64,000 nt of DNA from Rhodoplanes tepidamans (lineage in GTDB: Bacteria > Pseudomonadota > Alphaproteobacteria > Rhizobiales > Xanthobacteraceae): the NCBI RefSeq assembly GCF_030813915.1, contig NZ_JAUSUJ010000013.1, forward strand, positions 1 to 64,000. The letters run 5' to 3'. Below, one piece after another: positions 1 through 64,000 of this stretch (the first letter of the stretch is position 1; the number at the start of each line of letters is the position of its first letter). The notes below the pieces were generated by a model. It did not search any database. It was not told where the DNA came from and saw nothing but the letters and a program-made list of their open reading frames with translations. Both the position numbers and the translations under genes were made by a program.

Positions 1-126
1 ACCCCCCCCCGCCCCCCCGGGGCGCGGCGCCGCGCCCGCCGGGGGGGGGGGCGGGGCGCCCCCCCCCCCCCCCCCCCGGGGGGGGGCCCCCCCCCCCCCC
101 CCGGGCCCCCCCCCCCCCCCCCCCCC
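1..126. other. Low-complexity poly-C/poly-G tract, probable artefact
   Basis: Almost every base is C or G in long homopolymer runs, unlike any other part of the window. No reading frame with normal codon use is visible. It sits exactly where an ABC ATPase or substrate-binding gene would be expected before the permease. I read it as unreliable sequence or assembly padding rather than biology. Confidence 0.6.
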
Positions 127-128
127 GA

Positions 129-149
129 CCCTCTCCCTCGGGGAGAGGG
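129..149. terminator. GC-rich hairpin before the ABC permease
   Basis: A 9-bp perfect stem (positions 129-137 with 141-149) closes on a TCG loop. There is no T-tract. It may end an upstream transcript or be one of the short intergenic palindromes common in alphaproteobacteria. The degraded sequence just upstream makes either reading tentative. Confidence 0.3.
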
Positions 150-177
150 GCGGGCCAGCGCCCCGGCAGAGGCGCCC

Positions 178-936
178 ATGACCCCCCGTTCCATCCTCGA
201 CAACGTGCCGTCCGGCTTCTCGCTGCTCGTGTGGGCGGTGATCTGGGAGCTGATCGGACGGTTCGGCGGCGTCGACCTGATCCCGCCGATGACCGCGATT
301 CTCGCCAAGGCGGTCGAGCTGGTGCAGACCGAGAGCTTCCTGAAGGCGCTCGCCGTCACGGCCCAGGCCTTCGGCATCGGCATGGCGCTGGCGATCGTGA
401 TCGGCATCCCGCTCGGCGTGCTGATGGGCGTGTGGCGGCCGGCCGAGAAGCTCCTCAACGTGTGGGTCAACATCTTCATCAGCGCGCCGCTGACCGCGCT
501 GGTGCCGGCCCTGATGCCACTGCTCGGCATCGGCCAGACCACCGTGGTCGCCACCGTGTTCCTGTTCGCCGTGTGGGTGCTGGTGATCGACACCCAGGCG
601 GGCATCCGCCATGTCGGCGGCTCGCTGGTCGACATGGCACGGCTGTTCGGCGGCACCCGCGCGCAGATCTTCTTCAAGGTGCTGCTGCCGGGCGCGCTCC
701 CCGAGATCCTCACCGGGCTGCGGCTCGCCGTGGTGCGCGGGGTCAAGGGCGTGGTGATCGGCCAGATCATCATCGCGCTGCTCGGCTTCGGCGAGCTGTT
801 CGAGCTCTATCTCCAGAACTTCCTGATGGAGGAGTTCTGGGCGCTGGTGTTCCTCGTCTTCGCGCTCGCCTTCGTGATCGTCGAGCTCGTCGGCGTCGTC
901 GAGCGCCGTTTCGATTTCTACGCCGGCTCGCGATGA
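178..936 (+). CDS. ABC transporter permease, SsuC/TauC (nitrate/sulfonate/taurine) type
   Basis: A 252-residue inner-membrane permease with about six hydrophobic segments. The cytoplasmic-loop region around residues 155-180 (VDMARLFGGTRAQIFFKVLLPG) is the EAA-like motif that docks the ATPase. The length fits the binding-protein-dependent permease family for nitrate, sulfonates, taurine or pyrimidine precursors. Its ATPase and binding protein are not in the window; they may lie upstream beyond the damaged first 126 bases. The stop codon overlaps the ATG of the amidohydrolase (ATGA at 933-936), so the two are probably translationally coupled and the substrate may be what the following enzymes degrade. 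The substrate itself cannot be read from sequence. Confidence 0.85.
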   Translation: MTPRSILDNVPSGFSLLVWAVIWELIGRFGGVDLIPPMTAILAKAVELVQTESFLKALAVTAQAFGIGMALAIVIGIPLGVLMGVWRPAEKLLNVWVNIFISAPLTALVPALMPLLGIGQTTVVATVFLFAVWVLVIDTQAGIRHVGGSLVDMARLFGGTRAQIFFKVLLPGALPEILTGLRLAVVRGVKGVVIGQIIIALLGFGELFELYLQNFLMEEFWALVFLVFALAFVIVELVGVVERRFDFYAGSR

Positions 937-2483
937 GCCCTCCGCAGGACCAGTCAATGACCGACAAGACCACGCTGCTGATCGAGAACGGCCGCGCCCT
1001 CCTGCCCGGCGGCGATCCGCACCAGGGCGAGCGCTGCGACATCCTCGTGGAGAACGGCGCCATCGAGGAGATCGGCACCGGGCTCGCCGCGAGGCTGGCG
1101 AAGGACGGCATCGCCGTCGAGACGCTGGACGCCACCGACCGGCTGATCATCCCGGGCTTCGTCAACGCGCACTACCACTCGCACGACACCCTCGCCAAGG
1201 GCACCATGGACGAGACGCCGCTGGAGACGTGGCGCCTGCTCGCCCTGCCCCCGCAGTATCCCAAGCGATCGCGCGAAGAGATTCGCGCCAGAACCCTGAT
1301 CGGCGCGCTGGAATGCCTGCGCTCGGGCATGACCACCGTGCAGGACATGGTGACGCTCTATCCGTTCGATCCGGAGCATTTCGAGGCCGTGGTCGAGGCC
1401 TACGAGGAGATCGGTGTGCGCGCCGTGGTGGCGCTGCAATACGCCGACATCCGCGGCATCGAGACCATCCCGTTCTGGAAGGAGGTCTTCCCGGCCGAGT
1501 ACCATCCCTATCTCTCGACCGCCGCCGAGCCCGACAAGAAGATCGACCAGCTCGCCTGGTTCGAGGAGAACGTGCTCAAGCACCCGAAGCCCGGTGCGCG
1601 GGTGAGCTGGGCCCTCGGCCCGTCGGCGCCGGAGCGCTGCAGCCGCGCCCTGATCGAGCGCACCGCCACGCTCGCGAGGACCTACGGGCTGCCGATCTTC
1701 ACCCACATCTACGAGTCGAAGGGCATGGCTCTGCAGGCCCGGCTCGAATACCCGGAGCACGGCGGCTCGCTGATCCGCCGACTCGAGCAGGAAGGCCTGC
1801 TCGGGCCCCGGCTCAACCTCGCCCATTCGGTGTGGCTGCTGCCGGACGAGATCGAGATACTCGCCCGCACCGGGACCAACGTGGTCATCAACCCGCTCAG
1901 CAATGCGAAGCTGAAGAGCGGCATCCCGCCGATCCGCGCCCTGCAGGACGCCGGCGTCTCGCTGGCGCTGGGCTGCGACAACTGCTCGTGCTCCGACGCG
2001 CAGAACATGTTCCAGGCGATGAAGCTGTTCGCCCTCATGGTGCACATCAGCGATCCCGATCCGGGCCCCGACCAGGCGGGCCGCGCCTTCGGGGCCGCCA
2101 CGGCCGGCGGGGCGCATGCGATCGGCCGCGACGATCTCGGACAGATCGCGCCCGGCGCCCGCGCCGACCTGGTGCTGATCGACCTGAAGGACCCGTCCTA
2201 CGTGCCGCTCAACAGCGCGACCCGGCAGCTCGTCTACACCGAGGGCGGGCGCGGCGTGGACACGGTTCTGGTCGACGGCCGCGTGGTGATCCGACACGGC
2301 CGCCTCGCCACCATGGACCAGGACGCGCTCCTCGACGAGGTGATGGCCGTGGTGCCCAAGTTCCGCGAGGACTTTTCCGTCATCGCCGCCCGGGTCGAGA
2401 CGCTGAAGCCGTGGATCGCCGAGGCGCACAAGCGGATCTGGGCCGCCGACGTCGGCACCAACCGGCTGTTCACGGGCCGCTGA
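933..2483 (+). CDS. Amidohydrolase family protein (ATZ/TRZ, cytosine/guanine deaminase-like)
   Basis: A 516-residue metal-dependent hydrolase. Visible landmarks are the HxH metal motif in NAHYHSHDTLAKG (near residue 80), FTHIYESKG and LAHSVWL carrying later metal/substrate histidines, and LGCDNCSCSD supplying the catalytic Asp. The C-terminal GRADLVLID-like stretch (ARADLVLIDL) is typical of the composite beta-domain. The family deaminates or dechlorinates purines, pyrimidines, triazines and adenosine derivatives. I place the start at 933, where ATG overlaps the permease stop; an in-frame ATG at 957 is a plausible alternative. Followed after 12 nt by a molybdenum hydroxylase, it suggests catabolism of a nitrogen heterocycle (inference). 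Confidence 0.85.
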   Translation: MSPPQDQSMTDKTTLLIENGRALLPGGDPHQGERCDILVENGAIEEIGTGLAARLAKDGIAVETLDATDRLIIPGFVNAHYHSHDTLAKGTMDETPLETWRLLALPPQYPKRSREEIRARTLIGALECLRSGMTTVQDMVTLYPFDPEHFEAVVEAYEEIGVRAVVALQYADIRGIETIPFWKEVFPAEYHPYLSTAAEPDKKIDQLAWFEENVLKHPKPGARVSWALGPSAPERCSRALIERTATLARTYGLPIFTHIYESKGMALQARLEYPEHGGSLIRRLEQEGLLGPRLNLAHSVWLLPDEIEILARTGTNVVINPLSNAKLKSGIPPIRALQDAGVSLALGCDNCSCSDAQNMFQAMKLFALMVHISDPDPGPDQAGRAFGAATAGGAHAIGRDDLGQIAPGARADLVLIDLKDPSYVPLNSATRQLVYTEGGRGVDTVLVDGRVVIRHGRLATMDQDALLDEVMAVVPKFREDFSVIAARVETLKPWIAEAHKRIWAADVGTNRLFTGR

Positions 2484-2495
2484 CGGGTCTGTCCG

Positions 2496-3368
2496 ATGAA
2501 GCCGGCCGAGGTCGACTATGTGCGGGCCGAGACGGTCGAGCATGCGCTCGCGCTGCTCGCCGAGACCGGCGTCGACAGCAAGGTCCTCGCCGGCGGCCAG
2601 AGCCTGATGCCGCTGCTCGCCATGCGGCTCGCCGGGCCGGAGCGGCTGATCGACATCGGCCGCGTGCCCGGCCTCGACCGGCTGGAGATCGTCGGTGACC
2701 GTCTGGTGATCGGCGCCCTGGTGCGCCATCACCGCGTCGCCACCGACCCGCTGGTGGCGCGTGCCGCGCCGCTGCTCGCCGCCGCCGCGCCGCACGTCGC
2801 CCATCCGGCGATCCGCAACCGCGGCACCTTCGGCGGCTCGCTGTCCCACGCGGACCCCGCCTCCGAGTTCCCGGCCTGCGCCCTCGCACTCGGGGCCGAC
2901 ATCGTCCTGGTCTCGGCGGCCGGGCGGCGCACCGTGCCGGCCGAGACCTTCTTCGAGGGGCTCTATCAGACCGCGCTGGGCCCGGACGAGCTGCTGCTGG
3001 AGGTGTCGATCCCGGTGGCGACGCCGGACGCGCGCTTCGCCTTCGTCGAGTTCGCCAGGCGCAGCGGCGACTACGCGCTCGCCGGGCTGGCGGCGGCGGC
3101 CCGCGCCGACGGCGATCGCCTCGCCGACCTGCGGCTCGCCTTCTTCGGCATCGGCGACGTGCCGGTGCTCGCGGCCGAGGCGGCCGCGATCCTCGCCTCC
3201 GGCCCGCACGCGGAGACGGCGATCGCGGCGGCCGTCGCGACGCTCGACGCGATCGAGGTGCGCGACAGCGCCGCGGCGGGTGCCGCCTACCGGCGCCACC
3301 TCGCCCGCGTCGCCCTGCGCCGGGCCGCCCGCGCGCTCGCACGTCCGGAGGCGGCCGCATGCCGATGA
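2496..3368 (+). CDS. Molybdenum hydroxylase FAD-binding (medium) subunit, CoxM/CutM/XdhB type
   Basis: A 290-residue FAD subunit of the xanthine dehydrogenase/CO dehydrogenase family. The N-terminal LAGGQSLMPLLAMRL (from about residue 31) and IRNRGTFGGSLSHADPASE (about 105-123) are the two FAD-binding motifs. It passes electrons from the 2Fe-2S clusters of the small subunit to an acceptor. It overlaps the small-subunit gene by 10 nt, and the gene order FAD, Fe-S, Mo is common for this family. It lies 12 nt after the amidohydrolase, so it is probably in the same operon. Confidence 0.9.
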   Translation: MKPAEVDYVRAETVEHALALLAETGVDSKVLAGGQSLMPLLAMRLAGPERLIDIGRVPGLDRLEIVGDRLVIGALVRHHRVATDPLVARAAPLLAAAAPHVAHPAIRNRGTFGGSLSHADPASEFPACALALGADIVLVSAAGRRTVPAETFFEGLYQTALGPDELLLEVSIPVATPDARFAFVEFARRSGDYALAGLAAAARADGDRLADLRLAFFGIGDVPVLAAEAAAILASGPHAETAIAAAVATLDAIEVRDSAAAGAAYRRHLARVALRRAARALARPEAAACR

Positions 3369-3832
3369 TCCCGATCACCTGCACGATCAACGGCGAGACC
3401 GTCGAGGCGACCGTCTCGACGCGCGACACCCTCGCCGATCTGCTGCGCGACACGCTCGGGCTCACGGCGACGCATGTCGGCTGCGAGCACGGCGTCTGCG
3501 GCGCCTGCACGATCCTGTTCGACGGCCGCACCGCGCGGGCCTGCCTCGTGCTCGCCGCCCAGGCCGACGGCGCCGAGATCGAGACCCTGGAGGGCGCCAC
3601 CGCCAGCGGCCGGATCGCCGCGCTCCAGAAGGCGTTTCACGATCACGCCGCGCTGCAGTGCGGCTTCTGCACCCCCGGCATGTTGCTCGCCGCGGCGGAA
3701 TTCCTGGAGGACCACCCGGCGCCGAGCCGGGCGGAGATCCGCGAGGCACTGTCCGGCAACCTCTGCCGCTGCACCGGCTACCAGGCGATCGTCGACGCCG
3801 TCGCGGCGGTGGCGAAGGGAACCGAGCCGTGA
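3359..3832 (+). CDS. Molybdenum hydroxylase 2Fe-2S (small) subunit, CoxS/CutS type
   Basis: A 157-residue protein with two 2Fe-2S domains. The plant-type N-terminal cluster uses Cys42, Cys47, Cys50 ([10 protein letters not shown]) and Cys62. The C-terminal helical cluster uses Cys101, Cys104 (CGFCTPGML) and Cys136, Cys138 (NLCRCTGYQ). All eight ligands are present, so it should be functional. The first ATG at 3359 overlaps the FAD subunit gene; a second ATG lies two codons later. The large-subunit gene follows after a gap of about 140 nt that is filled by an inserted palindromic element. Confidence 0.93.
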
Positions 3833-3849
3833 CGAGCCAGCACGATCTC

Positions 3850-3955
3850 GGTCCTTCCGGGACGGCGCGCCAGCGCCGGACCCGGAATCCAGCCGAGCAT
3901 TCAGGACCTGCCGCTGGATTCCGGGTTCGCGCCTTCGGCGCGCCCCGGAATGACC
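3850..3955. repeat. Intergenic palindromic element, family A (copy 1)
   Basis: A 106-bp element whose ends are imperfect inverted repeats (GGTCCTTCCGGG at the left, CCCCGGAATGACC at the right) with an inner inverted pair CCGGAATCCAGC / GCTGGATTCCGG. Related copies lie near 22.5, 23.7 and 58.3 kb. Here it separates the small and large subunit genes of one enzyme, so it would be transcribed and could fold as a long hairpin. Confidence 0.8.
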
Positions 3956-3974
3956 GACCGGAGGGCATCGCACC

Positions 3975-6326
3975 GTGACGGCTCCCCTCCCCGCCCCCAT
4001 CGGCGCGCCCGTCCCGCACCGGCGGACCTGGCGGCTCGTGCACGGGCGCGGGCGCTATGTCGGCGACGTGACGGTCCCGCGCCTGCTGCACGCGGCGTTC
4101 GTGCGCTCGCCGCACGGCCATGCCCGAATCGACGCGATCGACGTCGGCGCCGCCGCGGCCACGCCCGGCGTCGTCGCCGTGTTCACCGGGGCCGACATCG
4201 CGACCGTGTGCCGGCCGTGGCGCGGCGTGCACGGGCTGTTCCCGAGCCTGAACGCACCGCTGCAGCACGCCCTGGCGATCGACACGGCGCGCTGGAGCGG
4301 CGAGCCGGTGGCGCTGGTCGTCGCGACCAGCCGGGCGATCGCCGAGGACGCCGCCGCGCTCGTCGTGATCGACTGGACGCCGCTGCCCGCGGTCGCCGAT
4401 CCCGAGACCGCGCGCGACGGCGCGGCAAGGATCCATCCCGACCTCGGCACCAATGTCTGCCTGGTGCAGAGCCACGAGTCCGGCGACGTCGACGCCGCCT
4501 TCGCCGGTGCCGCCGTGGTGGCGGAGGAGACGTTCCGGTTCGGCCGCCACACCGGCGTGCCGATCGAGGCGCGCGGCCTGATCGCCGACTTCGATCCGAC
4601 CGAGCGGCGCCTCACCGTGCACCATTCGCACCAGTGCCCGCACCAGATGCAGAACGACTTCGCCGTGCTGCTCGGCTTGGCCGAGCACCGCGTGCGGGTG
4701 ATCGCGCCCGACGTCGGCGGCGGCTTCGGCATCAAGCAGCAGCTCTACGGCGACGAGATCGCCGTGTGCGCGGCCGCGATGCTGCTCGGCCGCCCGGTCG
4801 CCTGGACGGCGGACCGGCTGGAGTCGTTCACGGCCGACATCCACGCCCGCGAGCACGTGGTGCAGGGCCGCGTCGCGCTGTCCGCCGCGGGCGACATCCT
4901 CGCCTTCGACGTCGACGACCTGCACGCCATCGGCCCCTACTCCCAGTTCCCGCGCTCCAGCGCCGGCGAAGGCCGCGCCGTCGTGGCGCAGACCGGCGCG
5001 CCCTACCGGTTCGGCGCGATCCGGGCCCGCGCCACCGCGGTGTTCCAGAACAAGGGCATGTCGGGCCACTATCGCGGCGTCGGCCAGCCGATCGCCTGCG
5101 CCGTCACCGAGGTCCTGCTCGACAAGGCCGCCCGAGGCGCCGGTCTCGACCCGATCGCGGTGCGGCGCCGCAACCTGGTCCGCGCCGCCGACCTGCCGTG
5201 GCGGGCACCGACCGGCGTCACCTATCCGCGGCTCGCCTTCGAGGAGTGCTTTGCCGCGCTCGACGCCCATCTGGATCTCGAGGCTCTGCGGCGCGACTGC
5301 GCCGACGCGCGGGCGAACGGACGCCTGCGCGGGCTCGGCCTCGCCTGCTTCGTCGAGATGACGTCGCGCGGCTCCGGCTTCTACGGCACCGGCGGCGTCG
5401 CGGTGTCGAGCCGCGACGGCTGCACGCTGCGGCTGGAGCCGACCGGCGGCATCCGCTGCCTGTCGAGCATCACCGAGCAGGGCCAGGGCGCCGAGACCGG
5501 CGTCCTGCAGGTGATCGCGGCGGCCGTCGGCGTGCCGCTCGACGCCGTCGATCTCCTCACCGGCGACACCGCGACGAGCTTCCACGGCGGCGGCACCTGG
5601 GGCTCGCGCTGCATGGCGATCGGCGGCGAGGCCGCCTGGCGGGCCGGCCGCGCCCTGCGGGCCGAGATTCTGGACATCGCCGCCCGTCTCCTCCAGGCCG
5701 ACGCCGGCGCGCTCGACATCCGCGACGGGGTGGTGGTGGATGCCGCGACCGGCGGCGGCCGCATGACGCTCGCCGAGATCGGCGCCGTCGGCCACTTCCG
5801 CCCGCACGAGGTGCCGGGCGCGCAGCCTCAGCTCGTCGCCTCGGCGAGCTACGGGAGCGAGGCGCCGTTCCGGCCCGGCTGCGGCCTCCAGCTCGCCGTG
5901 GTCGAGATCGACCCGGACAGCGGCGCGGTGCGGCTGGAGCGCTTCGTCGTCGTGCACGAGTGCGGGCTGGTGGTGAACCCGCTGCTGGTCGACGAGCAGA
6001 TCCGCGGCGGTGTCGTGCAGGGCCTGGGGGCGGCGCTGTTCGAGGAGCTGCTGTACGATTCGGAGGGCCAGCTCCTCAACGGCAGCCTCGCCGACTATCT
6101 GGTGCCGACCGCGCCGGAGATCTGCGACATCGAGCTGGTGCACGCCCACGCCACGCCGGCCGGCGGCGACGATCTCGGCATCGCCGGTGTCGGCGAGGCC
6201 GGCACCACGGGCGCCTCGGCCGCCGTGCTGTGCGCCGTCAACGACGCGCTGTCGGCGCGCGGCGCGTCGATCGCGCAGATCCCCTGCACGCCGGAGCGCA
6301 TCCTAACGGCGCTCGGCGTGATCTGA
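3975..6326 (+). CDS. Molybdenum hydroxylase large (molybdopterin) subunit, CoxL/XdhC-like family
   Basis: A 783-residue catalytic subunit binding molybdenum-cytosine-dinucleotide. GGGFGIKQQ (nt ~4721-4745) is the conserved glycine-rich cofactor motif, and GVGEAGTTGAS near the C-terminus carries the catalytic glutamate of the family. The loop equivalent to AYRGAGR of form II enzymes reads HYRGVGQP, and the AYxCSFR signature of true CO dehydrogenase is absent. So this is a hydroxylase of an organic substrate (purine, aldehyde or N-heterocycle), not an aerobic CO dehydrogenase. No maturation factor (CoxD/F-like) is nearby. Confidence 0.88.
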   Translation: MTAPLPAPIGAPVPHRRTWRLVHGRGRYVGDVTVPRLLHAAFVRSPHGHARIDAIDVGAAAATPGVVAVFTGADIATVCRPWRGVHGLFPSLNAPLQHALAIDTARWSGEPVALVVATSRAIAEDAAALVVIDWTPLPAVADPETARDGAARIHPDLGTNVCLVQSHESGDVDAAFAGAAVVAEETFRFGRHTGVPIEARGLIADFDPTERRLTVHHSHQCPHQMQNDFAVLLGLAEHRVRVIAPDVGGGFGIKQQLYGDEIAVCAAAMLLGRPVAWTADRLESFTADIHAREHVVQGRVALSAAGDILAFDVDDLHAIGPYSQFPRSSAGEGRAVVAQTGAPYRFGAIRARATAVFQNKGMSGHYRGVGQPIACAVTEVLLDKAARGAGLDPIAVRRRNLVRAADLPWRAPTGVTYPRLAFEECFAALDAHLDLEALRRDCADARANGRLRGLGLACFVEMTSRGSGFYGTGGVAVSSRDGCTLRLEPTGGIRCLSSITEQGQGAETGVLQVIAAAVGVPLDAVDLLTGDTATSFHGGGTWGSRCMAIGGEAAWRAGRALRAEILDIAARLLQADAGALDIRDGVVVDAATGGGRMTLAEIGAVGHFRPHEVPGAQPQLVASASYGSEAPFRPGCGLQLAVVEIDPDSGAVRLERFVVVHECGLVVNPLLVDEQIRGGVVQGLGAALFEELLYDSEGQLLNGSLADYLVPTAPEICDIELVHAHATPAGGDDLGIAGVGEAGTTGASAAVLCAVNDALSARGASIAQIPCTPERILTALGVI

Positions 6327-6352
6327 CCGCGCTCGTCCTCGCCGCCACTCCC

Positions 6353-6429
6353 GCTCGTCCGCGCGCAGGCGGGGACCCAGGGACGGCACGGCAGGAGGCT
6401 CTGGGATCCCCGCTGACGCGGGGATGAGC
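6353..6429. repeat. Intergenic palindromic element, family C
   Basis: An imperfect inverted repeat between the convergent Mo-subunit and Ldh2 genes. The left arm GCTCGTCCGCGC...GGACCCAG pairs with the right arm CTGGGATCCCCGC...GGGATGAGC. It could act as a bidirectional terminator. Its arms differ from families A and B. Confidence 0.6.
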
Positions 6430-6460
6430 GGAGCTTGGATCGGGATCGCCGAAAACCGCG

Positions 6461-7537
6461 CTACGCCTGGAGCGCCGGCACGCCGAGCCTCTCCGCCCAG
6501 GTCCGCATTCCGTCGATCGTCGCCGCCACCACGGGGACGCCGGCGGCGCTGCGCCTCGCCATCTCGCCGAGCGCCCGCTCGCCCGGGAACACGATCCTGT
6601 CGCCGGGCGCGATCGGTTCCGTCGCCTTGACGCGGTCCAGGAACGCCTCCATCCGCCGCTCGAACTCGTCCAGAGGCTGGAACGCCGTCACGTCGATCGC
6701 CTGCAGCGTGAAGCAGACGCGCATCGGCGTGTCGTAAGGCTGGAACCCGGTGCCGCTGCCCGACACGACGCCGCCGCCCAGGATGCTGGTGACGATGTCG
6801 TTCACCATCGCGATGCCGAACGCCTTGTAGCCGCCGAACGGCAGCAGCGACATGCTCTTCAGCGCCTCGGCCGGATCCGTCGTCTCGCGGCCTTCGAGGT
6901 CGAGCGCCCAGCCCTGCGGGATCGGAACGCCGAGATCGCGGGCGCGGTGAATGCGTTCCACCGCCGCGGCCGTGCACGCCATGTCGAGGGCGAAGCAGCC
7001 GTGCCGGCCGGCCGGCGCCGCCACCGCGACCGGGTTGTTGCCCAGCACCGGCGTCCTGCCGCCGGGCGGCGGCATCACGCGGCGGCTCGCCGTGGTGTAG
7101 ACGAAGCCGACCATGCCGGCGCGCGCCGCCTGCAGGGCGTAATGCTTGGCCGTGGTCAGCGAGTTTCCGTTGCGCACCGTGACGAGGCCGAGCCCGTGCT
7201 CGCGCGCCTTCTCGATCGCCCGCGCCATCGCCCGCGCCGCGGCCACCTGCCCGATGCCGTCATTGGCGTCCCACAGCGCGATCGCGCCGCGGTCGCGGAT
7301 CACCGTGATGTCGGTCGCGGCGCGATCGCCGCCCGCCGCGATGCGGCCGAGGATCTGCAGGAACAGCCGCAGCCCGTGCGACTCCTCGCCCATCAGCTCG
7401 GCCTGGACGAACACCTCGGCCGTCGCGGCGGCATCGGACGGTGCGACGCCGAGGGCCTCGACCAGGACGACGCAGTGGCGGCGCAGCGCGTCCGCCCCGA
7501 GCACGATGCGGTGGTCGCCGTCGGAGGTCCTGGTCAC
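6461..7537 (-). CDS. Ldh2/malate-lactate-ureidoglycolate dehydrogenase family oxidoreductase
   Basis: A 358-residue NAD(P)-dependent dehydrogenase of the Ldh2 family (malate, L-sulfolactate, ureidoglycolate, delta-1-piperideine-2-carboxylate). Diagnostic stretches are ELMGEESHGLRLF (catalytic His near residue 55), VRNGNSLTTAKHYA and LPFGGYKAFGIAMVNDI. It is convergent with the hydroxylase operon, so it has its own promoter in the region toward flgL. If the neighbouring operon degrades purines, a ureidoglycolate or related 2-hydroxyacid substrate would fit, but the substrate cannot be assigned from sequence. Confidence 0.85.
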   Translation of the reverse strand: MTRTSDGDHRIVLGADALRRHCVVLVEALGVAPSDAAATAEVFVQAELMGEESHGLRLFLQILGRIAAGGDRAATDITVIRDRGAIALWDANDGIGQVAAARAMARAIEKAREHGLGLVTVRNGNSLTTAKHYALQAARAGMVGFVYTTASRRVMPPPGGRTPVLGNNPVAVAAPAGRHGCFALDMACTAAAVERIHRARDLGVPIPQGWALDLEGRETTDPAEALKSMSLLPFGGYKAFGIAMVNDIVTSILGGGVVSGSGTGFQPYDTPMRVCFTLQAIDVTAFQPLDEFERRMEAFLDRVKATEPIAPGDRIVFPGERALGEMARRSAAGVPVVAATIDGMRTWAERLGVPALQA

Positions 7538-7636
7538 GCCCGTCCTCGCGGATTGCCGGCGGCGGATGCCGCCCCGGCGTTTGTTCCGCCGTGGACCGGG
7601 CTTGTCAATCCTGCGGCGCGCGGGGTGGCGCGTCGC

Positions 7637-8563
7637 TCACTTCAGGTAGTCGGCGAGGCTCAGGCTCTGGATCTTGGCGATCGCCGAATAGGCGGCTTCG
7701 AGCTGGGTCTGGCGGGTCGAGAGCTCGGCCGCCGCGGCGGCGACGTCGACGTCGGTCAGCGTCGATTCGAGCGAGGTCGCCTGCTCCTGGAAGGCCTCCT
7801 GCGAATCGACCACGCTCTCCAGACGGTTGGCGTTGATCGACAGCTTGGTCTGGATGGTGGTGACGCCGCTCATCGCCTCCTTGGTGAGGGTGAGGACCTC
7901 GTTCAGCGTGTCGGTGTCGATCGACGAGGTTCCGCTCGGCAGGTTCGCCATGATGCTGAAGGCCCGCAGGGCCTTCTCGAACGCCTCGCTCTCGGCCGTG
8001 ACCCCGTACTCCACCACCTGCTCGGTGCTGACCCGCACCGAGGTGATCTCGTCGTTGCCCTTGTAGTAGTCGAACGACGCCGAGCTCGGCACCGACTGGG
8101 CCGGATAGCTGTCGAGATCGACCGGAGCCGTGTCGATCATACTGCCGGAGAACAGGTAGCGGCCTTCGTACTGGGTGTTGAGCTGGGCCGCGAACTCTTC
8201 CAGGTATTCGCCCATCGCTGTGGTCAGGCTGGCGATGGTGCCCTCGTCGAGCGTGCCGGCGTCCGTCGCCCCGGTGACCGAGCTCTGCAGCGTCGTCAGC
8301 AGGTCCGACATCTGCGTCAGCGAGGAGTACATGATCTCGATGCGGCTGACCGCGTTGGTCGCCGACTCGGCATAGGCCTTCGACTGGGTGATGGCGGTCT
8401 GCATCTCCAGCACCCGCCGGCTGGACGAGCCGAGGCCGCCGAAATCGGTCGAGATCTCGCCCGAGGCCTGCTGCAGCATCAGCTCCGAATTGCGCGCCTG
8501 CGTCCGCAGCGCCGTGTCGATCATCTTGCCGCTGAGCGCGAAGGTGGCGACGCGACCGATCAT
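7637..8563 (-). CDS. flgL: Flagellar hook-filament junction protein FlgL (HAP3)
   Basis: A 308-residue protein with flagellin-like N- and C-terminal coiled regions (LMLQQASGEISTDFGGLG at the N-terminus; ELSTRQTQLEAAYSAIAKI at the C-terminus) and a variable middle. It joins the hook (through FlgK) to the filament and is exported by the flagellar type III system. It is the last gene of the flgD-flgE-orf-flgN-flgK-flgL run, 14 nt after flgK. The starting sequence MIGRVATF is typical of alphaproteobacterial FlgL. Confidence 0.9.
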   Translation of the reverse strand: MIGRVATFALSGKMIDTALRTQARNSELMLQQASGEISTDFGGLGSSSRRVLEMQTAITQSKAYAESATNAVSRIEIMYSSLTQMSDLLTTLQSSVTGATDAGTLDEGTIASLTTAMGEYLEEFAAQLNTQYEGRYLFSGSMIDTAPVDLDSYPAQSVPSSASFDYYKGNDEITSVRVSTEQVVEYGVTAESEAFEKALRAFSIMANLPSGTSSIDTDTLNEVLTLTKEAMSGVTTIQTKLSINANRLESVVDSQEAFQEQATSLESTLTDVDVAAAAAELSTRQTQLEAAYSAIAKIQSLSLADYLK

Positions 8564-8577
8564 GATTCAGCTCCCGA

Positions 8578-10350
8578 TCAAGCGGACGAGACCATGTCGA
8601 GCAAAGTCGAGAACAGCTCGTTGACGATGGACATCACCTGGGCCGCCGCCTCGTACTGCGTCTGGAGCTCGCTGAGCAGGTTCGTCTCCTCGTCGAGGTT
8701 GACGCCCGATTTCGACGCGATGGCGTCGGTGACGCTGCTCTGCAGCGCGTCCGCCGTGGAGAGCTCGCTCGACGCGCTCGAATACTGGGTCGCGGCCGCG
8801 CCGACGACCTCGGCCGCGTAGGTGGCGAAGCTCGTCTTGGCGTTGCCCAGATTGCCGGCCGCGTCGAAGGAGTGGTTGCTCTCGAACAGGTCCAGCAGGC
8901 CGTCCGCGATCGTCGCGGAGCCGCTCGCCAGGACGGTCTCCCCGGTGGTCAGCGTGGCCGAGTCGTCGAGCTGCGAGATGGCGAGCAGGGACGTGTTGGC
9001 CAGGATGTCCGAACGCACCACGAAGTTCGAGGCACTGTCCCCGTCGACGAGATCGTTGAGCCCGAACCAGTCCGACAGGCCCTGCTCGTCGGTCCCGACG
9101 GCGCTGTCCATCTCGTTGATCGCCACGCCGTAGCTCGTATCGTCGGACGTCACGACGAGCCGGCCGGCGCTGTCGAGCGTCGCCGAGAGCCCGTCGACGG
9201 AGTCGATCGCGCTGACCAGGTCGTCCACGGTCGACAAGGTCGAGAGATCGATGTCCTCGTAGGAGACGAGCGCGCCATCCTGGTCGACGACCGCGAACCG
9301 AACCGTGCCGGTCGCTCCGAGCGAATCGGTTCCGGCGACGACGGTCGTCCCGGTCAGGCTGGCCGGGGCCGGCAACGCAGCGCCCTGGTTGTGGACCTGG
9401 TTGAGCGCGTCCGCCAGCGTCGACGCGAGCATGTCGAGATCCGTCTGGGCGTCCGGGAGGATCTCGTCGCGCAGGTCGATCAGGGCGCCGACTTCGCCGC
9501 TCGTGACGTGGGACGTGATGTCGACCCCGTCGACCACGATGCCGGAGAATCCGCTCGGCGGGGTCTCGCTGTAGACCGTGTCCGAGGTGACGGTCGAGGC
9601 GCTCGCGTAGGAGAGCTCGTGCACGGTGCTGTCGACCAGCACCTTGCCGCCCGTGGTGTAGACGTGCACCTCGTTGTTCGAGTTGGTGAACCAGGTGACG
9701 TTCATCAGGCCGCCGAGAGTCTGCAGGGCGGTGTTCCGCTGGTCCACGAGATCGCTGATGTCGGCACCGCTCGCCGACGCGGCGACGATCCGCTCGTTCA
9801 GCGAGTCGATGTCGCTCATCGACTGGTTGATCTCGTCGACGGCGTTGTCGATCTCCTCGTCGGCGTTCGACCTCAGGTTCTGGATCGAGCCGGAGGCGGT
9901 GCGGAACTGGGCCGCGAGGCTGTCGAGCGTGTCGATCACCTGGGCCTGCAGCGTCTCGCTCTCCGGCGTGTCCGTCAGTTCGGTCAGGGCCGAGGCGAGA
10001 TCGGCGATTCCGTTGGCGATGGAGGTGCCGGAGGTGCTGTCGCTGTCGCTGGACGTCGCGCCGTACACCTGCTGGAGGAGGCTCGTGTACTCCTCCATCG
10101 TCGTCGCCGCGCCGAGCCGCGTCTCGGAGTCGACCAGCGAGGAGATCAGCATCTTCGAGACCGTGCTCGAGATGCCGGTGACCTCGACGCCGGTCCCGAC
10201 TCCGGCCGTGACCATGGTCGACTGCGCCGCGGACTTGCGGGTGTAGCCGTCGGTGTCGGCGTTGGCGATGTTGGTCGAGGTCACGCTGATCCGCGTCTGC
10301 GCGGTCATCAGCGAGCTCAGGGCGATGTTGCGGGCGACGGCGAGCGACAT
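8578..10350 (-). CDS. flgK: Flagellar hook-associated protein FlgK (HAP1)
   Basis: A 590-residue rod/hook-family protein. The N-terminus has the signature STNIANADTDGYTRKSA (around residues 23-40) and the C-terminus ends in the conserved EETNLLSELQTQYEAAAQVM coiled segment. It forms the hook-filament junction with FlgL. It is preceded after 39 nt by its likely chaperone FlgN and followed by flgL. The middle is rich in Asp, Ser and Thr, as in the other exported flagellar proteins here. Confidence 0.93.
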   Translation of the reverse strand: MSLAVARNIALSSLMTAQTRISVTSTNIANADTDGYTRKSAAQSTMVTAGVGTGVEVTGISSTVSKMLISSLVDSETRLGAATTMEEYTSLLQQVYGATSSDSDSTSGTSIANGIADLASALTELTDTPESETLQAQVIDTLDSLAAQFRTASGSIQNLRSNADEEIDNAVDEINQSMSDIDSLNERIVAASASGADISDLVDQRNTALQTLGGLMNVTWFTNSNNEVHVYTTGGKVLVDSTVHELSYASASTVTSDTVYSETPPSGFSGIVVDGVDITSHVTSGEVGALIDLRDEILPDAQTDLDMLASTLADALNQVHNQGAALPAPASLTGTTVVAGTDSLGATGTVRFAVVDQDGALVSYEDIDLSTLSTVDDLVSAIDSVDGLSATLDSAGRLVVTSDDTSYGVAINEMDSAVGTDEQGLSDWFGLNDLVDGDSASNFVVRSDILANTSLLAISQLDDSATLTTGETVLASGSATIADGLLDLFESNHSFDAAGNLGNAKTSFATYAAEVVGAAATQYSSASSELSTADALQSSVTDAIASKSGVNLDEETNLLSELQTQYEAAAQVMSIVNELFSTLLDMVSSA

Positions 10351-10389
10351 GGTTGCCAGTCCTCCGGGGTCGACGCCCCGGCTCCCTTC

Positions 10390-10857
10390 TCAGGCCCGGA
10401 CGCCCTTGCTGCACCAGCCGGTGACAGCACGCGGCCCCGCGACCTGCCCGTTCTCGCCGTAGGTGCCGCGCGACGCCATGTCCTGGCGCACCGCCTGCAT
10501 GATCGCGTCGACCCGCCGCTGGCTGGCGGCGATCGCCTGCCGCAGGCGGGAGACGTTCTCGTCCATCACGGTGTTGAGCCGGCGCACCTGCTCGAACAGA
10601 TGGTCGCGCATCTCCCGGTCCGCGGCCGCGTTGCCGAGGTCGTGGCGGTGGACGTGCATGGCCCAGCGCTCGACGTCCTCGGCGAGCGCCGTCTTGCGGG
10701 CGGTCGAGTTCGACAGCGAGGCCGGCATGCCGCGGGCGAGATTCCGGTTCTCCTCCTCGACGACGGCGATCAGCTCGTCGATCAGCGCGGTCACCTTCGC
10801 GACCGAGAGGTCCGCGTTCGACACCGGGGCGCAGCTTTCAACCGACAGGGTGGACAT
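10390..10857 (-). CDS. flgN: FlgN-like export chaperone
   Basis: A 155-residue, mostly helical cytoplasmic protein without signal or membrane segments. The EENRNLARGMPASLSNSTARK stretch and following charged heptads resemble alphaproteobacterial FlgN, which holds FlgK and FlgL before export. The position directly before flgK and flgL supports this. FlgN family proteins are poorly conserved, so the call rests on both pattern and context. Confidence 0.7.
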   Translation of the reverse strand: MSTLSVESCAPVSNADLSVAKVTALIDELIAVVEEENRNLARGMPASLSNSTARKTALAEDVERWAMHVHRHDLGNAAADREMRDHLFEQVRRLNTVMDENVSRLRQAIAASQRRVDAIMQAVRQDMASRGTYGENGQVAGPRAVTGWCSKGVRA

Positions 10858-10874
10858 GGCTCACTCCTTGACTC

Positions 10875-11195
10875 TCAGGAACGCTTCGCCCGCGGAGGAA
10901 GCGCGTACAGGGCGCCAGCGCTCCGATAGGCCGATGCGGCCCGGGACTGGCGATCGATCGTCTCCAACTCGGCGCCGAGCCGGTCCCGCTCGGCCATCAG
11001 CTCGCGCAGCACGACGACGAGCTCGGACATGGTGGCGAGCACCGCCGTCCGCGGCATCGGCCCCGCTTCGGCCGCCGCCGCCTCGCCCGGGTGCGGCGCG
11101 GCCGCCCCGGCGAGCAGCCGGCGACCCTCCAGGGTCGCCCGGCGGGCGCGATGCACCAGCGGGTCCTCCGGCGGCTTGCCGCGTCGGCGACGCAT
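10875..11195 (-). CDS. Small hypothetical protein between flgE and flgN
   Basis: A 106-residue basic protein not recognised. The first ~45 residues are Arg/Ala/Pro-rich; residues ~48-88 (AVLATMSELVVVLRELMAERDRLGAELETIDRQ) look like an amphipathic coiled coil. The start lies 4 nt after the flgE stop and the end 17 nt before flgN, so it is very probably co-translated with the hook genes. It may be a flagellar regulator or export accessory such as a second small chaperone; this is inference from position only. Confidence 0.55.
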   Translation of the reverse strand: MRRRRGKPPEDPLVHRARRATLEGRRLLAGAAAPHPGEAAAAEAGPMPRTAVLATMSELVVVLRELMAERDRLGAELETIDRQSRAASAYRSAGALYALPPRAKRS

Positions 11196-11199
11196 GACG

Positions 11200-12462
11200 C
11201 TACCTCACCGCGCTCATCAACGTGTCGTACATGTCGCTGACCGTGGAGACGACCTGGGCGGCGGCCGAATAGGCCTGCTGCGCCGTGATCATGGTCGAGA
11301 ACTCCTGGGTGGTGTCGGCCGTGCTCGACTCGAGCTTGCCGCCGTAGATCGACCCCGCCCCGCCGAGACCGGACTCGTGCAGCGTCGCAGTTCCGGACGA
11401 CGTGCTCGCGGAATAGACGCCGCCGCTCTCCGTGGTGAGGCCGTCGGCATTGGCGAAGGTCGCGACCGCGACCTTGTAGATCACGTAGGTCTCGCCGTTG
11501 GAGTAGGCCGCGGTGACGTTGCCGCCGTCCTCGATGGTAATGCCGGTCAGGCTGCCGTAGGCGAGTCCGTCCTGGTCGATCTTCTTGAGATCGACGCTCG
11601 GCGTATCGGAATCCGACGAGTACTGGGTGAGGCCGTCGGCGTTGCCGGCGGTGCCGAGATCGAGCGTGATGGTGCTGTCCTCGGCGCCCGTGGTCCAGCC
11701 GGTGATCGAGATGGTCGCCGGGTCCGGGCTGGTGCTCGCCAGCGTGCCGTCCGCGTTGAAGGTGATGTCGATCGATCCCGTCACGGTGCCGGTCGTCACG
11801 GTCGAGTCGGTCGCGAGCGTCGCGTCGCTGAAACCGGCCGTCCAGGTGTTCTCACCCGTCTTGGTCCAGGTCACCGTGACGCTGCTGGCGGTGCCGAGCG
11901 AGTCGTAGACGTCCATCGTGGTGGTGAACTCGTCGCCGACCGCCGCGTCGGCGGGCAGGTTCGCGTCGATGGACTCGATCGTGGTGGCGGCGGCCACGCT
12001 CTGCAGGGAGGCGGTGTCGATCTTGCTCAGCGTCGCCGCGGTCTCGCCGCCGGTCACGTTGCCGTCCTGATCGGTGGCCCAGCCCATCAGATAGTAGCCG
12101 TTGATGGTCAGGTACCCGTCGGCGTCGTCGATGACGGCGTCGCCGTTGCGGGTGTAGTAGGTCGTGCCCGACTCGTCCTGGACGACGAAGAAGCCGTTGC
12201 CGTCGATCGCCATCGCGGTGTCGCTGCTCGACGACGTCAGGAGCCCCTGCTCCGTGATGTTGTAACGGGCCGACACGGCGACGCCACCCGACGAGTATCC
12301 GGCCGAGGACGAGCTCGACGAGAGCAGGCTCTCGAAGCTCGCCGTCACGGTCTTGTACCCCGTGGTGCTGGCGTTGGCGATGTTGTCCGAGACCATCGAG
12401 ATGGCCTGGCTCTGAGAGTTCAGGGCCGAAACGGCGGAATTCAACGCTCCGCTGAGGCTCAT
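11200..12462 (-). CDS. flgE: Flagellar hook protein FlgE
   Basis: A 420-residue hook subunit. The N-terminus SLSGALNSAVSALNSQSQAI and SDNIANASTTGYK is the rod/hook signature, and the C-terminal STADTTQEFSTMITAQQAYSAAAQVV is the matching coiled region. The central domain (DGNGFFVVQDESG; DVYDSLGTASSVTVTW) is the FlgE D2 hook domain. It lies 34 nt downstream of the hook-cap gene flgD. The size is typical for alphaproteobacterial hooks. Confidence 0.95.
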   Translation of the reverse strand: MSLSGALNSAVSALNSQSQAISMVSDNIANASTTGYKTVTASFESLLSSSSSSAGYSSGGVAVSARYNITEQGLLTSSSSDTAMAIDGNGFFVVQDESGTTYYTRNGDAVIDDADGYLTINGYYLMGWATDQDGNVTGGETAATLSKIDTASLQSVAAATTIESIDANLPADAAVGDEFTTTMDVYDSLGTASSVTVTWTKTGENTWTAGFSDATLATDSTVTTGTVTGSIDITFNADGTLASTSPDPATISITGWTTGAEDSTITLDLGTAGNADGLTQYSSDSDTPSVDLKKIDQDGLAYGSLTGITIEDGGNVTAAYSNGETYVIYKVAVATFANADGLTTESGGVYSASTSSGTATLHESGLGGAGSIYGGKLESSTADTTQEFSTMITAQQAYSAAAQVVSTVSDMYDTLMSAVR

Positions 12463-12496
12463 GGTACGCTCCTCGACACCGTTCCGAATTCGCCGA

Positions 12497-12799
12497 TCAA
12501 GACGACGTTCCGCCGATGGCCTCGTAGAGGCTCGTGACGGTGCTGCTCATCGTCGACATGGTCTCGCTCAGTTCGGTCAGAGTCTCGCTCATGCTCGAGA
12601 TCTCGTTGAACGTCGCGTACGACATGATCTGGTTCGTGAATTCGGTGGTGTCGGTGGGGTCGAGCGGATTCTGGTTCTGGAGCTGGGTCGTGATCAGCGT
12701 GAGGAAATCGTCGGTGTCGAGCGAGCTGCTGCTCGACGTCGAGCTGCTGGTGGTGCTCGTCGTGCTCGAAGTGGTGGACGTCGCAGTGACGCTGGTCAT
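12497..12799 (-). CDS. flgD: Short FlgD, hook-capping protein (N-terminal domain only)
   Basis: Only 100 residues. After a Ser/Thr-rich leader (residues 1-26), the conserved core DTDDFLTLITTQLQNQNPLD...FTNQIMSYATFNEI is the FlgD N-terminal domain needed for export and hook capping. The C-terminal Ig-like/Tudor domain found in classical FlgD (about 220 residues) is missing; no frameshift or remnant is seen downstream, where flgE follows after 34 nt. Short FlgD versions occur in alphaproteobacteria, but this one is at the low end. Confidence 0.85.
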   Translation of the reverse strand: MTSVTATSTTSSTTSTTSSSTSSSSSLDTDDFLTLITTQLQNQNPLDPTDTTEFTNQIMSYATFNEISSMSETLTELSETMSTMSSTVTSLYEAIGGTSS

Positions 12800-12996
12800 G
12801 ATGTGCCTCGACCGTTGTCGGCGCCGCCAGGCGGCCCGACCTCTGATGCCCGTCGCGATGTCGGATGTGATCGACGTTCATCAGTAGAACGGCCGATCCG
12901 GCGATTTCCGGCAGGTTTTTCGCGAGGGACCGACGCGGTCGCGGTCACGCCCGCGCGAGATCGCCCGGCGGGCCGGCGTGGCGCCGAATGCGCAGC

Positions 12997-13020
12997 GGCC
13001 CGCGTCGGCGGACGCGGGCC
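12997..13020 (-). terminator. Hairpin between the CpxP-like gene and flgD
   Basis: A perfect 10-bp stem (GGCCCGCGTC pairing with GACGCGGGCC) closed by a GGCG tetraloop, 29 nt beyond the stop of the CpxP-like gene on the minus strand. No T-tract follows. It probably ends the anti-sigma/CpxP-like transcript and separates it from the hook operon. Confidence 0.55.
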
Positions 13021-13048
13021 GTGGTCGGTCGGGATCGGGCGGCGGCGA

Positions 13049-13582
13049 TCAGCGCGGCGGCGGACCGGACGGCGGCCCCGGCGGCAGGCCGAAGGGCGGC
13101 CGCGGCGGCCCGGGCGGCCGCAACACCACCTCGCCGAGCACCTTGCGGTCGGCGCGCGGGATGGCGGTCATTTCCTCGGCGATCCGGCGGGCGATCGCCC
13201 GGTCGGTCTCGGCGCGGGCGGCGAGAAACCCGTCGACCGTGGCCGTGAAGGCGGCCGGATCGAACGCCTCCGCGGACAGCAGCGCCCGCAGCTTCTCGTC
13301 CATCCTGCGCGGATCGGCCGGCCCGGAGCGGATGCGGGTGTCGATCTCCCCGAGCAGGCCCTCGACCTTGGCGAGGCTGGCGGGCGCGATGCGGCCCTGG
13401 AGCTCGCGGACGATGTCCTGGAAGTGCCGCGGCCGCGGCGGCGGCATGTCGGGCCGCATCAGCGTCCCGACCCAGGATCCGGCGAGGAACAGATTGACGC
13501 CCAGCGAGACGAACAGAACGACCCGGAGCGCGCCCGTGCGCGAGACTCCGCCCAACTCGGCCATGACCGGCTCCGCACTCAC
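13049..13582 (-). CDS. Periplasmic heavy-metal-sensor / CpxP-like membrane-anchored protein
   Basis: A 177-residue protein with one N-terminal membrane anchor (GALRVVLFVSLGVNLFLAGSWVGTL) and a helical periplasmic domain (HFQDIVRELQGRI...VDGFLAARAETDRAIARRI) of the periplasmic heavy metal sensor/CpxP type, ending in a Pro/Gly-rich tail. I chose the GTG at 13582 because it overlaps the upstream stop (GTGA); ATG at 13564 is an alternative. Such proteins often accompany ECF sigma factors and their anti-sigma factors, matching its coupling to the preceding gene. Confidence 0.65.
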   Translation of the reverse strand: MSAEPVMAELGGVSRTGALRVVLFVSLGVNLFLAGSWVGTLMRPDMPPPRPRHFQDIVRELQGRIAPASLAKVEGLLGEIDTRIRSGPADPRRMDEKLRALLSAEAFDPAAFTATVDGFLAARAETDRAIARRIAEEMTAIPRADRKVLGEVVLRPPGPPRPPFGLPPGPPSGPPPR

Positions 13583-14040
13583 CGAAACTCTTGGAACAGC
13601 GACCCGGAAAATCCGAGGCCTCCGTCGTCCTGCGAGCGGGCGACGGTCATGAAGCTGCTCGCGAGACCGAGCAGGAAACAGGCCGAGAGGACGACGGCCG
13701 GCCGCCACTCCTGTCCGAACGAGCTAGCCAGCACCGCGAGCCAGCGGGACCGCGGCGGGGCCGTCGGCGGAGGGGCCGTGCTGGGGATCGGAACAGGGGT
13801 GCGGGGCTCCGGCTCCGCGGCGCGTGCCGCGGCGAAGATCCGATCGGCCAGATCCGCCGGGGCACGGACCGCCGGACGCGCCGCGAGCGCCTTTCGCAGC
13901 GCTGCGGCTTCCGCGACCACGGCTCGGGCCTCCTCGGAGACCTCCAGCAGCGCCAGGGCCTGCGTGCGCGACGGCTCCGGCCATGCGGAGACGTCCTCGC
14001 CCCATCGATCGACCTGATCCTCGAAGTCGTCAATATCCAT
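13579..14040 (-). CDS. Probable anti-sigma-like membrane protein
   Basis: A 153-residue protein beginning MDIDDFEDQVDRWGEDVSAWP, a pattern I associate with small proteins encoded next to ECF sigma factors in alphaproteobacteria. It has an acidic helical cytoplasmic part, a Pro-rich linker and one C-terminal membrane segment (PAVVLSACFLLGLASSFM). It ends in a GTGA overlap with the CpxP-like gene. An in-frame ATG at 14112 would add 24 residues of less typical sequence. No zinc-binding HxxxCxxC motif is seen. A pairing with the ECF sigma factor 3.5 kb away is inference. Confidence 0.5.
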   Translation of the reverse strand: MDIDDFEDQVDRWGEDVSAWPEPSRTQALALLEVSEEARAVVAEAAALRKALAARPAVRAPADLADRIFAAARAAEPEPRTPVPIPSTAPPPTAPPRSRWLAVLASSFGQEWRPAVVLSACFLLGLASSFMTVARSQDDGGLGFSGSLFQEFR

Positions 14041-14231
14041 TCCGGGGCCTTTTCCATCCTGGAAGCGGACTAGTCCGGAGAACGTCTCGAAATGCCAGAA
14101 GCTCCTTAACAAAGTTGAAAGGACGGGAACCGGCAGATCCGTTCGGCAGCGTTTTGCCGCACGGCGTCACCCGCCGCAATAGCCACGTCGAGGATTATAC
14201 CTGCGAGTTTTGGGGGTACCCGGCACACCAA

Positions 14232-14267
14232 CCCAAAAGAAATAGGCCGGTCCCGAAGGGCCGGCCC
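14232..14267 (-). terminator. Rho-independent terminator after fliS
   Basis: On the minus strand a GGCCGG-rich stem (14245-14266, one bulged base, GAA-type loop) is followed by the T-rich run TATTTCTTTT. It starts about 40 nt after the fliS stop and should end the fliC-fliD-fliS message, so the next gene on the strand needs its own promoter. Confidence 0.75.
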
Positions 14268-14307
14268 GAACTCGCTACCACTCCACCGTGGGGCGCGTGG
14301 CCTCCGA

Positions 14308-14844
14308 TCAGCGGCGATTGCCGGCCGCCTGGCGGGCCACCGTCTCCACCGGAAGCGCGGCGTGTCCGCCCCGCGAGGCCATCTCCTGCGCCCGCGTCGG
14401 CAAGCCGGCGATCAGGGCCCAGGCGTCGCGCAGCTCCGCCAGCCCTTCGGTGATGCGCCGATAGCGCTCGGGCGCGTCGGGCTTGCGGAACGACTGCAGC
14501 ACCACCAGGATGTTGGTGGTGTACATCGTGAACAGCCGCTCGGCCAGCTTGCCGCCCTTCTGGAAGTCGATGATGTGGCTGAGACCGCGCAGGATGGCGG
14601 CGGCCTTGAGCACGTCCTCCCAGGCGGCCGACGTCCGACCCTCCTGGATCGCGATGCTGGCCCGGTTGAGCAGCACCAGCACCTTGTCGTAGAGCAGCAC
14701 CACGGCCCGCGACGGCGGCACCGTCGCAGCGGCACGCTGGTAGGCGGAGGTGGCCGACTGGGCCGCCAGCGCGGCTGGGGGCAAGACGACGCTCGGCGGC
14801 GCCGGATCGGGTTTGCGCCTCTGCGCGGACCTCTTGATAGCCAT
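14308..14844 (-). CDS. fliS: Flagellin export chaperone FliS
   Basis: A 178-residue protein. After a basic leader of ~32 residues, SAYQRAAATVPPSRAVVLLYDKVLVLLNRA matches the FliS core, followed by four-helix bundle sequence (AAILRGLSHIIDFQKGGKLAERLFTMYTTNIL). FliS binds flagellin C-termini before export. Its ATG overlaps the fliD stop by 1 nt (TGATG), the usual fliD-fliS coupling. The leader and the ~35-residue tail make it longer than the common 130-residue family size. Confidence 0.85.
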   Translation of the reverse strand: MAIKRSAQRRKPDPAPPSVVLPPAALAAQSATSAYQRAAATVPPSRAVVLLYDKVLVLLNRASIAIQEGRTSAAWEDVLKAAAILRGLSHIIDFQKGGKLAERLFTMYTTNILVVLQSFRKPDAPERYRRITEGLAELRDAWALIAGLPTRAQEMASRGGHAALPVETVARQAAGNRR

Positions 14845-16517
14845 CAGTCATCCTCGGCTGCGAGTATGGCTTCCAGATAAGCGAGCATCGATTCCGCCTC
14901 CGAGATGGTCGCCTGGTAGTTGGCGTAGCGCGTCTCGAGAGTCGTCCGGTAGTCTTCCGCCTTGGTCTCGATGTCGGAGACCTTCGTCTCGTAATCGGAG
15001 TTCACGTCCTCCAGATCGTCGATCAGCGACTGCAGCGTCCCGTCGTTGGTGTCGGCGGCGGTGTCGGCAGCCGAGTACAGGATCTCGGCGAGACCGTAGC
15101 TGGTGGTGATGTCGATCGACTGGTCCGCGTCGCCCGAGAACACGAAGGTGAACCCCTCGTAGATCGTCCCGCTGGCGCCGACGATCCGGCTGCCGCTGAC
15201 CGTGAACAGCGCACTGTTGCCGTCGACCGAGGCGGACGTGATGGTTCCGTCCTCGTCCACCTCGACGTCGAGCGTGAAGGACGACGGCGCGGCGCTGCCG
15301 CGCGACAGCAGCATCAGATCGCTCGACGAGCTGGTGAGCTCGAACGCGAACAGCGCCTTGATGCCGTCCAGGTTGTCGAGCAGCGCGTCGTCGAGCGCGT
15401 CCTCGTCGAGCTCCAGGTTGTTGGAGCTGTCGTAGGTGATCCCGATGTTGGCGAGCGACAGGGAATCGATGCTGGTCGCCAGTGCATCGGCGATCGACCG
15501 GTTGATGTTCCGCAGCGTCCCGTCGCCGAACAGCACCGCGTCGTCCGACGCGGTCCCCGAGGTCGTCGTCGCCTGCTGGGTCAGCGCCCATTCGCGATAG
15601 GCGTTGTAGGCGTCGACCAGCGCCTGGACCGCTTCCTTGACGGCAGTGTAGTCGCTCTCGATCTCGACCGATATCGAGGTGTCGTCGGGAGTGGTGTTGT
15701 AGAGATAGAAGGTGACGCCGTCGATGGCGTCGTCGATCTCGTTCGAGTCGCGGGTGATGGTCACCCCGTCGAGCTCGATGATGGCGTCCTGGGCGGCCTG
15801 TGCCTCGTTGGCGAAGGCGCCGTCCTCGTCGAGGATGCCGAGCTCCTCGAGCACGTCGTCGCCGGACACCGCGGCGGCCGTGATGCTCTTGCCGGTGTCG
15901 GTCGCGGTGAGGACCAGCTTGTAGGATCCGGACGACACCTGGAGCACGGTGGCCTGGACGCCGCTGCTCGAGCTCGAATTGTTGATCGCCTCGGCGAGAT
16001 CCGCGAGGCTCATGTCCTCGGTGACGGTGACATTGACGGCGGTTCCGTCATCGACCGTCAGGCTGAACACCCCGGCATAGCCGAGATCGTCGGACTTGCT
16101 GGCGAGCGAGCCACTGGTGACCTTGTGGGCCTTGGCCACCTGGGTGATGACGAGGTCGTAGGTCGCGATATCGGCGCCGCTATCCGCCGTCACCGACACC
16201 GTCTCGGTCGCGTCGACGTCGCCGTTGGCGGTGAGATAGGAGGCACGGTCCTGGAAGACGTCGTTCTCCTTGGCCAGCGTGCCGGTGGGCGCGCGCAGCG
16301 CGTCGGCGGCGTCGGCGACGTCCTGGAGCAGCGACTGCATCTCCGAATAGGCGGAGATCTTCGCCTCGTTCGCCGTGATCTTGGTCTCGATCGAGTCCGC
16401 CTTGGAGAGCTTGGCCTCGACGGCCTCCTCGATCAGAGCGTCCCAGTCGGTGCTGACGGATGCCGAGGTCGTCGAGGTGCTCGACGTGCTCGTCGTGACG
16501 CTGCTGATGGTCGACAT
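14844..16517 (-). CDS. fliD: Flagellar filament cap protein FliD (HAP2)
   Basis: A 557-residue cap protein. The N-terminus is Ser/Thr-rich (MSTISSVTTSTSSTST) followed by DWDALIEEAVEAKLSKADSIETKI, which matches FliD_N. The middle (AQDAIIELDGVTITRDSNEIDDAIDGVTFYL) is the FliD D2/D3 hallmark. The C-terminus (YETKVSDIETKAEDYRTTLETRYANYQATI) is the FliD_C coiled coil. It caps the growing filament and helps fold flagellin. It sits between fliC and fliS, 73 nt after the fliC stop. Confidence 0.93.
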   Translation of the reverse strand: MSTISSVTTSTSSTSTTSASVSTDWDALIEEAVEAKLSKADSIETKITANEAKISAYSEMQSLLQDVADAADALRAPTGTLAKENDVFQDRASYLTANGDVDATETVSVTADSGADIATYDLVITQVAKAHKVTSGSLASKSDDLGYAGVFSLTVDDGTAVNVTVTEDMSLADLAEAINNSSSSSGVQATVLQVSSGSYKLVLTATDTGKSITAAAVSGDDVLEELGILDEDGAFANEAQAAQDAIIELDGVTITRDSNEIDDAIDGVTFYLYNTTPDDTSISVEIESDYTAVKEAVQALVDAYNAYREWALTQQATTTSGTASDDAVLFGDGTLRNINRSIADALATSIDSLSLANIGITYDSSNNLELDEDALDDALLDNLDGIKALFAFELTSSSSDLMLLSRGSAAPSSFTLDVEVDEDGTITSASVDGNSALFTVSGSRIVGASGTIYEGFTFVFSGDADQSIDITTSYGLAEILYSAADTAADTNDGTLQSLIDDLEDVNSDYETKVSDIETKAEDYRTTLETRYANYQATISEAESMLAYLEAILAAEDD

Positions 16518-16541
16518 CTATTCCCTTCTCCGTCGGCAGTT

Positions 16542-16569
16542 TCGGGCCGGGGCATCCGCCCCGGCCCGA
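16542..16569 (-). terminator. Strong hairpin in the fliC-fliD spacer
   Basis: A perfect 12-bp stem, TCGGGCCGGGGC with GCCCCGGCCCGA, around a 4-nt loop. It lies 22 nt after the fliC stop and 24 nt before the fliD start. There is no T-tract, so it is more likely a 3' mRNA stabiliser or partial terminator that lets fliC message exceed fliD message. Confidence 0.6.
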
Positions 16570-16590
16570 CCGTCACGTGTCAGTGCCGGA

Positions 16591-17415
16591 TCACTGCAGC
16601 AGCTTCAGCAGCTCCTGCGGCATCTGGTTGGCCTGGGCGGCGGCCGCGACGGCGGCCTGGGTCTTCACCTCGGCCGACGACAGCTTGGCCTGCTCGGACG
16701 CGATGTCGACGTCGGCGATCGCCGAGTTGGCCGCCTCGAGGTTCTCCTGCTGGGTGGCGATCGAGTCGGACCGGAACTCGAACCGCGACATCGTCGCACC
16801 GAGGTCGGCGCGGGCCTTGGAAACCGAGTCGATCGCGGTGTCGAGGGCCGTGATGGCCGCGTTGGCGTCGCTCTGGTTGATGACCGACAGCGAGTCCACG
16901 GAGAGCGCCGCGGCGTCCATGTCGGCGATCGTCACGGTGATCGTGTCGCTCGAGCTCGAGCCGACCATCACGGTGATGCCGGAGCCGAACGCGCTGGTGC
17001 CGTCGAGCAGCGACTGCTGATTGTAGCGCGTCGAGGTCGCGATGCCGTCGATTTCGTCGATGAGCTGCTGGAATTCCGCGTCGATGTAGGTGCGCTCGGT
17101 GTCGGTCACGGTGCCCGAGGCGGCCTGCGAGGCCAGCGACTTCATGCGCTGCAGGATGTCGCTGATGTTGGCGGCGCCGCCGTCGGCGGTCTGCAGCACC
17201 GAGATGCCGTGCGAGGCGTTGGTCTGGGCCTGGCTCAGGGCCGCGACGTCGGACTGGATGCGGGTCGAAATGGCGAGGCCGGCGGCGTCGTCGGACGCGC
17301 GATTGATGCGCGAGCCGCTGGCCAGCTTGGCGAGCGAGTCGGACTGATCGTCGGCGTTGATGTTCAGATAGCGGACGGCGGTGTTGGCGGCGGTGTTCGT
17401 GGAAATGACGGGCAT
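16591..17415 (-). CDS. fliC: Flagellin FliC
   Basis: A 274-residue short flagellin. The N-terminal domain (KLASGSRINRASDDAAGLAI, residues ~30-50) and C-terminal domain (VDIASEQAKLSSAEVKTQAA) are the conserved D0/D1 regions; only a small variable middle (~130-185) remains. The length is like that of lateral or compact flagellins. It is the first gene of fliC-fliD-fliS. The 5' region holds an inverted GTTGAACT/AGTTCAAC pair (17430-17437 and 17498-17505) and an upstream CtrA-like motif. Confidence 0.95.
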   Translation of the reverse strand: MPVISTNTAANTAVRYLNINADDQSDSLAKLASGSRINRASDDAAGLAISTRIQSDVAALSQAQTNASHGISVLQTADGGAANISDILQRMKSLASQAASGTVTDTERTYIDAEFQQLIDEIDGIATSTRYNQQSLLDGTSAFGSGITVMVGSSSSDTITVTIADMDAAALSVDSLSVINQSDANAAITALDTAIDSVSKARADLGATMSRFEFRSDSIATQQENLEAANSAIADVDIASEQAKLSSAEVKTQAAVAAAAQANQMPQELLKLLQ

Positions 17416-17556
17416 CGTACTCTCCTCGCGTTGAACTCTTCGGATCCGCGCCCGGTCCCTGCGGGCGGCGGAGCGGCGCGGATCATCCGCGGCTGAAAGT
17501 TCAACGGGGCGGCCCGCGAACGGCGGGCGGCGAAAATTTCGGGGGCGCCGCCGACG

Positions 17557-17575
17557 TGGTTAATCTTCGGCTAAC
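17557..17575 (-). promoter_or_regulatory. CtrA-like binding motif upstream of fliC
   Basis: Read on the minus strand: GTTAG, 7 nt, TTAACCAC. This is one base off the TTAA-N7-TTAA CtrA pattern. It overlaps the 3' end of the sigma factor gene, about 145 nt before the fliC start. CtrA controls flagellar genes in many alphaproteobacteria; binding here is inference. Confidence 0.35.
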
Positions 17576-18219
17576 GCCTGGCGGATGTCGTTCTCGGAGC
17601 GGCGCAGCAGCTTGCGGAGCTGCTGGCGGGCGCGCTTGAGCAGCGACTCGACGGCCGACACGGTGGTGTCCATCACGTCGGCGATCTCGGCGTTGCTCAT
17701 GCTCTCGTGATACGAAAGGATGATGGCGATGCGCTGCTGGTCGGGCAGCCGGTTCATGGCGGCGTCCAGCATCTCGGAGACCTCGGTGCGGTGCATCGCC
17801 GTGACGGCGTCGGGCTTCTCGTCGGCGACCTCGCCCACCGCCTCGACGTCCTCGCTGCGCGGCCGCCGGTGCAGGTCGATGCAGCGGTTGGTGACGACCC
17901 GGTAGAGCCAGGTGGAGAACTTGGCGCGGCCGCACTCCCAGCGGTCGCGGTGCGTCCACACCTTCAGCAGCGAGTCCTGGACGACGTCGTCGGCATCGGC
18001 GCGGTTGTCGAGGATGCGCAGCGCCAGGGCGAAGGCCCGGTCCACGTGGCGCTCGACCAGCATCCGGAACGCCCCCTCGTCGTTCTGGCCGATTCGGCGG
18101 AGGAGCTCGTCGTCGTCCGGCTCGCGGGCGCTCGCCGGCGTGGATCGAACGTCGTCGCTGCCCGGCTCCGGAATCGCCTGGACGGCGGGGTCGTCCCAGG
18201 ACACGCACGCGTACGTCAT
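17560..18219 (-). CDS. ECF-family RNA polymerase sigma factor
   Basis: A 219-residue sigma-70 family protein with only regions 2 and 4. Region 2 (FRMLVERHVDRAFALALRIL, then ADDVVQDSLLKVW and FSTWLYRVVTNRCID) spans residues ~50-115. Region 4 (LPDQQRIAIILSYHESMSNAEIADVMDTT and the SAVESLLKRARQQLRK helix) spans ~158-203. The ATG at 18219 is preceded by GGAGAA at good spacing, which I prefer to an in-frame ATG at 18285. It is transcribed toward fliC, 144 nt upstream of it. A role in flagellar or envelope-stress control is inferred from place. Confidence 0.88.
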   Translation of the reverse strand: MTYACVSWDDPAVQAIPEPGSDDVRSTPASAREPDDDELLRRIGQNDEGAFRMLVERHVDRAFALALRILDNRADADDVVQDSLLKVWTHRDRWECGRAKFSTWLYRVVTNRCIDLHRRPRSEDVEAVGEVADEKPDAVTAMHRTEVSEMLDAAMNRLPDQQRIAIILSYHESMSNAEIADVMDTTVSAVESLLKRARQQLRKLLRRSENDIRQALAED

Positions 18220-18766
18220 GACAGTTCTCCCCAGCGACCGTGGTCGACCCGAGGTCGGCACCCACATGAGGCTTCGAGCATTCAACGGGCGAGCAGAACT
18301 ATTCGGGCGGAGAATTTACGGTCTTCCCGAACTTTTTTGAGAGTTTTTACTAGGAAAAATCTGCCGATCACTGGGTAGGAATTTCCTATTACAGTATAAA
18401 TGACGATCTTCTAAGACTTGCATTCGGAATATAGAGAAACATACCCGGCAGCTTCGATCATCGGCACCACGAACACTCGTATCGGCGGCACGCTCGACAG
18501 CGGCAGGTCTGTCGCATCGGTGGCCCTCACGCTGCCTCCGTGCCCTCGGCGGGGCCGTCCGGCCCGTCTCGTCCTACCGAAACACCTGCACGTCCGGCAG
18601 GCGACCACCGGCGTCCGAGGCGGCAGGCGGCACTGCTCCGTGGCGACCGCGCCGACCGGGCGCGCGTTCTATGCAGGACTTTTATGCAGCATGACGCAGG
18701 TCAATCGGACCGGTCGCCGGCTGGGCTAGGGTGCCGGCTTCTTATTCGGTGAGACTGGAGGCGTTC
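18220..18766. other. Divergent regulatory region with AT-rich core
   Basis: This stretch lies between the divergent ECF sigma and nifJ genes. The 120 bases from 18301 are only about 39% GC. They include T-runs and a perfect 6+1+6 palindrome TAGGAA-T-TTCCTA at 18376-18388, with a further TAGGAA at 18351-18356. No FNR/FixK (TTGAT-N4-ATCAA) or sigma-54 site is visible. I see no convincing gene in it; short frames here look unlike coding sequence. Confidence 0.5.
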
Positions 18767-22426
<3,660 letters not shown>

Positions 22427-22438
22427 AGAGAGGAATAC

Positions 22439-22575
22439 GTCATTCCGGAAGCCGACCGCAGGTCGGCTGTCCGGAATCCATAACCCCTGTCCGTGTGTAT
22501 GGATTCCGGGCTCGCCGCGGAGCCTGTGCTCGGGCGACGCGAAGCGCCGACCCGAGTGCGGCGCCCCGGAATGAC
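22439..22575. repeat. Intergenic palindromic element, family A (copy 2)
   Basis: Terminal inverted ends GTCATTCCGG and CCGGAATGAC bracket 137 bp containing the inner pair CCGGAATCCAT / ATGGATTCCGG. It fills the gap between nifJ and the DHOD-like gene, which otherwise look like one operon. Confidence 0.8.
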
Positions 22576-22604
22576 CAGAGTGTTTTCGCGCGAAGGAGCG
22601 CCGC

Positions 22605-23621
22605 ATGACCGACCTGACCACCCGCTATCTCGGGCTGAACCTCACCTCGCCCCTGGTGGCCTCGGCCTCGCCGCTGTGCGACTCGGTCGACGGCATCTGC
22701 CGGCTGGCGGACGCCGGGGTCGCGGCCGTGGTGCTGCCCTCGCTGTTCGAGGAGCAGCTGGTGCTCGAGAGCCTCGCCGTGCACGCCGACCTGGAGCGCG
22801 GCGCCGACACGTTCGCCGAAGCGGCCGGCTTCTTCCCGGACCTCCACACCTACAATCTCGGGCCGGACGGCTGCCTCGAGCTGATCTGCCAGGCCAAGGC
22901 CCGGGTCGACATCCCGATCGTCGCGAGCCTGAACGGCGTCACGGTGGGCGGCTGGATCGAGTACGCCAAGCTGATGCAGGACGCCGGTGCCGACGCGATC
23001 GAGCTCAACACCTACTCGATCGCCGTCGACCCGACCCGCACGGCCGCCGAGATCGAGCAGGGCTATGTCGACCTGCTCGCCGCCGTGAAGGCGCAGATCT
23101 CGATCCCGGTGGCCGTCAAGCTGTCGCCCTTCTTCTCGGCACCGGCCAACATCGCCCGGCGGCTCGGCGAGGCCGGCGCCGACGGGCTGGTGCTGTTCAA
23201 CCGCTTCTACCAGCCCGACTTCGACATCGAGGAGCGCGAGGTGGTCGCCTCGCTGGCGCTCAGCCGGCCGGAGGAGCTGCTGGTGCGGCTGCACTGGGTG
23301 GCGATCCTGTACGGCCGGGTGAAGGCCGACCTCGCGATCACGGGCGGCGTCCATTCGGCGAACGACATGGTCAAGAGCATCATGGCCGGCGCCCGCGTCG
23401 CCTGCACCACCTCGGCCCTGCTGCAGCACGGCCCCGGCTACGCCCGGGCGATGCTGCGCGACCTCGACGCCTGGCTCGACGCGCACGAGTACGAGTCGGT
23501 CGCCCAGATGTGCGGCTCGATGAGCCGCGACGCGGTCCCCAACCCGTCCGCCTACGAGCGCGGCAACTACATGAAGGTGCTGAGCTCCTACACGCTGCGC
23601 GACGACATCCTGGCGGTGTGA
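22605..23621 (+). CDS. Dihydroorotate dehydrogenase-like flavoprotein (NifJ-associated)
   Basis: A 338-residue TIM-barrel flavoprotein of the class I DHOD/DHPD fold. Landmarks: LGLNLTSPLVASASPLCDS at the N-terminus, VASLNGVTVGGWIEYAKLMQDAGADAIELN, VAVKLSPFF, and the phosphate-binding ITGGVHSANDMVKSIMAGA. It lacks a clear catalytic loop of true pyrimidine DHOD, and this form is regularly found beside nifJ, so a role tied to PFOR or ferredoxin redox is likelier than UMP synthesis. A good AAGGAG site precedes ATG 22605. The exact substrate is unknown. Confidence 0.85.
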   Translation: MTDLTTRYLGLNLTSPLVASASPLCDSVDGICRLADAGVAAVVLPSLFEEQLVLESLAVHADLERGADTFAEAAGFFPDLHTYNLGPDGCLELICQAKARVDIPIVASLNGVTVGGWIEYAKLMQDAGADAIELNTYSIAVDPTRTAAEIEQGYVDLLAAVKAQISIPVAVKLSPFFSAPANIARRLGEAGADGLVLFNRFYQPDFDIEEREVVASLALSRPEELLVRLHWVAILYGRVKADLAITGGVHSANDMVKSIMAGARVACTTSALLQHGPGYARAMLRDLDAWLDAHEYESVAQMCGSMSRDAVPNPSAYERGNYMKVLSSYTLRDDILAV

Positions 23622-23629
23622 GCATCTCT

Positions 23630-23737
23630 GTCATTCCGGGGCGCGCGGCCGACGGCCCGCGACCCCGGAATCCAGCGGCGAGCACGGCGGGCGGGGGCTG
23701 GATCCGGGTTTGGTGCGATGCGCCGCCCCGGAACGAC
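23630..23737. repeat. Intergenic palindromic element, family A (copy 3)
   Basis: A 108-bp copy starting GTCATTCCGGGGCGC and ending CGCCCCGGAACGAC, so one base differs between the ends. The inner pair (CCGGAATCCAGC / GCTGGATCCGGG) is partly decayed. It follows the DHOD-like stop by 8 nt and may fold as a terminator-like hairpin. Confidence 0.78.
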
Positions 23738-23999
23738 CGGCCGAGCGGCCCGTGCCCGCCTTTACCATTCCGCGCACCCCCTCGGGATGCCCGTTTTCGT
23801 CGCCACGCCGGCGCCGCATTGCTCCTTCCTTGTAGACGGGCCGCTCCGGGGGGAGGGCCGGGCCGAAAGGTCCATTAACCGCACGCTAACCCTGCGGGAC
23901 GAGGATGGCTCGTCGCGCAGGCGGTGGTCGAACCCCGTCGCTGCAACCTGCCGCCGGCGCGTTCCGCGCCGCCACAGAACAAGAAGCTTCGGGTTCGAG
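23738..23999. other. Upstream region of the M15-like gene with a CtrA-like motif
   Basis: Together with the adjacent element this gap is about 380 bases. At 23875-23890 it holds TTAA-N7-CTAAC, one base off the CtrA consensus TTAA-N7-TTAAC, about 110 nt before the next start. Nothing else clear is visible; no gene is supported. Confidence 0.35.
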
Positions 24000-24980
24000 A
24001 TGCGTGCGTATTCCGCCGGTACGGGCGACACGATTTCTTTCTGGTCCGCACTCGCAGGCGCCGTCGGCTGCGGCGGGCTGATGCTGTTCGTCGCCCTGCC
24101 GCTCGCCGTGTCGAGCCCCTTCCCCACCCCCAAGGATCGCGTCTGGATCGTCGAGCACGCCCGACCGGTGGCGCTCGCGCCGATGGGCACCGAGACCGAG
24201 GAGGCGATCGAGGCGGAGGCCGACCTCGAAGCCGACGAGTCCGGCCCCGAGGGCGGCAACGGCAGCCCGGCCGACATCCTCTCCTGGGAGCCGACCTTCT
24301 CGCTCGCCTCGCTGTCGATGGTCGACGCCGACCCGGGGGTGACCGGCAGCCTGGGCGGCGCCGCTGCCGTCGAGGCCGACGGCGCCGAGGGGGCCGCCAC
24401 CCTGGCGCCGGCGGCTCCGGCGAAGGTCCGCCGCGGTGAGGCCCCCGACGAGATCGACGACTATCTCTGGGAAGCCTATCTGCGCACGCCGACCAAGAAG
24501 GACGGCTCCGGCGACTTCACCTGGAAGGACCCGGCCGCCGCCAAGCGCATGAACATGTCGCTGAAGGACTACGTCATCCGCGGCATGGACCGCGACTTCC
24601 GCGAGACCCTCTATCACATGGGCAAGGCGCTCGACGCCGACGGGCTGCGCTGGTCGATCCTCTCCGCCTTCCGCGACGACTTCCGCCAGCGTCTCGCCTC
24701 CGGCTTCAAGGCCTCGGTCGGCAATTCGCTGCACGGCGGCAGCCGTCGCACCGGCGGCTACGGGCACGGCCGCGCCATCGACATCACCATCGAGCACGGC
24801 AGCGGCGACGCCTCCGAGGTGTGGCGCTGGATCGATCGCAACGGCGCCCGCTTCGCCATCGCCCGGCCGATGCCCGGCTACGATCCCGCCCACATCCAGG
24901 CGCGCAGCAACTGGAAGCAGATCGCCGAGACGCTGCGGGCGAAGCGCTCGCGCTACGCCGGCGCCACGCCCCGCGACTGA
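24000..24980 (+). CDS. Membrane-anchored M15-like (D-Ala-D-Ala carboxypeptidase fold) protein
   Basis: A 326-residue protein. Residues ~12-42 hold one hydrophobic anchor (SALAGAVGCGGLMLFVALPLAV), followed by an acidic low-complexity linker (EEAIEAEADLEADESG). The C-terminal domain contains GLRWSILSAFRDDFRQ, SLHGGSRRTGGYGHGRAIDI and DPAHIQ, resembling the Hx(n)D...H zinc set of M15 peptidoglycan peptidases. It is probably a periplasmic peptidoglycan enzyme or degenerate relative. Ligand spacing is looser than in textbook M15, so activity is unsure. It stands alone, with a CtrA-like site upstream. Confidence 0.6.
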   Translation: MRAYSAGTGDTISFWSALAGAVGCGGLMLFVALPLAVSSPFPTPKDRVWIVEHARPVALAPMGTETEEAIEAEADLEADESGPEGGNGSPADILSWEPTFSLASLSMVDADPGVTGSLGGAAAVEADGAEGAATLAPAAPAKVRRGEAPDEIDDYLWEAYLRTPTKKDGSGDFTWKDPAAAKRMNMSLKDYVIRGMDRDFRETLYHMGKALDADGLRWSILSAFRDDFRQRLASGFKASVGNSLHGGSRRTGGYGHGRAIDITIEHGSGDASEVWRWIDRNGARFAIARPMPGYDPAHIQARSNWKQIAETLRAKRSRYAGATPRD

Positions 24981-25040
24981 GGCGCCCCGATCCGCGACGC
25001 CCCGATCCGCGCGACGCCGCCGGCTCCGCCCGCGGCGTGA

Positions 25041-26543
25041 TCAGACGACCGCCGCGTCCGCCGGGGCGCGCAGCGCCTCCTGAAGGCGCACCAGGACGTC
25101 GGACCAGTCGCCCGCGCGCGACTGACGAATCAGCCGCATCGTCGGGTACCACGGGCTGTCGGCTCGATCGCGCAGCCAGCGCCAGTCGAGCGCGTGGGGC
25201 GTCAGCAGCAGGGTCGGCTTCGCCAGCGCGCCGGACAGATGCGCGACGGCGCTGTCCACCGACACCACCAGATCGAGCGCCGCGACGACCGCCGCCGTGT
25301 CGGAGAAGTCGCCCAGCGCACCCGAGAGGTCGACGATGTCGGGCCGCCCCGCCAGCGCCGCCCGGTCGTCCGGGCGGAGATCCTTCTGCAGGCTGTGGAG
25401 CGCGACGCCCCCGGCCGGCAGATGCGGCAGCAGCCGCGCGAGCGGCAGAGAGCGGCGCCGGTCGAACCGATGCTTGGGATTGCCGGCCCACACCAGGCCG
25501 ACCTTGAGGCCGGCTCGTGCCGCGAGCCTCTCCCGCCAGGCGGCGACCGTGTCGGGCGCCGGCCGCAGGTAAGGCACCGCGGCCGGGAGGGTGTCGAGCG
25601 TGGTGCCGAGCCGCACCGGCAGGCTGAGCAGCGGCAGGTGGCAGTCATGGGGCGGCAGCGGCGTTCCGGCGGCGACCACCGCGACGCCCGGGAGGCTCCG
25701 CGCCAGCAGCCCGGCCAGCGGCGCCTGCACCTCGAGCACGATGCGCGCGGCGTGCGCCGCCACGACCGGTACGAAGCGGACGAACTGCAGCGTGTCGCCG
25801 AGCCCCTGCTCGGCGTGCAGCAGCAGCGTGCGGCCGTGGAGCGGCTCGCCCCGCCACTCCGGCACGGCGAACGACCGCACCGCCGGGACGAGCACGCCGG
25901 GCCGGCGCCGCCATTCGTACTCGGCGAAGCCGCGGGCGAAATCGCCGTCGAGCAGCAGCGCGGTGGCGAGGTTGAAGCGGGCCGTGCCGTCGTCCGGAGC
26001 GCGCGCGACCGCCGCCTCGTGCAGGGCGCGCGCCTCGTCGAGGCGCCCGAGGTCGTGCATCAGGCGGCCGAGATTGCAGCAGGGCTCGACCGCCTCGGGG
26101 GCGAGCGCGATCGCCTTGCGGTGCGCGGCCTCGGCGGCCTCGAACTCGTCCACGGCGTGCAGCGCGACGCCGAGCGTCGTCCAGGCCGCGGCGCTGCGCG
26201 GATCGAGCCGCACCGCCTCGTGGTGGCATCGCAGCGCCTCCTCGAGCCGGCCCGTGTCCTTGAGCACCATGCCGAGCCCGACATGGGCGGTCGGCCAGTC
26301 CGGACGCAGCGCGATCACCTCGCGCAAGGCCGCCTCGGCGCCGGCGTCGTCGCCGCGCTGACGCAGCACGCGCGCCATCTTGTAGTTGGCTTCCGCGAGC
26401 CATTCGGCGGCCCGGCCGGGATTGACCGCGACGGCCGCCGCATACGCGGCGATCGCCTCGGTGAGCCGCTCCTGCTGCATGAGGGCGGCGCCGAGATCGG
26501 CCTGCGCCCGCCCGATCTCCCGGCCGTCCCGCTCGTGTCGCAT
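25041..26543 (-). CDS. TPR-containing glycosyltransferase-like protein
   Basis: A 500-residue cytoplasmic protein. Residues ~10-215 are about six tetratricopeptide repeats (for example AIAAYAAAVAVNPGRAAEWL, EALRCHHEAVRLDPRSAAAW). They are followed by the usual joint WRGEPLHGRTLLLHAEQGLGD and a GT-B-like C-terminal domain (VGLVWAGNPKHRFDRRRSL, LVVSVDSAVAHLSGALAKPT), similar to heptosyltransferase/O-GlcNAc-transferase-like folds. In flagellated alphaproteobacteria such proteins often modify surface proteins. A flagellin target is possible but not shown by linkage, since the flagellar block ends 8 kb away. Confidence 0.8.
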   Translation of the reverse strand: MRHERDGREIGRAQADLGAALMQQERLTEAIAAYAAAVAVNPGRAAEWLAEANYKMARVLRQRGDDAGAEAALREVIALRPDWPTAHVGLGMVLKDTGRLEEALRCHHEAVRLDPRSAAAWTTLGVALHAVDEFEAAEAAHRKAIALAPEAVEPCCNLGRLMHDLGRLDEARALHEAAVARAPDDGTARFNLATALLLDGDFARGFAEYEWRRRPGVLVPAVRSFAVPEWRGEPLHGRTLLLHAEQGLGDTLQFVRFVPVVAAHAARIVLEVQAPLAGLLARSLPGVAVVAAGTPLPPHDCHLPLLSLPVRLGTTLDTLPAAVPYLRPAPDTVAAWRERLAARAGLKVGLVWAGNPKHRFDRRRSLPLARLLPHLPAGGVALHSLQKDLRPDDRAALAGRPDIVDLSGALGDFSDTAAVVAALDLVVSVDSAVAHLSGALAKPTLLLTPHALDWRWLRDRADSPWYPTMRLIRQSRAGDWSDVLVRLQEALRAPADAAVV

Positions 26544-26695
26544 GCCCCGCCTGCCACTCCTGCTCGACCATGATACGGACGGGACGGGGTTTTCCGGCGC
26601 CGGGCGATCCGGCCGGCGCCCCTGCGCAGGCGCCGCGGCCGCGCCGGAGGGAACGTCTGCGAGGAGAGCGCGGCGTCGGGCACCGCGCGGCGATC

Positions 26696-26786
26696 TTAGC
26701 GCACGGCCATGCTGAGCCGCGTGCCGCCGCCGGCCGGTTCGAAGGCCAGCGTCACCTCCACGTCGTCGTCCAGCGTCGCGATCCGC
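26696..26786 (-). pseudogene. Possible 3' remnant of an SRPBCC-like gene
   Basis: Just beyond the chemoreceptor stop, one minus-strand frame reads [18 protein letters not shown] followed by AGGGTRLSMAVR and a stop. This resembles the C-terminal strand of SRPBCC/AHSA1-type domains. Upstream the frame runs inside the chemoreceptor gene with no believable coding, so if real it is a truncated leftover. Chance similarity is possible. Confidence 0.2.
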
Positions 26787-28799
26787 TCAGGAGGCACGGG
26801 CCGGGCGGCTGCCGCGGTGCGTCGCCCGCATGTCGGCCGCCAGCGCGTCCAGGCAATCCATGATCTCCCGGGACAGGCCTTCGAGCTCGCCGAGCTTCGC
26901 GGCGGCGAGCGACGGGTTGCCGTCCCTGACGGCATCCAGCGCGGCGAAGCCCGCCTGGTGGAGCGCCAGATGCGGATGCGCGATCGCCTTGAAGGACGGC
27001 CGCTCGGTCAGCACGTCGTCGCCGACATTGTCGTACCACTTGCCGAACCGGCAGGTGTGGTGAGTCGCCTCGGCGGCGTCGGCCTTCGTCTTGCCGGTGA
27101 CGACGTCGCGCACCCGCGCCACGAAGGCGCGGTGGTCGGCCTTGGCGATCTCGATCAGATGATCGAAGTACTTGGCGGCGAGCGCGTCGACCCGCGCGGT
27201 CGGCAGCTCTTCGGCGAAGTTGACGTGATGGATGCCCTCGCTGCAGGCCACCACGGTGCCCTCGATCCGCAGCCCCTCGCCCGCGATCGTGACGACGACC
27301 TGCGCGTGATTGGCGACCTGGCGCGCCCCGTGCAGCAGCGCCCCGGCCTCGGACAGATCGAGCAGCCGGACAGCTTCGGTCCTGCCGCCGCTCGTGAGCT
27401 CGGCCTCGACCAGCAGGCCGCGCCGGCGGTAGCGCCGCCGCTGCGCCACCGCGGAGGCGGTGCGCACCGCCCGCGTGAGCATGCGGCCGAGGGTGCCGAC
27501 CACGGCGTCGAGGCTGCGGGTGGAGTCGTGCACGGTGAGCGAGGCGCGGTGCGCCTTGGTGACCCGCTTCGTCACGTCCTCCATCAGGACGCTCACCTGG
27601 CCGACATGGCTGGCGGTGTGCCCGACGTTCTGGGCGATCTCGCTGGTCGCCGCCGACTGCTGCTCGACGGCGGTCGAGATCGACGACGAGATGCCCTCGA
27701 GCTCGCGGATCGTCGCGGCGACCTCGTCGATCGCCGTCGCGGTGCGCCGCACCACCTCCTGGATGTGGCTGACCTGGCCGGCGATCTGCTCGGCCGAGCG
27801 GCCCGACTGGTTGGCCAGCGTCTTGACCTCGGCGGCGACCACGGCGAAGCCCTTGCCGGCCTCGCCGGCGCGCGCCGCCTCGATGGTCGCGTTGAGCGCC
27901 AGGAGATTGGTCTGGGACGCGATGTCGCCGATCAGCCCGACCACCTGGCCGATCTCGTCGGCCGCCTTGTCGAGATTGTCGACGACGCCGCGCGTCTCCT
28001 TCATGCGGCCGTCGGCGGCGCGGGCCGCCGTCGAGGCGCGGTTCACCTGGCGGGCGATCTCGGCGATCGACGCGTGCAGCTCCTCGGCCGCGGCGGCGAC
28101 CGTCTGGGCCGAGCCGAGCGCCGTCTCGGCGACCCCGGAGGCGGCCTTCGCGTCCTCGTTCACGCTCTCGCTGACGATCTTCATCGCGTCGGCGCTGTCC
28201 AGCAGGCTCTTGTTGTAGGTCCCGACGCTCGCCACCGTGTCGATCACCTGCTCGTTGATCCGCTCGATCGTCGTCTCGGCGTCCTGCCGGCGGGCGACCT
28301 CGATCTCGTCCCAGTAGGTCGACAGCGCCGTCTTCATGTCGATCATCACGGCGCGGCCGACCGCCGCCTGGATGGCGGCGACGCGGCGACGCCGGGACGC
28401 GGTCAGCAGCAGGCTCTGGTCGGCCAACACGGCGGCGAGCAGCTCCGCCTGCAGCATGCCGTAGCCGAGCATGTACCAGTGCGGCTCGAGGCCGATGCGG
28501 TGATGCGTCTGGCCGATGCGCTTCGCCGACTCCCGGTAGCGCTCGTCGAACAGCCCGTCGAACAGATACGACCAGTGCTTCGCCTGCGCCTCCTTCGCGT
28601 AGGCCATTCGCTGCGCGCTCTCGAACATCGCGGCGAGCGGCGGGATCGCGATCGTCTTCTGGTAGAACGTGTCGAGGATGCGCGGCAGGGCCGCCATCAG
28701 CACCGGCTTCGCCGCGCGCAGAAGCGCGGCGCTGTCGGGGTCGAAGGAGACGTAGGACAGTTCGGTGCTGAAATGATCAGGTGTCGCGGGCTCGCCCAT
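26787..28799 (-). CDS. Soluble chemoreceptor: globin sensor + MCP signalling + PilZ + CZB
   Basis: A 670-residue protein with no membrane segment. Residues 1-165 are a globin-coupled sensor with probable proximal His99 ([15 protein letters not shown]). Residues ~200-430 are a chemoreceptor coiled coil whose hairpin tip is around 283-328 ([20 protein letters not shown]). Residues ~455-540 look like PilZ, with an Arg-rich lead (RRRYRRR) and DLSEAG as the DxSxxG motif. Residues ~545-660 are a CZB zinc domain with His556, Cys583 ([11 protein letters not shown]) and HxxxH at 610-614. It probably binds oxygen through heme and may also read c-di-GMP and zinc/redox state. No che genes lie nearby. The gene is 166 nt downstream of the amidase. 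Confidence 0.85.
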
Positions 28800-28965
28800 G
28801 ATCGTCCGCTCGTTGGCTGCTGATCGGAGAAAATCGCAGGTACCCTATTACTCGACCGGTGCACGCAGGGTTAATGCCGATCCAACGAGCTCTTCACAAT
28901 TTGCATGCATAGCCGAGGAGGTACGCTTCGAGCGCCATAGTTCTTATTGGCTAGGTTCGCTCCGG

Positions 28966-31296
28966 TCACCCCTTGCGAGGGATGGGGCCGAAGGCGGGCG
29001 GCGGCACGCGCCGCTTCGAGGCGGCTTCGTAGGACGAGGCGATTCTCAGGATCACGTCCTCCTTGCCGGGCTCGGCCCGGAACACCAGCGAGAACGGCAG
29101 TCCGGGCTCGGGAAGCGTGGTCGGCGTGTGCGACGGCGCCGAGACGTACCGGGTCCCGTCGGCGGAGAGCGCGTAGACCGGATCGTAGACGGTGGTGACG
29201 TAGCCGGCCGGCACCAGCACCTCGGTCAGGCCGGCGTTCGGGCCGTAGAGCGACTCGGGTGCCAGGTTGTGCAGGATGTCGTACTGGTGCGGATGGCCGA
29301 TCAGGCCGGGCGGCCACGGCGAGTGCAGCCGCACCAGCGCGTCGAGCCTGTTCTCCAGGATCACCATCATGTCGACGCGGCGCAGCAGCTCGCGCAGCAT
29401 GATGCGCTCGTCGACGCCCTGGCGCTGGCCGAGCGGATTGCGCGGATCGGCCACCTCCTCCCAGTTCCTGAACGCCGCCCGCTGATCGTCGCCCCAGAAC
29501 TTGGAGCGCGCGTTCAGGGCGGGCCAGTCGGCGAGCGTCTCGGCGACGCCGTGCTCCGCCCAGTCGGCGGCGCGGCGCATCAGGTACTGGCTGATGTGGA
29601 ACCGGAACGCCATCGCCAGCTCCTGCTGCTGGATCGTCCCGATGTCGAGATTCTTGGGCGGCGCGATGCGCCCTTCCGCCATCGCGACGCACCAGTCGAT
29701 CGGCGCCATGCTCCCGTTGCCGAACACCTTGCCGGGTGCGAACGCGGTCGGCACGATCGCGTCGGCGAACTCCGGGAACAGCGGCCGGCCGTCGCGGCCG
29801 AGCCGGAACAGCAGATCCGGCATGAACACCGGCACGAGCCGCGCCAGCGCGGTGCGGAAGTCGACGCCCATCGGCTCGATGTCGGGATCGGGCGTCCACA
29901 GCGGATCCTTCGATTCCACCAGGGTCGCGCCGAGCCGGCCGGCAAGGATCTCCTTGATCTCGCGCGCCGCCGCCGTGACGATCGGCACCTCGGTCATCGA
30001 GCCCGGCGGCACCAGCATCGACTCGCGGATGACGCCGAGGCGGATGCCGTTCAGCTCGCCGGGCGCGCCTCGGCTCGCGGTGTGGACCGCGTAGCCGCCC
30101 GGCAGCACCGAGGGGCGCGGCACCGTCGTGTAGACGTCGCGCGGATCGTAATAGCCCTGCTCGTCGTCCTTCAGCGCATCGAGGATCTTGGCGCAGTCGG
30201 CGAGCGTGCGGGCGTGGATGCCGCTGCGGTCGCAGTAGATGTCGGCCCCGATGGCGCCGCCGTCGAAGCCGAGCATCGCCTTGTGGGGCAGGATCAGCGC
30301 CACGGCGTTGTGGTTCGACGGACCGCGGCACGAGGCGCGCGTCTCCTCGCCGAGGCTCGCCATCACCATGTTGGTCGACACCGACAGGGCCGAGCCGGAA
30401 CTCGACCCGAGCGAGGCGGCGCGCCGGGTGTCGTAGGGATTCGACGGGTTGCCGCCCCAGCTCGAGCGCTGATAGCCGAGAGTCGACGGCAGCACCCTGT
30501 CGGGCGCGTGCCGTCCGCCCGGATTGCCGCCGCGGCCATTGTACTCGGTGCACACCGCCTTGGCGAAGATGATGGCGCCCTTCTTCCGAAGCTGCTCGAC
30601 CAGCACGTGGTCGCGCGCCGGCACGTCGACGTCGTAGCGCGCGTCGGCCCCGCCGGTCGACCGCATGTCCCTGGTGTCGAACGAATCCTTGAACGAGAAC
30701 ACGACCCCGTAGAGCGGCAGCGCGGCCAGATCGGGATCGCGGCCGTACTGCGCATCGAGCGCGGCGGCCTGCTCCAGCGCATCCGGCCAGCGGCGGAAGA
30801 CCTCGGCGCCGGGCGGTGCATTCTCCGGCAGCGGGCCGTCGTCGGGATGGCGGTCGAAATCGCCCGCGAAGGTCACCGAGCGCTCGCCCCGGATGTTGAG
30901 GGTCGAGAGCGCGTTGACCTGGCCGGCGTCGGGCATGCCGACGATCGTGCCGTACTGCTGGGCGACCGACGGGTCGGAGGCGGTCGGCTCCATCCGCCCG
31001 TACTCCAGCGGCGGCCCGCGGTAGCGGTCGAGATCGGGAAGCAGGTCGGACGCCTTCACGGTCGCGGTGGGAAAGCGCAGCGGCGCGCCGCCCCGCACCG
31101 CGCCGGCGGCGGGCGGCACCGGCACGCCGTCGGCCGTGACCAGCAGGCTCGCCGGCCCGTTGAAGGCCCGCACCCGGTCGATGTAGTGCTGCACGATCGC
31201 GACGCAGGTGATCTCGCCGGCCCGGATGGCGGCGTGCATCTCGTCGATGGTCGCTTCCTCCAGGCGGAACGGAGACGGGGTGGCCTGCCCGGTCAT
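28966..31296 (-). CDS. Large amidase-signature family protein
   Basis: A 776-residue protein with the amidase-signature core: VVFSFKDSFDTRDMRS supplies the catalytic Lys, SLGSSSGSALSVSTN the cis-Ser loop, and GEETRASCRGPSNHNA the nucleophilic Ser. The usual GGSSGG and GTDTGGSIR elements are altered but the triad positions are kept. ATG 31296 has a strong AAGGAGCC site, so I prefer it to an ATG 78 nt upstream. At 776 residues it is far longer than common amidases (450-550), with about 300 extra residues C-terminal to the core. It has no clear signal peptide. The substrate is unknown. Confidence 0.75.
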   Translation of the reverse strand: MTGQATPSPFRLEEATIDEMHAAIRAGEITCVAIVQHYIDRVRAFNGPASLLVTADGVPVPPAAGAVRGGAPLRFPTATVKASDLLPDLDRYRGPPLEYGRMEPTASDPSVAQQYGTIVGMPDAGQVNALSTLNIRGERSVTFAGDFDRHPDDGPLPENAPPGAEVFRRWPDALEQAAALDAQYGRDPDLAALPLYGVVFSFKDSFDTRDMRSTGGADARYDVDVPARDHVLVEQLRKKGAIIFAKAVCTEYNGRGGNPGGRHAPDRVLPSTLGYQRSSWGGNPSNPYDTRRAASLGSSSGSALSVSTNMVMASLGEETRASCRGPSNHNAVALILPHKAMLGFDGGAIGADIYCDRSGIHARTLADCAKILDALKDDEQGYYDPRDVYTTVPRPSVLPGGYAVHTASRGAPGELNGIRLGVIRESMLVPPGSMTEVPIVTAAAREIKEILAGRLGATLVESKDPLWTPDPDIEPMGVDFRTALARLVPVFMPDLLFRLGRDGRPLFPEFADAIVPTAFAPGKVFGNGSMAPIDWCVAMAEGRIAPPKNLDIGTIQQQELAMAFRFHISQYLMRRAADWAEHGVAETLADWPALNARSKFWGDDQRAAFRNWEEVADPRNPLGQRQGVDERIMLRELLRRVDMMVILENRLDALVRLHSPWPPGLIGHPHQYDILHNLAPESLYGPNAGLTEVLVPAGYVTTVYDPVYALSADGTRYVSAPSHTPTTLPEPGLPFSLVFRAEPGKEDVILRIASSYEAASKRRVPPPAFGPIPRKG

Positions 31297-31434
31297 GGCG
31301 GCTCCTTCTTGCTTGGCGCGGGGGTCGGCGGAGATCGCCGGGGGTGGGTCCGATCGGCCGCCGGCAGGCGGCAACCGCGAGTAGACCGCGCCCGCCGGAT
31401 CGAGGCAATGGTCGCGGCCGTCGCGGCCGCGGTC

Positions 31435-31576
31435 TCCCGGGTGCGGTGTCCCGGGTGCGGTGCACCGCGAGGTCGGCTATTGTCGACCGCCGCCGCGATC
31501 GTCGCGACCGGCGCCGCGGCCCAAGAGCCCGCGACCCGAGACCCCGCGACCACACGAGCCTGCGACCACACGAGCC
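31435..31576. repeat. Two short tandem duplications in a divergent promoter region
   Basis: TCCCGGGTGCGGTG occurs twice in tandem at 31435-31462. GCGACCACACGAGCC occurs twice at 31546-31560 and 31562-31576, just before the AI-2E family start. They look like recent slippage duplications between the divergent amidase and transporter genes. Confidence 0.7.
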
Positions 31577-31580
31577 CCCG

Positions 31581-32801
31581 ATGACGAGCCCGAAGGACCC
31601 CGCCCACCCCGACGCCGCCTCCAAGGACGTGCTCGCCGCCAAGCTCGCCTCGACGGCGAGCCTGATCGAGCGGGTGACGGCACTCGCCGTGTTCGTGGCG
31701 CTGCTGGTCGGCGTCTTCCTGGTGGTCAAGCCGTTCATCACCGGCATCCTGTTCGGCGGCATCCTCGCCATCGCGACCTGGCCGCTGCGCGACCTGCTGG
31801 TGCGGCACGGCGTCTCGACCGTGGTCGCGGCGAGCCTGCTGCTGCTCGCCGCCATCGCCACCATCGGGCTGCCGGCCGTGTTCCTCGCCCCCGGCCTCGC
31901 CGAGCGGCTGGTGAAGGGGCTGCAGCAGGCGCAGAGCTACTTCGCCGGGATGCCGGAGCTGCCCGGCTGGCTCGCCAACATCCCGTTCGTCGACGAGCCG
32001 ATCCGCCGGGTGTGGGCCGACCTCGCCGACCCGAGCAGCATCGTCCAGGAGGTGTTCAAGTCCTACTCGGCCGAGCTGCAGCGGGCCCTGGTCGAGATCG
32101 CCAAGGCGTTCGCCGACGGCATCTTCCAGGTGCTGGTGTCGCTCGCCGTCGCGACGCTGCTGTGGCTGCAGGGCGAGACCATCGGCCACGCGATGCGCGA
32201 CGTCACGGTGCGGCTCGGCGGCGACACGGCCGGGGCGGCGCTCGACGCGGCGGCCGACTCGGTGCGCGGCGTCGCCTACGGCATCGTCGGGACGGCCGCC
32301 ATCCAGGCCGGGCTGATGACCTTCGGGCTGCTGCTCGCCGGGGTGCCGGGGGCCGGCGTGCTCGGCTTCGTCTCCATGCTGATCGCGCTCAGCCAGTTCG
32401 GCATCCTGCTGGCGATCATCTGGGGCGGCGCCGGCTGGTGGCTGTTCAGCCTCGGCCACACCGGCTGGGCGATCTTCATCGTCGCCTGGGGCATCATGGT
32501 CTCGACCGTCGACAACGTGATCCGCCCCTGGCTGGTGAGCTTCGGGGCGGCGCTCCCCCTCACCCTGATCATCTTCGGCGTGCTCGGCGGCTTCCTCGCC
32601 TTCGGCTTCCTCGGCCTGTTCATCGGCCCGACGCTGCTCGGCGTCTTCGTCAATCTCCTCGACGCCTGGCGCCGCGCCGCAGCACCGCCGGCATCGCCGC
32701 CGTCGGTCCCCCCCGCCGGCCCGTCCGCCTTGGCGCAAGGCATTGGGCGAGAGGTGCCGCCGGCCGCCGCGGCGAAGGACGCCCTGGCGCCGGGGGAGTG
32801 A
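31581..32801 (+). CDS. AI-2E family transporter (YdiK/PerM-type permease)
   Basis: A 406-residue inner-membrane protein with about eight membrane segments. Two hydrophobic hairpins near residues 32-75 (ALAVFVALLVGVFLVVKPFI) are followed by a soluble middle domain and the conserved C-terminal stretch VDNVIRPWLVSFGAALPLTLIIFGVLGG...GLFIGPTLLGV. The family has varied exporters, including Na+/H+ antiporters and autoinducer-2 exporters. The start at 31581 follows a repeated sequence and has no strong ribosome site. The substrate is not predictable. Confidence 0.87.
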   Translation: MTSPKDPAHPDAASKDVLAAKLASTASLIERVTALAVFVALLVGVFLVVKPFITGILFGGILAIATWPLRDLLVRHGVSTVVAASLLLLAAIATIGLPAVFLAPGLAERLVKGLQQAQSYFAGMPELPGWLANIPFVDEPIRRVWADLADPSSIVQEVFKSYSAELQRALVEIAKAFADGIFQVLVSLAVATLLWLQGETIGHAMRDVTVRLGGDTAGAALDAAADSVRGVAYGIVGTAAIQAGLMTFGLLLAGVPGAGVLGFVSMLIALSQFGILLAIIWGGAGWWLFSLGHTGWAIFIVAWGIMVSTVDNVIRPWLVSFGAALPLTLIIFGVLGGFLAFGFLGLFIGPTLLGVFVNLLDAWRRAAAPPASPPSVPPAGPSALAQGIGREVPPAAAAKDALAPGE

Positions 32802-32829
32802 GGGGACGGGACGCGGAAGGATCTTCAAC

Positions 32830-32915
32830 CGTCATGGCCGGGCCGGCCGAAGCCGTGACCCGGCCATCCATCCTTTCGCAAGAGCCCTATTTCGAAGCGA
32901 GATGGATGCGCGAGG
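32830..32915. repeat. Intergenic palindromic element, family B (decayed copy)
   Basis: The left half CGTCATGGCCGGGCC...CCCGGCCATCCATCC is well kept. The right half has only AGATGGATG followed by divergent sequence. A better preserved relative lies at 50836-50932. It sits between the transporter and the convergent hicB. Confidence 0.55.
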
Positions 32916-32919
32916 CCCC

Positions 32920-33207
32920 TCACTCCGCCGCCGCAGCGACTCGGAACGGCACGGCGGCGACGACGGCGTCGGCCGCGTCGTCGCGAAACGCCGGATCGCG
33001 GCGCAGCTCGTCGATGGTGCGCGGCGACGGGAACGCCGCGCCGTCGAGGTCCGACCAGTCCTCCGCCGCGAAGGCCAGCACGTCGGCCGCGTTCCGCATC
33101 GCCTCGTCGATGGTGTCCCCGGCCGTGATCACGCCCGGCACGTCGGGAAACGACACGCCGTAGCAGCTCTCGGGATCCTTGTGGATCAGGGCGATGTAAT
33201 GGGGCAT
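32920..33207 (-). CDS. hicB: Orphan HicB-like antitoxin
   Basis: A 95-residue protein. The N-terminal half, IALIHKDPESCYGVSFPDVPGVITAGDTIDEAMRNAADVL, is the HicB RNase-H-like fold. The C-terminal half (PSPRTIDELRRDPAFRDDAADAV...) is a helical tail in place of a clear ribbon-helix-helix. No HicA-size gene flanks it: the upstream minus-strand gene ends 29 nt away and is unrelated. It may be a solitary regulator or a remnant of a toxin-antitoxin pair. Confidence 0.75.
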   Translation of the reverse strand: MPHYIALIHKDPESCYGVSFPDVPGVITAGDTIDEAMRNAADVLAFAAEDWSDLDGAAFPSPRTIDELRRDPAFRDDAADAVVAAVPFRVAAAAE

Positions 33208-33236
33208 GTGCGCTACCAGAAAACCATGTCGTACTT

Positions 33237-33833
33237 TCAAGAATTTGGCTTCGATATCTCTACCCGAACCCTTCCTGATGCGACAGCGCTGCTCATCGAA
33301 TCACACCAACGGCGAAGCGAATCCAACGCCTTTCGGTCTGGAGACTCGACGCGAGTATATCCAAGAAGGTCTTTCACGTTGATATTAAAGGCCTCTTCAT
33401 ATACACCACCCGACAAATCTTGGTAGGAAACATCGACATCGAACGCCTGTAACGGGGGGTCTTCAAACAACTCTAATCCGCCCATGAACGCTGATATCTG
33501 TTCACCCTGAGGTAGGACAGAGATGGGCCTTTTACCCCAATTTTTGAACAGATAAACGCCGTGTTTCGTCAAATCCTCGGGATCCGCCTTCACCACAACA
33601 GAAATGTTACGCGCAGCGCCCAGGCCAACATTCGCAACGATGAAGTTTATCGCCTGTAGAACATCTTTATCTGGTAGCGCATAAACGACCACGGTGGGCT
33701 GCGACGAAGCCTTTCTGAGAAGCTGATTCTCAAGAACGAGTTGGCGAGTAAAAACAGCATAAACTATTGTGGTTGCCGCGACCGCCACGGTGGCAACAGC
33801 CGAAACTATCGTTGCAATAGCTACCGGATCCAT
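33237..33833 (-). CDS. Low-GC hypothetical membrane protein
   Basis: A 198-residue protein, not recognised. Residues ~5-28 (AIATIVSAVATVAVAATTIVYAVFTRQL) form one membrane anchor. The remainder is a soluble domain with NVGLGAARNISVVVKADPEDL and DVDVSYQDLSGGVYEEAF, a beta-rich look. Sampled 60-base lines are 42-52% GC against about 70% around it, so it was probably acquired. It starts 11 nt after the VWA gene stop and could be read from the same message. Confidence 0.6.
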   Translation of the reverse strand: MDPVAIATIVSAVATVAVAATTIVYAVFTRQLVLENQLLRKASSQPTVVVYALPDKDVLQAINFIVANVGLGAARNISVVVKADPEDLTKHGVYLFKNWGKRPISVLPQGEQISAFMGGLELFEDPPLQAFDVDVSYQDLSGGVYEEAFNINVKDLLGYTRVESPDRKALDSLRRWCDSMSSAVASGRVRVEISKPNS

Positions 33834-33844
33834 TCCTGCGCCCC

Positions 33845-35020
33845 TCACCTCAGCAGCTCCCGCATCGCCCGGTCCAGGCCGTCCAGCGTCAGAGGGTACA
33901 TGCGGCCGCCCATCAGCTGGCGGACCATGCGGATCGACGAGGTGTACTCCCAGTGCTCCTGCGGCACCGGGTTGAGCCAGACGCAGGCCGGGTAGGTGCG
34001 GGTCACCCGCTCGAGCCACACTTGGCCGGGCTCCTCGTTCATGTGCTCGACCGAGCCGCCCGGCGTGACGATCTCGTAGGGGCTCATCGAGGCGTCGCCG
34101 ACGAAGATCACCTTGTAGTCGTGCGGATAGGTGTGCAGCACGTCCCAGGTCGGCGTGGTGTGGTCCCAGCGGCGCTTGTTCTCTTTCCACACGCGCTCGT
34201 ACAGGCAGTTGTGGAAGTAGTAGTATTCGAGGTGCTTGAACTCGAGCCGGGCCGCCGAGAACAGCTCCTCGGTCAGCGCGATGTGCCAGTCCATCGAGCC
34301 GCCGACGTCGAAGAAGGCCAGCACCTTCACGGCGTTGTGGCGCTCGGGCCGCATGTGGATGTCGAGATAGCCCTTGTGCGCGGTGCCCCGGATGGTGCCG
34401 TCGAGATCGAGCTCCTCGGGCGCTCCGGTGCGCGCGAATTTTCGCAACCGCCGCAGCGCGATCTTGATGTTGCGGGTGCCGAGCTCGACCGTGTCGTCCA
34501 GATCCTTGAACTCGCGCTTGTCCCAGACCTTCACCGCGCGGAAATTGCGGTTGGTCTCCTGGCCGATGCGGATGCCCTCCGGATTGTAGCCGTAGGCGCC
34601 GAACGGCGAGGTGCCGCCGGTGCCGATCCACTTGTTGCCGCCCTGGTGGCGGCCCTTCTGCTCGGCGAGGCGCTGCTTGATCGTCTCCAGCAGCTTGTCG
34701 AGCCCGCCGAGCGCCTCGATCTGCGCCTTCTCCTCGTCGGTGAGGTATTTTTCCGCCAGCTTCTTCAGCCAGTCGGCCGGGATCTCGGCCGTGATCGCCT
34801 CGGCCGTGCTCTCGAACCCCTTGAACACGGTGCCGAAGACGCGGTCGAACTTGTCGAGGTTGCGCTCGTCCTTCACCAGGAGCGCGCGGGACAGATAGTA
34901 GAAGTCCTCGACCTTGCGCCCCGCGAGGTCGGCGTCCATCGCCTCCATCAGCGTCAGGTACTCGCGCAGCGTCACCGGCAGGCCGGCGCTCTTGAGCGCA
35001 TGGAAGAAGCTGATGAACAT
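33845..35020 (-). CDS. VWA domain-containing protein (CoxE-like)
   Basis: A 391-residue cytoplasmic protein. The N-terminal part (MFISFFHALKSAGLPVTLREYLTLMEAM) matches the CoxE-like VWA family. The MIDAS start is FFDVGGSMDWH (Asp-x-Gly-Gly-Ser), followed by conserved YYYFHNCLYERVW and IFVGDASMSPYEI. Such proteins usually work with a MoxR AAA+ ATPase in metal-cofactor or complex assembly; none is in the window. ATG 35020 has GGAGAG upstream and removes nine atypical residues of a longer frame. It is divergent from the stress operon. Confidence 0.85.
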   Translation of the reverse strand: MFISFFHALKSAGLPVTLREYLTLMEAMDADLAGRKVEDFYYLSRALLVKDERNLDKFDRVFGTVFKGFESTAEAITAEIPADWLKKLAEKYLTDEEKAQIEALGGLDKLLETIKQRLAEQKGRHQGGNKWIGTGGTSPFGAYGYNPEGIRIGQETNRNFRAVKVWDKREFKDLDDTVELGTRNIKIALRRLRKFARTGAPEELDLDGTIRGTAHKGYLDIHMRPERHNAVKVLAFFDVGGSMDWHIALTEELFSAARLEFKHLEYYYFHNCLYERVWKENKRRWDHTTPTWDVLHTYPHDYKVIFVGDASMSPYEIVTPGGSVEHMNEEPGQVWLERVTRTYPACVWLNPVPQEHWEYTSSIRMVRQLMGGRMYPLTLDGLDRAMRELLR

Positions 35021-35113
35021 CTCGCTCTCCTGCCGGCAGCGACGCACCGCCGGCGCGACGGGAGAGTATAGCCGGCCCCGCCGCGCGGTCGAGCCGCACC
35101 GCGGGGCTCCGCC

Positions 35114-35138
35114 GGAACTCCCTTATCGGCGTGACGTT
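35114..35138 (+). promoter_or_regulatory. EcfG-type general-stress promoter
   Basis: GGAAC at 35114-35118 and CGTT at 35135-35138 are separated by exactly 16 bases, matching the alphaproteobacterial EcfG (SigEcfG) -35/-10 pattern GGAAC-N16/17-CGTT. It lies about 130 nt before the first gene of the DUF3618/holin/YihY operon, which is a class of genes commonly under general-stress control. Confidence 0.7.
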
Positions 35139-35269
35139 GAGCCCAGGATCGCGGCCGGCCCGTCGCGGCGATCTCGGGGCGTCCCACGGGAGCCGACACG
35201 CGCGTTCACGACCGACGTCACACCAGCACCGGAGCGGCACCGCCGCGTCCGACAGGGGATGGCTACGCC

Positions 35270-36004
35270 ATGCAGAACCAGTCCAGGCCCGGACCACAGT
35301 CCACCGGCTCATCCATGCCCGGCACCGGCTCCACCGGGACGTCCGGTTCGCGCAGCCCGCAGGACGAGCTGCGGCACGATGCCGAGCGGGTCGCCGGCGA
35401 GGTGAAGCAGGCGGCCGGCAGCGTCAAGGACGAGATGGTCGCCGCCGCGTCCGACATGCGCGACCAGGCCGCCGCCATGGCCGAGCCCCTGCAGCAGAAG
35501 GCCCGCTCCCTCGCCGAGGAGCAGAAGGAGGCCGGCGCCCAGCGGGTGCGCGGCGTCGCCCGGGCGATCTCGTCGGCCGCCGACGAGCTCGACGACGAAA
35601 TGCCGCAGACGGCCGAGTGGATCCGCCGTGGCGCCTCGCGGCTCGAGACGATCTCGACCTCGGTGCGCGACAGGAGCGTCGAGGATCTGGCCCGCGACAC
35701 CGAGCGCTTCGCCCGCAACAACACGGCGGCGTTCTTCGGCCTGTCGCTGGTCGCCGGCTTCGCCCTCGCCCGCTTCCTCAAGAGCGGCGCCGCGTCCGCC
35801 GCGGATCACGGCGAGACGACCGCCTCGGGCACGGGTGCGCCGCGCTACCGGACCCCGAGCCCGCCGCTGCAGCCGCAGCCGGGCGCGCCGACCGGGACGG
35901 CGGCGCGGAGCCCCGTCGCGGCCGGCGCCGGCGCGACCTCCGGCCCCCGCACCGGCGCAGGCGGGCGGACCGACCCGACCGCGTTCCCCCACAACGAGTT
36001 CTGA
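35270..36004 (+). CDS. Membrane-anchored helical stress protein (nutrient-deprivation-induced type)
   Basis: A 244-residue protein. A Ser/Gly/Thr-rich leader (1-30) is followed by a long amphipathic helix region (about 31-150) rich in Ala, Glu, Asp and Arg, resembling LEA/apolipoprotein-like coils. Next comes one membrane segment (TAAFFGLSLVAGFALARFLKSG, about 151-172) and a Pro/Gly-rich tail. It is the first gene after the EcfG-type promoter, and its stop is 12 nt before the holin-family gene. It probably stabilises or organises the membrane under stress; the molecular function is not known. Confidence 0.65.
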   Translation: MQNQSRPGPQSTGSSMPGTGSTGTSGSRSPQDELRHDAERVAGEVKQAAGSVKDEMVAAASDMRDQAAAMAEPLQQKARSLAEEQKEAGAQRVRGVARAISSAADELDDEMPQTAEWIRRGASRLETISTSVRDRSVEDLARDTERFARNNTAAFFGLSLVAGFALARFLKSGAASAADHGETTASGTGAPRYRTPSPPLQPQPGAPTGTAARSPVAAGAGATSGPRTGAGGRTDPTAFPHNEF

Positions 36005-36016
36005 GGAGAGACGACG

Positions 36017-36424
36017 ATGGGTCTCCAGGACCACCGTATCCAGGACCACCGGTCCGTCCCCGCGCTGTTCACCGATCTGGTCCAGCAGGTGACGTCGCTG
36101 GTGCGCACCGAGACGAAGCTCGCCCGCACCGAGATGAGCGAGAAGATCGGCCAGGTCGGCGCCGGCGTCGCGCTGGTGGCGATCGGCGCCGTGCTGCTGA
36201 TGCCGGGCCTCGTGATCCTGCTGCAGGCAGCGGTCGCCGCCCTGGTCGACGCAGGCTGGGAGGGCCACTGGGCCGCGCTCCTGGTCGGCGGCGCCACGCT
36301 GCTCGTCGGAGCGATCCTGGCCCTGATCGGCGCCAGCCGGTTCAAGGCCGAGAACCTGACGCCGACCCGCACCATGTCCCAGCTCCAGAGCGACGCGGCC
36401 GTCGCACGCAATCAGGTGAGGTGA
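36017..36424 (+). CDS. Phage_holin_3_6 family (DUF1469) membrane protein
   Basis: A 135-residue protein. An amphipathic N-terminus (LFTDLVQQVTSLVRTETKLA) is followed by two membrane segments (VGAGVALVAIGAVLLMPGLVILL and WAALLVGGATLLVGAILALIG). Despite the family name it is not in a prophage; the family is widespread beside DUF3618 genes in alphaproteobacteria. It ends 4 nt before the DUF3618 start. The role is probably envelope-related. Confidence 0.82.
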   Translation: MGLQDHRIQDHRSVPALFTDLVQQVTSLVRTETKLARTEMSEKIGQVGAGVALVAIGAVLLMPGLVILLQAAVAALVDAGWEGHWAALLVGGATLLVGAILALIGASRFKAENLTPTRTMSQLQSDAAVARNQVR

Positions 36425-36428
36425 TCCG

Positions 36429-37745
36429 ATGCCGACCGCTCGCGAGATCGAGACCGAGGCCGAGCGCCAGCGCGCCCAGCTCAACGACACCCTGGAGGCG
36501 TTGCGCGAACGCATGACGCCGGGTGAGATCGTCGACCAGGCCATGGCCTTCGCGCGCGGCCATGGCGGCGGCGAGTTCGTGCAGAATCTCGGCCGGCAGG
36601 TGCGCAGCTCGCCCCTGCCCGTGGCGCTGGTGGCGACCGGCCTCGCCTGGCTGATGTTCTCGCCGCGGCGCCCGCCGCCGCCGGCGCCGTCGATCGTGCC
36701 GGAGCCGACGCCCTATGCGGGCGCGACCACCCGGACCGGGTCCCATGCGGCGAGCGGGTCCGGAATCTCCTCGGCGGCCCGTGAGGCGGCCGGGACGGCG
36801 GGCAGTGCCGCCCAGGCTGCGGCCGACAAGGCGCGCGGCGCCTACGCGTCGGTCGGCTCCGGCGTCGGCAGCGCGGCCTCGACCGCCCGCGACGCGGCCG
36901 GCAGCGCCTACGACACGGCCGGCGATGCGGTGAGCCGCGCCGCCGGCGCCGCGTCGAGTGCCGCGGAGAGCGTCCGCCGTGGCGCCGGCGATCTCGGCGA
37001 TCGCGCCTCGGAGTTCGGCCGCGGGGCGTATGAGCGCGCCTCGGAGCTCGGCCACGGCACCTATGCCCGCGCCCGCTCGGTCGGCGACGGCATCGCCGAG
37101 CAGGCGTCGCATGCGCAGGCGGGGCTGACGCGGATCGTCCGCGAGCAGCCGCTGGTCGTCGGCGCCGTCGGGCTGGCGCTCGGCGCTCTCATCGGGGCCG
37201 CGATGCCGCGCTCGCGCACCGAGGACGAGCTGATGGGCGACACCGCCGACGAGATGAAGCAGGCGGCCTCCGAGACGATCCGCTCCTACTACGGCGAGGC
37301 CAAGGAGGCCGCCGGCCGCGTCGCCGAACGCGTCCGCGACGAGGCGGAGGAGCAGGGCCTCACCACCGGCTCCGCCAAGGGCGCCGCCGAAGGGCTCGCG
37401 CGCGACCTCGGCGACCGGGCCCGCGACCTCGGCGACAAGGCGGGCGAGCTCGGCGACAAGGTGGCGGCGGTCGCCGGCGCCGCCAAGGAGAGCACCCGCG
37501 AGGAGCTCGACCACGCCAAGGAGAAGCTCGCCGGCGACGTCGGCACGGTCGCCGGGAAGAGCGACGCGAAGCGCGACGACGGCAGGCGGGACGACGGCCG
37601 GCGCGACAAGGCGACCGTCGACGCCGGCGGGCCGGGCGCTGCCGGGGCGACCCACTTCGCTTCGCCCGGCATCGCCCAGTCGCCCGCCTCGCCCGCGACG
37701 GGGCCGACGGGCGGACGCCCGGGGCAGCCCGGCAAGCGGACCTGA
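36429..37745 (+). CDS. DUF3618 domain protein with long helical tail
   Basis: A 438-residue protein. Residues 1-50 (REIETEAERQRAQLNDTLEALRERMTPGEIVDQ) are the DUF3618 motif, and a membrane segment follows (~70-85, LPVALVATGLAWLMFS). The middle and C-terminal parts are Ala/Gly/Arg repeats and amphipathic coils (AASTARDAAGSAYDTAGDA; DLGDRARDLGDKAGELGDK). A second hydrophobic segment is near residue 240 (LVVGAVGLALGALIGAAM). The repeated RDLGDKA-like units resemble LEA proteins. It is third in the EcfG-controlled operon. Confidence 0.8.
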   Translation: MPTAREIETEAERQRAQLNDTLEALRERMTPGEIVDQAMAFARGHGGGEFVQNLGRQVRSSPLPVALVATGLAWLMFSPRRPPPPAPSIVPEPTPYAGATTRTGSHAASGSGISSAAREAAGTAGSAAQAAADKARGAYASVGSGVGSAASTARDAAGSAYDTAGDAVSRAAGAASSAAESVRRGAGDLGDRASEFGRGAYERASELGHGTYARARSVGDGIAEQASHAQAGLTRIVREQPLVVGAVGLALGALIGAAMPRSRTEDELMGDTADEMKQAASETIRSYYGEAKEAAGRVAERVRDEAEEQGLTTGSAKGAAEGLARDLGDRARDLGDKAGELGDKVAAVAGAAKESTREELDHAKEKLAGDVGTVAGKSDAKRDDGRRDDGRRDKATVDAGGPGAAGATHFASPGIAQSPASPATGPTGGRPGQPGKRT

Positions 37746-37811
37746 TCACCATCCCTGCCGGCCGGCGCCTTCGGGTGCCGGCCGGACCCCGTTCCGCAGC
37801 CGCCGAGCCCG

Positions 37812-38846
37812 ATGAAGCCACCCTCCCCTCCTGCCGACCGGTCGCCGCTGCTGGTGCTCGGCCTCTCCGCCGCACTGCTCGCATTCGGCTACGGCCGCCG
37901 CGATCCACACGGGGACGCCCCGCCGCCCCGCGCCGATCTCGCCCCCTCGACGCAACGGCGGCCGAAACGCGGCGCCTGGGCGGTGCTGAAGGGCGTGTAC
38001 CGGCGCTTCACCGAGGACCGCGTCACCTCGATCGCCGGCGGCGTCACCTTCTTCGCGCTGCTCGCGCTGTTTCCGGCGATCGCGGCGCTGGTGTCGATCT
38101 ACGGGCTGTTCACCGATCCGCGCCAGCTCACCGGCCAGATCGACGCGCTCTCCAACGTGCTGCCGGGCGGCGCCATCGAGGTGGTCGGCGGCCAGCTGCA
38201 GCGGCTCGCCGAGCAGGGCCGCTCCAGCCTGGGCATCGCCTTCCTGATCAGCGTCGGGGCCGCGCTGTGGAGCGCCAATGCCGGCATGAAGGCGATCTTC
38301 GACGCCCTCAACATCGTCTACGACGAGGACGAGAAGCGCAGCTTTCTCAAGCTGAACATCCAGTCGCTGGCCTTCACGCTCGCCGGCCTGGTGTTCATTC
38401 TCGCGGCGCTGGCGGCCGTGATCGTGGTGCCGGTGCTGTTCGGCTATCTCGGCCTCGACGACGCCGGCGCCACGGCGGTGCGGCTCGGACGCTGGCCGTT
38501 GCTGCTGCTCGCCCTCGCCTTCGCGCTCGCCGTCGTCTACCGCTTCGGCCCCAGCCGGCGGACGGCACGCTGGCGCTGGATCTCCTGGGGCAGCGCCGTC
38601 GCGTCGCTCGCCTGGCTCGCCGCCTCGGTGCTGTTCTCCTGGTACGCGGCGAACTTCGGCAGCTTCAACCAGACCTACGGCACGCTCGGCGCCGCCATCG
38701 GCTTCATGACGTGGATCTGGATCTCGTCGATCGTGATCCTGGTCGGCGCCGAGCTGGACGCCGAGCTCGAATGCCAGGACCCGGCGGTGCCGCGCAAGCG
38801 TCCGGAGGGCGGGCTCGGCCGGGCGGCCTCGGGCGCCTCCGGCTGA
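37812..38846 (+). CDS. YihY/BrkB family inner-membrane protein
   Basis: A 344-residue protein with six predicted membrane segments. The family hallmark DRVTSIAGGVTFFALLALFPAIAALVSIYGLF (about residues 70-103) is present, along with ALWSANAGMKAIFDALNIVYDE and FNQTYGTLGAAIGFMTWIWIS. These proteins were once called RNase BN but are membrane proteins of unclear function. It follows the DUF3618 gene by 66 nt and closes the stress operon, convergent with the LysR gene. Confidence 0.88.
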   Translation: MKPPSPPADRSPLLVLGLSAALLAFGYGRRDPHGDAPPPRADLAPSTQRRPKRGAWAVLKGVYRRFTEDRVTSIAGGVTFFALLALFPAIAALVSIYGLFTDPRQLTGQIDALSNVLPGGAIEVVGGQLQRLAEQGRSSLGIAFLISVGAALWSANAGMKAIFDALNIVYDEDEKRSFLKLNIQSLAFTLAGLVFILAALAAVIVVPVLFGYLGLDDAGATAVRLGRWPLLLLALAFALAVVYRFGPSRRTARWRWISWGSAVASLAWLAASVLFSWYAANFGSFNQTYGTLGAAIGFMTWIWISSIVILVGAELDAELECQDPAVPRKRPEGGLGRAASGASG

Positions 38847-38867
38847 GCCCGGCACGCGAAAGACCGC

Positions 38868-39809
38868 TCACGGCCCGGGCTCGCGGCCCGACACCGTCAC
38901 GCCGTCGACGGCCCGCACGGCGGCGAGGAACGTCCGCACGAAGGCGCGTGCCACCGTCGACGGCGGGCGATGGAGCGGGTGATAGAGGGCGAAGCGATAG
39001 TCGAGCGCCGGGGCGAAGGCGCGCACCGCGACGGCCGCCTGCCCGCCTTGCGGCGCGTGCGCCGCCTGCGCCGCGGTGAACGGATCGACGACCGTCACGC
39101 CGAAGCGGTTCGCCACCATGCCGCAGGCCACCGCGAAGAAGTCTACCTCGGCGACGACGTTCCACTGCGCACCGGCGTCGGCGAAGGCGCGGCCGATGCG
39201 GTGGTGGATCTCGCGCTCCCGGAAGCTCGTGACGAACGGCTCGCCGTCGAGCAGCGTCGGGGTCAGCATCGCGTAGGAGGCGAGCCGGTGATCGGCCGGC
39301 AGCACGCAGACGCAGGGCGCCGCGACGCTCGCCAGCATGGCGGCCTGGGCGTCGAGCCGCACGTCGGCGATGCCGAGATCGTAGGCGTGCCCCGACAGCA
39401 GATGCCGCACCAGCTCGGACGTGTTGGTGAGCACCTTGAACGACACCCGCGGATGCGCGCGGGCGAAGTCGGCCAGCACGGCCGGCAGCAGCGCCAGGCC
39501 GACCAGCGGCTGCGCCGCGATCATCAGCCGCCCCGAGCGGCCGTCGCGGATGTCGTGGATGGCCTGCCGCACATGGTCGAAGTCGGCCAGCACCGGAGCG
39601 ACCTCGTCGACCAGCTGCAGCGCCTCGGCGGTCGGCTCCAGGCCGCCGCCGGTCCGCCGGAACAGCGGCAGGCCGATCTGCTGCTCGAACCGGGCGATCA
39701 GGCTGCTGACCGCCGGCTGCGACACGCCGAGCAGGCGCGCCGCCGCGGTCATCGACCGGGTCTCGGCCACGGCCCGGAAGGCCTCCAGGTGGCGAAGCTC
39801 GAACTCCAT
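38868..39809 (-). CDS. LysR-family transcriptional regulator
   Basis: A 313-residue regulator. Residues 1-60 hold the winged HTH (FELRHLEAFRAVAETRSMTAAARLLGVSQPAVS), and the rest is a periplasmic-binding-like effector domain with FKVLTNTSELVRHLLSGHAYDLGIADV. It is divergent from a Bug-type binding-protein gene, so it probably controls that gene and the peptidase/transporter genes after it. A palindrome overlapping its own start codon fits autoregulation. Confidence 0.93.
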   Translation of the reverse strand: MEFELRHLEAFRAVAETRSMTAAARLLGVSQPAVSSLIARFEQQIGLPLFRRTGGGLEPTAEALQLVDEVAPVLADFDHVRQAIHDIRDGRSGRLMIAAQPLVGLALLPAVLADFARAHPRVSFKVLTNTSELVRHLLSGHAYDLGIADVRLDAQAAMLASVAAPCVCVLPADHRLASYAMLTPTLLDGEPFVTSFREREIHHRIGRAFADAGAQWNVVAEVDFFAVACGMVANRFGVTVVDPFTAAQAAHAPQGGQAAVAVRAFAPALDYRFALYHPLHRPPSTVARAFVRTFLAAVRAVDGVTVSGREPGP

Positions 39810-39822
39810 AAGTCGGACTTAT
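39808..39822. promoter_or_regulatory. LysR operator candidate (perfect dyad)
   Basis: ATAAGTC-G-GACTTAT is a perfect 7+1+7 palindrome containing the T-N11-A form bound by LysR proteins. It overlaps the LysR start codon and lies about 145 nt before the divergent Bug gene. Confidence 0.5.
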
Positions 39823-39859
39823 AGCATCTTCCGAGCGGATTTGACCGCATTTTCGCTGC

Positions 39860-39875
39860 ACAACATTTGCGTTGT
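39860..39875. promoter_or_regulatory. Second dyad in the LysR/Bug intergenic region
   Basis: ACAAC-N6-GTTGT is an inverted repeat about 50 bp from the first dyad. LysR regulators often use two spaced sites, one strong and one activation site; this may be the activation site for the Bug gene. Confidence 0.3.
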
Positions 39876-39965
39876 CGGGGCAGCTGTTGCCGCCCATTTC
39901 ACTTTGCCACAATCCGGGCTTGTCGGTACCGCTCGCCCATCGACCCTCGACCTTCGGAGACGAAC

Positions 39966-40922
39966 ATGCTGGCGAAATGGGCGGCCGTTCTCGGCCTGGC
40001 GCTGATCACGACGGGCGCGGCGGCGCAGCCCTATCCCAGCCGCCCGATCACCCTGGTGGTGCCCTATGCGGCGGGCGGCAGCTCCGACGTGCTCGGCCGG
40101 CTCCTGGCCGAGCGGCTGTCGCGGTCGCTCGGCCAGCAGGTGATCATCGACAACCGGGCCGGCGCCGGCAGCCGGATCGGCACCGAGATCGTCGCCAAGG
40201 CGCCGGCGGACGGCTACACGCTGCTGCTCGCCGACATGCCGCACACCATCGTGCCGGCGATCCAGAAGGGCGTCCCCTATCACCCGGTGCGCGACTTCAC
40301 CCCGGTCGGGCTGATCGGCACCACGTCGATGGTGCTGTTCGTCAATGCCGGCGTGAAGGCGCAGACGGCCCAGGACCTCGTCGCCCTCGCCAAGGCGAGC
40401 CCGGACACGGTGACGATCGCCTCCGGCGGCATCGGCAGCACGACGCATCTCACCGCCGAGCTGTTCCAGGCGCGCACCGCCACCAAGCTCGTGCACGTGC
40501 CGTTCCGGGGCGCCGGCCCGGCCGTCAACGACCTGTTCGCCGGCCACGTCCAGTCCTCGTTCACGACGCTCGCCACCGCCAGCGCGGTGCTGGACGGCGG
40601 CGGCATCCGGGCGCTCGCCATCGCCAGCGAGACGCGGCTGCCGTCGCGCCCGACCATCCCGACCTTCAAGGAGAGCGGCATCGATCTGGTGGTCGAGCAC
40701 TGGTGGGGCATCCTGGCGCCCGCCGGCGTGCCGGCCGAGATCGCCGCACGCCTGCACAAGGAGCTCGCGGCCGTGCTGGCCGCCCCCGATTTCGCGACCA
40801 AGCTCGAGCCGCTCGGCGTCGCCCCGTCGGCCAAGTCCGTGCAGGAGTTCCGCGCCCTGCTGGAGAGCGAGACCGCGCGCTGGGCCGAGATCGTGCGCAG
40901 CGTCGGCGTGGTGGCGCCGTGA
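39966..40922 (+). CDS. Tripartite tricarboxylate transporter substrate-binding protein (Bug family)
   Basis: A 318-residue periplasmic binding protein. The signal peptide is residues 1-20 (cleavage after GAAAQ). The Bug fold shows YPSRPITLVVPYAAGGSSDVLGR and NRAGAGSRIGTEIVAKAPADGYTLL. It captures carboxylates or aromatic acids for a TctAB-type transporter, whose membrane genes are absent here. ATG 39966 follows a GGAGACG site. Its stop overlaps the M28 peptidase start (GTGA), suggesting co-translation. Confidence 0.92.
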   Translation: MLAKWAAVLGLALITTGAAAQPYPSRPITLVVPYAAGGSSDVLGRLLAERLSRSLGQQVIIDNRAGAGSRIGTEIVAKAPADGYTLLLADMPHTIVPAIQKGVPYHPVRDFTPVGLIGTTSMVLFVNAGVKAQTAQDLVALAKASPDTVTIASGGIGSTTHLTAELFQARTATKLVHVPFRGAGPAVNDLFAGHVQSSFTTLATASAVLDGGGIRALAIASETRLPSRPTIPTFKESGIDLVVEHWWGILAPAGVPAEIAARLHKELAAVLAAPDFATKLEPLGVAPSAKSVQEFRALLESETARWAEIVRSVGVVAP

Positions 40923-42199
40923 CGCCGCCAGCCGCGACGGCGGGCGTCGTCGACCGCGCCCTGTGGGCCGACTTCGAGGCGCTGTGCGGGTTCGGCGGCC
41001 GGGTCGCCGGATCGCCCGGCGAGCGGGCGGCGCTCGACTGGGCGCTCGGCCGCCTCGCCGACATCGCCGATGCGGCGGGCGCCCCGGCGCCGCGCGCCTG
41101 GCCGGTGGCGTATGCCGGCTGGCAGTGCCGTGACGCCCGGGTGATCGATCTCGGCACCGGCCGGGCGCTCGCCTGCACGCCCCTGCTCGGCACCGCGGCG
41201 ACCGCCGGGATCGAGGCGGAGGTGATCGACCTCGGCCGCGGCCGGCCGGAGGACTTCGACCGCCACGCGGCCGCGGTCGGCGGGCGGATCGTCCTGGTCC
41301 GCCACGAATACCCGTTTTCCGCCGGCCACGTGCACCGGCGCGTCAAGCTCGGCCTGGCGCAGCGCCTGGGGGCGGTCGGGTTCCTGATCGCCCATCCGGA
41401 GCCGGTGGCCGGCCCGGTGTCGGGATCGAGCGGCCGCGACGGCGGACCCGGCATCCCGGCGCTCGGCATCGACACCGCAGCGGCCGCCGCCCTCGCGGCC
41501 GGCCCGGAGGGCAGACGGCCCCTCGCCCGCATCGTCGTCGACAGCGAGGACGTCGCCGGGCGGACCCGAATCCTCACCCTCGACCTGCCCGGAGAGGGGC
41601 CGGACCTCGTCGTGCTCAGCGCCCATGTCGACGGCCATCCGCACGGGGAGAGTGCCATCGACAACGCCACCGGCGTCGCCGTCGCGCTGACGGTCGCCCG
41701 CCGGCTCGCCCCGCGCGCCGCCGCTTTTCCGCGCGGCCTGCGGGTCTGTCTCACCTCGGCCGAGGAATGGGGGCTCGCCGGCTCGCGGCAGTGGCTCGCC
41801 GCGCTGCCGGCCGACGAGCGGGCCCGCATGCGGCTCGACGTCAATCTCGACTCGATCGGCGGCGCCCCGCACCTCACCGCGCTGACCTCGGACTTTCCGG
41901 CCCTCGACCGGTTCGTCCGCGACGCCGCGGCGGCGGACGGGCTGGCGCTCGCCACCCATCTTCCGACGATGCCGAACTCGGACCACGCCAATTTCGCCGC
42001 CCACGGCATCCCGGCGCTGCGGCTGATCGCCGGCTTCGACGCGCCGGACAGCGCGCTGCGCCTGCTGCTCACGGCGCGCGACCGGCGCGACCTCGTCCGC
42101 CCCGACGAGCTCGTCGCGGCCACCCGTACCGCCGCGGCGCTGGTCGGGCGGGCCATGGCGGCCGACGAAGCGACCCTGGCCGGGCTCGCGGCACGCTGA
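40919..42199 (+). CDS. M28-family zinc aminopeptidase/amidohydrolase-like protein
   Basis: A 426-residue enzyme starting at GTG 40919 in a 4-nt overlap with the Bug gene. Metal-site motifs in order: LSAHVDGHPHGESAIDNATG (His and bridging Asp), LTSAEEWGLAGS (catalytic Glu and metal Glu), VNLDSIGG (Asp) and PNSDHANFAAHGIP (His). The N-terminal part carries a PA-type insert (GRIVLVRHEYPFSAGH). It lacks a signal peptide, so it probably acts in the cytoplasm on a peptide or amide taken up with help from the Bug protein. Confidence 0.85.
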   Translation: MTPPAATAGVVDRALWADFEALCGFGGRVAGSPGERAALDWALGRLADIADAAGAPAPRAWPVAYAGWQCRDARVIDLGTGRALACTPLLGTAATAGIEAEVIDLGRGRPEDFDRHAAAVGGRIVLVRHEYPFSAGHVHRRVKLGLAQRLGAVGFLIAHPEPVAGPVSGSSGRDGGPGIPALGIDTAAAAALAAGPEGRRPLARIVVDSEDVAGRTRILTLDLPGEGPDLVVLSAHVDGHPHGESAIDNATGVAVALTVARRLAPRAAAFPRGLRVCLTSAEEWGLAGSRQWLAALPADERARMRLDVNLDSIGGAPHLTALTSDFPALDRFVRDAAAADGLALATHLPTMPNSDHANFAAHGIPALRLIAGFDAPDSALRLLLTARDRRDLVRPDELVAATRTAAALVGRAMAADEATLAGLAAR

Positions 42200-42297
42200 T
42201 CGCCGCACCGGCCCGGCCGGCGGTTTCCTTCCCGGCGGCGAATGACCTAGAGTCCGGCCGCCCCGCTCCCGCGCCCGCCTTCCGGACCCCCTCCCGC

Positions 42298-43047
42298 ATG
42301 CTCGACCTCGGCACCGTCCTCGCCGCGCTGGCGATCCTGCTGTTCGCCGGCACCGTGAAGGGGGTGGTCGGGCTCGGCCTGCCGGCCGTCTCGATCGGGC
42401 TCCTGGGGCTCGTCATGCCGCCGGCCGAGGCGGTGGCGCTGGTGATGGTGCCGGCCTTCGTCACCAACATCTGGCAGGCCTGGGCCGGCCCGCATCTCGG
42501 CCGGCTCACGCTGCGGCTGTGGCCGCTGCTCGCCAGCGTCGTCGCCGGCACGGTGCTGGGCCTGTGGACCGGCTTCCTCACCACCGACCGGGGCGGCACC
42601 GCGAGCGCCGCCATCGGGGCGGTGCTGATCATCTACGGGGTGCTCGGGCTCGCCCGGCTGCGCCCCGCCGTCGGGCCGCACCGGGAGGGCTGGCTGGCGC
42701 CGGTCATGGGCACGATCAGCGGGCTGATCGCCTCCTTCACGGGCGTCGTGATGGTGCCGGCCGTGCCCTACATGGAGGCGCTCGGGCTGAAGCGCGACGA
42801 GCTGGTCCAGGGCATCGGCCTGTTCTTCACGGTGTCGAGCGCCGCGCTGCTGCTCGGCCTCGCCCAGGCCGGGGTGATGCGGGCGCCGGTCGCGGCGCTG
42901 TCGCTCGCGTCGCTGATCCCGGCCGGCGCCGGCATGGCGATCGGACAGTGGATCCGGAGGCGGATCCGGCCAGAGGCGTTCCGGACCGTGTTCCTGGTCG
43001 GGCTGATCGGCCTCGGCGCCCACCTGCTGCTGCGGCCCTGGCTGTGA
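42298..43047 (+). CDS. TauE/SafE family permease
   Basis: A 249-residue inner-membrane protein with about eight hydrophobic segments. The N-terminal repeat FAGTVKGVVGLGLPAVSIGLLGLVMPPAEAVALVMVPAFVTNIWQ is the family hallmark and recurs in altered form after residue 125 (GTISGLIASFTGVVMVPAVPY). The family moves sulfite, sulfoacetate or other organic anions. It follows the M28 gene by 98 nt and may export a product of that pathway (inference). Confidence 0.88.
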   Translation: MLDLGTVLAALAILLFAGTVKGVVGLGLPAVSIGLLGLVMPPAEAVALVMVPAFVTNIWQAWAGPHLGRLTLRLWPLLASVVAGTVLGLWTGFLTTDRGGTASAAIGAVLIIYGVLGLARLRPAVGPHREGWLAPVMGTISGLIASFTGVVMVPAVPYMEALGLKRDELVQGIGLFFTVSSAALLLGLAQAGVMRAPVAALSLASLIPAGAGMAIGQWIRRRIRPEAFRTVFLVGLIGLGAHLLLRPWL

Positions 43048-43167
43048 GGCCGCCCCCTCCGGGGCCGCGATCCGCCGTCGTCACGCTTTCGCCCTGTTAT
43101 CGCCGCGCCACGGTATAGAACGAGGCGCAGGACCGGCCGTGGAACCGGGCCGGCGGGAGACCCGACG

Positions 43168-45372
43168 ATGGCGTGGCGCGACGGAATGGCGACGACGGTC
43201 CTGGCCGTGATGGCGGCGGCCCTCACGGCCGCCCTGCCGCACCCGGCCGGCGCCCAGGCCCCGGGCCAGCCCCCGGGCCCGGTCGCGACCCAGGCCCCGG
43301 GCCAGCCTCCGGCTCCCGGCGGGTCCGGCGTCCCGGCGATCGTCGTCCATCCGGGCCCCGCCGCCGCGCCCGACCCTCTCGCGCCGCCCGCCGCCCCCGA
43401 GATCGTCCCGGCGCCGCTGCCGGAGCCGGCCGAGGGCGTCCACATCGACTGGCAGGTGAAGAACCGCTTCCGCCTGTTTCGCGACGAGCGCGACTTCCTG
43501 CGCCACGCCCAGGCCACCCTCGGCCGCACCGTGCTGGCCGCCGAGCAGACGCTGGCGGCCGAGACCGACGGCCGCGGCTGGGCCCGCGACACCGTGGTGC
43601 GGCTGTGCACCGACGCGGCCGGCCGGCCGACCGAGGTCTGCCTGCGCGACGGCGTGCGCGAGTCCTATCTCAACCCCGCCGACCACCGCATCGAGGCGCG
43701 GCTCGCCGGCACCGTCGATCCGGCCGCCCAGTGCACCTGGACGTTCGAGGACGGCGACAGCCTGCCGCGCAGCGTGACGGCCGCCTGCGGCGAGCCGGTG
43801 AATCTGCGGGTCGTCTACGGCAAGCCGACCATCGCGGTGGCCGACATCGCGGTGCCGGGCCAGGCGCCGCGCCGCGCCACCACCGAGATCCTGGTGCAGG
43901 ACCTGCTGATCGCCGGGCTCGGCGACTCGATCGCCTCCGGCGAGGGCAATCCGGACCGCCCGGTGGTGCTGTCCGACGAAGGCTTCTGCTTCCGCCGCTT
44001 CGGCGGCGGCGGCCGCAACGAGTTCTTCCGCCCCGGCCGGGAGGGGTTCAGGGGCGACAAGGCCTGCGACTCCGCCACCGGCCGCGGCAGCGACACCGAG
44101 CGGGCCGAATGGGCGCGGCTCTCGGCCCGCTGGATGAGCGCGCCCTGCCACCGCTCGCTCTACGGCTATCAGCTGCGTGCCGCGCTGGCGCTGGCGGTCG
44201 AGAACCCGCAGATCGCCGTCACCTTCCTGCCGCTCGCCTGCACGGGCGCCACCATCGAGGCCGGGCTGTTCGGCGGCCAGCCGGCGCGCGAGCTGAACTG
44301 CGGCGCCAGCGGCTCCGCCACCTGTCCGCGTCAGGTGCCGGGCCAGCTCGCCCAGCTGCACGACCTCCTCGCCAGGGCGCAGCGCTCGCATCCGCAGCGC
44401 GGCCTCGACCTCGTCTTCCTCACCGTCGGGGCGAACGACATCGACTTCTCCGGCCTCGTCGCCGACGTGATCATCGAGGCGTCGGGGGAGCGCACCCTGT
44501 TCCGCCGCGCCGGCGTCATCGGCAGCGTCGAGGCCGCGCATGCCGCCATGGACACGACCCTGCCGACGAGCTTCCAGCGGCTGCGCGCCGCCCTGAAGCC
44601 GCTGGTCGGCGGCAGCCTCGACCGGGTCGTCTACGTGTCCTACGGCCACCCGGCGCTCGCCCCGCTGGGCGGCGCCTGCCCGACCGGCCGCGACGGCTTC
44701 GACGTCCACCCGGCCTTCGGGGTCGACGGCGGCCGCCTCGCCCGCATCTCGCGGTTCGTCGAGCGCGGCTTCTTCCCGCGCCTGAAGGCGCTCGCCACCT
44801 GCACGGGCGGCGTCGCCTGCGCCGAGCCGGCGACCGACCGCATGACCTTCGTCGACGGCCATCAGGGTCTGTTCGCCGACCACGGCTTCTGCGCCCGCTC
44901 GCCCGACGATCCGCCGTTCGACCGGGAGTGCTTCGCCACCGACGGCACCAGCTTCGCGTCCAGCCCGGTCGAGGGCGCCACGTCGCCGCTGCGGTGCGCG
45001 GCCCGGCCGAGCGACTTCCGCTCCTACGCCTCGCGGGCGCGCTGGATCCGCACGGCGAACGACAGCTATTTCGCCGCCATGACGTTTCCGGAGGGCGTCT
45101 CGCCGACCATGCAGCCGAGCGACCTGCACGACGCCACCTGGGGCGTGCTCTCGGCCGTCTACGGCGGCGCCATCCATCCGACCGCCGAAGGCCATGCCGC
45201 CATGGCGGACGCCGCCCTGCCGGCCGCCCGCGCGGTGCTGCGCCTGCCGCAGCCCGACCCGTCGATCGTCGCCGAGCCGCTGCCGGCCGCGCTCCCCGCC
45301 CCGCCGCCGGCCACCGAGCCCGTGCCGCAGACCGCGGGTCCCGCCGGTCCCGCCGGAGAGACGACGCGGTGA
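43168..45372 (+). CDS. Secreted SGNH/GDSL-type hydrolase
   Basis: A 734-residue protein with a signal peptide (cleavage near AGAQA, residue 30) and a Pro-rich repeat linker (APGQPPG and APGQPPAPG). The SGNH catalytic set is visible: block I GLGDSIASGEGN with Ser254, block III VGANDIDF with Asn423, and block V AIHPTAEGH with His670 in a very late position. A roughly 400-residue insertion rich in cysteines lies between blocks I and V. It probably acts on esters in the periplasm or outside. ATG 43186 is an alternative start. Confidence 0.78.
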   Translation: MAWRDGMATTVLAVMAAALTAALPHPAGAQAPGQPPGPVATQAPGQPPAPGGSGVPAIVVHPGPAAAPDPLAPPAAPEIVPAPLPEPAEGVHIDWQVKNRFRLFRDERDFLRHAQATLGRTVLAAEQTLAAETDGRGWARDTVVRLCTDAAGRPTEVCLRDGVRESYLNPADHRIEARLAGTVDPAAQCTWTFEDGDSLPRSVTAACGEPVNLRVVYGKPTIAVADIAVPGQAPRRATTEILVQDLLIAGLGDSIASGEGNPDRPVVLSDEGFCFRRFGGGGRNEFFRPGREGFRGDKACDSATGRGSDTERAEWARLSARWMSAPCHRSLYGYQLRAALALAVENPQIAVTFLPLACTGATIEAGLFGGQPARELNCGASGSATCPRQVPGQLAQLHDLLARAQRSHPQRGLDLVFLTVGANDIDFSGLVADVIIEASGERTLFRRAGVIGSVEAAHAAMDTTLPTSFQRLRAALKPLVGGSLDRVVYVSYGHPALAPLGGACPTGRDGFDVHPAFGVDGGRLARISRFVERGFFPRLKALATCTGGVACAEPATDRMTFVDGHQGLFADHGFCARSPDDPPFDRECFATDGTSFASSPVEGATSPLRCAARPSDFRSYASRARWIRTANDSYFAAMTFPEGVSPTMQPSDLHDATWGVLSAVYGGAIHPTAEGHAAMADAALPAARAVLRLPQPDPSIVAEPLPAALPAPPPATEPVPQTAGPAGPAGETTR

Positions 45373-45730
45373 TCCCGCGATCGAAAGCCGCGACCGGATC
45401 TGATCACGACGGCGTCGTGCCAGTTCCGGTCTCGCCGCATTCGCGGACCGCATAGCCGATCCTGCACATCGGCCCTGCGCCCGCCGGGGCTTGTCGCGGC
45501 GCGCTCCGAAAGGCACTGGTTCCTCCATACCCCCGCCAAAGTCCCTGCGGGCGGACCGAGGTCCGCTCCGAGCGCCGGAGCCCGTCGCCTCTCCGCGAAC
45601 GCGATCGCCTGCGGTCGTGTCGCGACAACCGCGGGTTCCACCGGATATTTCGGACGGCCGACTGGAGTACGATGGTCGCGCGGCGGCCGACGCACGCCGG
45701 CCCGGCCGGACGCCAGACAGTGGGCAGCCC
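45373..45730 (+). other. Leader region of the hydrogenase operon
   Basis: 358 bases between the SGNH gene and the hydrogenase operon. I find no FNR box, no sigma-54 element, no strong hairpin and no believable gene. The promoter must be here but is not recognised. Confidence 0.4.
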
Positions 45731-47728
45731 ATGACCGAGGTCAGCTACGGCGTCTGGGACGGCGTCGTGTACGACAACCGCGACGGTGCGTCCTCGCTCC
45801 GGGAGAACACGTTCCCGACCCTCGCCAACGTCGACAGCTTCGATCCGCACAACCGCATCCGCGCCTTCTTCGGCGACCGCGGCTTCTTCATCTTCGACGA
45901 CGGCGTCAGCCTGATCGACGCGCTGTGGCGGCAGATGGACGAGGCGGCGGACCAGTCCTGCGGCAAGTGCACGCCCTGCCGCATGGGCACCGTGCTGGTG
46001 CGCGACGCGCTCGACGCGCTGCGCCACGGCCGCAGGAGCCCGCTCGGCCTCGGCGAGATCGAGATGCTGGCCGAGCAGATGACGGCGACCTCGATGTGCG
46101 GCCTCGGCCAGACCTGCGCCCGCGCGCTGCTCGCCGCGCTGCGCAGCTTCCGCGAGGTGATCGAGGCCGAGATCGCCCGCGGGGCGCAGCCCGAGCAGCA
46201 CGGCATGGCCTACATGACGGCGCCCTGCATCGAGGCCTGTCCGTCGCGCATCAACGTGCCGCGCTACATCGACTACATCCGCGACGGCAAGCCCGAGCAC
46301 TCGCTCGGCGTCATCCTGCAGAAGTACCCGATGGCGGCGACCTGCGGCCGCGTCTGCGTGCGGTTCTGCGAGATGGCGTGCCGGCGCAAGTTCGTCGACG
46401 AGGCGGTCGGCATCAAGACGCTCAAGCGCTACGTCGCCGACCAGCAGACCGGCCCGCGGGCGCTGACCTTCGGGCGCGAGCTGATCGCCCAGCCGCTCGG
46501 CGCCGACATGCGGGTCGCCGTGGTCGGCGCCGGCCCGGCCGGCGTCTCCTGCGCCTACCACCTGCTGCTGCACGGCTATCACGTCGACATCCTCGAGGCG
46601 ATGGACGAGCCCGGCGGCATGGCGGCGATCGGCATCCCGTCCTACCGCCTGCCCAAGCACGTGCTGCACGCCGAGACCGACATCATCACCGAGCTGGGCG
46701 GCCGCTTCCTGTTCAAGCGCGCGCTCGGCCACGACTTCTCGATCGACGACCTGTTCGCCCGCGGCTACCGCGCCGTGTTCCTCGCCATCGGCTGCCAGCA
46801 GGGCATCCGGCTCGGCGTCGAGAACGAGGATCCGGAGATGCCGGGCTACAAGTCGGGCATCGGCTTCCTGCTGGAGGTGCACGATCACGTCGCCGGGCTG
46901 AAGACCGTCACGCTCTCCGGCGACGTGGTGGTGGTCGGCGGCGGCAACGTCGCCATGGACTGCGCCCGCTCGGCGCTGCGCATGGGCGCCGAGCGCGTCC
47001 ACGTCGTCTACCGCCGCACCCGCGAGGACATGCCGGCCGACTCGGAGGAGGTCGAGGCGGCGATCGCCGAGGGCGTCGTCTTCCACTTCCTCACCAATCC
47101 GGTGCGCATCGTCGACCAGGACGGCCGCATCACCGGGGTCGAGATCGCGACCATGCGGCAGACCGCGCCGGACGGCCGCGGCCGCCGCAACGTCGAGGCG
47201 GTGCCCGGCACCGAGCGGATCATGAGCTGCGCGACCCTGATCGCCGCCATCGGCCAGCAGGTCGTCAAGGGAGCACTGACGCCCGAGGACGGCATCAAGT
47301 TCGACCGCTGGAACTGCGTCGCCGTCGACCAGACCGACCTCGCGACCTCGCGGCCCGGCGTGTTCGCCGGCGGCGACTGCGCCTCCGGCCCCTCCACCCT
47401 CATCCACGCGATGGCCAACGGCCTCAAGGCCGCACGCTCGATCGACGACTGGATCCGCAAGGGCCACACCTGCTTCCAGCCGCGCACCCGCATGCGCCAG
47501 ATCCTCAACGACAACCGGATGCTGGCCGACGACGCCGTCGAGGTGCCGGTGAAGCCGCAGTACCGGGTCCACCACCCCGAGCTCGACCCGACCGTGCGCA
47601 AGCTGATGTTCGAGGAGGTCGAGCAGACCATCAGCCCCGAGCAGGCCTATCGCGAGGCCAAGCGCTGCATGCGCTGCTACCGCACCTACTCGGTGATCAC
47701 CGAGCACGCGATCCCGGAGGGAGCATGA
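45731..47728 (+). CDS. NuoF-type Fe-S / GltD-like NAD(P)H flavin oxidoreductase (hydrogenase partner)
   Basis: A 665-residue fusion. Residues ~60-145 are the NuoF C-terminal 4Fe-4S domain (Cys77, Cys80, Cys83 in CGKCTPCRMG, and Cys123 in MCGLG) without the FMN/NADH part of NuoF. Residues ~165-245 are the GltD/NfnB N-terminal cluster domain (CIEACP; CGRVCVRFCEMAC). The rest is a two-dinucleotide-fold FAD/NAD(P) module (GAGPAG near 266; GGGNVAMDCARSALRMG near 403; FAGGDCASG). It ends with CMRCYRTYS. It would exchange electrons between NAD(P)H and HydA. It overlaps hydA by 4 nt (ATGA), so the two are a unit. Confidence 0.88.
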   Translation: MTEVSYGVWDGVVYDNRDGASSLRENTFPTLANVDSFDPHNRIRAFFGDRGFFIFDDGVSLIDALWRQMDEAADQSCGKCTPCRMGTVLVRDALDALRHGRRSPLGLGEIEMLAEQMTATSMCGLGQTCARALLAALRSFREVIEAEIARGAQPEQHGMAYMTAPCIEACPSRINVPRYIDYIRDGKPEHSLGVILQKYPMAATCGRVCVRFCEMACRRKFVDEAVGIKTLKRYVADQQTGPRALTFGRELIAQPLGADMRVAVVGAGPAGVSCAYHLLLHGYHVDILEAMDEPGGMAAIGIPSYRLPKHVLHAETDIITELGGRFLFKRALGHDFSIDDLFARGYRAVFLAIGCQQGIRLGVENEDPEMPGYKSGIGFLLEVHDHVAGLKTVTLSGDVVVVGGGNVAMDCARSALRMGAERVHVVYRRTREDMPADSEEVEAAIAEGVVFHFLTNPVRIVDQDGRITGVEIATMRQTAPDGRGRRNVEAVPGTERIMSCATLIAAIGQQVVKGALTPEDGIKFDRWNCVAVDQTDLATSRPGVFAGGDCASGPSTLIHAMANGLKAARSIDDWIRKGHTCFQPRTRMRQILNDNRMLADDAVEVPVKPQYRVHHPELDPTVRKLMFEEVEQTISPEQAYREAKRCMRCYRTYSVITEHAIPEGA

Positions 47729-49608
47729 TCATGGACACCACCGACACGGGTGTGACCGACATGGTCCCGACCCCGCCGGGGCCGGTCGAGCCCGCCGCGG
47801 AGCTGTCAGCGACCATCAACGGCAAGGTGGTGGCGGGACGGGCCGGCGAGACCATCCTCGAATGCGCCCGCCGCCACGAGGTCTACATCCCGACCCTGTG
47901 CGAGCTGCACGACATCGACCACGCTCCCGGCACCTGCCGGGTGTGCCTGGTCGAGATCAAGATGCCGCACGCCGACAAGACCCATCTCGTCGCCTCCTGC
48001 ACCACGCCGATGCAGGACGGCCTGGAGATCAACACCCGCACGCCCGAGCTGCGCGAGATGCAGCGCCTGCAGGTCGAGCTCCTGCTCGCCGACCACGACC
48101 AGGACTGCGCCACCTGCATCCGCCACGGCAAGTGCGACCTGCAGGACGTCGCCCAGTTCGTCGGCCTGCGGCAGAACCGCTTCTTCGATCCCGCCCGGGT
48201 CGCGGCGCGGCCGGTCGACGAGTCCTCGCCGGCGCTGATCCGCAACATGAAGCGCTGCATCCGCTGCCAGCGCTGCATCGCCATCTGCCGCGACGGCCAG
48301 GGCGTCGACGCGCTCATCCAGATCAACAGCGGCCTCGACACCGCGGTCGGGCTGCGCCACGGGCTGACGCAGAAGAACTCCGCCTGCGTGACGTGCGGCC
48401 AGTGCGTGCTGGTCTGCCCGACCGGCGCGCTCGGCGAGCGCGACGAGACCGATCGCGCGCTCGAGATGATGTACGATCCCGAGCTCGTCACCGTGGTGCA
48501 GTTCGCCCCCGCCGTGCGGGTCGGCTTCGGCGAGGAGTTCGGCCTGCCGCCCGGCACCAATGTCGAGGGCCAGATCATCACGGCGCTGCGCAAGCTCGGC
48601 GCCTCGATCGTGCTCGACACCAACTGGGGCGCCGACCTCGTCATCATGGAGGAAGGCACCGAGCTCCTGCACCGCATCGCCGAGCGCAAGAAGCCGACCT
48701 TCTCGTCCTGCTGCCCGGCCTGGATCAACTTCGTCGAGCGGCACTACCCCGACATCATGCCGATGCTGTCGTCGACCAAGTCGCCGCAGCAGTGCGTCGG
48801 CACGCTCGCCAAGACCTACCTGCCCGAGCGGATGGGCATCGATCCGGCCCGCATCCGGGTGATCTCGATCATGCCGTGCACGGCCAAGAAGGACGAGATC
48901 GTCCGCCGCCAGCTCGTCCACGACGGCGTGCCGGAGGTCGACGTGGTGCTGACCACCCGCGAGTTCGCCCGCATGCTGCAGCGCGAGCGCATCGACCTGA
49001 AGTCGCTGCCGCCGTCGACCTTCGACAACCCCTACATGAGCGAGTATTCCGGCGCCGGCGCCATCTTCGGCACCACGGGCGGCGTCATGGAGGCGGCGAT
49101 CCGCACCATGTACTACGTCGTCAACGGCCACGAGCTCGAGCATGTCGAGATCGAGCAGCTGCGCGGCTTCGAGGGCGTGCGCACCGCGACCGTGGAGCTC
49201 GGCGGCGCGGTCGGCACCGTCAAGATCGCCATGTGCCACGGCCTCAAGCCGACCCGGCAGATCGTCGAGGAGGTGCGCTCCGGCAAGTCCGATCTCGACT
49301 TCATCGAGATCATGGCCTGCCCGGGTGGCTGCGTCGACGGCGGCGGCACGCTGCGCTCCAAGAAGGCCTATCTGCCGCACGCGCTCAAGCGCCGCGCCAC
49401 CCTGTTCGGCATCGACAAGAACCGGAAGGTGCGCCAGTCGCACCGCAACGAGCAGGTCCAGGCGCTCTATCGCGACTATCTCGGACACCCGAACTCCGAG
49501 AAGGCGCACCACCTGCTGCACACCTACTATACAGACCGCAAGATCGAGATGACCCAGACGGTCCGGGAGGTGTGGGCCGACCTCAAGATGAACGGCAAGG
49601 TCTACTGA
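47725..49608 (+). CDS. hydA: [FeFe]-hydrogenase catalytic subunit (GltD-linked, group A2-like)
   Basis: A 627-residue hydrogenase with M3-type modules. There is an N-terminal 2Fe-2S domain (PGTCRVCLVE), a His-Cys 4Fe-4S cluster (DHDQDCATCIRHGKCDLQ) and two 4Fe-4S clusters (CIRCQRCIAIC; CVTCGQCVLVC). The H-cluster domain follows: L1 SSCCPAW (Cys329 proton relay, Cys330 ligand), L2 IMPCTAKKDE (Cys385) and L3 IMACPGGCVDGGG (Cys532, Cys536). The small-subunit-like C-terminus (LYRDYLGHPNSEKAHHLLHTYY) is fused. All H-cluster ligands are present. HydE, HydF and HydG maturases are not in the window. Pairing with a GltD-like partner matches the glutamate-synthase-linked class of HydDB. ATG 47731 is a close alternative start. 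Confidence 0.92.
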   Translation: MIMDTTDTGVTDMVPTPPGPVEPAAELSATINGKVVAGRAGETILECARRHEVYIPTLCELHDIDHAPGTCRVCLVEIKMPHADKTHLVASCTTPMQDGLEINTRTPELREMQRLQVELLLADHDQDCATCIRHGKCDLQDVAQFVGLRQNRFFDPARVAARPVDESSPALIRNMKRCIRCQRCIAICRDGQGVDALIQINSGLDTAVGLRHGLTQKNSACVTCGQCVLVCPTGALGERDETDRALEMMYDPELVTVVQFAPAVRVGFGEEFGLPPGTNVEGQIITALRKLGASIVLDTNWGADLVIMEEGTELLHRIAERKKPTFSSCCPAWINFVERHYPDIMPMLSSTKSPQQCVGTLAKTYLPERMGIDPARIRVISIMPCTAKKDEIVRRQLVHDGVPEVDVVLTTREFARMLQRERIDLKSLPPSTFDNPYMSEYSGAGAIFGTTGGVMEAAIRTMYYVVNGHELEHVEIEQLRGFEGVRTATVELGGAVGTVKIAMCHGLKPTRQIVEEVRSGKSDLDFIEIMACPGGCVDGGGTLRSKKAYLPHALKRRATLFGIDKNRKVRQSHRNEQVQALYRDYLGHPNSEKAHHLLHTYYTDRKIEMTQTVREVWADLKMNGKVY

Positions 49609-49620
49609 CCGGCACCGACC

Positions 49621-49649
49621 CGGCGCGGCGTCCGCGGGCCGCCGCGCCG
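49621..49649. terminator. Hairpin after hydA
   Basis: A perfect 10-bp stem, CGGCGCGGCG with CGCCGCGCCG, around a 9-nt loop, 12 nt past the hydA stop. No T-tract follows. It is the likely end or 3' stabiliser of the hydrogenase message. Confidence 0.55.
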
Positions 49650-49836
49650 TGATGCGGTGCAGTATTTTCGGATTGCGCGAAAAACGACTCGCCGGCGGCC
49701 ATCAGGTCAGTGCCGGGCGCATTGCCGCGGGCGCCATCGTCGCTTGTCTCACCGATCACGGGATGAGACGGTTCGACGTTCCCGCCGGAGCGCACACCCG
49801 CTCCGACTGCATGACCCCGATCAGGAGCAGATCACG

Positions 49837-50814
49837 ATGATGCGTCGCGCTCTCGTCGCTGCCACGGCCGCCGTCGCCCTCCTCGTCGCCGCCGCGTCCC
49901 CGGGCGCCGCGGCCGACAAGTTTCCGGACCGCACCGTCAAGATCGTCGTGCCGTTCGCGGCCGGCGGCGGCGTCGACACGCTGGCGCGGCTGCTCGCCGA
50001 GCGCATGCAGGGGAAGCTCGGCGTCAACGTGATCGTCGAGAACCGCGCCGGCGCGAGCGGCACGGTCGGCGGCCAGTCCGTCCAGCAGTCGGCGCCGGAC
50101 GGCTACACGGTGCTGTTCTCGTCGAACACGCATTCCATGGCCAAGCAGGTGATGGCCAAGGCGCCCTACGATCCGCTGACCGACTTCGTGTCGATCGCCC
50201 GGGTCGGCGAGGCGCCGCTGCTCACCGTGATGGCGACCAAGATGCCGCAGAAGACGCTGGCCGAGGTCGCCGCCGCCGCCAAGGCCAATCCCGACCAGTG
50301 GACGGCCGGCACGCCGGCGCTCGGCTCGCCGAGCCACATCGCCACGCTCGAGTTCATGCGCATCACCGGCGCGAAGCTGACCATCACGCCGTATCGCGGC
50401 ACCGCCCCGGCCCTCACCGACGTCGCCGGCGGCCACATCCAGCTCCTCACCGACGCCATGGTGGTGCTGCTGCCGATGGCCCGCGACGGCAAGGTCAAGG
50501 GCATGGCGGTCACGGCGGCGAAGCGCAGCGCCCTCGCCCCCGACATCCCGACCGCGGCGGAGAGCGGCGTGCCAGGGCTCGAGGTGAAGTCGTGGTACGG
50601 CGTGTGGGGCCCGCTCGGCATTCCGGCCGACGTGGTGCAGACGCTCAACAAGGCGTTCCAGGACGCGACGCGCGAGCTCGCCGACTCGGGTCGCCTGAAG
50701 GAGCTCGGCGTCGACCCGGTCTACGAGTCTCCCGCGGTGTTCGCCAAGTTCATGGCCGCCGACGTCGCCCGCAACGCCGAGCTGCTGAAGTCGGTGAACT
50801 TCCAGCCGCAATGA
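49837..50814 (+). CDS. Tripartite tricarboxylate transporter substrate-binding protein (Bug family)
   Basis: A 325-residue periplasmic protein with a signal peptide (MMRRALVAATAAVALLVAAA, cleavage after PGAAA). Bug signatures: FPDRTVKIVVPFAAGGGVDTLAR and VENRAGASGTVGGQSV...APDGYTVLF. ATG 49837 follows AGGAGCAG; a second ATG is the next codon. It precedes an alpha/beta hydrolase and an isochorismatase-like gene, suggesting uptake of a small aromatic or N-heterocyclic acid. No TctA/TctB genes are present. It shares fold but limited sequence with the Bug protein at 40 kb. Confidence 0.92.
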   Translation: MMRRALVAATAAVALLVAAASPGAAADKFPDRTVKIVVPFAAGGGVDTLARLLAERMQGKLGVNVIVENRAGASGTVGGQSVQQSAPDGYTVLFSSNTHSMAKQVMAKAPYDPLTDFVSIARVGEAPLLTVMATKMPQKTLAEVAAAAKANPDQWTAGTPALGSPSHIATLEFMRITGAKLTITPYRGTAPALTDVAGGHIQLLTDAMVVLLPMARDGKVKGMAVTAAKRSALAPDIPTAAESGVPGLEVKSWYGVWGPLGIPADVVQTLNKAFQDATRELADSGRLKELGVDPVYESPAVFAKFMAADVARNAELLKSVNFQPQ

Positions 50815-50835
50815 GGCGGGGCACGCGGTCCGAAG

Positions 50836-50932
50836 CGTCATGCGCGGGCGAAGACCCGCGCATCCATCCTCTTCGCCACAAGCCTCGTCGTTCTCGGCGA
50901 GATGGATCGCCGGGTCGAGCCCGGCGATGACG
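50836..50932. repeat. Intergenic palindromic element, family B
   Basis: Ends CGTCATGCGCGGGC and GAGCCCGGCGATGACG bracket two internal arms, CGCATCCATC and GATGGATCGCC. It lies 22 nt after the Bug gene stop and before the hydrolase gene, so it would be transcribed within the probable operon. Confidence 0.65.
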
Positions 50933-51019
50933 CCGGAGCGATCGGCGACGCGGTCCACCCCGCCATGCGGGCCCGTACGACATCGTCCTTCAACGACGCC
51001 CAGGACTCCCCCCGTGACC

Positions 51020-52156
51020 ATGTTCCGCTACTTCCCCGGCCACGACGGCTGGTCGTATCACTTCGCCGCCCGCATCGTGAACGTCTGCCAGATGGGCGGC
51101 GCCGACTTCCACCGCTGCCACCGCGTCGCCGAGCGCATCACGGTCGGCGACGGCGACAGCTGGTTCCGCGAATGGAACGCCGCCGGCGAGGAGCGCGAGG
51201 CGACCGCCGGGGCCGCGCTCGCCCGCGGCCGCCCGATCACGGCGCGCGAGGCGTATCTGCACGCCCACAACTATTTCCGCACCGCGCAGTTCTTCCTGCC
51301 GGGCGGCGATCCGCGCAAGACGGAAGCCTATGTCCGCTGCGTCGCCTGCTTCCACGCGGCGCTGCCGTTCTTCGACAATCCGCCCGAGCGCGTCACCTTC
51401 CCGTTCGAGGGCTCGCACCTCTCCGGCTACTACTGGCGGCCGCTCGGGGCGGCCCGCCAGCGCCACGCCGCGATCGCCTATCTGGGCGGCGTCGACATCA
51501 TCGCGGAGGAGCTGTGGTTCTTCGCCGCCCGGGCGATGCTGGAGCGCGGCTTCGGCGTGCTGTGCTTCGACGGCCCCGGCATGGGCGAGCCGCTGCGGGT
51601 GCGCGGCATCACGGCGCGTCCCGACTACGAGGTCGCGATCGCCGCGGCGGTCGACTACCTGGAGCGCCGGCCCGACGTCGACGCGCAGAAGATCGCGCTC
51701 GTCGGTCAGTCGATGGGCGGCTACTACGGCGGCCGCGGCGCCGCCATGGAGCCGCGGCTGCGCGCCGCCGTCCTGTGGGGCGCCTGCTACGACATGCTCG
51801 ACGACATCTACGACTTCTGGCCGGCGGTGCGGCCGCAGGTCGAGTGGGTGATCGGCGCCCGCGACGAGGCGGATGCGCGCGAGACGCTGAAGGCGTTCAC
51901 CCTGAAGGGCGTGCTGAAGAACGCCAGATGCCCCGTAATGGTGACGCACGGCGAGGACGACACGCTCGTCTCGGTGAAGGCCGCCCACAAGACCTTCGCG
52001 GATCTGCCCGGGCCGAAGCACCTCCGCATCTGGACCGGCGCCGAGGGCGGCGGCATCCACCTGATGAACGACAACCGCACCGACGCCGTGCCATATATGC
52101 TCGACTGGCTGCGCGAGGAGGTGGATCGCCCGCGCGGCGCCACTGTGTTTTCATGA
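51020..52156 (+). CDS. Alpha/beta hydrolase (FrsA / 2,6-dihydroxypseudooxynicotine hydrolase-like)
   Basis: A 378-residue serine hydrolase. The nucleophile is Ser in VGQSMGGYYGG (about residue 236), the acid is probably Asp in THGEDDTLVS and the base His in GGIHLMND. A helical N-terminal cap (residues ~1-130, with EAYLHAHNYFRTAQFF) is typical of the C-C bond-cleaving pseudooxynicotine hydrolase family. It may cleave a ring-derived ketone or ester. ATG 51020 is used; GTG 51014 is possible. It overlaps the next gene by 4 nt. Confidence 0.8.
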   Translation: MFRYFPGHDGWSYHFAARIVNVCQMGGADFHRCHRVAERITVGDGDSWFREWNAAGEEREATAGAALARGRPITAREAYLHAHNYFRTAQFFLPGGDPRKTEAYVRCVACFHAALPFFDNPPERVTFPFEGSHLSGYYWRPLGAARQRHAAIAYLGGVDIIAEELWFFAARAMLERGFGVLCFDGPGMGEPLRVRGITARPDYEVAIAAAVDYLERRPDVDAQKIALVGQSMGGYYGGRGAAMEPRLRAAVLWGACYDMLDDIYDFWPAVRPQVEWVIGARDEADARETLKAFTLKGVLKNARCPVMVTHGEDDTLVSVKAAHKTFADLPGPKHLRIWTGAEGGGIHLMNDNRTDAVPYMLDWLREEVDRPRGATVFS

Positions 52157-52872
52157 TCAGAACGTCGTCCGGAGTCCGCATGCACAAGGTCGTCATTCCC
52201 GAGAAGGTCGTCGCCCGGGTGATCAAGCGCCAGGGGCGCTGGAACGTGCACGACGACGTGCCGGCGCAGGAGACCGCCTTCGTCGTCGTCGACATGCAGA
52301 ACTACTTCATGGCGCCCGGCCAGCAGGTCGAGATCCCGGCGGCGCGCGCCATCGTGCCGAACGTCAACCGGCTCGCGGGGGCGCTGCGCGACGCCGGCGG
52401 GCTGGTGGTGTGGATCCGCACCGTCTCCAACGAGGACTCGTTCAGGAACTGGTCGCACTTCCACGACGTGCTCAACACGCCCGAGCGGCGCGCCAGGCGC
52501 GCCGCGGCCATGGCCGAGACCGCCTTCGGGTCGCAGCTCTGGCCCGAGCTCGACGTGCGGCCGGGCGACCTGATCGTCCGCAAGACCCGCTACAGCGCCT
52601 TCATCCAGGGCTCGTCGCCGCTCGAGGTCGAGCTGCGCCAGCGCGGCATCAAGGCGGTGTGGATCGGCGGCACCTCGACCAACACCTGCTGCGAGAGCAC
52701 GGCCCGCGACGCCATGCTGCTCGACTTCCGCACCACCATGGTGAGCGACGCCAATGCCGACCACAATGACGAGGAGCACAACGCGACGCTGATCAACTTC
52801 TGCATCAATTTCGGCGACGTCGCCGCGACCGACGAGCTGATCGGCCGGCTGGCGAAGGCCGGGAGGAACTGA
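52153..52872 (+). CDS. Isochorismatase-like cysteine hydrolase
   Basis: A 239-residue amidohydrolase of the isochorismatase-like family. The triad is visible: Asp in AFVVVDMQNYFM (about residue 47), Lys in VRKTRYSAF and Cys in GGTSTNTCCESTARDA. A cis-peptide before the Cys loop is usual in the family. The start overlaps the previous stop (ATGA). Family members hydrolyse N-carbamoyl compounds, maleamate, biuret or nicotinamide; with the preceding genes a late step in N-heterocycle breakdown is plausible. It is convergent with the autotransporter, 19 nt away. Confidence 0.88.
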   Translation: MIRTSSGVRMHKVVIPEKVVARVIKRQGRWNVHDDVPAQETAFVVVDMQNYFMAPGQQVEIPAARAIVPNVNRLAGALRDAGGLVVWIRTVSNEDSFRNWSHFHDVLNTPERRARRAAAMAETAFGSQLWPELDVRPGDLIVRKTRYSAFIQGSSPLEVELRQRGIKAVWIGGTSTNTCCESTARDAMLLDFRTTMVSDANADHNDEEHNATLINFCINFGDVAATDELIGRLAKAGRN

Positions 52873-52891
52873 GCCCGCCCCCTCGTCCGCG

Positions 52892-55800
52892 TCACCAGGC
52901 GACGGCGAGCGAGCCGGTTCCCGAATAGATCTGCGTCGCGCCGGCCAGCTGGCCGTCGAAGCCGGCCCGCAGGGTGACGCCACGCGACAGCGTCAGCTCG
53001 GCGCCGGCCGACACCAGCGCCGCGTCGGCGGCCGGCGACGCGCCCAGCACCGTGAAGCCGGCCGGCGAGAGGTTGACGAAGCTCGCCACCGCCGCGCGCT
53101 CGGTCGAGAATTCGTGCGCCCAGCCGAGCCGCCCCCGCAGGGTCAGCGCCGCGTCCGCCGTCCGCCACGCCACGGCGTCGAAGCGGGCGCCGAGCTCGCT
53201 GCGGACCGCGCTCGTCGTCCGCTCCGCATAGGCGAGCGCGAAGCCGGCGAGCCCGGCCGCATCGGTCTCCGCATGGGCCGGCGCCCGGAAGGCCTGCGCC
53301 GTCACCGCCGCGAACGGCGTGACGCCGACGTCGCCCGGGACCGCGAGCCGCATCCCGGTCTCGACCCGGCCGCCGACGCCCTGCCCGGTGAAGGCGCCGT
53401 TCAGCCGGTCGGCAACCCCCGGCATGGTGACGGTGCGGTCGGTGGTCACGTCGAAGGCGCCCCAGGTCCCCGCCGCCGACACATAGGCGGCGCCGGCCCG
53501 CCAGCTCCCGTAGCCGCCGACCTGGATCGTGCTGCCGCGCCCGCTGCCCAGGCCGCCGAGCGAGAACGCCGTCTCGCCGCCCGCCAGCGCCAGACCGAGC
53601 ACGAGATCCGGGCCGGCCCGGTAGTCGGCGCCGCCGGCGAGACCCCAGTTGCGCACCGACAGGTCGTGGCTGCCGGCGGCCGCGTCGCCCCGATAGCGCG
53701 CGTCGCCGCCGAAGCCGCCGCCCCACACCCGCCAGCGCCGCGGCACGTCCGGAACGAGGTCCGGCGGCGCCTTGACGGCACCCGCGACCGCGGTCGCGGC
53801 CGGGCTCCCGGCCGGCGCCGGCGCGAAGGCCAGCGCCGGACCGCCCGCCGGACCGGCGCCGCGTCCGCCCGCGAACGGGTCGAGCATCAGCTCCAGGAAC
53901 TGGTCGGTCTGGCGGAAGGCCGCGGACGTCGCGCCGGTCGCGATCTCGCCGGAGAGCTGCGTCAGCACGGCCGGGATCGACGGCGCGGCGAGCACGTCGG
54001 CGAACAGCCCGGTGAGGCCCGGCCCGGTGTCGAAGGCGCGGTCGAGGGTCGCCGCGACCTGCCGCTGGTCGCCGCTCAGCCCGGCGATGCCGGCGAGCGC
54101 CAGCGTGATGTCGAGCACCACGTCGTCGCCGAGCGTTCCCGCCACGGCCGTGTACCAGGACGGCAGCCCGGCGAGCGTCACGTCCGAGAACGATCCGGAC
54201 AGGCCGCCGTCGGCGGTCAGCACCGTGTAGCGGCGCGCCGCCGTCTCGCCCGGCAGCAGCACGGCCGCGAGCGTGCCGCCCAGCGTCGCCGTGCCGGTGA
54301 CGTGGGTGAGATCGGACCCGGAGGACGACAGCTCGACCCGGTAGGTGCTGCCGACCGCCAGCGTCAGGTCGCCGTTCACCGTGAGGGTGCCGATCGAGTT
54401 GCCGGGCGACAGCGTGCCGTACACCGTGGTCGACGGCAGGACGCCGGTGCCGCCGATCGTTCCGTCGACGCCGACCGTCAGGCCGCTCGACGACGCGATC
54501 GAGCCGTCGACGATCAGCGCACCCTCCTCGACCAGTGTCGTGCCCGTATAGGTGTTGCTGCCCGAGAGCGTCAGCGTGCCGGTGCCGACCTTCTCCAGCG
54601 CGCCGGAGCCGGTCGGCCCGCAGCAGCCCGAACGGTCGGCGATCATGCCGCTCACCTCGGTCGACTGATCGTTGCCGCCGACCACGAGCGTGTTGCCGGC
54701 CCCGATGGAATAGCGGCCGCTGCCGGCGATCGACCCCGCCGTGATGCGGCCGTCGCCGTCGGCGCCGTCGCTGCCGCCGAAGTTCACCGAGCCGGTGCCG
54801 GTGGTGACGAAGGCCGCGAGCCCGCCGGTGGCGTAGTCGTAGAACTCGGTCTTGCTGCCCGTGGTGGTGACGATGGTCGCACTGCCGGCCGTGCTCCAGG
54901 CGTTGAACACCGTCGAGCCGCCGTTGCTGTTGGTGATGGTGGCGTCGCCCGCCGTCGCATGGGCCCAGAACAGGGTGGTGCCGCGGTCGTTGGTGATGGT
55001 GGCGTCGCCGGCGGTCGGCGTCTCGGTGCCGTAGACGGCGCCGAAGCTCGTCGTGCCGTACTGCTGGTTGGTGATGGTGGCGAAGCCGGCCGTGCTGTTC
55101 CCGGTGAAGCCGGTCGAGCCGCGCATGCCGTTGACGATGGTCGCGTGGTCGGCCGAGCTCTGGTCGCCGAAGCTCGTGCCCGAATACTGGCTGTTGGTGA
55201 TGCTCGCGGTGCCGGCGGTGCTGGAGCCGAGGAACTCGACGCTGCCGAAATTGGTGTTGGTGATGGTCGCCGCACCGGCCGTCGCGGTGTCGCCGAAGCG
55301 CAGGACCGAGCCGTCGTTCGTGATCGTCGCGGCCCCCGCCGTGGACGATCCGCCGAACGTGATGGTCGAGCCCCAGGAGATGCCGATCGTCGCCGTGCCG
55401 GCCGTGCTCGATCCCGCGAACGTAACGGTGCCGCCGGAGTTGTCGATGATCGCGTCCCCGGCGCTGCTCGACCCGGTGAAGGCGAGCGTGCCGCCCCAGA
55501 TCCAGAAGGTCGGCGCAGAGGCCGAGGCGTTGTCGACCCCCGTCCCGGTGACGGTCAGGGTCGCACCCACTCCGAAGAAGTAGGCCGGCGCGTCGGCCGT
55601 GAAGGCGAGCGTGCCGATGGACGCGTCGTAGACGACGTAGACGGCGGGGGACCCGGCAGCGCTGTCGAAGGTCGCCGTGCCGGTCGGCACGCCGGCCGAC
55701 CAGTTCGCCGGATCGTGCCACTCGATGCCGTTGGCGGCCGTCCAGGTCGAGTCCTGCCCGTGCGCCGTCGCGACGACGGTGGTGGCCAGCGCCGCGCCGG

Positions 55801-55927
55801 CGAGCAGCGCCGCGCCGGCGAGCAGCGCCGGCAGCAGGCTCCGCCCGCGGCGCCGCGCCTCCGGGTGTGCGTGGCGCACGGCGCCGCACGCCGCGGCGAC
55901 AGCGCCGCGGTGGTTCGACCTGATCAC
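52892..55927 (-). CDS. Autotransporter (type Va) with beta-solenoid passenger
   Basis: A 1011-residue outer-membrane protein starting at GTG 55927 behind GGAGGGAC. An extended signal peptide covers residues ~1-55. The passenger (~100-330) has about ten ~20-residue units of the form GxATITN...F...STA, likely a beta-solenoid. A PATR autotransporter strand motif (GTGTLTLSGSNTYTGTTLVE) follows, then GTLSPGNSIGTLTVNGDLT, and from about 715 the 12-strand barrel (VWGGGFGGDARYRGDAAAG...) ending in Ala-Trp instead of the common Phe. It probably displays an adhesin or matrix protein. No protease motif is seen. Confidence 0.88.
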   Translation of the reverse strand: MIRSNHRGAVAAACGAVRHAHPEARRRGRSLLPALLAGAALLAGAALATTVVATAHGQDSTWTAANGIEWHDPANWSAGVPTGTATFDSAAGSPAVYVVYDASIGTLAFTADAPAYFFGVGATLTVTGTGVDNASASAPTFWIWGGTLAFTGSSSAGDAIIDNSGGTVTFAGSSTAGTATIGISWGSTITFGGSSTAGAATITNDGSVLRFGDTATAGAATITNTNFGSVEFLGSSTAGTASITNSQYSGTSFGDQSSADHATIVNGMRGSTGFTGNSTAGFATITNQQYGTTSFGAVYGTETPTAGDATITNDRGTTLFWAHATAGDATITNSNGGSTVFNAWSTAGSATIVTTTGSKTEFYDYATGGLAAFVTTGTGSVNFGGSDGADGDGRITAGSIAGSGRYSIGAGNTLVVGGNDQSTEVSGMIADRSGCCGPTGSGALEKVGTGTLTLSGSNTYTGTTLVEEGALIVDGSIASSSGLTVGVDGTIGGTGVLPSTTVYGTLSPGNSIGTLTVNGDLTLAVGSTYRVELSSSGSDLTHVTGTATLGGTLAAVLLPGETAARRYTVLTADGGLSGSFSDVTLAGLPSWYTAVAGTLGDDVVLDITLALAGIAGLSGDQRQVAATLDRAFDTGPGLTGLFADVLAAPSIPAVLTQLSGEIATGATSAAFRQTDQFLELMLDPFAGGRGAGPAGGPALAFAPAPAGSPAATAVAGAVKAPPDLVPDVPRRWRVWGGGFGGDARYRGDAAAGSHDLSVRNWGLAGGADYRAGPDLVLGLALAGGETAFSLGGLGSGRGSTIQVGGYGSWRAGAAYVSAAGTWGAFDVTTDRTVTMPGVADRLNGAFTGQGVGGRVETGMRLAVPGDVGVTPFAAVTAQAFRAPAHAETDAAGLAGFALAYAERTTSAVRSELGARFDAVAWRTADAALTLRGRLGWAHEFSTERAAVASFVNLSPAGFTVLGASPAADAALVSAGAELTLSRGVTLRAGFDGQLAGATQIYSGTGSLAVAW

Positions 55928-56256
55928 GATGTCCCTCCGCGAGGAGCACGCGCGGCTTCGGCCGCGTCGCGTCCCGCCGACCGCGATGGCGCGACCGGCC
56001 GTCGGCCCATTACGGCCAGGACGGACGGCTCCTCCAACTGTGGAAATTTGGGTCGATCGGCCGAAACGCACGCGTCGTCGGGGTGGAGTGTCCCGCCGAC
56101 CACACGCGGCAGCGGTCGCCGCCGGAGCCGGTGACGTGCCGTTACACGCCGGCGACCGATCGATACGGCCGCGCCGTACCGCGGCGACATGACCGCTGCA
56201 GTCTCCTCGCATCTTCGGGACCGAGCCCGGCCCCGATCGACAGACGAGGAGATCTC
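55928..56256. other. Divergent region between autotransporter and small secreted protein
   Basis: 329 bases with promoters expected for both directions. No dyad or known regulator site stands out. The autotransporter side has a GGAGG site next to its GTG start. The other side has CGAGGAGAT before ATG 56257. No gene is supported inside. Confidence 0.4.
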
Positions 56257-56562
56257 ATGAGCAAGCTGATCGCCACCGCGGCGCTCGCCGTCGTCCTGAT
56301 CGCCGGCGCCGCCGCCGACGCCGAGGCCTGGACCCGCAGCGGCACCTGGTCGGGGCCGCGCGGCACCGCCAGCGTCAGCGCGACCGGGAGCTGCGCCGGC
56401 GGCACCTGCAGCCGCCAGATCACCCGCACCGGCCCCTACGGCGGCAGCGTGACGCGGCAGGGCAGCGCGTCCTGCTCGGGCGGCACCTGCACGGGCACCC
56501 GCACCACCACGGGCCCGTACGGCGGCACGGTGACGCGCCAGCGCACCATCTCGCGGTACTGA
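56257..56562 (+). CDS. Small secreted repeat protein
   Basis: A 101-residue protein. The signal peptide is residues 1-24 (cleavage after ADAEA). The mature part is Thr/Gly/Arg/Ser-rich and built of two repeats: CAGGTC...RTGPYGGSVTRQ and CSGGTC...TTGPYGGTVTRQ, each with a Cys pair. It was not matched to a named family, though similar short Gly/Thr repeat proteins occur in Hyphomicrobiales. The Cys pairs may form disulfides. It has its own good ribosome site. Confidence 0.6.
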   Translation: MSKLIATAALAVVLIAGAAADAEAWTRSGTWSGPRGTASVSATGSCAGGTCSRQITRTGPYGGSVTRQGSASCSGGTCTGTRTTTGPYGGTVTRQRTISRY

Positions 56563-56573
56563 CGCTCGGCACG

Positions 56574-56595
56574 CGGGCGGGGCATGCCCCGCCCG
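56574..56595. terminator. Bidirectional terminator-like perfect palindrome
   Basis: CGGGCGGGGCA followed directly by TGCCCCGCCCG is a 22-bp perfect palindrome between the convergent small secreted gene and the ferredoxin-NADP reductase gene. It could stop transcription from both sides. Confidence 0.6.
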
Positions 56596-56610
56596 TCGCC
56601 GGCGAGGCGT

Positions 56611-58253
<1,643 letters not shown>

Positions 58254-58277
58254 GGGTCGGTCCGGCGATCACGACGC

Positions 58278-58382
58278 GGTCATTCCGGGGCGCACCGCAG
58301 GTGCGAACCCGGAATCCAGCGGCACGCTCCACGACCTGGGTTGGATTCCGGGTTCGCGCATTCAGCGCGCCCCGGAATGACC
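58278..58382. repeat. Intergenic palindromic element, family A (best copy)
   Basis: GGTCATTCCGGGGCGC (58278-58293) pairs perfectly with GCGCCCCGGAATGACC (58367-58382), with an inner pair CCCGGAATCCA / TGGATTCCGGG. It fills the gap between the convergent thioesterase and ferredoxin genes and may serve as a terminator for both. Confidence 0.85.
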
Positions 58383-58392
58383 GGGCCTGCCG

Positions 58393-58713
58393 TCAGGCCT
58401 GCCGCTCCGGCGTCTGCAGGACGAGGCCGTCGAGCTCCTCGCGCACCTTGATCTGGCAGGAGAGGCGCGAGTTCGGCCGCACGTCGTAGCCGAAGTCGAG
58501 CATGTCCTCCTCCATCGCGGTCGGCGGACCGACGGTCTCCCGCCAGGCCTCGTCGACATAGACGTGGCAGGTGGCGCAGGCGCAGGCGCCGCCGCATTCG
58601 GCCTCGATGCCGGGCACCCCGTTCTTGATCGCGGTTTCCATGACGGTCGCGCCCGGCTGGGCCTCGACCGTGCGGGACGATCCGGTGAAGCTGACGAAGG
58701 TGATCTTGACCAT
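58393..58713 (-). CDS. 2Fe-2S ferredoxin (adrenodoxin/ISC type)
   Basis: A 106-residue ferredoxin. Cluster ligands are in [15 protein letters not shown] (C-x5-C-x2-C) and the later LSCQI. The [20 protein letters not shown] segment is typical of the vertebrate-type/ISC and P450-redox ferredoxins. It may receive electrons from the nearby reductase. No P450 or isc gene is in the window. Confidence 0.93.
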
Positions 58714-59045
58714 GAGATGATGTGCGGGTCGCTCGAAAGGCTCGCTCGGGGGTGACGGAACCCGGCCCGACGGTCGCGGCGGTCGCAGGCCGGCCGCTCT
58801 CTATATGGGGTCGCCGGGCGGGACGCCAGCACCGCCGACCCGGGCGCCGGGGCGACCGCGCGGGCCCCCGACGATAAGGACGATAGCAGGTCCCCGACAA
58901 ACCAGATGGCCCCGGCTTTTGACCGGGGCCACTGTCGGCCGGACGATTGTGAGGGGGGGAGGGGGGCTCGTCCAGCTTCCCCCTGGAGATGGGGATGGCG
59001 GCGGCGGTTGCAAGGCGCCCCCCTGCCCCGCTTCACTCTGCCGCA
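58714..59045. other. Gap with a strong hairpin downstream of the Hpt gene
   Basis: 332 bases between the ferredoxin start and the Hpt stop. At 58907-58931 a 9-bp stem (TGGCCCCGG with CCGGGGCCA) with a 7-nt loop stands alone and probably ends the Hpt transcript. On the minus strand it is followed by a modest T-rich stretch. The rest holds GC-rich sequence and the ferredoxin promoter. No gene seen. Confidence 0.5.
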
Positions 59046-59438
59046 TTATTTCGTCGCGGGGGCGTCCCGGCGCAGGCGGGCGATGGCCCCGTGCACGGCC
59101 GCCCCGGCCCGGCCCATGGCGTCGAGCGGCGCCGCGATGTCGGTGCCGGCGGCCACGGCCGCCTCGATCGCCTCGGCGGCGGCGACGACGCCCCAGGCGC
59201 CGATTCCGCGCGCCGACCCCTTCAGGGTGTGGGCGAGGGTCGCGACCGCGGCCGGCGGCGCCGTGTCCATCCGGGCGAGCAGCAGGTCGATCTGCTGGTC
59301 GAACAGGTCGAGCACCTCGGCCTGCAGGCGGGCATCGCCGAGCGTCATCCGGAACAGGTGGACGAGATCGAGCGGATCGGCCTCGGCGACGGCGGGCGGC
59401 GGCCCGGCTGGAGGCTCCCGCAGGGAATGGCTGTGCAT
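59046..59438 (-). CDS. Stand-alone Hpt phosphotransfer domain protein
   Basis: A 130-residue protein whose core LAHTLKGSARGIGAWGVVAAAEAIE carries the phospho-accepting His in the HTLKGSA motif of Hpt domains, within a four-helix bundle from about residue 25. I use ATG 59438; an in-frame GTG at 59489 would add 17 residues. No histidine kinase or response regulator is beside it, so its partners are encoded elsewhere; in alphaproteobacteria such proteins can serve the CckA-ChpT-like relay or chemotaxis/PhyR systems. The partner is unknown. Confidence 0.82.
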   Translation of the reverse strand: MHSHSLREPPAGPPPAVAEADPLDLVHLFRMTLGDARLQAEVLDLFDQQIDLLLARMDTAPPAAVATLAHTLKGSARGIGAWGVVAAAEAIEAAVAAGTDIAAPLDAMGRAGAAVHGAIARLRRDAPATK

Positions 59439-59677
59439 GTGACGCCCCGAACTCTTTTTGTGCCCGGGAGTGTGCACGCCGTCCGTCACCCACCGGTAAA
59501 CGCGGGGGCGATTTCCGGGTCCCGTTGCACGGCTGCAACAACCTGATGTTTAAGGATAATCAATTGTCGCCGACCGAGCGGTGCCGGCCCGCGCCGGGCG
59601 GGCCGCCGGCGCGCCGGCAGGCCGGCCGCGACCGGCCCGGCGGCCGTCGCGGCGCCCGGATCGGGGGCGGTCCGGCC

Positions 59678-59992
59678 CTAGGCCGCGGGCGGCTCCTGGC
59701 CGAGGGCCCGGTAACCCGCCTCGGTCAGCCGGCACACCAGCCAGTCGGGCTTGAGCGGGTTGTCGAACCACGGCCGGGCCCAGCCGTGCGCCACGCAGGC
59801 CTCGATGGTCTTGCGCGGCACCGCCCGGCCCTCCCGGTCGAACAGCGGCAGCTTTCCGCCGGGCTCGTTAAGACCTCGTTCGAGATAACGGCGCTGCGGG
59901 TCGGTCGGCCGCAGAGCCGCCGCATTGTCGCCCTCATGATGCTCGGGGACCAGAGGGAGGCGGTCGTCCGTGCGATGGCGAAGAGCAGGCAT
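59678..59992 (-). CDS. Small conserved hypothetical protein
   Basis: A 104-residue soluble protein. The pattern RRYLERGLNEPGGKLPLFDREG...TIEACVAHGWARPWFDNPLKPDWLVCRLTEAGYRAL looks like a small winged-helix domain and resembles unnamed proteins I associate with Hyphomicrobiales. It has no known name. It is divergent from the giant coiled-coil gene with a 217-nt gap that holds a CtrA-like site. Confidence 0.6.
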   Translation of the reverse strand: MPALRHRTDDRLPLVPEHHEGDNAAALRPTDPQRRYLERGLNEPGGKLPLFDREGRAVPRKTIEACVAHGWARPWFDNPLKPDWLVCRLTEAGYRALGQEPPAA

Positions 59993-60003
59993 GGGCGCAC
60001 CGT

Positions 60004-60017
60004 TAACGATGATTAAA
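60004..60017. promoter_or_regulatory. CtrA-like motif between divergent genes
   Basis: TTAACGATGATTAA: TTAA, six bases, TTAA, one base short of the usual N7 spacing. TTAACGAT also matches the CtrA half-site TTAACCAT with one change. A cell-cycle link would suit a polar-growth gene, but this is weak. Confidence 0.25.
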
Positions 60018-60209
60018 AATGGGTTACCAAACTTGGTTTCCCTGGGGCTTCCAGACCTCTAGGATAGCCTGACCACGGGGGGGAATCCCAGCGGCATCGT
60101 CATTCCCGCCTGCGGACCGTGCCCGAGACATCGTGCGGTGGCACGACCGGACACCTTTATCCACAGGGCCTCAGTCCTGTTCAGCGTAGCTTGCGAGGCG
60201 ACGAGCGAC

Positions 60210-63200
60210 ATGGCGAACTATCCGAAAAAGGCCAAGGATCCGACGGAGGTCGCTCTGTCGGCCATTCAGGAGGCCCTGAATGTGGGCGGTGGCTCGCCCG
60301 CCCCGACCGCTGCTTCGGACAGTCCGGCGGCCCCCATCGACGATCGCCGCGACCGAACGCCTCCCCCCCCGCTGGCGATGGAGGGACCGCCCGCGTTCCC
60401 GGAGCCGGTGGCGCACCGACACGACGAGCCGGTCACGATTCCGGCCAACGACGACCGCGAGACCATCGGCGAGGTGCTGCAGTCGCTGCAGCGCCGGCCG
60501 TCGCGCACGCCCTACATGGCGGCCGCCCTGTTCAGCGCCGCCTGGGCGATCTCGGCGATCGGCCTCGTCCTCGCCTATTCGGCCGAGATCGGCGTGCTGA
60601 TGAGCCAGGGCGCCGTCGCCGTGCCGCTGATGTTCGGGATCGCCTCCGGCATCGCCGCGCCGATCGTGTTCTTCTTCGTCCTCGCCAACATGGTGTCGCG
60701 CTCGCAGGAGCTGCGCATCGTCGCCCAGGCCATGGCGCGCGCCGCCATGCGGTTCGCCGAGCCGGAGACCGTCGCCTACGACAGCGTCGTCAATGTCGGC
60801 CAGGCGATCCGCCGCGAGGTCGCCGCCATGGGCGACGGCGTCGAGCGCGCCATCGCCCGCGCGGTCGAGCTGGAGACCCTGGTCAACAACGAGGTGGCCG
60901 CGCTGGAGCGCGCCTACAACGACAACGAGGTGCGCATCCGCAACCTGCTCGACGGCATCGCCCAGCAGCGCGAGACGCTGGTCGGCGAGGCCGAGCAGGT
61001 GCGCAACGCCATCTCCAACGTCCATCTCGACCTGTCGCACGACATCTTCACGGTGTCCGAGGTGGTCGGCGAGCGCTTCAACGAGGTGGCGAGCCGCATC
61101 ACCAGGGCGCTGGCCGACAAGGGCGAGCACATCACGCTGGCGCTCGGCACCGCCGGCGACTCGATGATCGCGGCGCTGGCCGAGCGCGGCGGCGACCTGC
61201 TGGAGCGGCTGGAGCGCACCAGCGACGAGGCCACCCGCGCCATCGAGGCGGTCAGCGACCGCCTCGCCGACAGCCTCAACATCAAGACCGGCCACCTCAA
61301 CGACTCGATCGTCGAGATCGCCGACAACATGCAGGACATGCTCGGCGGCCGCCTCGACCGCGTCGCCGACGAGTTCGCCCAGAAGACCATCTCGCTGGTC
61401 GAGCTGATGGAGAACCGCTCGCGCGAGATCACCACCATGGTGATGGAGCACACCGACACCATCTCCGGCACCCTGGTCGACACGTCGAGCCAGATCGCCG
61501 AGACCATCGCGACCCGGGTCGACGAGGTGAACAACACCCTCAAGGCGACCGGCGACTCGATCGTCCTCGACCTCAGCCTGCGCGGCGGCGACATCGTCTC
61601 CAAGCTGGAGGAGACCGGCACCGCCATCACCGACACGCTCGACCAGCGCGGCGGCGAGATGGTGGCGCGCCTGGAGGAGACCGGCAACGCCATCACGGAC
61701 ACCCTCAACGACCGCGGCGAGACCTTCACCCGCACCCTCACCGACAGCGCCCAGGCGCTCGCCGACACGGTCGGCACCCGCGGCGACGAGGTGCGCGAGC
61801 TGCTCGCCGCCCGCCTGCGCGCCTTCGAGGAGATCCTCACCACCGGCAGCGGCGAGCTCGCCGAGCAGCTCGGCTCGCGCGGCGACCAGGTCCGCGACAT
61901 GCTGTCCGAGCGCCTGCGCGCCTTCGAGGAGATGTTCACCACCGGCGGCAGCGAGCTGGCCGAGCGCATCGGCCGCGACAGCGCCACCCTGGCGAGCCTG
62001 ATCACCCGGCATCTCGCCGAGTTCGACCGCACCGTGAAGACCTATGGCGGCGACCTGGTCGAGCGCATCGGCCAGCGCACCCAGGAGGTCAACGAGACCC
62101 TCAAGGTCTATCTCGACGGCTTCGACACCCGCGTCACCACCAAGTCGACCGAGGTGGCGGACCTGCTGGAGAACCGGCTGCTGCGGTTCCAGGACGCCCT
62201 CGACCAGCGCACCCTGACGATCGGCGAGACGCTGACCACCCGGGTCGCCGACATCAGCAAGTCGGTCGGCGACAGCAGCAAGGAAGTGGTCGCCGCCCTC
62301 GACCGCCGCGTCGAGGCGATCACCGACCTGATCAACGCCGGCGGCCAGCAGTTCATCGACGCCGTCGGCGGCAAGATGAGCGAGATCGACGGAACGCTGG
62401 CGGCCCGCTCGAACGAGGTCACGACCGCGCTCGACGGCCGCATTGCCCGGCTGGAGGACCTGCTCGTCACCCGCGCCGCCGCCCTGAGCGGCGAGATCGA
62501 GAGCCGCAGCCAGGCCGCGGCCGAGCTGCTGCTCGGTCGCGCCGAGAGCCTGACCGCGAGCGTCGAGGCGCGCAGCAAGGCGGCCGCCGAGGAGATGCTG
62601 ACGCGCGTCGAGAGCCTCACCGGCGAGGTCGAGACCCGCGGCAAGGCCGTCGCCGACGCCCTGCTCGACCGCACCCAGGCCGTCACCCACGACATCGAGC
62701 TGCGGACCCGCACGGCGGCCGACGCCCTGCTCGGCCGCGTCGAGACCCTGACGGCCGACGTCGAGACCCGCAGCCGGACCGCGGTCGACACGCTGGTCGA
62801 CCGGCTGGGCACCGCCACGGCCGAGGTCGAGAGCCGGACCCAGACGGTGGCCGACCACCTGCTGGACCGGGCCACGACCGTCACCAGCGAGCTCGAGACC
62901 CGCGCCCTCTCGGCCGCCGACCTGCTGGTCGGCCGCATCGGGACGGCCGCGAGCGACATCGAAAGCCGCAGCAGGACGGCGGCCGACCACCTGCTCGGCC
63001 GGGCCGACATCGTGACCACCGACATCGAGGTCCGGACCCGCGCCGCCGCCGACCAGCTGGTCGAGCGCACCGCCGCGGTGGCGAACGGCATCGAGCATTC
63101 GACCGCGACGGCCGCCGAGACCTTCGCGGCGCGCATCGACCGGCTCGCCGCCGAGATCGAGGCACGCTCGGGCACCACGGCGACCTTCCTGTTCGACCGC

Positions 63201-64000
63201 TTCGAGGGCTTCGCCCGCGACATCGAGGTGCGCAGCAACACCGCCGCCTCGTTCCTGAGCGAGCGGATGGACAGCTTCGGGGCCGACATCGAGGCGCGCT
63301 CCGACACGCTCGCGTCGCTGCTCGCCGAGCGGGCCGAGGCCGTGGCCCACACGGTCGAGACCCGCACCGACACGGCCGCCGCGATCCTGGTCGAGCGGGC
63401 CGAGCGCGCCGCCAAGGCGGTCGAGGACCGCAGCACCGCGGCGACCGAGCTGCTCGCCGGCCGCTTCGAGGCCGCCTCGCGCGACGTCGAGAGCCGCAGC
63501 AACGCCGCCACCGAGATCCTCGCCACCCGCCTGGAGGCGGCGACCCGCGAGATCGAGGCGCGCAGCCGCGAGACCACGGCGGCGCTGGCCGGCCGCATCG
63601 AGCAGCTGGCCGAGGCGGTCAAGACCAACACGCTGGAGGCCGAGATCGCGCTGGAGCGGCTCGGCGAGAACACGGCGAACGCGGTGCGCAGCAGCGCGGC
63701 CGACGCCGAGTCCAGCATCCTGCGGGCCGCCGGCGTGTCGACCGACCAGCTCCGCGTCGTGGTGGACGAGATCCAGGAGCTCCTGACGACCGTCTCGTCG
63801 GGCGTCGCCGGCACCCTCAAGCAGGACGCCGTCGATCTCGAGCGCCTGCTCACCGGCACCTCGGCCACGGTCAGCGGCACCCTCAAGCAGGACGCCGCCG
63901 AGATCGAGCGGCTGCTCCGCTCGCTGTCGGCCGGCCTCTCCTCGACGCTGCGCCAGGACGCCGCCGAGGTCGAGCGCGCCCTGTCGACCGTCACCGAGGG
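60210..64000 (+). CDS. gpr: Giant coiled-coil membrane protein, GPR/RgsE-like (partial, runs off the window)
   Basis: At least 1263 residues, open to the window end. A polar leader with Pro-rich stretch (1-100) precedes two membrane segments: ~103-125 (MAAALFSAAWAISAIGLVL) and ~134-157 (LMFGIASGIAAPIVFFFVL). A very long apolipoprotein-like coil follows. Residues 762-1135 are 17 consecutive 22-residue repeats. Overall it resembles the growth pole ring protein of Agrobacterium (RgsE in Sinorhizobium), a >2000-residue apolipoprotein-like protein needed for polar growth. Such proteins are often mis-annotated as kinesin. The identification rests on architecture and repeat type. Confidence 0.72.
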   Translation, partial: MANYPKKAKDPTEVALSAIQEALNVGGGSPAPTAASDSPAAPIDDRRDRTPPPPLAMEGPPAFPEPVAHRHDEPVTIPANDDRETIGEVLQSLQRRPSRTPYMAAALFSAAWAISAIGLVLAYSAEIGVLMSQGAVAVPLMFGIASGIAAPIVFFFVLANMVSRSQELRIVAQAMARAAMRFAEPETVAYDSVVNVGQAIRREVAAMGDGVERAIARAVELETLVNNEVAALERAYNDNEVRIRNLLDGIAQQRETLVGEAEQVRNAISNVHLDLSHDIFTVSEVVGERFNEVASRITRALADKGEHITLALGTAGDSMIAALAERGGDLLERLERTSDEATRAIEAVSDRLADSLNIKTGHLNDSIVEIADNMQDMLGGRLDRVADEFAQKTISLVELMENRSREITTMVMEHTDTISGTLVDTSSQIAETIATRVDEVNNTLKATGDSIVLDLSLRGGDIVSKLEETGTAITDTLDQRGGEMVARLEETGNAITDTLNDRGETFTRTLTDSAQALADTVGTRGDEVRELLAARLRAFEEILTTGSGELAEQLGSRGDQVRDMLSERLRAFEEMFTTGGSELAERIGRDSATLASLITRHLAEFDRTVKTYGGDLVERIGQRTQEVNETLKVYLDGFDTRVTTKSTEVADLLENRLLRFQDALDQRTLTIGETLTTRVADISKSVGDSSKEVVAALDRRVEAITDLINAGGQQFIDAVGGKMSEIDGTLAARSNEVTTALDGRIARLEDLLVTRAAALSGEIESRSQAAAELLLGRAESLTASVEARSKAAAEEMLTRVESLTGEVETRGKAVADALLDRTQAVTHDIELRTRTAADALLGRVETLTADVETRSRTAVDTLVDRLGTATAEVESRTQTVADHLLDRATTVTSELETRALSAADLLVGRIGTAASDIESRSRTAADHLLGRADIVTTDIEVRTRAAADQLVERTAAVANGIEHSTATAAETFAARIDRLAAEIEARSGTTATFLFDRFEGFARDIEVRSNTAASFLSERMDSFGADIEARSDTLASLLAERAEAVAHTVETRTDTAAAILVERAERAAKAVEDRSTAATELLAGRFEAASRDVESRSNAATEILATRLEAATREIEARSRETTAALAGRIEQLAEAVKTNTLEAEIALERLGENTANAVRSSAADAESSILRAAGVSTDQLRVVVDEIQELLTTVSSGVAGTLKQDAVDLERLLTGTSATVSGTLKQDAAEIERLLRSLSAGLSSTLRQDAAEVERALSTVTE
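62493..63614 (+). repeat. Seventeen in-frame 66-bp repeats (22-residue apolipoprotein-type)
   Basis: Each unit encodes a pattern like (D/E)(V/I)E.R(S/T)..AA..LL.R..... of 22 residues. Charged residues recur with an 11/22 periodicity, as in apolipoprotein A-I helices. No unit is lost or out of frame across 1122 bp, and the units vary enough to show they are old. Confidence 0.85.

Follow-up and report, generated by a model that had tools for sequence, protein, structure and literature searches.

A group A2-like [FeFe]-hydrogenase and its flavoprotein partner in Rhodoplanes tepidamans, from a genome in which HydE, HydF and HydG were not found

HydDB group A2 is described in the classification text of PMC5037454 as putative, glutamate synthase-linked and of "undetermined role", and it is recognised there by an immediately downstream GltA/GltD-type protein without a NuoF domain. 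PMC2148110 treats the maturases HydE, HydF and HydG as mandatory for an active [FeFe]-hydrogenase, and also reports the draft genomes of Giardia and Entamoeba to be without them. A maturase-less case is already published from the alphaproteobacteria: Rhodospirillum rubrum has a HydA but no maturases, and PMC4967309 says that this protein is probably inactive or has another role.

The window, which is the whole 64,000-nucleotide stretch of Rhodoplanes tepidamans DNA analysed here, contains a two-gene locus consisting of a partner reading frame (45731-47728, 665 aa) and a HydA reading frame (47725-49608, 627 aa), both on the forward strand. The two frames overlap by 4 nt (ATGA), as an earlier sequence-only reading had claimed, and GGAGGG lies directly 5' of the HydA start. 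The same pair, with the two genes adjacent, was found again in many genomes, so the arrangement is not due to chance. The features of the locus are as follows.

45731 to 47728, forward strand: partner, 665 aa, a NuoF-type [4Fe-4S] domain fused to a GltD/NfnB-type flavoprotein
45920 to 46168, forward strand: NuoF C-terminal [4Fe-4S] domain of the partner, aa 64-146 (PF10589)
46217 to 46447, forward strand: Fer4_20 region of the partner, aa 163-239 (PF14691)
46508 to 47422, forward strand: FAD/NAD(P)H module of the partner, Pyr_redox_2, aa 260-564 (PF07992)
47725 to 49608, forward strand: HydA, 627 aa, with N-terminal Fe-S domains of NuoG type, an H-cluster domain and a small-subunit domain
47797 to 48453, forward strand: accessory Fe-S domains of HydA, Fer2_4, NADH-G_4Fe-4S_3 and Fer4 (domain matches)
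48490 to 49344, forward strand: H-cluster domain Fe_hyd_lg_C (PF02906)
48700 to 48732, forward strand: L1 motif FSSCCPAWINF, with relay Cys329 and ligand Cys330 (alignment)
48871 to 48897, forward strand: L2 motif MPCTAKKDE, with ligand Cys385 and Lys388 (alignment)
49312 to 49347, forward strand: L3 motif MACPGGCVDGGG, with ligands Cys532 and Cys536 (alignment)
49384 to 49539, forward strand: iron hydrogenase small-subunit domain (PF02256)

The locus resembles group A2 in the probable pairing of a group A HydA with a GltD-type flavoprotein, and departs from the HydDB rule in that the partner gene precedes hydA and includes a NuoF [4Fe-4S] piece, while the gene downstream of hydA encodes a TctC receptor; the lineage is, in addition, without maturases. 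The likeness to A2 is supported by the domain matches, but the pair does not follow the rule of a downstream protein without NuoF. With R. rubrum, whose HydA is known here by description only, the locus shares an alphaproteobacterial HydA in a maturase-less genome; it goes beyond that case with two maturase-less clades, one of which includes single-contig genomes. In sequence and in fold, HydA matched best to the bifurcating HydABC enzymes (group A3; A. woodii, T. kivui; 7q4v, 8a6t, 7q4w). The GltD half of the partner is close to NfnAB and to the NfnB-like subunits of formate dehydrogenase complexes, with matches to 8oh5_C (a formate dehydrogenase subunit), 9n5u_A and 5jca_L (NfnI). Unlike HydABC (A3/BfuABC), the pair has a GltD-type flavin module and no FMN/NADH part of NuoF, and, unlike in NfnAB, the GltD half is fused to a NuoF piece and adjoins HydA; a scan of seven flanking reading frames gave no homologue of HydC/NuoE or of NfnA. 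The Giardia and Entamoeba HydAs, which likewise occur where maturases are absent from the drafts, are eukaryotic proteins and are not known to have a GltD partner, and SfrAB, the soluble Fe(III) reductase of Geobacter, has an NADPH-oxidising subunit with GltD/NuoF-like parts.

By its domains and motifs, HydA belongs to the group A [FeFe]-hydrogenases; it is full-length and lacks none of the H-cluster ligands. Its score exceeded the cut-off of TIGR02512 (510.4 bits against 405.95), it matched PF02906 (7e-90) and PF02256, and its top NCBIfam model, the NADH-dependent group A6, scored 717.5 bits, which is below the cut-off of 765. Residues Cys329, Cys330, Cys385, Cys532 and Cys536 aligned with C299, C300, C355, C499 and C503 of CpI (CpI numbering counted by hand); the four ligands, the relay Cys claimed by the sequence-only reading and the L2-motif Lys, the residues that mark group A, were all present. 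In sensory and NARF-like non-hydrogenases the relay Cys is lost and the L1-L3 motifs are degenerate. The motifs of HydA were intact and the group A model was exceeded, which argues against such a placement, although the tree was built without sensory or NARF-like rows. A chemoreceptor-fused HydA-like protein, seen in genome G316, provides a contrast. Structure models of the two proteins had mean pLDDT values of 72.9 and 71.6, and the fold was confirmed for HydA only.

The fusion of a NuoF [4Fe-4S] domain to a GltD/NfnB-type flavin module was borne out by the matches of the partner to PF10589, PF14691 and Pyr_redox_2. Its NuoF match spanned only positions 300-410 of the 410 of the profile; the FMN/NADH part is therefore absent, as had been claimed, and the domain matches support the predicted entry of NAD(P)H through the GltD-like half. 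Four cysteines of the NuoF domain (Cys77, Cys80, Cys83 and Cys123) were invariant in 23 aligned sequences, and the six of the Fer4_20 region (Cys166, 170, 205, 209, 213 and 217) were also invariant in the alignment, as was Y427-R428-R429 of the FAD/NAD(P)H module, a putative NADPH signature. Ferredoxin-coupled bifurcation was unsupported, since the partner has no FMN domain and the seven flanking frames encode no HydC/NuoE or NfnA.

The host assembly consists of 63 contigs and the genome is rated 100% complete; the nearest HydA is from Rhodoplanes. HydG had no match in this genome at E<=0.001, the matches to the HydE model were a CofGH protein and BioB rather than HydE, and the best match to the HydF model covered the GTPase part only and, at 80.9 bits, stayed far below the cut-off of 325.55. 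One of the 14 control genomes exceeded each of the three cut-offs, Thermotoga maritima being the one named. None of the three proteins regarded as needed for an active H-cluster was thus detected in the host, and an ordinary hydrogenase served by the host's own maturases is rejected. The coupling of NAD(P)H to H2 suggested by the sequence-only reading is consequently not supported, the absence of all three being the finding that the reading itself had named as contrary to it. The CofGH protein of the host was considered as a possible stand-in for HydG.

[FeFe]-hydrogenases are rare in alphaproteobacteria, as had been stated: 37 of 397 genomes of the host's order matched HydA at E<=1e-40, but in three the match was confined to the N-terminal NuoG-like part, leaving 34 of 397, and 19 of 385 genomes in a sample of the class exceeded the TIGR02512 cut-off. 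An A2-like HydA was carried by 68 genomes, of which 41 had HydE and HydF (38 of them also HydG over the cut-off) and 27 had none of the three, so that the absence was all-or-none. The maturase-less HydAs fell, with two exceptions (25/27), into two separate clades, each with support of 100 and each nested among maturase-carrying relatives; clade I (Rhodoplanes/Blastochloris) holds the host HydA and clade II comprises Cohaesibacter/Rhodobium/Tropicimonas. A single joint maturase-less clade was rejected (p-AU 0.0038). All 266 plasmid records that matched HydA were below 60% identity, 9 of them covering 80% or more, so no close plasmid relative exists among them. In the literature searched, no paper dealt with a HydA that lacks its maturases in Rhodoplanes, Blastochloris or Cohaesibacter.

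Among the maturase carriers, hydG lay within 20 kb of the A2-like hydA in 14 of the 38 HydG-carrying genomes (34 measured; in the other four, G438-G441, the two genes are on different contigs), and the A2-like HydA was the sole PF02906 protein (E<=1e-15) in 17 of 41 genomes. These two counts indicate that the family was maturase-linked, and rule out that it never needed maturases and that HydEFG were kept for another HydA. HypD was present in 19 of 26 maturase-less genomes, the host included, and absent from 7, so the [NiFe] Hyp pathway is ruled out as a general source of CO/CN.

Each of the 25 rows of the two maturase-less clades (24 distinct sequences) retains all cluster ligands together with the relay Cys329, the two proton-path residues Glu310 and Glu313, Ser349 and Lys388, and the conserved cysteines of the accessory Fe-S domains were unchanged in all of them. 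Pocket conservation alone is, however, weak evidence either way, because 159 of the 172 positions near-invariant in maturase carriers were unchanged too. The other 13 varied in maturase-less rows and include no ligand; only E77 varied in both clades, as a minority change to D, and substitutions marking the maturase-less state were thus ruled out. In clade II, 1 of 109 otherwise conserved positions was changed. HydA dN/dS was below 0.25 in all maturase-less pairs, indicating purifying selection, with values of 0.034-0.072 in all but one of the five clade II pairs, the exception standing at 0.219.

Our preferred reading, held with moderate confidence, sees the pair as an A2-like module built on HydA, probably linked to NADPH, that selection maintains without the canonical maturases and that most likely works without the [2Fe] subsite. 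HydA and its partner would form a complex in which NADPH reduces the partner FAD and electrons reach the H site by way of the Fe-S clusters of the partner and then the NuoG-like ones in HydA. We know of no HydEFG-free route to the [2Fe] half of the H-cluster, and for this reason the H site most likely holds only the [4Fe-4S] half. The pair may have come to these lineages by descent or by transfer, unaccompanied by its maturases, and may have been retained for a remaining redox job, acting as an NADPH-linked Fe-S oxidoreductase rather than a normal hydrogenase, with ferredoxin or a small oxidant as conjectural electron partner. The kept ligands and the five residues named above, for which the loss of the [2Fe] site would leave no evident function, count against a [4Fe-4S]-only site, as do the near-unchanged clade II and the HypD of most maturase-less genomes.

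The same conservation in two separate clades, with the low dN/dS of clade II, favours instead a working NADPH-linked [FeFe]-hydrogenase, whose complete H-cluster, including the [2Fe](CO)(CN) subsite, would be made by a HydEFG-independent route; we consider this possible but rather unlikely. Blastochloris sulfoviridis agrees with it in retaining two HydAs (A2-like and HydABC-like), with ligand motifs in both and no HydEFG over threshold, as do the Giardia and Entamoeba drafts. Production of H2 by R. serenus is cited in PMC13286885, while the R. serenus genome searched here (G399) showed neither HypD nor HydEFG; nitrogenase is, however, a likely source of this H2. Against such a route, no candidate maturase was found, HypD is missing from some maturase-less genomes, and no substitute for HydG-type chemistry is known to us.

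A relic HydA, in slow decay after the loss of the maturases, is doubtful. At a tree length of 0.77, clade I had changed at 4 of the 74 H-domain positions that are constant elsewhere; among six maturase-carrying groups with tree lengths of 0.67-1.62, five showed 0-2 changes at 65-71 positions and the remaining one 5 at 73. Every one of the seven clade I rows carried T327S, next to the relay Cys, and dN/dS in this clade was 0.153-0.228 in five overlapping pairs against 0.052-0.143 in eight maturase-carrying pairs, a difference that may be inflated because the GC3 of 96% may depress dS. The reading frames were nevertheless open in all seven rows with every ligand kept, and clade II showed no relaxation.

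That maturases are present but were missed, because of a gap in the assembly, a plasmid left unsequenced or sequences too divergent for the models, is very improbable and strongly disfavoured. The host assembly has 63 contigs and four of the 27 maturase-less rows are labelled as MAGs (L044, L049, L077, L079), but all three maturases are absent together, also where the genome is a single contig (six cases) and in several cultured isolates, which rules out an assembly artefact as a general answer, and the same models detected HydE and HydF in the other 41 genomes and each maturase in one control.

Two bacterial clades with cultured members, one with single-contig genomes, thus have an intact HydA and flavoprotein partner without the mandatory maturases, and offer a clean natural test of either a second, hydrogen-free redox function of the HydA scaffold or a second route to the H-cluster. 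HydG-less HydA appears broader than the A2-like family, since in a background control covering HydG only, with 18 further alphaproteobacterial genomes whose HydA exceeded the cut-off, 8 had no HydG, several of these 8 being small or fragmented assemblies, while 9 had HydG over the cut-off and one had two HydG fragments.

As to conserved neighbours, a NitT/TauT-type ABC transporter was absent at four Rhodoplanes-type loci (L043-L046) and flanked the pair in 17 of 80 loci, of which 61 hold 5.5 kb upstream and 49 hold 5.5 kb on both sides. It stands beside the pair in Pleomorphomonas, which has maturases, and in clade II alike, and is a side lead rather than a likely alternative maturase.

The HydA gene and its partner gene overlap by 4 nt, as the sequence-only reading had described; the shared sequence is ATGA, and GGAGGG precedes the HydA start.

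45731-47728, +, partner gene, ORF of 665 aa
47725-49608, +, HydA gene, ORF of 627 aa

TIGR02512 places HydA among the group A [FeFe]-hydrogenases (510.4 bits vs the cut-off of 405.95), with NuoG-like Fe-S, H-cluster and small-subunit domains assigned by domain matches, and its AlphaFold model (mean pLDDT 72.9) best matched the HydA of HydABC and CpI. In the alignment with CpI, whose residue numbers were counted by hand, Cys330, Cys385, Cys532 and Cys536 corresponded to the ligands C300, C355, C499 and C503 and Cys329 to the relay C299, bearing out the earlier claim that these five cysteines are kept; E279, E282, R286, S319 and K358 of CpI corresponded to Glu310, Glu313, Arg317, Ser349 and Lys388. 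The roles of all these residues, ligands and relay included, are presumed. The partner joins the NuoF C-terminal [4Fe-4S] domain to an FAD/NAD(P)H module like that of GltD/NfnB, with a Fer4_20 region between the two. Since its match to TIGR01959 was restricted to positions 300-410, it lacks the FMN/NADH domain of NuoF, and the fusion read from the sequence alone was thus confirmed by profile and domain matches. Invariant across the 23 partner sequences aligned were four NuoF-type Cys, six Fer4_20 Cys, a C-terminal pair of Cys and the motif Y-R-R, a putative NADPH signature. Electrons would pass from NADPH to FAD and through the Fe-S clusters to HydA.

The window's genome (6.86 Mb, 63 contigs, 100% complete, 1.79% contamination) encodes one PF02906 protein. 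HydG had no match in it at E<=0.001. The HydE model gave only three matches, of 42.7, 35.2 and 22.2 bits (cut-off 254.6), which were rejected as HydE, the first and third falling in the CofGH gene and the second in BioB. The best match to the HydF model scored 80.9 bits vs the cut-off of 325.55, and the HydF matches, which span no more than positions 4-173 of the 392-position profile, were likewise rejected; by eye, the best three are presumably Der, MnmE and Era. The outcome named beforehand as refuting the proposal that the pair may couple NAD(P)H to H2 was therefore obtained, no hydE, hydF or hydG being detected in the genome. The CofGH protein (FO synthase; locus L010, contig G000:C45) scored 1108 vs 1018 bits.

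Absence of the maturases is a property of the lineage beyond this genome. HydG was searched for in 74 genome handles (50 of 80 loci and 24 of 34 carriers, some genomes being reached twice), and HydE and HydF in 68 of them, leaving out six that repeated another handle's places. HydE and HydF were both present in 41 of the 68 (HydE of G426 slightly under the cut-off), with HydG above its cut-off in 38 of these 41 and a fragment or nothing in G435, G442 and G445. None of the three was detected in 27 of the 68. G060 and G427 carry the gene at an identical position and are one genome, which on that check leaves 26 maturase-less among 67 distinct genomes. Six of the 27 handles are single-contig genomes (G175, G197, G219, G302, G316, G330) and four are titled as MAGs (L044, L049, L077, L079).

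The window's HydA shares 92% identity with its Rhodoplanes elegans counterpart, the sole basis for describing the host as Rhodoplanes-like. On a quick tree of 93 HydAs, the 27 maturase-less rows needed four changes, and 25 of them fell in two clades with support of 100 each, the other two being MAGs. Clade I (7 rows) held the window's HydA and those of three Rhodoplanes, 'Rhodovulum' PH10, a Xanthobacteraceae genome and Blastochloris; clade II (18 rows) held Cohaesibacter, Rhodobium, Tropicimonas, one MAG and other members of the same order. For 35 selected rows, 6 from clade I and 8 from clade II, a careful tree gave each clade 100/100, and a single joint maturase-less clade was rejected on it (log-likelihood 37.9 lower, p-AU 0.0038). 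Maturase-carrying relatives surround both clades. The hydG gene lay within 20 kb of the A2-like hydA (the form resembling HydDB group A2) in 14 of 34 handles counted, or 14 of 38 HydG-carrying handles with G438-G441, where it is on another contig, and the A2-like HydA was the sole PF02906 protein at E<=1e-15 in 17 of 41 maturase-carrying handles. This nesting, proximity and sole occurrence suggest that the family was linked to maturases at its origin, and that the maturases were lost, or the pair transferred without them, at least two times.

Magnetospirillum molischianum is the Phaeospirillum molischianum of an earlier study of such proteins. That study reported that HydA of R. rubrum and similar proteins, lacking maturases, had been judged probably inactive or otherwise employed, and that maturases are present in Pleomorphomonas and Phaeospirillum (PMC4967309); our own searches agreed, with maturases at the Pleomorphomonas loci and in M. 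molischianum. Maturase-less alphaproteobacterial HydA is thus already known in outline. HydDB gives group A2 an 'undetermined role' (PMC5037454), and H2 production by R. serenus is cited in PMC13286885. The present analysis adds the all-or-none absence of maturases in two clades with a conserved active site, within a GltD-linked HydA family.

All ligands, Cys329, Glu310, Glu313, Ser349 and Lys388 were unchanged in both clades (25 rows, 24 distinct sequences), as were the other pocket positions examined save 327 and 317: Thr327 was Ser in all seven clade I rows, and Arg317, which varies in maturase carriers also, was His in one of the 25. Maturase carriers have 172 positions with conservation of 95% or more, of which 13 varied in a maturase-less clade; because the other 159 were also unchanged, pocket conservation alone is no proof of an H-cluster. 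Relaxation was counted over positions constant in all others, each group being left out in turn. Clade II HydA shows no relaxation, with 1 of 109 such positions changed over a tree length of 1.46, and clade I HydA perhaps a slight one, with 7 of 126 changed (4 of 74 in the H domain) over 0.77; six maturase-carrying groups, one not a strict clade, had 0-10 of 109-125 changed (H domain 0-5 of 65-73) over lengths of 0.67-1.62. Of five clade II pairs, four had a HydA dN/dS of 0.034-0.072 and one had 0.219. Eight pairs from maturase carriers gave 0.052-0.143, and five non-independent clade I pairs gave 0.153-0.228, values that GC3 (96% in the window's HydA) may inflate.

We know of no chemistry by which the [2Fe] subsite could be made without HydEFG, and for this reason we favour, at about an even chance, an H site holding only the [4Fe-4S] cluster and a hydrogen-free redox role. 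Conservation of the relay and pocket residues would also suit an H-cluster built by a HydEFG-independent route, a possibility we hold only tentatively. That HydA is in decay is rather unlikely, and that maturase genes were missed is most improbable.

Among 385 genomes sampled across the class, 19 exceeded the HydA cut-off (TIGR02512). Apart from the window's, HydG was above its cut-off in 9 of these, present as two fragments in 1 and absent in 8, so HydG-less HydA extends beyond the A2-like family; a NuoF-like stretch lay beside HydA in 16 of the 18, and a GltD match in none of these short loci. Six alphaproteobacterial genomes (G484, G534, G535, G611, G628, G645) had HydA above the cut-off with the L1-L3 cysteines kept and no HydG-model match whatever. 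HypD was found in 19 of 26 maturase-less handles, the window's genome included; because it was absent from the other seven, among them single-contig G175 and G219, [NiFe] maturation was rejected as a general CO/CN source. Blastochloris sulfoviridis (G402) carries the A2-like pair and a HydABC-like HydA with ligand motifs, adjoining a NuoF-like gene (L153:5693-9529 in G313, whose genes lie at the same places), and despite two HydAs had no HydEFG match over threshold. Chemoreceptor-fused HydA-like proteins with a degenerate L1 motif were seen at L159, in a maturase-less Cohaesibacter-family genome, L160 and L161, and the second HydA-like protein of G316, of the Cohaesibacter family, is of this kind.

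The flanking frames scanned (TctC receptors, M28 peptidase, TauE exporter, hydrolase, isochorismatase and a weakly matched GDSL protein) had no evident link with the pair. The window holds two TctC tripartite tricarboxylate transporter receptors (39867-40922 and 49657-50814), one of them directly downstream of HydA, and by eye a TctC-like protein adjoins BioB in locus L011. A pyruvate:ferredoxin (flavodoxin) oxidoreductase at 18731-22426 (TIGR02176, 1812 vs 911 bits), with a dihydroorotate dehydrogenase-like protein after it (22605-23621), is a possible source of reduced ferredoxin. At 52892-56212 (-) lies a gene for a large autotransporter-repeat protein (TIGR02601), 50-64% identical to its counterparts in loci L043 and L044; the HydA identity at these two loci is 91-92%. 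Of 80 loci, 17 had a NitT/TauT-type ABC transporter flanking the HydA/GltD pair, some of them in hosts that carry maturases and others in hosts that do not (examples among L043-L122: L080:4875-7519, L100:11847-14390, L055, L047 and L077).
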